IMG/VR virus record: IMGVR_UViG_3300018048_000063 | Location: 1 to 23,416 of that record | Direction: 5' to 3' (one strand) | DNA: 23,416 nt | Source: a virus | In this document: one piece after another, positions 1-23,416 of the stretch | Position numbering within the stretch: the stretch's first letter is position 1 | Layout: each line of letters begins with the position of its first letter | The notes under the pieces: model-generated | Told to the model about the DNA's origin: nothing | The model's input: the letters and a program-made list of their open reading frames with translations, nothing else | The model's database searches: none | Position numbers and translations under genes: made by a program

Positions 1-663
1 AAAACTCCGAATAAAATTTGTGTAGAAATGGGATGGGGTAAGGATCATGTGGGTAAAAAGGCCGCTAAGATCGACTATGCACAAAACTGTACATCTAATC
101 TTATACACACTCATGGTTACACAGGGTTTGCCTGGGACGCACAGTTTCAACACGTTATACCACCAAAAGTAAAGTTTTCACAAGAATTTTTAAGACCTCA
201 AAATGTACCCAACTATATTAAAGTTATTAACGAACTTAAACCTGACTTTTATAGTCTAGATATAGACAGTTTTGATTATGAAATCATGACGGGTATGTTA
301 TATCATGGCTTTGCTCCCAAGGCGATGGTATTAGAATTTAATATTAGATGGGGTTGGGATATAGTTCATTCGATGCCTTACTATGATAAAGGAAAATACG
401 AAAAGACCAGTTTGTTTCATGGGGTAAGTTATCGCAAGTATAGAAATTTATTAGAAAAGAAAGGATATAAGTTCTTTACGTTAGATACAAGAGGTATCAA
501 TATGTTCTTTTATAATCCAAACGATTTAGATGAATCTAAATTACCTGATGAAAGACATATTACTATTGAAACAGCACCTGGAAGAATAAAAAGCAAACAA
601 GAGATAAACGAGGAAATTAAAAAACATCCTTTTTGGAATTCAAGGCTCGAAGAAATACAATGA
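1..663 (+). CDS. FkbM-like SAM-dependent methyltransferase, 5'-truncated by window edge
   Basis: The reading frame is open from base 1, and residues before the first ATG (base 28) read KTPNKICVEMGWG. This resembles the glycine-rich SAM-binding motif I (hydrophobic-E-x-G), so the true start lies upstream and about 220 residues are visible. A central FYSLDIDSFDYEI motif matches the LDID-G/S-x-DY signature seen in FkbM-type methyltransferases, which O-methylate sugars or other small hydroxyl acceptors. The gene ends in an ATGA overlap with the next gene, a glycosyltransferase-like protein, and it is the first visible member of a glycan-modification cluster. The acceptor cannot be deduced. Family membership is fairly secure from the two motifs; sugar O-methylation is inferred from the neighbours. 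Confidence 0.7.
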   Translation, partial: KTPNKICVEMGWGKDHVGKKAAKIDYAQNCTSNLIHTHGYTGFAWDAQFQHVIPPKVKFSQEFLRPQNVPNYIKVINELKPDFYSLDIDSFDYEIMTGMLYHGFAPKAMVLEFNIRWGWDIVHSMPYYDKGKYEKTSLFHGVSYRKYRNLLEKKGYKFFTLDTRGINMFFYNPNDLDESKLPDERHITIETAPGRIKSKQEINEEIKKHPFWNSRLEEIQ

Positions 664-1448
664 TTTGTTTAAGCAAAAACGGAACTGACGAATACGTCAA
701 TATGTTTGCCGAAGGAGCAGGTATAACCCCTACTTCGGATAAGGAGTTTGTATACGAAAAATCAAATGAAGCAATACTATTACGTGGCATCCTTAAACAC
801 AAATTAATGAAACAATGTTGGGAAAATAAGCGTGACTTCTATTATATGGATAGTGGTTACTTGGGCAACTATAAGTCACCTATTAATCCTAATGGGTGGA
901 AATGGTTTCATAGAATTGTCAAAAATGATTTACAACACAATGCTATTGTAGATCGTCCTAGTGATCGTTGGGAAAAATTAAAATATAAGATTCCAAATTG
1001 GAAAAAGAATGGTCGTAATATATTAGTTGTTATGCCAAGTGAAAAGCCTGCAAAGTTTTATAACATAGATATGACACAATGGCGAGAAGATGTTGTTAAC
1101 ACAATTAAGCAACACACGGATCGACCTATTGTTATTAGAGAAAAAGCAAGTAGACCAGAACGTATTGTAAAAACAATTTATGAAGAATTAGACAACGCTC
1201 ATGCAGTAGTTACACTACAAAGCATTGCGGCAACAGAAGCAGTTCTATATGGTGTACCTGCTTTTGGATTGGCTCCAAATGCGGCCAGTCCTGTATCATC
1301 TAATAATTTATCAGAAATCGAAACACCATTTTATCCAGATGAACAATTAGTATACAAATGGGCCTGCCATTTAGCATATGGTCAATTTCACATTGACGAA
1401 CTAAGAAGTGGTACAGCGTATAAAATACTAGTACAAGAGAGGCAATAA
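660..1448 (+). CDS. Glycosyltransferase-like protein, paralog A of a three-copy family
   Basis: A 262-residue protein starting at the ATG of an ATGA overlap; an upstream TTG at 633 would only extend it into the previous gene. The C-terminal half carries RNILVVMPS, a QWREDVVNTIKQHTDRPIVIR segment and AHAVVTLQSIAATEAVLYGVPAF, followed by an SEIETPFYPD element. This is the pattern of the C-terminal Rossmann half of GT-B / capsule-polysaccharide transferases, where a nucleotide-sugar pocket is followed by a conserved small-residue helix. The same ordered blocks recur in the proteins at 2383 and 5511, so the three are paralogs. It is the most diverged: its linker reads LKYKIPNW where the others have LELKPW. 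It sits between a methyltransferase and a pyruvyl transferase. Donor and acceptor are unknown. Confidence 0.6.
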   Translation: MICLSKNGTDEYVNMFAEGAGITPTSDKEFVYEKSNEAILLRGILKHKLMKQCWENKRDFYYMDSGYLGNYKSPINPNGWKWFHRIVKNDLQHNAIVDRPSDRWEKLKYKIPNWKKNGRNILVVMPSEKPAKFYNIDMTQWREDVVNTIKQHTDRPIVIREKASRPERIVKTIYEELDNAHAVVTLQSIAATEAVLYGVPAFGLAPNAASPVSSNNLSEIETPFYPDEQLVYKWACHLAYGQFHIDELRSGTAYKILVQERQ

Positions 1449-2383
1449 TGAAACCAAAGTTTGTAGTAATACATAGAACGGATATAAACAATGTAGGAGA
1501 TATGTCTTCTAATCCGTTGCGTTATTTTTTAAAACCAGAAGAGTATATGGTGTTAGATATTGACACCCTAGGAGGAAAACCATATCCGGACGATGTCCCT
1601 ATTATTGTAGGTGGTGGCGGCCTAATCGGAAATGAATTTTTTGGTGAAAATATTGCATTGGCTTTAGAGCATCCTGATGCTGTGCAAATTAATAATCTTT
1701 GGCAACATCGATGGGAACTAGTTAATCTTAAGTATAAAGATATGCACGTAGAATTTCACACCAAACTTAAAGACATGGTCAACGATGCATTAACAAAAAT
1801 TGATAAACACAAAACCCCTAAAGTAATTTGGGGTGTTGGTCATAACATACAAAAGTTTGGTCAGGACGATGTTCCTAATTTAAAATATCCTAAATTTATG
1901 AAGGATTTTAACATAGTCGGAATAAGAGATTTTGTTCCTCATCAACCATATGAATTTGTTCCTTGTGCAAGTTGTATGGATCCTTCTCTAAATAAAACAT
2001 ATCCTATTAAAAATGATATAGTGATTATTGAACACAAAAAACAGTTGCTTAAAGGTGCTGAGTTTGGTGCACTATCTATTCCTAGATTTGTTAATAGTGG
2101 TGATAATTTAGAACAAATGATTGAATTAATAGGATCAGCAAATATTGTTATATCAAACAGTTATCATGCAATATACTGGGCAACACTACTAAAGAAAAAA
2201 ACAATTTGTGTTGGTGCTTGGAGCAGTAAATTTTTTACACTTAAACACAAACCACATTACATAAAATCTATTGGTAAAGAACTTGAAGAAGCAATTGACG
2301 AAGCAAAAATTTATGAAACTGCTTTAGAAGAATCAGTTATGGCTAATCGAAGAATGTGGGATAGAGTAAGGGCATTAGTATAA
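1448..2383 (+). CDS. Polysaccharide pyruvyl transferase family protein
   Basis: A 311-residue protein that starts in a TAATG overlap with the previous gene, preceded by a GAGAGG Shine-Dalgarno. Family signatures are in order: NVGD at residues 15-18, a GGGGLIG loop at 55-61, VGIRD at about 157-161, CASCMDPSL at about 173-181, and SNSYHAIYWA at about 236-245. Members of the PF04230 family move a pyruvyl group from phosphoenolpyruvate to a sugar, making an acidic ketal on exopolysaccharide or lipopolysaccharide; some CsaB-like members act on cell-wall polymers. Length is normal for the family. Its place among glycosyltransferases and methyltransferases supports a role in decorating a surface glycan. 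The exact sugar is not deducible. Confidence 0.8.
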   Translation: MKPKFVVIHRTDINNVGDMSSNPLRYFLKPEEYMVLDIDTLGGKPYPDDVPIIVGGGGLIGNEFFGENIALALEHPDAVQINNLWQHRWELVNLKYKDMHVEFHTKLKDMVNDALTKIDKHKTPKVIWGVGHNIQKFGQDDVPNLKYPKFMKDFNIVGIRDFVPHQPYEFVPCASCMDPSLNKTYPIKNDIVIIEHKKQLLKGAEFGALSIPRFVNSGDNLEQMIELIGSANIVISNSYHAIYWATLLKKKTICVGAWSSKFFTLKHKPHYIKSIGKELEEAIDEAKIYETALEESVMANRRMWDRVRALV

Positions 2384-3309
2384 TGAAGGTATGTAGTTTT
2401 TTAGCAGGTATTCCTCCTGGAAATAAAAATCCAAATAAGCCGGTGATGTTAAAAGGAATTATCGAAGGTGTTAATGCTGTAGGAGATCAAGGCATTGTTG
2501 TTGAACAAAAACAATATGTCGATTGTGATGTAGCAGTTATACAAGGCTTTGTGCATGAGCACGGCAAGTCAGCACCTCATCTAGCATTTAGAAAAGAAGT
2601 ACATCAACGGAATACAGTAAAACCAAAACGTTGCATTATTATTGATAGTAATATGTTTTCATATCATACCGGCAGATTAGGCGATAGTGGTATGTGTCGT
2701 TATAGTTTTGATGGAGTATTTCCAACCACAGGTGATTATTGCAGTGATGGTGTTGGCAGTGAGCATTGGGAAAGATTACAAAAGAATTATGGATTAGAAT
2801 TAAAGCCGTGGACCAAAAGTGGTGAACATATTTTAATTTGTTTACAGCGTAATGGCGGTTGGAGCATGATGGGAGAAGATGTAACAGATTGGCTAAGAAA
2901 CACTATTGCTACATTAAAACAATACACCCAAAGAAAAATTGTTATTCGATGTCATCCAGGCGACGGAAAGTTTAGAAATTATATTGATAACATTAAAAAA
3001 ATAGATCCTAATTTAATTATTAGCGATCACACCACAAGACATATTATGGACGATTTAACAGGAGCATGGGCAATGATAGTTAAAAATTCAAGTCCAAGTG
3101 TTGCGGCAGTAATGAATGGTATTCCTGTATTTGTTACAGATCCTATTAACTGTCAAGCAGGTCCTGTTGCGAATACCGACATATCAAAGATCGAAACACC
3201 AAGTTATCCAGAAAGAGAAGAATGGCTGTGGAAAATTTGTGCAAGTCATTGGAACATTCAAGAACTTAAAAACGGAGAATGTTGGAAACACATGAGGAAG
3301 TATGTATGA
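2383..3309 (+). CDS. Glycosyltransferase-like protein, paralog B
   Basis: A 308-residue protein starting in a TAATG overlap. The N-terminal part has CDVAVIQGF. The C-terminal part has LELKPW, GEHILICLQRN, WLRNTIATLKQYTQRKIVIRCHPGD, then AWAMIVKNSSPSVAAVMNGIPVF and SKIETPSYP. These blocks align in order with the proteins at 660 and 5511, marking a three-member phage-borne family with a GT-B-like C-terminal half. The H in RCHPGD sits where many nucleotide-sugar-using transferases carry a conserved basic residue. It shares a 22-base identical stretch with the gene at 5511, coding GLELKPW. The last bases overlap the following GT-A gene by ATGA. Function as a transferase is inferred from fold-like motifs and context. 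Confidence 0.6.
   Translation: MKVCSFLAGIPPGNKNPNKPVMLKGIIEGVNAVGDQGIVVEQKQYVDCDVAVIQGFVHEHGKSAPHLAFRKEVHQRNTVKPKRCIIIDSNMFSYHTGRLGDSGMCRYSFDGVFPTTGDYCSDGVGSEHWERLQKNYGLELKPWTKSGEHILICLQRNGGWSMMGEDVTDWLRNTIATLKQYTQRKIVIRCHPGDGKFRNYIDNIKKIDPNLIISDHTTRHIMDDLTGAWAMIVKNSSPSVAAVMNGIPVFVTDPINCQAGPVANTDISKIETPSYPEREEWLWKICASHWNIQELKNGECWKHMRKYV
2790..2811 (+). repeat. 22-base exact repeat, copy 1 (other copy 5831-5852)
   Basis: The 22 bases are identical to 5831-5852 and encode the same peptide, GLELKPW, in two paralogous glycosyltransferase-like genes about 3 kb apart. Flanking sequence differs at once on the right side. Identity at synonymous positions suggests recent duplication or gene conversion. 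Confidence 0.8.
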
Positions 3310-4031
3310 TAAGATTTATATCAAGTCAAAGTCACAATCAGTTTATAGAGCACGGTCGATTTATGATCGAAAGTTTTCAAAAAGCATTTCCTAATCAAAC
3401 ACTAAATTTATATACTGAAGATTTTATTAAAGTTAAAATTACAAACAAGTATCAAGATGTAAATATTATAGATTTAAAATCAACAGGTGACATTGAATAT
3501 CAAAAGTTTCAAGAAGATAAAACTATTTTAAACCCTAATAGAACAAAACGATTTGCACACAAGGCGTTTGCTGTAATGGATATGATGAAACAGCATAACG
3601 ACGGTTTATTAGTTTGGATTGACTGTGATGTATTATTTAAAAAACCTGTTCCTCTTAAATGGATAGAGGATCTAGTAGGTGATAATCTAAGTGCTCATTT
3701 AGGACTGATATGGAAAGGCATATATGGTGCTGAGACAGGGTTTTTTATTTTAAATCTAGCACACCCTTTAAAAGATAAGTTTTTAGAAGAATATAGACAA
3801 AGTTATGTAAACAGAGACTTCGAAGGGTTACGTAAAAGTTTTGATAACGATATATATGGTAGAACTATTAAACGTGTACAAGCACCTTACAATGAACTAA
3901 GCACTAATTTAGATTTAGTAAGTCCGTTTAATAGAAGTTGTTTAAAAGAATATATGTATCATTACAAAGCACATCATAAAGAGCGTATGCTTAATACTGG
4001 TGCTGAAGTTGTTGCTAAACAGCAGATCTAA
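3306..4031 (+). CDS. GT-A type glycosyltransferase with DxD motif
   Basis: A 241-residue protein. The start is the ATG of the ATGA overlap at 3306; an upstream TTG frame extension lies inside the previous gene. A DCD triplet at residues 106-108, inside GLLVWIDCDVLF, is the metal and nucleotide-sugar binding DxD of GT-A transferases. It is preceded by FAHKAFAVMDMM and followed by an ETGFFILNL segment that resembles the acceptor-side strand. The protein at 5462 (minus) shares the same layout, with RFCHKVYAIFDA, WMDADTV and GWYSMNL, so the two are paralogs. Its 3' end overlaps the oppositely oriented methyltransferase gene by 17 bases, with no terminator visible between them. The sugar donor is unknown. 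Confidence 0.72.
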   Translation: MIRFISSQSHNQFIEHGRFMIESFQKAFPNQTLNLYTEDFIKVKITNKYQDVNIIDLKSTGDIEYQKFQEDKTILNPNRTKRFAHKAFAVMDMMKQHNDGLLVWIDCDVLFKKPVPLKWIEDLVGDNLSAHLGLIWKGIYGAETGFFILNLAHPLKDKFLEEYRQSYVNRDFEGLRKSFDNDIYGRTIKRVQAPYNELSTNLDLVSPFNRSCLKEYMYHYKAHHKERMLNTGAEVVAKQQI

Positions 4032-4650
4032 AAATACAAGGTTGTACGTGTTGTACTCTTTGTAACTCGCCTGTAATTTTATTTCTTTTTAATGGATGCG
4101 GAAGAAAACTGTAAACAGTTTTATTTTCTGCTTTAATTTTTTCTGGATTAAATTCTACTTCAGGAATATTATTTGCACTAGTATATTCATCAAAGTATTT
4201 TTTTACTGGGTCAATCTGATAATCATCAAATACAATTACACGGCTCTTTTCTAACATACCATGATCGTGTTTGACAGATTCGTAACTATGACCTCCATCG
4301 ATATACACAAAATCAAATACACTTTCTTTTAGTGTATCTTGTGTCCAGCCTTTAATCAATTCAAACTCAAATTTGTTAGGATACTTGTTTTTATAAATTG
4401 ATATACGACTTGTGGCACCTGCAAGTGTTCCCGGACCTTTACCGTTAACTTCTTGTATGTCTGTTTGATTGTTTGCAAATTCAAAAGCATCATAACCTGT
4501 GTATTTTAATTTTGGAACTCCGACTACTTCAAGTAAATGACCAATAAATTGTCCTGAAGACTTGCCTTCGTGTGTTCCTATTTCACAAATATTTGTTGGC
4601 TTGTATGCATCTAAAATTTGTTTAAATTGGGCGAATAATATTTCTTTCAT
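4015..4650 (-). CDS. Class I SAM-dependent methyltransferase
   Basis: A 211-residue protein read from 4650. The start is the ATG overlapping the stop of the upstream minus-strand gene (ATGA), preferred to the ATG 15 bases earlier. Motif I is EIGTHEGKS at residues 23-31. A second signature FVYIDGGHSYESVKHD at 114-129 is the post-motif-II aspartate/histidine block typical of Methyltransf_24-like enzymes, often found beside sugar-biosynthesis genes. A YTGYDAFEF segment carries the acidic residue expected to bind the SAM ribose. It forms a two-gene minus-strand unit with the GT-A gene upstream, so it may methylate the sugar that enzyme adds. The substrate is inferred only from context. Confidence 0.75.
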   Translation of the reverse strand: MKEILFAQFKQILDAYKPTNICEIGTHEGKSSGQFIGHLLEVVGVPKLKYTGYDAFEFANNQTDIQEVNGKGPGTLAGATSRISIYKNKYPNKFEFELIKGWTQDTLKESVFDFVYIDGGHSYESVKHDHGMLEKSRVIVFDDYQIDPVKKYFDEYTSANNIPEVEFNPEKIKAENKTVYSFLPHPLKRNKITGELQRVQHVQPCIFRSAV

Positions 4651-5462
4651 GATAGTTTTTTCCAATAATCTTCTGTACGTTGAACTTTTAAATCTTTTCT
4701 TTCTGAAATACCTTTTGCTTTTCTACCGCCTTTTAAGTGATCGATATAAGCACCTAGGTCACTATTAATAATAGGATGACCTTCACCACTAAAGCCAGGT
4801 CTACTTAAATTGTGTTCTTTCCATCCAGGTATGCGTCTAAACTCTTTTACAATTTCATAGAATACAAAACTGTCATGCCATTCTTTCATTGTAAAAATAC
4901 CTTCTTCGGCATGATCATATACCCATTGAAATCTACTTAAAAATCGTTTTGTCATATCGTCACGCAAGTTCATAGAATACCAACCGCATTCGGGCCATTT
5001 AGGCTCGCGGCCAAAATAACTGATGTGTGTATCTTCAGGAATGAACTTTTCTAAAAAGTCCGTTGCCATCGGAGAATGACATACTGTATCTGCATCCATC
5101 CAAATTAACACATCAGCCTCTACTGATTTCGCGGCATCAAAAATTGCGTAGACTTTATGACAAAAACGAATAGCGTCCCACTTAAAATTCTTATTAGAAT
5201 CTAAGCGATGTTTAGGATTATCTAGACCGTTTGCTTTAGGAACATTTTTCCATTTTGTTTTAAACTGTGCTATAAATCCTGTGCCCATTAAATCTCGTAT
5301 TACTACATTATCTTTAGTTTTGGTCGGAGAGCAATCTTCAGCGTATACGTATAGTTTTACGTCACTGGGCCAATTTTTTTCAAATCCATTGATCATTTTT
5401 TGACCGTATTGTCTTAATCCTTCTTCGTGAAAGGTAGTAACAACCGCAAATTTTCTAGGCAT
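4647..5462 (-). CDS. GT-A type glycosyltransferase, paralog of the gene at 3306
   Basis: A 271-residue protein read from 5462, where MPRKFAVVT begins 39 codons inside a longer open frame. This start is chosen because TGGAG lies just upstream and the extra N-terminus would cross the divergent gene. DAD at residues 123-125 in VLIWMDADTVC is the DxD motif, RFCHKVYAIFDAA precedes it and ECGWYSMNL follows it, all in register with the + strand paralog. The N-terminal FAVVTTFHEEGL is the usual first strand of such transferases. It is the first gene of a two-gene minus unit, followed by a methyltransferase with ATGA overlap. The opposite orientation of the two paralogs suggests separate acquisition or an inversion. 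Confidence 0.72.
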   Translation of the reverse strand: MPRKFAVVTTFHEEGLRQYGQKMINGFEKNWPSDVKLYVYAEDCSPTKTKDNVVIRDLMGTGFIAQFKTKWKNVPKANGLDNPKHRLDSNKNFKWDAIRFCHKVYAIFDAAKSVEADVLIWMDADTVCHSPMATDFLEKFIPEDTHISYFGREPKWPECGWYSMNLRDDMTKRFLSRFQWVYDHAEEGIFTMKEWHDSFVFYEIVKEFRRIPGWKEHNLSRPGFSGEGHPIINSDLGAYIDHLKGGRKAKGISERKDLKVQRTEDYWKKLS

Positions 5463-5510
5463 TAATAAACTCCATAAATAATAATGTATGCAGTTATTTA
5501 GTGGAGTACA
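5463..5510. promoter_or_regulatory. Divergent intergenic region with late-promoter-like motifs on both strands
   Basis: These 48 bases separate the minus-strand GT-A gene from the plus-strand glycosyltransferase-like gene. On the plus strand CATAAATA (5474-5481) and on the minus strand CTAAATAA resemble the TATAAATA/CTAAATA late promoter boxes of T4-like marine phages. Both genes have GGAG Shine-Dalgarno sequences (TGGAG on minus, GTGGAG on plus). No good sigma70 -35/-10 pair was found. Late expression is an inference. Confidence 0.35.
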
Positions 5511-6368
5511 ATGAAGGTAAAAATATTTTCTGAACACGGTGCTATGAACAGTCAGCCGGTGTTTGATGCATTTAGACAATCTCTAAAGCACTATGATATA
5601 ACAGAATCAGAGGACTATGATTTTGCTGTTATATGGAGTGTGCTATGGAACGGTCGAATGGCCAAAAACAAACCTGTGTGGGAATCCTGTGTTAAAAATA
5701 ATAAACCTGTTGTGGTTTTAGAAGTTGGCGGAATAAAAAGAGGCACAACTTGGAAAGTGGGAATCAATGGTATTAATAGAGAAGCATACTTTGGGGAACC
5801 TGGAAATGCAGATGATCGTGCTAAACTATTTGGATTAGAATTAAAGCCGTGGCAAACAGGTAGAGATATTATTATATGCTGTCAAAATCCTTACAGTCAT
5901 CAATGGCGTAAAATGCCTTCGCCGGGTACCTGGGTATATGATACAATTGAAACTATTAGAAAATATACTGCTAGGCCTATAATAATTAGAGACCATCCTA
6001 GGGCAAGACTTGAATACATTGAAATAGAATTTACTAATGTGTCTAGACAGGCTCCGAGAAAAATAGATGGTACTTATGATGACTTTGACTTTGATTTTCA
6101 TAATGCTCATGCTGTTGTTAATTGGAGCAGTAATCCTGCCACACAGGCTGTTATAGGAGGAGTTCCGGTATTTGTAGGACCCGAAAGTTTGGCTTGGGAC
6201 GTTGGTAATCATGACTTAACAACTATAAATGATCCTATCAAACCAGACAGAACACAGTGGTTAAATGACCTAGCATACACAGAATGGACAGTTGAAGAAA
6301 TTCAAAATGGTAAACCTTTAAGTAGAATATACAACAAATTAGAACAATTAGTTCTTGCTCAAAACTAA
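5511..6368 (+). CDS. Glycosyltransferase-like protein, paralog C
   Basis: A 285-residue protein with an ATG 5 bases after a GTGGAG Shine-Dalgarno. The ordered blocks are DFAVIWSVLW, LELKPW, RDIIICCQNP, WVYDTIETIRKYTARPIIIRDHPR, AHAVVNWSSNPATQAVIGGVPVF, and a C-terminal TEWTVEEIQNG. They match the proteins at 660 and 2383, completing a three-copy family. The C-terminal half resembles a GT-B nucleotide-sugar-binding domain; the RDHPR block parallels RCHPGD of paralog B. It is the last gene of the glycan island. A promoter for the next operon begins inside its final codons. No catalytic residue can be assigned with confidence. Confidence 0.6.
   Translation: MKVKIFSEHGAMNSQPVFDAFRQSLKHYDITESEDYDFAVIWSVLWNGRMAKNKPVWESCVKNNKPVVVLEVGGIKRGTTWKVGINGINREAYFGEPGNADDRAKLFGLELKPWQTGRDIIICCQNPYSHQWRKMPSPGTWVYDTIETIRKYTARPIIIRDHPRARLEYIEIEFTNVSRQAPRKIDGTYDDFDFDFHNAHAVVNWSSNPATQAVIGGVPVFVGPESLAWDVGNHDLTTINDPIKPDRTQWLNDLAYTEWTVEEIQNGKPLSRIYNKLEQLVLAQN
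5831..5852 (+). repeat. 22-base exact repeat, copy 2 (other copy 2790-2811)
   Basis: Second copy of the 22-base identical stretch coding GLELKPW, here inside paralog C. See copy 1. Confidence 0.8.
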
Positions 6369-6383
6369 AAAGAGTGTTATAAT
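6355..6383 (+). promoter_or_regulatory. Sigma70-like promoter giving a predicted leaderless mRNA
   Basis: TTGCTC (6355-6360), a 17-base spacer, then TATAAT (6378-6383) preceded by TGT (extended -10). The start codon A is at 6390, exactly 7 bases after the end of the -10, which is the usual transcription start. There is no Shine-Dalgarno. The -35 is only a half match, but the -10 is a perfect consensus. Confidence 0.65.
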
Positions 6384-6389
6384 AACACT
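6373..6389. repeat. Perfect 8-bp palindrome over the -10 box and transcription start
   Basis: AGTGTTAT-A-ATAACACT is a perfect inverted repeat with 8-base arms and a 1-base centre. It covers the -10 hexamer and ends at the base before the ATG at 6390. This is the position and form of an operator for a dimeric repressor; as RNA the arms would mostly be untranscribed, so a hairpin is unlikely. The right arm plus ATG (ATAACACTATG) recurs at 20392-20402 before the gp41-type helicase start. Confidence 0.55.
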
Positions 6390-6719
6390 ATGAGTTATAA
6401 TCCGCAATACCAAGATATCGAGGAATGCTTACTAGTATTATCTGGTGAATCATTTATCTGGCCAAACGAAATACGAGATGTTGCATTACAGCCATACGAC
6501 CAATCCATGATTCTTAGTCTAGGAAGGCAACTTGCTAATCATTTACCGTTTACTGAAAAGCAAAGTGTAATTGGTATTAGGCTGGTTAAAAAATACGAAC
6601 CATTGCTTAAAAAAATAGGCCTCGATACTAAAACAATTTTATCCGGACCTGTATTTAGATGGCCGTTAGAACTATCGATAAAACTAAAAGTTTATACATT
6701 GATGGTGAAAGCATTGTAA
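6390..6719 (+). CDS. N-terminal piece of a helicase-associated phage protein (unrecognised family)
   Basis: A 109-residue protein beginning at the predicted leaderless ATG. The visible pattern is an all-helical module: IEECLLVLSGESFIWPNEIRD, a PFTEKQSVIGIRLVKKYEPLLKK block, and a terminal GPVFRWP. After FRWP the frame runs on for about 17 residues of weak character (LELSIKL), while the overlapping next frame continues as VRTIDKTKSLYIDGES. That continuation reads more like a protein core, so the gene may be the first half of one ancestral protein split by a frame change near 6665. It leads the operon that contains UvsW. No enzyme motif is visible. Function is unknown; association with helicase is from position only. 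Confidence 0.6.
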   Translation: MSYNPQYQDIEECLLVLSGESFIWPNEIRDVALQPYDQSMILSLGRQLANHLPFTEKQSVIGIRLVKKYEPLLKKIGLDTKTILSGPVFRWPLELSIKLKVYTLMVKAL

Positions 6720-7567
6720 TCAAAAGTCCTTTTATACCTAACCTAGTTAATACAATTAAGAAAAGAAAAAACCCTAGTTGGAAAGCAGGCACCTATAATC
6801 CAGAATCCAAGGAATGGGAATTTGATTATAATGAATCTAATGTGGATTTTTTAATGAATGCTGTTAAGGGTATGAATTTTAAGATAGATAGTAAGATACA
6901 AGAAGACTTTGAAAAAATTAAATTAGTAAAAGAGAATGCTCTAAAAGATTTAGATATGCTTAAACTAGTTGACGGAAAGTTAACATATCGAAATACAATC
7001 ATCGATGAAACTGACTTAAGAAAATCATTTGTTATTGCAAAATCTCTTGGATGTACTGTTTATGATGACAATTTGGTTAAATTAATACCAAATAAAGATC
7101 AGTTTGATAAAATTTTATATAGCGATTCGAAAAATCATTACGTAAATAAAAGCAAGTTTAATAGAAGTAAATTTAATAATATTATTTCTTCTAGTAGAAA
7201 AATTTTTATTATGTTGGCTAGTAACAATCCATCGGATATGGAAGATTGGGTTGACACATTGTTAGAAGGTGGCATTAACGCAACCGACATTTGTGTTTGT
7301 TTTAGATACAAGAATAACAACGAAGCAAATGAGTTTATTAAAAATAAACAGGTTAATACATATGATCCAACAAAGAAAGTATTCATACTTTCTGAAAGGA
7401 TTCCAAAACCAATTGTAAAAGATATGGTAAGGCCTGATATGGTTATTGTTGATTTACCTACAACACCTAGTCATTATAAAACTAAGATTTATCTTGAAAA
7501 TAAATCAACAGTAGTTTATTATTGTGCTACTAAACCAAGCGGAGTAGATAATTGTGCCGACGTGTAA
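6659..7567 (+). CDS. HARP-like / helicase-associated protein next to UvsW, no ATPase motif
   Basis: A 302-residue protein starting at ATG 6659, inside the previous gene (61-base overlap), with no clear Shine-Dalgarno, so its start may be coupled or produced by frameshifting. Residues about 12-55 (LYIDGESIVIKSPF, then IKKRKNPSWKAG, then SKEWEF) resemble the short beta-rich HARP-type module found in front of some annealing helicases: strand, helix, W-containing strand. The C-terminal half has RKIFIMLASNN, KKVFILSERIP and PDMVIVDLP, suggestive of Rossmann strands, but no Walker A or B is visible. It overlaps UvsW by 14 bases. It may be a cofactor or degraded helicase. The HARP likeness is a visual judgement and uncertain. 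Confidence 0.5.
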   Translation: MAVRTIDKTKSLYIDGESIVIKSPFIPNLVNTIKKRKNPSWKAGTYNPESKEWEFDYNESNVDFLMNAVKGMNFKIDSKIQEDFEKIKLVKENALKDLDMLKLVDGKLTYRNTIIDETDLRKSFVIAKSLGCTVYDDNLVKLIPNKDQFDKILYSDSKNHYVNKSKFNRSKFNNIISSSRKIFIMLASNNPSDMEDWVDTLLEGGINATDICVCFRYKNNNEANEFIKNKQVNTYDPTKKVFILSERIPKPIVKDMVRPDMVIVDLPTTPSHYKTKIYLENKSTVVYYCATKPSGVDNCADV

Positions 7568-9014
7568 ACTAATAATCAAAGACGAAGTAAATGTAAAATT
7601 TGAAGGATTAGATCTTCAAATGCGTAAACATTTAACTAATAAATTTAAATATGATATTCCTTATGCACGGTACTTGCCAGCATACAAACTAGGACGATGG
7701 GACGGCACTGTAAGTTTCTTTGGACTAGGTGGAACAACATATGTTAGTATGCTTGAAGAAGCGTTGGTGGCACTTGAAGAACGCGGTTGGTATGTTGAAG
7801 TAGAAGATTTGAGAGCACCTACACAACTAACTTTCGATCATATAGATGAAAATTATTGGAAAGACAAAGGTGTACATTGGCCTAAGGGACATCCTGAAGC
7901 AGGTAAGCCTATTATCTTAAGAGACTATCAAGTTGAAGTTATTAACAATTTTTTAAGTAATCCACAAGCACTACAAGAAGTTGCCACAGGTGCAGGTAAA
8001 ACTATTATAACAGCAACATTATCAAACTTATGCGAACCTTATGGACGTAGCCTTGTTATTGTTCCTAATAAGTCGCTTGTAACACAAACAGAAGAAGATT
8101 ATGTAAACTGCGGTCTTGATGTAGGTGTGTACTTTGGTGATAGAAAAGAACTAGGACATACGCATACTATTTGTACTTGGCAAAGTCTAAACATACTAAG
8201 CAAAAAAACTAAAAATAACGAAGCGGCGATTACATTCCAAGAAGCAATGGAAGACATCAAATGTATTATGGTCGATGAAGTACATCAAGCAAAAGCAGAT
8301 GTGCTTAAACAGTTGCTTACACAGAACTTTGCAAACGTTCCTATTCGTTGGGGACTAACAGGCACTATTCCAAAAGAACAGTTTGAGTTTCAAGGTATTA
8401 GAGCAGGACTTGGAGAAGTAATTAACAACATCAGTGCAAGTGATCTACAAGCCAAAGGAGTACTTGCTAACTGTCATGTGAATGTTATTCAAACAGAAGA
8501 CACACAAGAATATAAAACGTATCAAGAAGAATTAAAATATCTTACAACCAACGAAAAAAGAATAACTTGGATTGCAAAATTGATTTCTAAGATTACCGAA
8601 AATGGTAATACTTTAATACTTGTTGATAGGATTTCTGCAGGAAATATGTTACAATCTAAATTAGAAAATAGTGTTTTTATTAGTGGTGAAACTAAAAGTA
8701 CTGAAAGAAAAGAACATTATGACGAAGTAAAAACTATGAATGATAAAATTATTATTGCAACATATGGTGTAGCCGCTGTGGGTATTAATATTCCACGTAT
8801 CTTTAATTTAGTTTTATTAGAACCAGGCAAATCGTTTGTTAGAGTTATTCAAAGTATTGGTAGAGGCATTAGAAAGGCAGAAGACAAAGATCATGTTCAA
8901 ATCTGGGATATCACCAGCAGGTGTAAGTTTGCGAAGAGGCATCTTACACAAAGAAAAAAATTTTATAAGGAAGCAAACTATCCTTTCACAATTGAAAGAA
9001 TAGATATAGGATAG
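7554..9014 (+). CDS. uvsW: UvsW-type SF2 DNA helicase
   Basis: A 486-residue protein starting at GTG 7554, in overlap with the previous gene; no ATG lies nearby in frame. The N-terminal module (residues 1-85, with YARYLPAYKLGRWDGTVSFF) is the DNA-binding domain typical of T4 UvsW. The SF2 motifs follow: RDYQ at 123-126, Walker A TGAGKT at 145-150, DEVH at 241-244, LTGT at 268-271, and motif VI QSIGRGIRK at about 433-441. UvsW unwinds branched DNA and R-loops and drives fork regression, which switches T4 replication from origin-dependent to recombination-dependent mode. Length is close to the 500 residues of T4 UvsW. It ends 7 bases before the next gene, which has AGGAG. Confidence 0.93.
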   Translation: MPTCKLIIKDEVNVKFEGLDLQMRKHLTNKFKYDIPYARYLPAYKLGRWDGTVSFFGLGGTTYVSMLEEALVALEERGWYVEVEDLRAPTQLTFDHIDENYWKDKGVHWPKGHPEAGKPIILRDYQVEVINNFLSNPQALQEVATGAGKTIITATLSNLCEPYGRSLVIVPNKSLVTQTEEDYVNCGLDVGVYFGDRKELGHTHTICTWQSLNILSKKTKNNEAAITFQEAMEDIKCIMVDEVHQAKADVLKQLLTQNFANVPIRWGLTGTIPKEQFEFQGIRAGLGEVINNISASDLQAKGVLANCHVNVIQTEDTQEYKTYQEELKYLTTNEKRITWIAKLISKITENGNTLILVDRISAGNMLQSKLENSVFISGETKSTERKEHYDEVKTMNDKIIIATYGVAAVGINIPRIFNLVLLEPGKSFVRVIQSIGRGIRKAEDKDHVQIWDITSRCKFAKRHLTQRKKFYKEANYPFTIERIDIG

Positions 9015-9021
9015 GAGAACC

Positions 9022-9525
9022 ATGCAAATATTAACAGTAGAAAATAATTATTATAGTTTAAACAACTTACCAAAAGAAATTAACGAAGACATACGTTATA
9101 GCGTACTAGATAATTCAGATCCTAAGGACCCTGATTATTTCTTTATGCCTTTAATTTATTTAGAAAGTTTTAGTTCACCTGCGGTAGTATTACAAATAGG
9201 ACCACATCAAATTCAAATGCCACTTGAATGGAGCATGATTGTTGGTAGTCCAGACAGTGGCGAGTTATGTATTTTGCCGTTGACTAGTTTGAATGACAGA
9301 GGATTTGAAGCGTTTATTTTTAATCCGTTGGACGGATATAGACCCGAATGGCACACTGTTGATGTTATTAATGTTTATCAAGACGTCAAGTGGTATTTTC
9401 CTAAATTAAAATCAGGACAACTATTAACAACACCTTTAGAGAAAAAACATAAACCAGAATGTGCATATTTTGTTAAAGAAGTTTCAAGACAAAACGAACA
9501 ACTTGAATGGAGTTTATTATGGTAA
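9022..9525 (+). CDS. Conserved hypothetical phage protein downstream of uvsW
   Basis: A 167-residue protein with a strong TAGGAGA Shine-Dalgarno before the ATG. No catalytic motif or membrane segment is visible. Distinctive stretches are PAVVLQIGPHQIQMPLEW, LTSLNDRGFEAFIFNPL, KWYFPKLKSGQLLTTPL and CAYFVKEVSRQ; it looks like a compact beta-rich globular protein. I recognise the pattern as one that recurs in T4-like marine phages without an assigned role. It sits between UvsW and another unknown with 7-base overlap, so it is co-expressed with recombination functions. Function is not assigned. Confidence 0.6.
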   Translation: MQILTVENNYYSLNNLPKEINEDIRYSVLDNSDPKDPDYFFMPLIYLESFSSPAVVLQIGPHQIQMPLEWSMIVGSPDSGELCILPLTSLNDRGFEAFIFNPLDGYRPEWHTVDVINVYQDVKWYFPKLKSGQLLTTPLEKKHKPECAYFVKEVSRQNEQLEWSLLW

Positions 9526-10250
9526 GTTTTTGGTTTAAAAAGAAACCCATTGTGTTAGAATGCTTTACAGATAATGCAACTGTACACGAATTATTTCCTA
9601 TTGCTAAAACTAGAAAGTTTACACCTGATTGGTTTAAATCTATGCCTATGACACACAAGAGTCATAAAGAAATGAGTCAAAACTTATCAATTGAAGAACC
9701 TAGTATTAGAATGTGTCCTGCTATAAATGATCACTTTTCTTTTGGTGCAATTATGCCGGCATTTGCAGAATTAGTTATTCAACGAGATGCTGTTACAGGA
9801 AAAGCAGAATGCATGGCCGCGGCCGCAACTTGGGGACAACCTGTGCAACATCATGCAGATGATTTATCAAACAAAGCAGAATTATTGCATTGGAAATTTG
9901 GAACACCTTGGTTATTTAGAGAAAGCACAGGTTTAAAATTTTATTGGACACAGCCTAGTTGGCATCAACGTAATCCTCTGAACCATTGGATCACACCTGG
10001 GTTTATAGAATTCAAGTATCAGCATTCTGTGTTGGTTAATATGATGATTCCAAAAGGAAAAAGAATTCACTGGCAAGCAGGAGATCCTGTTGTGCAATTG
10101 ATACCTTTGATCGAAGATCAAAATAGACTAGAAGTTAAATGTCATCTTGTCACTAGTGCTGAGATGGAAAAGTTAACTACTTACAAACCGTTTTTTCTAA
10201 ATTCATATATGAAAACACGGAAACTAATAAAAGATATGGAGAAAGGCTAA
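9519..10250 (+). CDS. Conserved hypothetical phage protein (beta-rich, unassigned)
   Basis: A 243-residue protein. ATG 9519 is chosen over ATG 9507 because GGAG lies 6 bases before it. The sequence begins MVSFWFKKKPIVLECFTD and contains FTPDWFKSMP, IRMCPAINDHFSFGAIMPAFAELVI, and a C-terminal IPKGKRIHWQAGDPVVQLIPLI, a layout of tryptophan/proline-rich strands with no known active-site motif. The segment PTWF-like, then CPAINDHF, then GxIMP resembles a family of marine-phage hypotheticals in which a WY/WF-K motif precedes a CP motif. It overlaps its neighbours at both ends (TAATG to the cupin), implying translational coupling. Function is unknown. Confidence 0.55.
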   Translation: MVSFWFKKKPIVLECFTDNATVHELFPIAKTRKFTPDWFKSMPMTHKSHKEMSQNLSIEEPSIRMCPAINDHFSFGAIMPAFAELVIQRDAVTGKAECMAAAATWGQPVQHHADDLSNKAELLHWKFGTPWLFRESTGLKFYWTQPSWHQRNPLNHWITPGFIEFKYQHSVLVNMMIPKGKRIHWQAGDPVVQLIPLIEDQNRLEVKCHLVTSAEMEKLTTYKPFFLNSYMKTRKLIKDMEKG

Positions 10251-10609
10251 TGACAATGAAAGCAGGAAAGATATGGGGTCAGACAGAACTTATTCATGCT
10301 AACGGTGTTCTTGAATTTCATAGAATTGAATTCAAGAAAGGGTATAAGTGTTCTGAACATGAACACAAATATAAATGGAACGGATTCTTTGTTGAGTCGG
10401 GCAAGATGCTTGTCCGTGTTTGGCAAGATGATCAGGAAGGTTTAATTGACGAAACTATTCTTGGTCCGGGTGAATTTACTCAGGTTAAGCCGGGTAAGGT
10501 TCATCAATTTGAAGGCATCGAAGACGGTGTTGCCTTTGAACTATACTGGGCAGAATTCAATCATGATGATATTGTAAGACGCACAGTTGGTACTAAAATT
10601 AAAAATTAA
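10250..10609 (+). CDS. Cupin-fold protein
   Basis: A 119-residue single-domain cupin. Cupin motif 1 is GYKCSEHEHKYKWNGFFVESG at residues 31-51, with metal-ligand candidates H37 and H39 and a likely third ligand further on. Motif 2 is PGKVHQF with H85. Strands FELYWAEF close the barrel. An ATG six bases later (10256) is an alternative start; the first is taken because it forms a TAATG overlap. Cupins of this size include sugar-nucleotide isomerases and epimerases, small dioxygenases and regulators. Since sugar-nucleotide enzymes lie just downstream, a sugar-related role is plausible but not shown. Confidence 0.72.
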   Translation: MTMKAGKIWGQTELIHANGVLEFHRIEFKKGYKCSEHEHKYKWNGFFVESGKMLVRVWQDDQEGLIDETILGPGEFTQVKPGKVHQFEGIEDGVAFELYWAEFNHDDIVRRTVGTKIKN

Positions 10610-10619
10610 GGAGAACATT

Positions 10620-10790
10620 ATGTTTAAATGGCTTAAAAAAATCTTATGGCCAGGTAATTTACCATTAGAAGAACCTTTGGTATTAAACAAAATATATAAA
10701 GAAATAACGCCAGCAAAGGCAAAGAAAAAGCCAGCGGCCAAAAAAGCGGCACCAAAAAAACGAGGCCGCCCAGCAACCACAAAGAAGTAA
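10620..10790 (+). CDS. Small basic AT-hook protein
   Basis: A 56-residue protein with a good AAGGAG Shine-Dalgarno 6 bases before ATG 10620; an upstream in-frame start at 10587 lies inside the cupin gene. The N-terminal third (MFKWLKKILWPGN) is an amphipathic aromatic/basic segment. The last 25 residues are lysine/alanine/proline-rich, like histone H1 tails, and contain KKRGRPATTKK, whose RGRP core is the AT-hook that binds the minor groove of AT-rich DNA. In such an AT-rich genome it could compact phage DNA, act as a nucleoid-associated factor or modulate recombination beside UvsW. The DNA-binding call rests on the motif; the role is inferred. Confidence 0.72.
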   Translation: MFKWLKKILWPGNLPLEEPLVLNKIYKEITPAKAKKKPAAKKAAPKKRGRPATTKK

Positions 10791-10793
10791 ACG

Positions 10794-11402
10794 ATGTCAG
10801 CGGGTGCTATATCTATTATACCTAATCTTGTGTATAAGTTCCATTACGATGGAGATCTAGCACCTGCTGTATCGCGAGCAATTAAAGATACTTGTGTGCA
10901 TCCATCCAATGTTGGATCTATGAGAGGTGGTGGAAAGACAACTGCTAATCACACTAAAAACCCTCCACACACTTGGCAGGAATTAGAATCATTTTTTGAT
11001 TGGCTCGATCCACATATGAAAGAAGTATGGAACGAGTGGGATATGGCCGACTTACCTTTGATTCCAGAAAACAGTTGGACAAACATAGAAGCCAAAGGAG
11101 GCTTTGTTGTAGAACACGACCATTCACCCAGTCATATGAGCATGGCGATATACTTACAAAAGCCAGAAAATAGTGGAGATATAGAATTTAGAAATCCATT
11201 ACAAGTTAATTGGAGTCATATGCCAAGAAAGTTTATCGACGGTGATAAACACGATTATTTTCAGCCGGTAACTGCTACAACAGGAGACGTTGTTATCTTT
11301 CCGGGATGGTTATCACATAGAGTACAGCCTAATCAATATGACGACATTAGAGTTGTTATGAGCATAAACATTAATGGAGTCAGAATAAGGAATTCAGTAT
11401 GA
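10794..11402 (+). CDS. 2-oxoglutarate/Fe(II)-dependent oxygenase
   Basis: A 202-residue protein, 3 bases after the AT-hook gene. The double-stranded beta-helix signature is visible: EHDHSP at residues 107-112 with candidate iron ligands H108/D109 or H110, MSMAIYLQKPENSGDIEF as the next strands, then GDVVIFPGWLSHRVQPN with distal ligand H175, and R186 in DIRVVMSININ as the 2-oxoglutarate anchor. This matches the phage 'putative 2OG-Fe(II) oxygenase' type (TIGR02466-like), common in marine myoviruses. Substrate is unknown: hydroxylation of a protein, nucleotide or sugar are all possible. Overlap with the next gene is ATGA. Enzyme class is secure; biological role is not. Confidence 0.82.
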   Translation: MSAGAISIIPNLVYKFHYDGDLAPAVSRAIKDTCVHPSNVGSMRGGGKTTANHTKNPPHTWQELESFFDWLDPHMKEVWNEWDMADLPLIPENSWTNIEAKGGFVVEHDHSPSHMSMAIYLQKPENSGDIEFRNPLQVNWSHMPRKFIDGDKHDYFQPVTATTGDVVIFPGWLSHRVQPNQYDDIRVVMSININGVRIRNSV

Positions 11403-12370
11403 AATATTTAATAACAGGCACATCAGGATTTATAGGGTCACATCTAGTACAACGACTTGCAAGTAACCCAGAAAATTATATCTATTGTTTAGATAAAGAT
11501 CCATTGAATATTGTTATGCCGCACCTAATGTCCTTAGACAATGTCGAAGAAATAATACACAACCTTAGATTTCCGGTTCCACTATTGCCTGATGTAGATT
11601 ATGTAATTCATTTAGCGGCATTTAATGGAACAAAACATTTTTATTCAAAAGCATATGATGTAATTAAAGACAATATATTAACTACTATCAACTTAATAGA
11701 TTGTTATAGAAATAGAGATATAAAAAGATTTATATATTCAGGTACTCCGGAAAGTACAGTGGTGTCGACTGAATATTTTGATTACGGATTGCCAACAGAT
11801 GAAAATGCTCCTGTGGGAGTTATTGATGTTAAAAATAAAAGATGGAGTTATGCAAATTCAAAAGCACTAGGTGAGCAGGCCGTTATAGCAAGTGACTTGC
11901 CATACACTATTATTAGATATAATAATGTATATGGTCCAAGGCAGATTGATCATTTTATTAGTGAATTTTATGATAGGGTGGTTAGTAAAGAATACAGTTT
12001 GTACGGACACGAAAATACTAGAACATTCATTTATATTGATGATGCAATTGACGCCACAGAGTTATTAATTAATAATCAAGGTGCAATAAATGATATTTTT
12101 AATATTGGTGGAGAAAAAGAAACCACTATATTAGAAGTTGCAAAAACTATTTTAAAACTTATGAATAAAGAAGATGTTGAATTAGAGTTACACCCTGCAC
12201 CAACTGGAAGCACCATGCGTAGATGGCCTGATATATCTAAACTTAAAAATCTAACAGGATTTGAACAAAAAGTTAGTTTAGAAGAAGGTCTAATTAAAAC
12301 ATTAAAATTAGAAGGGTATGAAACAATGCGAGTACTAGACGAACTAGACAAACAAGGAGATAATGTATGA
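11399..12370 (+). CDS. NAD-dependent sugar-nucleotide epimerase/dehydratase (extended SDR)
   Basis: A 323-residue protein starting in an ATGA overlap. It has the SDR nucleotide-binding motif GTSGFIG at residues 7-13, DVDYVIHLAAFNG at about 65-77, and the catalytic YANSK with Y151 and K155. It also has RYNNVYGPRQ in the substrate-binding region and RTFIYIDDAIDAT near the C-terminus, which is typical of UDP-glucose 4-epimerase, UDP-glucuronate decarboxylase and dTDP-glucose dehydratase relatives. Length is normal. The next gene is a UDP-glucose dehydrogenase-like protein, so UDP-glucuronate may be its substrate (epimerase or decarboxylase). Fold and cofactor are certain; the specific reaction is inference. 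Confidence 0.85.
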   Translation: MKYLITGTSGFIGSHLVQRLASNPENYIYCLDKDPLNIVMPHLMSLDNVEEIIHNLRFPVPLLPDVDYVIHLAAFNGTKHFYSKAYDVIKDNILTTINLIDCYRNRDIKRFIYSGTPESTVVSTEYFDYGLPTDENAPVGVIDVKNKRWSYANSKALGEQAVIASDLPYTIIRYNNVYGPRQIDHFISEFYDRVVSKEYSLYGHENTRTFIYIDDAIDATELLINNQGAINDIFNIGGEKETTILEVAKTILKLMNKEDVELELHPAPTGSTMRRWPDISKLKNLTGFEQKVSLEEGLIKTLKLEGYETMRVLDELDKQGDNV

Positions 12371-13161
12371 ACTTAGGTATAGTGGGTATAGGAGCAGTAG
12401 GTACAGCAAATCTAAAAGGATTTGAATATCTTAGTCATACTGTTAAAACCCATGATATAAAATTAAAAACAACAATTCATGATGTAGCAGATTGTGAAAT
12501 AGTTTTTGTTTGTGTTCCTACTCCTAGCACAAAAGAAGGTGAATGTGATACAAGCATTATAGAAAGTGTTATTACAGAACTTAATGATGTACACTATAAA
12601 GGAATTGTTGCTATTAGGTCAACCGTGGTTCCTGGATTTACGCAAAGTATGATAGACAAATTTAAAAATCTTACAATTTGTTTTGTTCCTGAATTTTTAA
12701 GAGAACGTTGTGCTGAAGATGATTTTATTAATAATCACAAACTACTTGCAATAGGTACACACGATATTTGGGTGTATAGAAAACTTGTACAAGCACACGG
12801 AGACTTGCCGTTACACACAGAACACCTTACGCCAAACGAAGCAGAAGTTTTAAAATATTTTAACAATGTGTATGCAAGTTTACGTGTTACTTTTGCAAAT
12901 GTAATGTACGAGATTTGTGAAAAACTTGATTGTGATTATACAACAATTAAAAATGCTTACATCAAAACAGGTAAAGCAACAGATATGTATTTGGATGTTA
13001 ATCCTAGCCTGAGAGGATACGGCGGTATGTGTTTACCAAAAGACACAAAAGCCTTAGCACAGTTAATGAAGAAATTAAACATCGATTTGAATCTTATCGA
13101 AACTATTGATAAAGACAATTCCAAATTTAAGAAAACGGTGTTTAATGGAATGCGTGACTAG
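12367..13161 (+). CDS. Short UDP-glucose/GDP-mannose dehydrogenase
   Basis: A 264-residue protein with AAGGAG before an ATG that overlaps the previous stop. The NAD-binding loop is GIGAVG at 7-12. RSTVVPG at about 84-90, PEFLRE at about 108-113, K163 in VLKYFNNVYAS, and GYGGMCLPKD with the catalytic cysteine at 222 and K225 are all present. Bacterial UDP-glucose 6-dehydrogenases are usually about 390-450 residues; this protein stops soon after the catalytic cysteine and lacks the C-terminal UDP-binding Rossmann domain. It could still be active with a rebuilt substrate site, or partner with another subunit. It would convert UDP-glucose to UDP-glucuronate for the neighbouring epimerase. It is the last gene before a new promoter. 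Confidence 0.82.
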   Translation: MNLGIVGIGAVGTANLKGFEYLSHTVKTHDIKLKTTIHDVADCEIVFVCVPTPSTKEGECDTSIIESVITELNDVHYKGIVAIRSTVVPGFTQSMIDKFKNLTICFVPEFLRERCAEDDFINNHKLLAIGTHDIWVYRKLVQAHGDLPLHTEHLTPNEAEVLKYFNNVYASLRVTFANVMYEICEKLDCDYTTIKNAYIKTGKATDMYLDVNPSLRGYGGMCLPKDTKALAQLMKKLNIDLNLIETIDKDNSKFKKTVFNGMRD

Positions 13162-13190
13162 TTGACAAACTTCCATAAAGATGCTACTAT
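13162..13190 (+). promoter_or_regulatory. Sigma70-like promoter with start codon at the predicted transcription start
   Basis: Consensus TTGACA (13162-13167), a 17-base spacer, TACTAT (13185-13190) preceded by TGC (extended -10). The base 7 after the -10 is the A of ATG at 13197. It begins at the stop of the UDP-glucose dehydrogenase gene and drives the clamp-loader-like/zinc-finger unit. Confidence 0.75.
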
Positions 13191-13196
13191 ATGAGT

Positions 13197-13262
13197 ATGG
13201 CTGGAGAACATATAGAAGAATTCTGGAATTTCATTAAAGGAAATAAAAAATATCATGGCTGA
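13197..13262 (+). CDS. 21-residue leader ORF, predicted leaderless
   Basis: ATG 13197 sits exactly at the predicted transcription start; an in-frame ATG at 13191 would be upstream of it. The peptide is MAGEHIEEFWNFIKGNKKYHG, then TGA overlapping the start of the next gene (ATG 13255). It may be a real micro-protein or a device that brings ribosomes to the next start, which has only AAAGGA at a long distance. Low certainty because the ORF is so short. Confidence 0.4.
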   Translation: MAGEHIEEFWNFIKGNKKYHG

Positions 13263-13701
13263 GAAAAAGTTTTTAGATCTAAAAGCAATGCTACGTGCAG
13301 TAGATAAACGTGATAAAGATTGGTACAATAGATTAAGCGATGACGATAAGAAATTGTTTGCTCCTTTTATTGCTATGCGTTATGTAAGTAATGTAAAAGG
13401 TGATGCGTTCTTCCAAGAACACTATTTAGAAATGACCAACGAATTTGTAAACAAACATCACTGGACGCTGAGCAAAAATCACAAAGGCTTGTTATGGAAA
13501 CTAATGGCTATGTGTGGTGCGTATGAAAACTTCTTTCATCAATATTTGGCGGCACCAAAGAAGCAAGCCAAAAACAAATTTGAACAAGTATTACTAGATA
13601 AAAATCCTAATATGAAGGTAGACGATGCAACAACCTTATCAACTATTATGTCAAAAAGTGAACAAGCGGAATACGTTAAAGAGCATGATCCAAACAATTG
13701 A
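13255..13701 (+). CDS. Possible clamp-loader small subunit (gp62-like)
   Basis: A 148-residue, mostly helical, basic protein. The pattern LDLKAMLRAVDKRDKDWYNRLSDDDKKLFAPFIAMRYVS resembles the N-terminus of gp62-type clamp-loader small subunits of T4-like marine phages: a helix, a W, then 'LS-DD-K-F-PF-MR-S'. It is followed by MTNEFVNKHHWTLSKNHKGLLWKLMAMCG and HQYLAAPKK. In T4, gp62 joins gp44 to load the gp45 sliding clamp. No ATPase motif is present, as expected for this subunit. T4 gp62 is longer (about 187 residues), and gp44/gp45 are not in the window, so this identification is a pattern judgement. The 3' end overlaps the zinc-finger gene by 17 bases. Confidence 0.42.
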   Translation: MAEKKFLDLKAMLRAVDKRDKDWYNRLSDDDKKLFAPFIAMRYVSNVKGDAFFQEHYLEMTNEFVNKHHWTLSKNHKGLLWKLMAMCGAYENFFHQYLAAPKKQAKNKFEQVLLDKNPNMKVDDATTLSTIMSKSEQAEYVKEHDPNN

Positions 13702-14377
13702 AAAAGACTTTGAATGTGTACACTGTAAAAAAAGTTTTTTAAAAGAGAAAACTTTGATCGCCCATATGTGCGAACCTAAACGCAGGGCAATGCAAAAAGA
13801 CGAAAAACGTGTACAGGTTGGATTGTTAGCATTTAATAAGTTTTATGAAATAGTTCAAAAAAGCAATGCTAAAACATACACCGAGTTTTGTAAAAGCAGT
13901 TACTATAATGCGTTTGTAAAGTTTGGAAGTTTTGTTGTTAATATCAATCCAATATATCCTGAAAAGTTTATTGAGTTTGTAATTAAGAGTGGTGTTAAAT
14001 TAGATCATTGGTGTCGAGACGAACTATATGATACCTTTCTATTTGAAATGATCAAACTAGAGCCTGTAGAAAGTGCTATGCAACGTTCTCTCAAAACCAT
14101 GATGGATTGGGGCGATAAACAACAAGCACCTTATCATGATTACTTTAAGTATGTAAATCATAATAGAGCAGTTCATGATATTCGAAATGGTTTGATATCA
14201 CCTTGGCTCTTGCTAAATTCTAAGGAAGGTGTTAAACTATTAGCAAGTTTTAATGATGAACAATTAACTATAATTGAACCAGCACTTGATGTAGTTTATT
14301 GGAAACAAAAGTTTAATATGAAAAAAGCAGATTTAGAATTAGTTAAAGAAATAATAAAGGAAGCAAATGTTAGTTAA
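13685..14377 (+). CDS. Conserved phage protein with N-terminal zinc finger
   Basis: A 230-residue protein; ATG 13685 is chosen because AAAGAG lies just before it and the finger follows at once (an earlier in-frame ATG at 13625 lies in the previous gene). Residues about 10-27 form a C2H2-like finger: C-V-H-C, then FLKEKTLIAHMC, with basic EPKRR after it. The remaining 200 residues are helical and conserved in style: RVQVGLLAFNKFYEI, KSSYYNAFVKFGSFVVNI, LDHWCRDELYDTF, RNGLISPWLLLNS, EPALDVVYWKQKF. I recognise this as a recurrent uncharacterised protein of T4-like marine phages. The finger suggests DNA, RNA or protein binding, perhaps in replication given the neighbours. Overlap with the next gene is 11 bases. 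Confidence 0.68.
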   Translation: MIQTIEKDFECVHCKKSFLKEKTLIAHMCEPKRRAMQKDEKRVQVGLLAFNKFYEIVQKSNAKTYTEFCKSSYYNAFVKFGSFVVNINPIYPEKFIEFVIKSGVKLDHWCRDELYDTFLFEMIKLEPVESAMQRSLKTMMDWGDKQQAPYHDYFKYVNHNRAVHDIRNGLISPWLLLNSKEGVKLLASFNDEQLTIIEPALDVVYWKQKFNMKKADLELVKEIIKEANVS

Positions 14378-14687
14378 TGATGGTCCTGGTACACGAGTAG
14401 CATCAAACGAAGGTCCTAACGGAACTATTGATAGAATATATCAAAAAGGCTGTATGGAAGTATATGAATTAGTTAATGCTGATTATAGTATATATCAGGG
14501 TAAGATAAATCGAAGAACAATAATACAAAAAGATTTACAAGGAAATAATTTTAGATATCCTTGTTTTGAAACAGAAGATGGTAGATGGTTTGATAGATCA
14601 GGAATGCCAATGCCAAAACCAAGCAAAGTAGATAAGGAAGATGAACAAGAAGAAAAACAAGAAGAACAAAGAACAGACGACATTTGA
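14367..14687 (+). CDS. Hypothetical protein with acidic tail
   Basis: A 106-residue protein that starts inside the end of the zinc-finger gene after AAAGGAAG. The first 80 residues (GPGTRVASNEGPNGTIDRIYQKGC, MEVYELVNAD, INRRTIIQKD, FRYPCFETEDGRWFDRSGMP) look like a small beta fold. The last 25 residues are almost all E, D, K and Q. No known domain or catalytic motif was recognised. Its tail DNA is read in a second frame by the next small gene. Probably real because it is held in a chain of overlapping genes with Shine-Dalgarno sequences. Confidence 0.55.
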   Translation: MLVNDGPGTRVASNEGPNGTIDRIYQKGCMEVYELVNADYSIYQGKINRRTIIQKDLQGNNFRYPCFETEDGRWFDRSGMPMPKPSKVDKEDEQEEKQEEQRTDDI

Positions 14688-14814
14688 TCCTAAGACAATG
14701 ACTAAGACTCCCGGAGGACACGGGTTCGGCATGAAGCGAGGATATAAACCAACTAAGGAAGAAATGAGCGGAAGAAATCTTGCTAAAGTATTTGGATGGA
14801 AATTAGATGACTAG
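14641..14814 (+). CDS. Small hypothetical basic protein
   Basis: A 57-residue ORF that closes the gap between two other small genes. Its first 15 residues are lysine/asparagine-rich because they are the second-frame reading of the neighbour's glutamate-rich tail. The core TKTPGGHGFGMKRGYKPTKEEMSGRNLAKVFGWKLDD looks like a genuine protein, with a glycine-rich loop followed by a helix. The start is uncertain: ATG 14641 has AAGGAAG too close, and ATG 14698 would give 38 residues with the core intact. Its stop overlaps the next start. Function unknown. Confidence 0.5.
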   Translation: MNKKKNKKNKEQTTFDPKTMTKTPGGHGFGMKRGYKPTKEEMSGRNLAKVFGWKLDD

Positions 14815-14998
14815 TAATGAAAAAGAAGATTTATCAAATTATATTACTGCTATGCAAAAAAGCATTAATGATAAAATAGCACAGTTAGAAGAAATGCGTA
14901 AGAACAAAGTTAAGGTGCAACTACAACAAGAACTATTAAGCGATATTTTTCGACGCCAACGTGTGTTAGGAAAATTAAAAAGAGGAAAGAATGCCTGA
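14807..14998 (+). CDS. Small hypothetical coiled-coil protein
   Basis: A 63-residue protein with ATG overlapping the previous stop and GGATGG nearby. The sequence SNYITAMQKSINDKIAQLEEMRKNKVKVQLQQELLSDIFRRQRVLG has a heptad-like spacing of I, L and M, suggesting one long helix or coiled coil, with a basic tail KLKRGKNA. Nothing indicates an enzyme. It overlaps the DnaE-like gene by 8 bases and may be a small partner of that protein; this is inference from coupling only. Confidence 0.5.
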   Translation: MTSNEKEDLSNYITAMQKSINDKIAQLEEMRKNKVKVQLQQELLSDIFRRQRVLGKLKRGKNA

Positions 14999-15560
14999 TA
15001 TTGATTTAGACTTTTATGATAGAGATGCTGTACTAGAGCATTTCAAACACCATAAAGCAAAACTAGATACAGGAAAAAAACATAATACAGGTGTATACTT
15101 TCACAGTGTTCCTCTTGATCCATTTACAAATATTTCAACTATTGATCATAAGGTAGCAGACGATCGTGGTTACTTTAAGATTGATATGCTAAATGTTCAC
15201 ATATATAAAAACGTTTTAAGTGAAGAACATTTAAATACATTACTTGAAAAGGAGCCGTTATGGGAACTGCTTACAGAGCCAGACTTCAGCAACAACTTAT
15301 TTCACGTAGGAGAACACAGCACTATACTTCAAACAATGAAACCACAGAGTATAGAACAATTAGCCGCAGTGTTGGCAATCATCAGACCAGCGAAGAGACA
15401 TTTGCTTGGACAACCGTGGGATACGGTGATGAAGAATGTTTGGACGAAACCGACGAACGATGAATATTTCTTTAAGAAGGCACACGCGGTTGCATATGCT
15501 CATGCAATAGTTGTACACATGAATTTAATCTGTGAACAGATAAGTTATGGGTATCAATGA
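14991..15560 (+). CDS. Miniature DNA polymerase III alpha (DnaE)-like protein
   Basis: A 189-residue protein with GAGGAAAG before its ATG. In order it shows PDIDLDFYDRDAVLEH at 2-17 (DnaE: PDFDVDF-x-RD-VIEH, two catalytic aspartates) and KHNTGVYFHS at 30-39 (DnaE: KHAGGVVIAP). It then shows YFKIDML at 61-67 with D65 (DnaE: VKFDFLG, third catalytic aspartate), MKPQSIEQLAAVLAIIRPAK at 116-135 (DnaE: [20 protein letters not shown]), and FFKKAHAVAYAHAIV at 160-174 (DnaE: GFNKSHSAAYALVSY). DnaE is about 1160 residues; here the PHP, thumb and C-terminal domains are missing and the spacers are collapsed. Since T4-like phages have their own gp43 polymerase, this may interact with the host replisome. 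Activity is unknown. Confidence 0.7.
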   Translation: MPDIDLDFYDRDAVLEHFKHHKAKLDTGKKHNTGVYFHSVPLDPFTNISTIDHKVADDRGYFKIDMLNVHIYKNVLSEEHLNTLLEKEPLWELLTEPDFSNNLFHVGEHSTILQTMKPQSIEQLAAVLAIIRPAKRHLLGQPWDTVMKNVWTKPTNDEYFFKKAHAVAYAHAIVVHMNLICEQISYGYQ

Positions 15561-15796
15561 ACTACGAAGTAAAAGATTATAGAGAACAACCGCCCTACGA
15601 CGATCCAGGTCCTTGGCTAGGTTGGGGAGTTCCTGAAAAATTTATTTTTAGATATGTTTTTAGATTAATATTTTGGTTAGTGCTCATTCCTTTTATCTTA
15701 TTTGGAGTGATGCTATCTCCTTTAGGAATGTTAATTCAACTATTGGTAATAGATTATATTTGTTATATGCAGTATAAACTTACCAATATGCTTTAG
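15557..15796 (+). CDS. Small membrane protein, two predicted transmembrane segments
   Basis: A 79-residue protein starting in an ATGA overlap. A polar, proline-rich N-terminus (YREQPPYDDPGPWLGWGVPEK) is followed by hydrophobic segments at about residues 32-52 (FRLIFWLVLIPFILFGVML) and 54-70 (PLGMLIQLLVIDYICYM), with a short PLG turn. It is probably a hairpin in the inner membrane. No lysis-protein motif was recognised. It could be involved in superinfection exclusion or replication-membrane contact, but nothing proves this. It ends 4 bases from the end of the convergent minus-strand gene. Confidence 0.62.
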   Translation: MNYEVKDYREQPPYDDPGPWLGWGVPEKFIFRYVFRLIFWLVLIPFILFGVMLSPLGMLIQLLVIDYICYMQYKLTNML

Positions 15797-15800
15797 AATT

Positions 15801-16175
15801 TCATTTTAACTTTCGAACAAGTTGTATTGATTTTCTTTTCACACGTTTTTCGGCTATATCACTTAATCTAACCATAGGTCCAAATAGTAACTCAATATCT
15901 TTTGTATTGAATGTTTTGATTAAATGTTTAAATTTTATCATCTCAGACTTCATAAAGATATTGATCGGAATCTTCCTATTTGATTCCCACCACCATGCAT
16001 CACCACACTCTAATAGTGATAATTTTTCACTATCGGATTTGCAACTAGCATAGTCGTAAACGCTTGTAACGTGTGCATCTTGGTTGATAATAATGCAAAC
16101 GTATTCCACTATACCGTGCTTAACACACGATAAAAACGGAAACTTTTGTTGTAAATCTAGGTCTATGTTTGTCAT
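15801..16175 (-). CDS. Conserved hypothetical marine-phage protein
   Basis: A 124-residue protein read from 16175 with GAAAGAG just before ATG. It begins MTNIDLDLQQKFPFLSCVKHGIVEYVCIIIN and contains CGDAWWWESNRKIPINIFMKSEM, a very distinctive tryptophan-rich block I recognise from T4-like marine phages, plus a basic C-terminus (KRVKRKSIQLVRKLK). No enzyme motif is visible; the strand-rich N-terminus and FGPMVRLSD loop suggest a small globular protein. It is divergently transcribed from the structural gene and convergent with the membrane protein. Function is not assigned. Confidence 0.65.
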   Translation of the reverse strand: MTNIDLDLQQKFPFLSCVKHGIVEYVCIIINQDAHVTSVYDYASCKSDSEKLSLLECGDAWWWESNRKIPINIFMKSEMIKFKHLIKTFNTKDIELLFGPMVRLSDIAEKRVKRKSIQLVRKLK

Positions 16176-16182
16176 ACTCTTT

Positions 16183-16211
16183 CTTATAAATACTGTTAGT
16201 AAGGATGATAA
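16183..16211 (-). promoter_or_regulatory. Sigma70-like promoter for the minus-strand gene
   Basis: On the minus strand TTATCA (16211-16206), a 17-base spacer and TATAAG (16188-16183); ATG is 8 bases after the -10, so the leader would be nearly absent. The -35 is a partial match. The -10 overlaps the plus-strand late box. Weaker than the other four leaderless-type promoters. Confidence 0.4.
16185..16192 (+). promoter_or_regulatory. T4-type late promoter TATAAATA
   Basis: Exact T4 late consensus TATAAATA followed by C. Transcription would start near 16198, giving a leader of about 20 bases with TAAGGA before ATG 16218 of the structural gene. Late timing fits a virion protein. Confidence 0.7.
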
Positions 16212-16217
16212 AATGAT

Positions 16218-17024
16218 ATGCTCAAGTTACCAATATATATTTATGAAACCGGTTATACCGTGTACAGTGATTTGGATGTAACTGTTAGCCAAGGATATGC
16301 ACCTATGTACCAGAAAAATTTAGTAGTATACAAAGGAATTACAAATACCCTGAAGTTCACAGTTAAGAATCAGGATCAAAAACCTATTAGTGTAAACAAT
16401 ACAGCATTTAAGTTTATCATGAATAACCCTGAAACAGGAGCATCTTACTTGCATAAAACTATGAGTGTGCTTGACGACGGTAGCACTAGAGCAACTAGAG
16501 GAGTTGTTCAAGTGGTGTTATCTGAAAGCGATCTGATAAGCATTAATTCAAAGTTCTATAGTTTCAGTATTATTCAAACTGTTAACGGTGTTGACAAACC
16601 AGTTTACACCAATACGTACCATGATGCAGAGGGAGTACTAGAAGTACAGGACAAGGTGTATTCACCATTTACCGAGAGCGAGGTGATTACATCTTTTAGT
16701 CCAAACACAAGAAGCGACAATTCTGGAATAACTGATTATACATCTAGTTGGATCAACGCTAATCCAGAATGGAAAAGAGCAAATTCAATACATACAGTTT
16801 CTTACACAACCACAGGTTATAAAGGAACTATCAAATTACAAGCCACATTGGATCTACAGCCAACTAACGGAACATCTTGGGTAGACGTCTCAAGTGTTCC
16901 ATTAAATGGATATTCCGGAACAAATTACGTTAATGTTTCTGGAGTATACAGTTGGATAAGAATTCAACACACACCTGACAGTTCGAACGCCGGAACGGTT
17001 GACAAAATCTCAATAAGATCATAA
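16218..17024 (+). CDS. Likely virion structural protein
   Basis: A 268-residue protein downstream of a TATAAATA late promoter, with TAAGGA as probable Shine-Dalgarno. The sequence is rich in beta-strand patterns (T, S, N, V, Y) and reads like two immunoglobulin-like domains. The first has YAPMYQKNLVVYKGITNTLKFTVKNQDQKPISV, TAFKFIMNNPETG and RGVVQVVLSESDL. The second has IHTVSYTTTGYKGTIKLQATLDLQ, TSWVDVSSVPLNGYSG and YSWIRIQHTPD. This domain style is common in T4-like tail, baseplate or fibre-attached proteins. No enzymatic motif is present. The primase promoter lies within its last 30 bases. The precise virion position is unknown. Confidence 0.65.
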   Translation: MLKLPIYIYETGYTVYSDLDVTVSQGYAPMYQKNLVVYKGITNTLKFTVKNQDQKPISVNNTAFKFIMNNPETGASYLHKTMSVLDDGSTRATRGVVQVVLSESDLISINSKFYSFSIIQTVNGVDKPVYTNTYHDAEGVLEVQDKVYSPFTESEVITSFSPNTRSDNSGITDYTSSWINANPEWKRANSIHTVSYTTTGYKGTIKLQATLDLQPTNGTSWVDVSSVPLNGYSGTNYVNVSGVYSWIRIQHTPDSSNAGTVDKISIRS

Positions 17025-17027
17025 TAT
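16999..17027 (+). promoter_or_regulatory. Sigma70-like promoter for primase, predicted leaderless
   Basis: Consensus TTGACA (16999-17004), 17-base spacer, TAATAT (17022-17027). The primase ATG (17034) begins exactly 7 bases after the -10. Most of the promoter is inside the coding end of the late structural gene. There is no Shine-Dalgarno before the ATG. Confidence 0.72.
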
Positions 17028-17033
17028 ATTATT

Positions 17034-18050
17034 ATGAATCCGATTCAACAAGTATTAACAGCATTCTTGCCTTCTAAAAGAAAGACTACTCCTAGTGGGT
17101 GGACTTCCTTTGATGCACCCTGTTGTGTTCATAACGGAGAAAGTGCAGACAAACGTAAACGTGGTGGTGTTATGTTAAACGGTGACGGAACAGTGAGTTA
17201 TCATTGTTTTAACTGTGGATATACAGCATCATTTGTTCCAGGCAGAAACTTATCTGTAAAGATGAGAAAGTTAATGCGTTGGTTAAATGTGCCAGATTCA
17301 GATATAACCAAATGTAGTTTGGAAGCGTTAAGACTAAAAGAAAATGCACCTGATGAATCATCAGAATTATCTATTAGTATACCTAAATTTGAATCTAAAG
17401 AACTGCCAGTAGGAGCCAGATCAATTATGAATTGGCATGACTGGAAAGCACTTGAACCATCAGGACTGGATCCGGATCTCATGAGAGCCATTGAATATAT
17501 TATCAGTAGAGGCCTGATGATAGATGATTATGATTTTATGTGGACCGCCGAAGGTTCATATAAGTCAAGGCTGATTATACCGTTCTATCATCAAGGGGAC
17601 ATAGTCGGATACACTGCTCGTAAAATAGGAGATGGCTCACCCAAATATATTACTGACAGCCAACCGGGTTATGTGTTTAACTTAGATGCTCAACACGAAT
17701 ACAGAAACTATTGTTTTGTCGTAGAAGGTCCTTTAGACGCTATTTCTATTGACGGAGTAGCAGTACTAAGCAATGATGTTAAAGACGCACAAGCGACGCT
17801 TATAAACGGTTTAAGACGCCATATAGTAGTGGTACCAGATACAGATAAAGCAGGTGTTGATATGGTTGAATCAGCATTGCATTATAAATGGAGTGTTGGG
17901 TTTCCTGAATGGCCAGACCAAGATGTAAAAGATGTAAATGAAGCAGTAAGGCGATACGGAAAGATCTATGCGTTGAAAAAAATCGTTGATAGCATAGAAC
18001 AAAATCAAACAAAAATTAAACTGAAAGCGAAGACATATTTTAATGACTGA
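17034..18050 (+). CDS. 61: DNA primase, gp61 type
   Basis: A 338-residue protein, close to the 342 residues of T4 gp61. An N-terminal zinc-binding site is formed by C30-x-x-H33 (PCCVH) and C58-x-x-C61 (CFNC). A central region with KSRLIIPFYHQGDIVGYTARKI leads into the TOPRIM catalytic core, with E231 in FVVEGPLDAIS and the D269/D271 pair in VVVPDTDKAG. Primase makes short RNA primers for lagging-strand synthesis and works in a primosome with the gp41 helicase, encoded about 2.4 kb downstream in the same direction. The gene begins at a predicted leaderless start and overlaps the Fe-S carrier gene by 8 bases. Confidence 0.93.
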   Translation: MNPIQQVLTAFLPSKRKTTPSGWTSFDAPCCVHNGESADKRKRGGVMLNGDGTVSYHCFNCGYTASFVPGRNLSVKMRKLMRWLNVPDSDITKCSLEALRLKENAPDESSELSISIPKFESKELPVGARSIMNWHDWKALEPSGLDPDLMRAIEYIISRGLMIDDYDFMWTAEGSYKSRLIIPFYHQGDIVGYTARKIGDGSPKYITDSQPGYVFNLDAQHEYRNYCFVVEGPLDAISIDGVAVLSNDVKDAQATLINGLRRHIVVVPDTDKAGVDMVESALHYKWSVGFPEWPDQDVKDVNEAVRRYGKIYALKKIVDSIEQNQTKIKLKAKTYFND

Positions 18051-18366
18051 TAGAACCAAAGAAGAAATTGTTAAAGACATTCAATCTTTATTAGAAAAAA
18101 AAGTTAACCCAAGTGTAGAACTGCACGGAGGTATTGTAAAGTTCATTGATTTTGATCTTGATTCCGGAGCATTAAAACTGCAAATGAGCGGTGCGTGTTC
18201 AGGATGTGCAGGGTCTACACAAACACTAAAATACGGAATCGAAAATATGATGAAGCACTACGTTCCGGAGATAAATGTAGTTATAGGCGAGGATGATCCT
18301 GACTTTAATGAACCTTACTTAAAATTCAATGCACAACCGGTAGATTCAAAAAATGAAAAAATATGA
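18043..18366 (+). CDS. NfuA/NifU C-terminal-domain Fe-S cluster carrier
   Basis: A 107-residue protein matching the NifU-like (Nfu) domain. VNPSVELHGGIVKFIDFD at 21-38 is the ALNAHGG-type start of the domain. SGACSGCAGSTQTLKYGIE at 49-67 carries the cluster-binding C52-x-x-C55. It is a stand-alone Nfu domain without the A-type N-terminal part of NfuA. Such proteins receive a [4Fe-4S] cluster as a dimer and pass it to client enzymes. In a phage it may supply Fe-S enzymes during infection (a host-metabolism gene). It overlaps both primase (8 bases) and the SGNH hydrolase gene (14 bases), so it belongs to the primase operon. Confidence 0.88.
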   Translation: MTDRTKEEIVKDIQSLLEKKVNPSVELHGGIVKFIDFDLDSGALKLQMSGACSGCAGSTQTLKYGIENMMKHYVPEINVVIGEDDPDFNEPYLKFNAQPVDSKNEKI

Positions 18367-19162
18367 TTATCTAATTTCATGTGGAGATAGTTTTACAGCA
18401 GGTATGGAAATAATTGCTGACAAAGATCTATCAGAAGAAAATAAAGCACATTCGTATCCAATTCATATAGCAGATCTAATGGGAATCCCTGATGTTAGTA
18501 ATACTGCATTAAGCGGTGCACCTAATGAGTTTATTGCAAGACAAACAATGTTTGATGTGCTAAAACTAGAACAACAAGGATATGATCTTTCAAAAGTATT
18601 TGTTGTTGTTGGTTGGACCAGCATTAATAGATTAGAAATATACATTAAAGACAAAATGGATAATCTTAAAAAACAAGGTTACTATTTTGACGATGATACA
18701 CTAGAAAGTAAGGAAATTGTTTACTTCGGAACTAACTTCATTAACCCTAATGTACAAAAGGGATTAACAGATGAAAAAACAGGTAAACGAATCTACGACT
18801 TCGGATCACAACAAGGCGTCGAGTTTAGTAATGAATATCTCTGGCGTGACAGTTTAGAATATGAAAAATTCTTTGCAAACGTTATGATGCTAAAAGGATT
18901 TTTAGAAAGTAAAGGAATAGATTATCTTATGCATCTAAATGTACACGTTTGGAATGCACCCGCTGATTTAAGAATTGAAAAGTTTAGAAGTATGTTAGAT
19001 ACACCTCGTCTTTATAAGTTCGAAACGTTTACGTTTCAAGAATGGGGTAATAGAATGTTTCCGTGGGAAAGAAGAGCAGAAGGACATTTTAAACGTCCTG
19101 TGCATATAAAGTTTGCTGAAATGTTATATCAATATATTGTGGATAATAAGTTAAATGTTTGA
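18353..19162 (+). CDS. SGNH/GDSL-family hydrolase-like protein
   Basis: A 269-residue protein starting inside the Nfu gene. Block I is CGDSFTAG, with the candidate nucleophile S13 in GDSF. A GAPNEF element at about 55-60 supplies the block III G-x-x-N, and RPVHIKFAEML near residue 252 supplies the catalytic-histidine region. KVFVVVGWTSINRLEIY is the strand after block II. The family includes esterases, acetylhydrolases and carbohydrate deacetylases. In T4-like marine phages, relatives often sit near glycan or carbamoyl enzymes. It could remove acetyl groups from a surface sugar. The role is inferred; the fold assignment is good. Confidence 0.75.
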   Translation: MKKYDYLISCGDSFTAGMEIIADKDLSEENKAHSYPIHIADLMGIPDVSNTALSGAPNEFIARQTMFDVLKLEQQGYDLSKVFVVVGWTSINRLEIYIKDKMDNLKKQGYYFDDDTLESKEIVYFGTNFINPNVQKGLTDEKTGKRIYDFGSQQGVEFSNEYLWRDSLEYEKFFANVMMLKGFLESKGIDYLMHLNVHVWNAPADLRIEKFRSMLDTPRLYKFETFTFQEWGNRMFPWERRAEGHFKRPVHIKFAEMLYQYIVDNKLNV

Positions 19163-19268
19163 TGTTATTAAAAAATTAAAAAGATTATATTACCAATGGC
19201 AGTATAAAAGAGAACTTGCTAAGAAGTTAAAAGACAAACAAAAACAAGATCCGTTCTTGTATAAATGA
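19155..19268 (+). CDS. Small basic conserved phage protein
   Basis: A 37-residue ORF whose ATG overlaps the end of the SGNH gene. It reads MFDVIKKLKRLYYQWQYKRELAKKLKDKQ, then KQDPFLYK. It is an amphipathic basic helix with a terminal DPF-x-YK motif that I recognise from small proteins in T4-like marine phages. It ends 9 bases before the carbamoyltransferase gene. It could bind membrane or nucleic acid. Too short for a firm call, but the motif and tight packing favour a real gene. Confidence 0.55.
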   Translation: MFDVIKKLKRLYYQWQYKRELAKKLKDKQKQDPFLYK

Positions 19269-19277
19269 GGTAGTAAA

Positions 19278-20246
19278 ATGATTACTTGGGGTATTGTAGG
19301 TAACAGTCATGATGCCAGTCTTGCAGTGTTTAAAGATGATCAATTAAAGTTTGCGGCACTGTCAAAAGACTTTAGTGGTGTTGATCACGATCCTGATTTA
19401 AACTTCACTCTTATAAGTGTTGCTCGAGTAAATTACGGCGGCAACCCGGATCGTGTTGTATGGTATGAACGACCATTCTTAAAAACTCTTAGACAGTGGA
19501 GAGCAGGACAAGGATGGTTGTGGAAAGAAAATAATATTAAAAAATATCTAGCACGTTATGGTATTCATTGTCCTATAGAATATTCATTGCATCATCACAG
19601 TCATGCGGCCTATGGTTACTATACTAGTGGCTTTGATAATGCTTCTATACTTTGTATTGATAGCATTGGAGAGTTCCAAACATTAACAGTATGGCAAGGA
19701 GTGGGTGACGATCTACACTGTGTACACAAACAACGATATCCTGATAGTCTAGGATTGTTTTACAGTGCTATGACACAGCGTTGTGGATTAACAGCACAGC
19801 GTGATGAAGGTATGATGACTAGTCTTGCACGTGGTAAAAAGGACAACGAAGTTATCAGATTAATGATTAAAGATCTACTTTGGTTTGATGAATCTTTTGG
19901 ATACCCAACATTTAAATTTAAAGTAAATCTACACAAAGGCTGTGATTGGTGGAGACCAGAAATAAAAGATGTAGGAAAAATTGCATATGCCACACAATGG
20001 ATATTTGAACAGATTGTTGAAAGATTATCCAACAGTATGCTAGAGCAAATGCCAAGCAAAAACTTAATTGTTGTAGGCGGTTGTGCATTAAATGGAAAAG
20101 CAGTTAGACGCATATCTTATAAATGGAAAAATGTTTGGGTTCCTCCAAACCCAGGCGACCCCGGAAGTTGTATTGGAGCAGTTTTGGCAAGTACCAAAAA
20201 ACATATTGACTTTAATAAAAACTTGTGGTATAATAGTAGTATATGA
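19278..20246 (+). CDS. Short carbamoyltransferase (NodU/CmcH/TobZ-like, Kae1-like half only)
   Basis: A 322-residue protein with GAGG before its ATG. N-terminal WGIVGNSHDASLAVFKDDQL is the first-strand motif of the NodU/CmcH family. SLHHHSHAAYGYYTSGF holds the metal-binding histidines of the Kae1-like fold. ILCIDSIGE, RDEGMMTSLA and LIVVGGCALNGKAVRRI complete the ASKHA-type core, and VPPNPGDPGSCIGA ends it. NodU and TobZ are about 550-600 residues, with a second YrdC-like domain that makes carbamoyl-AMP; that half is absent. The enzyme would O-carbamoylate a sugar, provided carbamoyl-adenylate comes from elsewhere. It lies beside the SGNH hydrolase gene. A promoter for the next unit is in its last 40 bases. 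Confidence 0.82.
   Translation: MITWGIVGNSHDASLAVFKDDQLKFAALSKDFSGVDHDPDLNFTLISVARVNYGGNPDRVVWYERPFLKTLRQWRAGQGWLWKENNIKKYLARYGIHCPIEYSLHHHSHAAYGYYTSGFDNASILCIDSIGEFQTLTVWQGVGDDLHCVHKQRYPDSLGLFYSAMTQRCGLTAQRDEGMMTSLARGKKDNEVIRLMIKDLLWFDESFGYPTFKFKVNLHKGCDWWRPEIKDVGKIAYATQWIFEQIVERLSNSMLEQMPSKNLIVVGGCALNGKAVRRISYKWKNVWVPPNPGDPGSCIGAVLASTKKHIDFNKNLWYNSSI
20206..20234 (+). promoter_or_regulatory. Sigma70-like promoter for the helicase unit, near-leaderless
   Basis: TTGACT (20206-20211), 17-base spacer, perfect TATAAT (20229-20234) preceded by TGG (extended -10). The ATG of the small membrane protein is at 20243, about 9 bases after the -10, so the 5' leader would be about 2 bases. It lies inside the end of the carbamoyltransferase gene. 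Confidence 0.75.
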
Positions 20247-20395
20247 ATTTAGATAAGATAATCTACGAAACATTAAACAAGGTAACAAGAATTAAGATAG
20301 CAAAGGATTCACCTTTAAGAGACTCTATGTTTTGGTATTTGATCGTCATTACCATTATCTATATGGGAGTTATATTTTGGGGGATAACTAGATAA
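20243..20395 (+). CDS. Small single-pass membrane protein
   Basis: A 50-residue ORF beginning directly after the promoter and overlapping the previous stop. The N-terminal half is a charged helix (LDKIIYETLNKVTRIKIAKD, then SPLRDS). The second half is hydrophobic (FWYLIVITIIYMGVIFWGI), one transmembrane span, ending ITR. It is the first gene of the unit with the gp41-type helicase, which starts 5 bases after its stop. It could anchor replication proteins to the membrane or act on the host envelope; neither is shown. The strong promoter and full use of the gap support a real gene. Confidence 0.6.
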   Translation: MNLDKIIYETLNKVTRIKIAKDSPLRDSMFWYLIVITIIYMGVIFWGITR

Positions 20396-20399
20396 CACT

Positions 20400-21830
20400 A
20401 TGTCAAAAGAAGCAGATTTTAACTACGAAATACAAAAACTATTTTTAGAAATGTTTTTAAGCAATGCAGAAAGTTTTGTGCGTTGTCAAAATATTTTTGA
20501 TGCTAATAACTTTGATCAAAAACTAAAAGACACAGCAGAGTTTGTAAACAAGTATGTTGACGAATACAAAGTTATGCCTGAACTTGATATTGTTAACAAG
20601 TCATGTAACGTTCAATTAAATGATGCAAGTGATGTAGGTGCAGAACACTATGATTGGTTGTTGGACACATTTGAAAAGTTTAGCAGACACAAAGCACTAG
20701 AACGTGCAATCTTAACAAGTGCAGACCTGCTTGAAAAAGGCGAGTATGGTCCTGTGGAAGGTTTAATCAAAGAAGCAATTCAAATTGGTCTTGCAAAAGA
20801 TATGGGTACAGACTACTTTGAAGATCCTAAAGCAAGGCTTATGGGTCTTAAAGATAACAACGGACAGGTAAGCACAGGTTGGCCAAGCATTGACAAGAAA
20901 CTGTTTGGTGGATTCAACAGAGGTGAACTTAATATTTGGGCAGGTGGTTCTGGTGCAGGTAAGAGTTTGTTCTTGCAGAACATGGGTGTAAATTTTGCAC
21001 TAGAAGGGTTGAATGTAATTTATATTTCATTAGAACTTTCCGAGGCATTGGTTGCTATGCGTATGGATAGTATGTTTACAGGTATTGCTACTAGAGAGAT
21101 ATTTAAAAACATCGATGACGTAGAATTAAAGGTCAGGATGAAAGGTAAACAAGCAGGCGGAATTCAAATCAAATATATGCCTGCTGGTAAGAACGCAAAT
21201 GATATTAGAAGTTATATCAAAGAATATGAAATTAAAAGAAAGAAGAAAGTAGATGTACTACTTGTGGACTATTTAGATTTGATGATGCCTATGAGTAGAA
21301 AGGTTTCACCAAGTGATCTATTTGTTAAAGACAAATATGTATCAGAAGAATTACGTAACTTGGCTATGGAAACACAAACAGTATTTGTAACAGCATCGCA
21401 GTTAAACAGGGCGGCGGTGGAAGAAATTGAGTTTGATCATTCACATATCGCAGGTGGTTTAAGTAAGATTCAAACTGCGGATAACGTGATTGGTATTTTT
21501 ACAAGTCGTGCAATGCGTGAACGTGGACGTTATCAAATACAGTTTATGAAAACACGTTCTAGTTCAGGTGTGGGACAAAAGGTTGATTTAGAGTTTGAGA
21601 TTGATACACTGCGTATTACTGATCTTGCTGAAGAAGAACAAGGGTCGTATCAATCATCAAGTGCTTCGAGCATTTACAGTAACATCAAGAAACAAAGTAC
21701 TGTGAACAGCGAAGAAGAAGACACTAGAAGTGATCCAACAGAAGGTTCTAGTGTTGGTAAAGTATCGGGCAAAACCCAATCAACAAAGTTGAGGGAATTG
21801 CTAAAAACAATGACACCAGAAGGGGAATAA
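20400..21830 (+). CDS. 41: Replicative DNA helicase, gp41 type (DnaB family)
   Basis: A 476-residue protein, matching T4 gp41 (475). The N-terminal helical domain spans about 1-130. The RecA-like core has GWPSIDKKLFGGFNRGELNIW, Walker A GGSGAGKS at 182-189, IYISLELSEALVAMRMD as motif H1a, Walker B LLVDYLDLM at about 287-295, and VTASQLNR at 330-337 (motif H3 glutamine). IAGGLSKIQTADNVIGIF and FMKTRSSSGVG follow, the latter carrying the arginine-finger region. A Ser/Glu-rich flexible C-terminus ends the protein. It unwinds DNA 5' to 3' on the lagging strand as a hexamer and recruits primase. No obvious Shine-Dalgarno is at a normal distance; a GGGGG tract lies 16 bases upstream. Confidence 0.94.
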   Translation: MSKEADFNYEIQKLFLEMFLSNAESFVRCQNIFDANNFDQKLKDTAEFVNKYVDEYKVMPELDIVNKSCNVQLNDASDVGAEHYDWLLDTFEKFSRHKALERAILTSADLLEKGEYGPVEGLIKEAIQIGLAKDMGTDYFEDPKARLMGLKDNNGQVSTGWPSIDKKLFGGFNRGELNIWAGGSGAGKSLFLQNMGVNFALEGLNVIYISLELSEALVAMRMDSMFTGIATREIFKNIDDVELKVRMKGKQAGGIQIKYMPAGKNANDIRSYIKEYEIKRKKKVDVLLVDYLDLMMPMSRKVSPSDLFVKDKYVSEELRNLAMETQTVFVTASQLNRAAVEEIEFDHSHIAGGLSKIQTADNVIGIFTSRAMRERGRYQIQFMKTRSSSGVGQKVDLEFEIDTLRITDLAEEEQGSYQSSSASSIYSNIKKQSTVNSEEEDTRSDPTEGSSVGKVSGKTQSTKLRELLKTMTPEGE

Positions 21831-21831
21831 T

Positions 21832-22044
21832 ATGCTTCATAAAATTAGTCAATTCTGCGATAAAATCGATTCAATCAAAAGTGATGCTGATAAGTTACGT
21901 AAAATGAAATACGAAACACCTAAAGCAACGGATATAGAAATAAACAATCTAATAGAACAAATACAAGCAGACTGTTATCTTATATCTCAGGATAAAAGCA
22001 GGTACGTTAGATTTGAAGAAGAAACAATGGATCTGTTTAAGTAA
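21832..22044 (+). CDS. Small helical hypothetical protein
   Basis: A 70-residue protein with GGGGAA before its ATG, one base after the helicase stop. The sequence KISQFCDKIDSIKSDADKLRKMKYETPKATDIEINNLIEQIQADCYLISQDKSRYVRFEEETMDLF suggests two helices forming a hairpin. No motif was recognised. Tight linkage to the helicase gene suggests co-expression. It ends overlapping the opposite YqgE gene by 8 bases; an AAGT/ACTT stem there is too weak to be called a terminator. Confidence 0.55.
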   Translation: MLHKISQFCDKIDSIKSDADKLRKMKYETPKATDIEINNLIEQIQADCYLISQDKSRYVRFEEETMDLFK

Positions 22045-22594
22045 AAAACTTAGACGTTATATTTCCAACAGATTCAGAAATGCAACCTTGCCATAAACCT
22101 GGCAAACTTCTTGATAATAAATTTTTAGGAGCATCCATAACCAACCATTCATGTTCTTTGGTCCATGGATGTTCTCCACTCATTTCACCTTCTAGTTGAC
22201 CCGGACCCCAACCAGATATACCTAGTATACATCTCCAATTAACAGGTCCTCGTCCGTGTCCTATTAATTCCATTAGGTCCAAACTGCTTGTGACACTTAG
22301 ATGTGGTGTTACTGCTAGTGTATTAGGAAATTCAACTTCAGAAGTATGCAGTATGTTGATGCTGTGTGGATCAACAGGTCCTCCAACAAATGCATTGCTA
22401 TCTCCCATATCGATATCTAAACTAACTGATTCGCATACCATTCTCAAAGGCACAGGAGAAGGCTTATTAACTATAACACCCCATGCACCCTTTGATTGAT
22501 CGTGTTCACAAACAAGTATCACAGTTTTTTCAAAGAAAGTGCTGTTTGCATTTGGTTGTGCTATTAATAATTTACCTGCAAAGTTTTCTTCCAT
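22037..22594 (-). CDS. YqgE/AlgH (DUF179) family protein
   Basis: A 185-residue protein read from 22594, the usual length of YqgE/AlgH (about 187). Signatures in order: GKLLIAQPNANSTFFEKTVILVCEHDQSKGAWGVIVNKPS at about 7-46 (family pattern: fLIAMP-x-FxRsVvyicEH-x-GAmGivvNkP), FVGGPVDPHSINILHTSE at about 69-86, GHGRGPVNWRCILGISGWGPGQLEGEM at about 112-138, and a final SLPGLWQGCI. The bacterial proteins were named as regulators but their biochemical role is still unclear. A phage copy is unusual and presumably affects the host. It sits behind an AATAAATA late-type box whose predicted start coincides with the ATG. It forms a minus-strand unit with three small genes. Confidence 0.88.
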   Translation of the reverse strand: MEENFAGKLLIAQPNANSTFFEKTVILVCEHDQSKGAWGVIVNKPSPVPLRMVCESVSLDIDMGDSNAFVGGPVDPHSINILHTSEVEFPNTLAVTPHLSVTSSLDLMELIGHGRGPVNWRCILGISGWGPGQLEGEMSGEHPWTKEHEWLVMDAPKNLLSRSLPGLWQGCISESVGNITSKFFT

Positions 22595-22599
22595 ACTAG

Positions 22600-22607
22600 T
22601 ATTTATT
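22600..22607 (-). promoter_or_regulatory. Late-promoter-like AATAAATA box ahead of the YqgE gene
   Basis: Minus-strand AATAAATA followed by C, one mismatch to TATAAATA. If initiation is about 6 bases downstream as in T4 late promoters, the transcript begins at the A of the ATG (22594), another leaderless case. It overlaps the stop of the upstream small gene by a few bases. Confidence 0.45.
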
Positions 22608-22778
22608 TTAATCAGGTTTAGGGTCTGTTTGGGTGGACCGGTTGTTTTTTCTTGTATAATGTTCTATACGCTGTGATATATATTCTTTTTCCACAGGATC
22701 CTGTTCTCTCTTGTACTGTTCTTTTAGTTTTGATAGAATCTGATCAGAAGATTGTTTGGTTCTGTTGAATCGTTTCAT
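22608..22778 (-). CDS. Small charged hypothetical protein
   Basis: A 56-residue ORF read from 22778. It begins MKRFNRTKQSSDQILSKLKEQ, continues with YKREQDPVEKEYISQRIEHYTRK, and ends NNRSTQTDPKPD. It is strongly charged and mostly helical, with no hydrophobic segment. A TATAAT -10 lies 25 bases upstream and GAAAG is in the leader, giving a conventional start. It stops 13 bases before the YqgE start. Its close fit in the gap and codon use like the neighbours favour a real gene. No function can be given. Confidence 0.5.
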   Translation of the reverse strand: MKRFNRTKQSSDQILSKLKEQYKREQDPVEKEYISQRIEHYTRKNNRSTQTDPKPD

Positions 22779-22802
22779 ATTAGTTGTATTGCTTTCAATA
22801 TT

Positions 22803-22832
22803 ATTATAGTTGTTGAACTATTGGTTTTGTAA
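22803..22832 (-). promoter_or_regulatory. Possible sigma70-like promoter for the small charged gene
   Basis: On the minus strand TTACAA (22832-22827), an 18-base spacer and a perfect TATAAT (22808-22803). A leader of about 18 bases containing GAAAG precedes ATG 22778. The -35 is poor; the -10 is consensus. Confidence 0.4.
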
Positions 22833-23036
22833 CCATATCCGATACTCGTTGACATATCGAGATTCTACACAAACCGCATTACCATGATGTGTTTGTGTTT
22901 CACGCACAGTTTTTTCAACGATAACGTTTCCAGATTGTACACACTGTTTTTCTGTTTTATAGTGTTCTGGATTGTTGACTTCAAACCACGCACACATTCC
23001 AACGGATGTGCAAATGGAGATGAAAAGAGTCCACAT
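22818..23036 (-). CDS. Small secreted or membrane-anchored protein with two cysteines
   Basis: A 72-residue protein read from 23036 with AGGG 8 bases before ATG. The first 17 residues (MWTLFISICTSVGMCAW) are hydrophobic and would be a signal anchor. The rest (EVNNPEHYKTEKQC, VQSGNVIVEKTVRETQTHHG, NAVCVESRYVNEYRIWLQNQ) is polar with two cysteines about 26 residues apart that could form a disulphide in the periplasm. This is consistent with a phage-encoded envelope protein such as an exclusion factor or spanin-like item, but no specific family was recognised. Overlapping frames in the same stretch were judged to be shadows. Confidence 0.55.
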   Translation of the reverse strand: MWTLFISICTSVGMCAWFEVNNPEHYKTEKQCVQSGNVIVEKTVRETQTHHGNAVCVESRYVNEYRIWLQNQ

Positions 23037-23113
23037 ACATCTAACCCTTCGCTAGTGTTCAAACTAATATTTAATTAAACTTTAGATGTAAAATTTTTGG
23101 TAATGTAGGTATA

Positions 23114-23254
23114 TTAATTGTACCTAATCCACGGATACCAAAATGCCGTTACCAAATGAACTGTGTCATGTACCATCTTCCATGAACATTCCATCCATTC
23201 TAATTCGTATGTGTATTCTTGGAAGTTACCTGCGTTATATTCAAGTTGTGTCAT
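23114..23254 (-). CDS. 46-residue hypothetical protein
   Basis: Read from ATG 23254 to TAA at 23114. It begins MTQLEYNAGNFQEYTYELEW, continues MECSWKMVHDTVHLVTAF, and ends WYPWIRYN. The high aromatic content (W, Y, F), sensible codon use and a late-promoter-like GATAAATA box 22 bases upstream support it. It is preferred to a 72-residue plus-strand frame over the same bases, whose composition (many C, I, S, V) is typical of a shadow. No classical Shine-Dalgarno was seen. Function unknown. Confidence 0.5.
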   Translation of the reverse strand: MTQLEYNAGNFQEYTYELEWMECSWKMVHDTVHLVTAFWYPWIRYN

Positions 23255-23276
23255 ATGTGTCTGTGTTTATAGGTTG

Positions 23277-23284
23277 TATTTATC
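23277..23284 (-). promoter_or_regulatory. Late-promoter-like GATAAATA box
   Basis: Minus-strand GATAAATA followed by C, one mismatch to TATAAATA, 22 bases before ATG 23254. Same ATAAATAC core as at 16185 and 22600, which makes three copies of this core, all placed upstream of genes. Confidence 0.45.
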
Positions 23285-23416
23285 TTAGGGTGTTTTGTTC
23301 GTTTCTAAATAGTGAAATTATGGTCTTTTTGGAAAGTAGTAAACAAGTGTTAGTCAAATAACCTTTTTAATATATAGCACATCTATACAGTGCAAAATAA
23401 CGTTCTAAAGTGTGTT
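23285..23416. other. AT-rich terminal stretch without a recognisable gene
   Basis: All frames on the minus strand are closed by stops within a few dozen codons, and the plus-strand frame looks like a shadow. Weak promoter-like elements (TTGCAC and TATATT on the minus strand, spacing 15) are present but not convincing. It may be the upstream control region of the minus-strand unit or continue into a gene beyond the window. Confidence 0.35.

Follow-up and report, generated by a model that had tools for sequence, protein, structure and literature searches.

An accessory gene island of some aquatic T4-like phages encodes predicted glycosyltransferases that are remote relatives of the Kdo transferases of bacterial capsules

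What does a dense block of sugar-modifying genes do in a phage genome, and does it form a unit of its own? We addressed this question for the block located at positions 1-6368 of a window of 23,416 nucleotides, i.e. positions 1 to 23,416 of the IMG/VR record IMGVR_UViG_3300018048_000063. A sequence-only reading had assigned to it two methyltransferases, five glycosyltransferase-like proteins and a polysaccharide pyruvyl transferase, and this gene set was recovered, mostly as overlapping open reading frames (Table 1). Neighbouring genes overlap by 1-31 bases, except GT4 and GT5, which are separated by a 48-base divergent gap. The description as one cassette holds for positions 1-6368, but the cassette starts beyond the window and its genes lie on two strands.

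Table 1. Genes, promoter-like boxes and flanking features of the window
Feature	Position	Strand	Description
MT1	1-663	+	FkbM-like methyltransferase; 5' end cut by window start, full gene at L018:6950-7696; accessory
GT1	633-1448	+	KpsC-like paralog lacking QXXXD and HP motif; likely start ATG 660
PPT	1448-2383	+	Polysaccharide pyruvyl transferase-like, PF04230 relative; accessory
GT2	2383-3309	+	Core glycosyltransferase, KpsC-like (class QRxGG, HP motif kept)
GT3	3279-4031	+	GT-A type glycosyltransferase, D-x-D
MT2	4015-4665	-	Methyltransf_24 methyltransferase; accessory
GT4	4647-5462	-	GT-A type core glycosyltransferase; ATG at 5462
Late-promoter box ATAAATA	5474-5480	+	For GT5
Late-promoter box CTAAATA	5495-5501	-	For GT4-MT2; same spacing in divergent relatives
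GT5	5511-6368	+	Core glycosyltransferase, KpsC-like (class QxxxS, R-x-H-P kept); final gene of the island
TATAAT	6378-6383	+	Close to where the flanking gene starts; several empty-site relatives have a similar sequence
392-aa gene	6390-7567	+	Right flank, outside the island; function unknown; in this contig a 1-base deletion splits it
UvsW helicase	7554-9014	+	Right flank
Second sugar block	10250-13161	+	Cupin, 2OG oxygenase, NAD-sugar epimerase, UDP-glucose dehydrogenase-like

The block makes up the greater part of an accessory gene island found in some aquatic T4-like phages. It corresponds to the 3' part of a longer island, as a contig identical at 99.6 % (L018) carries five further genes upstream. 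The insertion site lies between uvsY and an uncharacterised gene adjoining uvsW (103 loci, 59 after removal of near-duplicates). In order to count presence and absence, an independent sample of relatives was drawn by means of the flanking gene: the island was present in 12 of them and absent from 22, which excludes a cluster fixed among relatives, and gene content could differ by half between phages sharing 95 % UvsW identity. The locus is therefore variable in close relatives. In the 22 empty-site relatives, uvsY directly adjoins the 392-aa gene, which places this gene in the flank and led us to reject it as a member of the island core. The core, found in 58-59 of the 59 islands, is composed of a nucleotidyltransferase-cupin fusion and of GT8-like, KpsC-like and GT-A proteins; the GT-A family and the KpsC-like class of GT2 (QRxGG) occur in all 59. 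Around it are variable extras, each in 3-12 of the 59 islands, among which are the pyruvyl transferase homolog (12 islands) and the methyltransferases MT2 (11) and MT1 (4).

The glycosyltransferases form two paralog families, GT1/GT2/GT5 and GT3/GT4. Relatives of GT3 and GT4 gave weak matches to GT2/GT8 Pfam models, and both proteins are supported by the family alignment. MT2 matched Pfam PF13578 (Methyltransf_24) at 7e-9; MT1 had no direct Pfam match, and its family profile aligned to the FkbM methyltransferase family (hhalign 82 %, E 1e-5, against about 1 % or less for controls). The AlphaFold model of GT5 (pLDDT 91) has a KpsC/WbbB GT-B-like fold, and its best 28 Foldseek matches in the PDB were all retaining Kdo transferases, i.e. 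KpsC, WbbB or KrkA (E 2e-7 to 1e-4), at 11-14 % identity; when the PDB was instead searched by sequence, family profiles of the KpsC-like and PPT proteins gave no useful match. A sister paralog class aligned with the KpsC family (hhalign E 1.6e-7), QKVGD falling over QTFND and HP over HP. The island is thus predicted to encode enzymes that add sugars and share a distant ancestry with the Kdo transferases of bacterial capsules. The (K/R)XHP CMP-binding motif reads RDHP in GT5 and RCHP in GT2, and is gone in GT1. The QXXXD nucleophile motif is replaced in all window copies (QNPYS in GT5, QRNGG in GT2, PSEKP in GT1), its complete form (QKVGD) being found only in an upstream paralog, L018:5197-6120. 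KpsC (GT107), WbbB (GT99) and KrkA (GT140) thus share with the island proteins the fold, (K/R)XHP and a conserved Ser motif, as well as QXXXD with one island paralog class; the window copies differ from them by a Ser, a Gly or neither Q nor D in QXXXD, and by being single-module proteins.

Of the sequence-only interpretation, which was supported in part, pyruvylation of the glycan is a doubtful point. PPT matched PF04230 over its C-terminal 42 aa only (6.6e-5, 23.4 bits for a curated threshold of 25.3), and all 14 homologs tested matched this family at E <= 0.01 (best 1.7e-7), a weak match that runs through the whole family. As in CsaB and Pvg1p, the His is conserved; unlike in these PF04230 members, the homologs examined carry SYH, i.e. 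a Ser two residues before the His, at the PEP-contacting R-x-H (CsaB R306/H308). Since this Ser replaces the second PEP-contacting Arg, pyruvylation is uncertain, bearing in mind that the role of CsaB R306 was derived from docking to PEP and not from a mutant. With PPT in 12 of 59 islands, pyruvylation is not the theme of the cassette. A structure model of PPT (pLDDT 40, from a three-sequence alignment) was discarded.

As to donor supply, relatives carry KdsA-KdsB, adjacent genes for CMP-Kdo, beside the same cupin as in the second sugar block. One relative encodes KdsA (4e-78 to KDO8P synthases) and KdsB (3e-22), and KdsA lies beside uvsW in 35 loci (20 after dereplication, 16 of which with KdsB); no KdsA-KdsB pair occurs in the window itself. 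Because the window lacks this pair, and GT1, GT2 and GT5 lack the nucleophile needed by known members, donor and mechanism may differ from those of the characterised enzymes. In 22 loci, KdsA seemed to go together with the complete QXXXD class (p 0.003); this link failed in a larger KdsA sample, where most KdsA islands had x, G and S classes only within the sequence range covered, and was withdrawn.

Late-like boxes had been noted at 5463-5510 and taken to favour late action. In two large relatives, TAAATA was ~10-30 fold enriched in bins 10-40 bases before ATGs, and 7 of the 10 box-bearing genes examined encode tail fibre, sheath, tube or virion proteins. A chance origin in an AT-rich window was rejected because the boxes are rarer than in shuffled sequences and hold the same place in relatives; in 38 of 59 islands, a box precedes the KpsC-like gene that comes last. 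None of the 22 empty-site relatives has a late box before the 392-aa flanking gene or uvsW, so that a role of the GT5 box in serving uvsW was rejected as well, and the putative late promoters are supported as belonging to the island. Late action would apply to GT4-MT2 and GT5: as the boxes precede only these divergent genes, the rightward GT1-GT3 run is not timed by them.

Given enzymes distantly related to Kdo transferases in an island with its own late promoters, the probable product is a sugar chain particular to these phages, which most likely ends up on the host cell surface and possibly on the virion. Soluble glycosyltransferases, several of them distant KpsC/WbbB relatives, would assemble a short chain in the cytoplasm of the infected cell, with CMP-Kdo or a similar CMP-sugar as the presumed donor. 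The variable genes (methyltransferases, PF04230 protein) would decorate it, and the genes behind the divergent late-promoter pair would act late, alongside tail genes. As acceptor, a lipid-linked glycan of the host is favoured, either LPS core or the capsule linker, which the host would export. The cell surface would thereby change in charge and in its recognition by phages. We infer donor, enzymatic activity, acceptor and benefit to the phage. This acceptor is favoured because the enzymes belong to families known from LPS core and capsule and because neither a flippase (PF01943) nor an initiating sugar-phosphate transferase (PF02397), the pair that marks a Wzx/Wzy-type O-antigen locus, was found in 12 large, possibly incomplete records (controls positive). 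Only 8 of 737 island genes encode a hydrophobic segment, one and marginal in each case, and none a polytopic membrane protein. We hold the reading of a late-built chain added to a host lipid-linked glycan tentatively, at a little short of even, and rank virion protein close behind host surface glycolipid as acceptor. Glycosylation of virion proteins of the phage itself (tail fibres, tube or capsid), with a conserved core chain and variable decorations, is accordingly a serious though somewhat less probable option: late promoters of the type common to tail genes fit it equally well, and the exclusively soluble enzymes and a kept core with varying extras speak for it. Caulobacter phage CcrColossus has its KpsC-like gp128 in a glycan cluster, beside a tail protein and before lysis genes, and glycosylation of chlorovirus capsids and of mycobacteriophage capsids and tail tubes provides precedents. 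On the other hand, KpsC-like, GT8, GT25 and KdsA-KdsB are envelope-glycan enzyme families, the island sits among recombination genes with no late box for its rightward genes, and this lineage has no known glycosylated virion protein.

A bolder form of virion decoration, which we consider rather unlikely, would make the invariant-Ser (QxxxS) and Gly (QRxGG) classes new CMP-sugar transferases of changed mechanism. In many relatives they would draw on CMP-Kdo made by the phage, and the virion would receive a variably capped Kdo-type glycan, as a phage counterpart of chlorovirus capsid glycosylation. Conversely, the KpsC-like genes of the window might mostly have decayed, or might encode proteins that transfer nothing themselves and serve other enzymes as structural partners, as the catalytic Asp is gone from all three copies, the KpsC D160A mutant has no activity, and no adduct was reported in D160G/A/S crystals soaked with CMP-Kdo. 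Against this, Ser occupies the nucleophile position in 87/87 members of the GT5 class and Gly in 108/108 of the GT2 class, and this invariance, together with the kept CMP-binding HP motif of both classes, argues for conservation rather than decay and makes loss of function improbable. The exchange of a key catalytic residue for an invariant one raises the question of how these enzymes work. Least probable, and very much so, is a modification of phage DNA against restriction, as in T4-like glucosylation. The site among DNA recombination genes would suit it, and phage glycosyltransferases are reported to act often on DNA; however, PF00303 (thymidylate-synthase/dCMP-hydroxymethylase) was absent from 22 fragment records of relatives (positive controls detected), no Tet/JBP (PF12851) match was obtained in a search of fragment records run without positive control, and several paralogous transferases with methyltransferases and a pyruvyl transferase homolog exceed the needs of base glucosylation.

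In carrying several glycosyltransferase families with nucleotide-sugar enzymes that vary among relatives, the island resembles phage LPS/capsule modification clusters, i.e. the LPS clusters of cyanophages (P-SSM2, S-SM2, S-SSM7) and the capsular polysaccharide modification clusters of jumbo phages, for which a change of host surface has been proposed; S-SSM7 even encodes a homolog of the island nucleotidyltransferase domain (59 % identity). Those clusters sit near hli03 or phoH, whereas the site used here is bounded by uvsY and the flank on the uvsW side; this island also has KpsC-like paralogs in its core and carries divergent late promoters of its own. Pelagimyophages, also marine and T4-like, carry O-chain-type glycosyltransferases, rfaE and UDP-glucose dehydrogenase in variable regions, with a proposed block of co-infection, and Pelagibacter phage Mosig has distant KpsC-like homologs; unlike this island, their glycosyltransferase regions have been described mainly from the tail-fibre hypervariable region and from small clusters. 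Moraphages (25 large aquatic phage genomes, 2025) are similar in having UvsW within a T4-like core, along with four core glycosyltransferase orthogroups; the accessible part of that report describes no uvsY-uvsW island. The capsid glycosylation of chlorovirus PBCV-1, a eukaryotic virus, is likewise a virus-encoded set with a conserved core and variable parts, but close enzyme homology was not seen, the GT-A family giving one weak PDB match to a PBCV-1 protein (E 0.3).

Glycan genes of marine phages usually appear in the literature as auxiliary genes dispersed over the genome. In the present case they make up one accessory unit, defined by an insertion site that is fixed and empty in some relatives, by a core with variable extras and by its own late promoters. 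Comparison of island-bearing with island-free relatives makes the targets of phage glycan genes testable, and CcrColossus is a cultivable phage with a KpsC-like homolog. With the KpsC-like classes, an enzyme superfamily that is small but well characterised biochemically also extends to viruses. Finally, island matches in Neomarinimicrobiota and Euryarchaeota MAGs were considered as host genes; PF05159 matches in the MAG phylum were weak and partial, and the host assignment was rejected, as two of the three loci (L035 and L036) are phage contigs in which SSB, uvsX, uvsY and uvsW surround the island.

The sequence-only reading took window 1-6368 for a phage surface-glycan cassette (pyruvylation, methylation and glycosylation). 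The eight genes are present in this block, and its extent was revised: the near-identical contig L018 (99.6 % identity across 6,363 bases) reaches farther upstream and shows SSB, UvsX and UvsY, then five extra island genes, then MT1. The complete island is therefore about 10 kb long with 13 genes, and the block is its 3' part. The window record is linear and viral (23,416 bases) and encodes UvsW, a primase and a DnaB-type helicase, replication genes of the T4 type.

Features of the island, its surroundings and related loci (MT, methyltransferase-like; GT, glycosyltransferase-like; PPT, polysaccharide-pyruvyl-transferase-like)
Feature	Location	Strand	Remark
MT1, GT1, PPT, GT2, GT3	window 1-6368	+	MT1 truncated by window start
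MT2, GT4	window 1-6368	-	
GT5	window 1-6368	+	downstream of 48-base divergent gap
GT25-like; nucleotidyltransferase + mannose-6-phosphate-isomerase-type cupin fusion; GT8-like; KpsC-like; GT-A-like	L018		five extra island genes
TATAAT-like sequence	window 6378-6383		just 5' of 392-aa flank gene; likewise in several empty-site relatives
392-aa gene	window 6390-7567		right flank
UDP-glucose dehydrogenase-like	window 12367-13161		264 aa
NodU-like carbamoyltransferase gene	window 19278-20246		between primase and DnaB-type helicase genes; position kept in relatives
KdsA-KdsB pair (CMP-Kdo synthesis)	L159:17449-18895		downstream of uvsW; many relatives likewise
Tryptophan halogenase gene	L023:3577-5193		in a relative; late-promoter box
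Radical SAM protein with zinc ribbon	L135:12118-13251		within island of one relative
Asparagine synthase-like gene	L012:2284-3612		in another relative
KpsC-like ORF, unannotated	L200:4790-5620		podovirus ct7QV12; QVPQD and RPHP; adjoins terminase gene region

In 103 two-flank loci (59 after dereplication) the island has uvsY on one side and, on the other, the 392-aa gene that adjoins uvsW. Only three KpsC-like loci had neither flank, namely two short fragments and L101, whose arrangement may be different. To escape the bias of island-gene queries, a second sample was retrieved with the downstream flanking gene. In this comparison, which the sequence-only reading had proposed as a check, the locus proved variable among relatives: a KpsC-like gene was immediately upstream of the flank in 12 of the 34 non-redundant loci with sufficient upstream sequence and absent there from 22, a ratio that is indicative only, since it comes from the 80 top-ranked of at least 590 matches. 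In these 22 empty-site loci, uvsY and the 392-aa gene adjoin (29-base overlap to 98 bases apart). The TATAAT-like sequence is perhaps an early or middle promoter. In the window, the 392-aa gene is broken into two ORFs by one absent T relative to 99.8%-identical L011 (GGCCG-TTAG vs GGCCGTTTAG), either an assembly error or a genuine frameshift.

All 59 islands carried GT8-like, GT-A-like and KpsC-like genes (by construction for KpsC-like, the query used to find the loci, and not so for the other core genes), and 58 the nucleotidyltransferase-cupin; PPT (12), MT2 (11), epimerase (10), GT25 (9) and MT1 (4) were extras. Gene content diverges rapidly, with Jaccard values of about 0.5 in some pairs at 95 % UvsW identity. 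PPT is a relative of PF04230, MT2 belongs to Methyltransf_24 and MT1 is FkbM-like by profile comparison; GT1, GT2 and GT5 form one paralog group, GT3 and GT4 another. Phage contigs L035 and L036 are binned into a Neomarinimicrobiota MAG, and a GT2 relative also lies on a Euryarchaeota MAG contig (L037).

The GT5 structure model (pLDDT 91, alignment from 30 relatives) had as its best 28 PDB matches only the retaining Kdo transferases KpsC, WbbB and KrkA (E 2e-7 to 1e-4). Independently of this fold search, sequence alignment matched the class of the upstream gene L018:5197-6120 to the KpsC family (E 1.6e-7, 90 % probability; controls <0.1 %), its QKVGD falling on KpsC QTFND, whose Asp is the experimentally demonstrated nucleophile, and HP on HP. 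Retaining Kdo transferases share QXXXD and (K/R)XHP (PMC10148158, PMC12887879). Only 48 of 455 KpsC-like proteins retain QXXXD: the GT2 class has QxxxG (108/108) and the GT5 class QxxxS (87/87), both with HP, and in GT1-type classes none of Q, D and HP survives. The window proteins thus belong to the superfamily by fold and fall outside its catalytic definition; invariance of the replacing residues would argue for altered chemistry or donor rather than decay.

Regarding the donor, KdsA of relatives matched KDO8P synthases at E 4e-78 vs 2e-11 for DAHP synthases, and accompanied uvsW in 35 loci (20 after dereplication, 16 of these also with KdsB). The KdsA-KdsB pair is absent from the window, which has a cupin-2OG-epimerase-UGD block at that place instead. 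KdsA loci with the island in range mostly showed only non-QXXXD classes, which is consistent with CMP-Kdo use by these classes too. The UDP-glucose dehydrogenase-like protein covers only profile positions 54-297 of 382, both ends missing, and has equal length and 94 % identity in L004.

In two large relatives, TAAATA occurs 15-50 bases 5' of ATGs far over expectation; the genes behind it include those for tail fibre, sheath, tube and virion proteins. In 38/59 islands the motif stands before the last KpsC-like gene, vs 3/186 other KpsC-like genes (Fisher 7e-26, uncorrected for relatedness). Leftward, it also stands before the first gene, either GT-A (19/50) or a small upstream gene (17/17); it is nearly missing before remaining island genes and flanks. 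Since none of the 22 empty-site loci has it before the flank gene or uvsW, the putative divergent late pair arrived with the island. The late action proposed from these boxes would thus apply to GT5 and the leftward genes; the boxes give no timing for rightward GT1-GT3, which have none in front.

Searches of 12 large records turned up no flippase, initiating transferase or dCMP-hydroxymethylase-type gene, and the island proteins appear soluble, which leaves as acceptor either phage proteins or a glycolipid of the host at the cytoplasmic face. The predicted late expression would suit decoration of the virion, as does CcrColossus, whose KpsC-like gp128 lies in a cluster between tail protein and lysis genes; the enzyme families point instead to a host glycolipid. 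We tentatively rank the host surface first, at slightly below an even chance, the virion being a somewhat less probable acceptor.

Phage glycan clusters with proposed host-surface change are known from cyanophages, jumbo phages, pelagimyophages and other marine phages, one such genome carrying KdsA, NeuA and ManC. Within the literature searched, the features that appear new are insertion on the uvsY side, with relatives in which the site is empty, a KpsC-like core whose nucleophile has been replaced, and a late promoter pair carried on the island itself. The UvsW proteins closest to this one come from phages of Sinorhizobium and Agrobacterium, and isolate KpsC-like homologs from Caulobacter and Pelagibacter phages, weak hints that would fit an alphaproteobacterial host.
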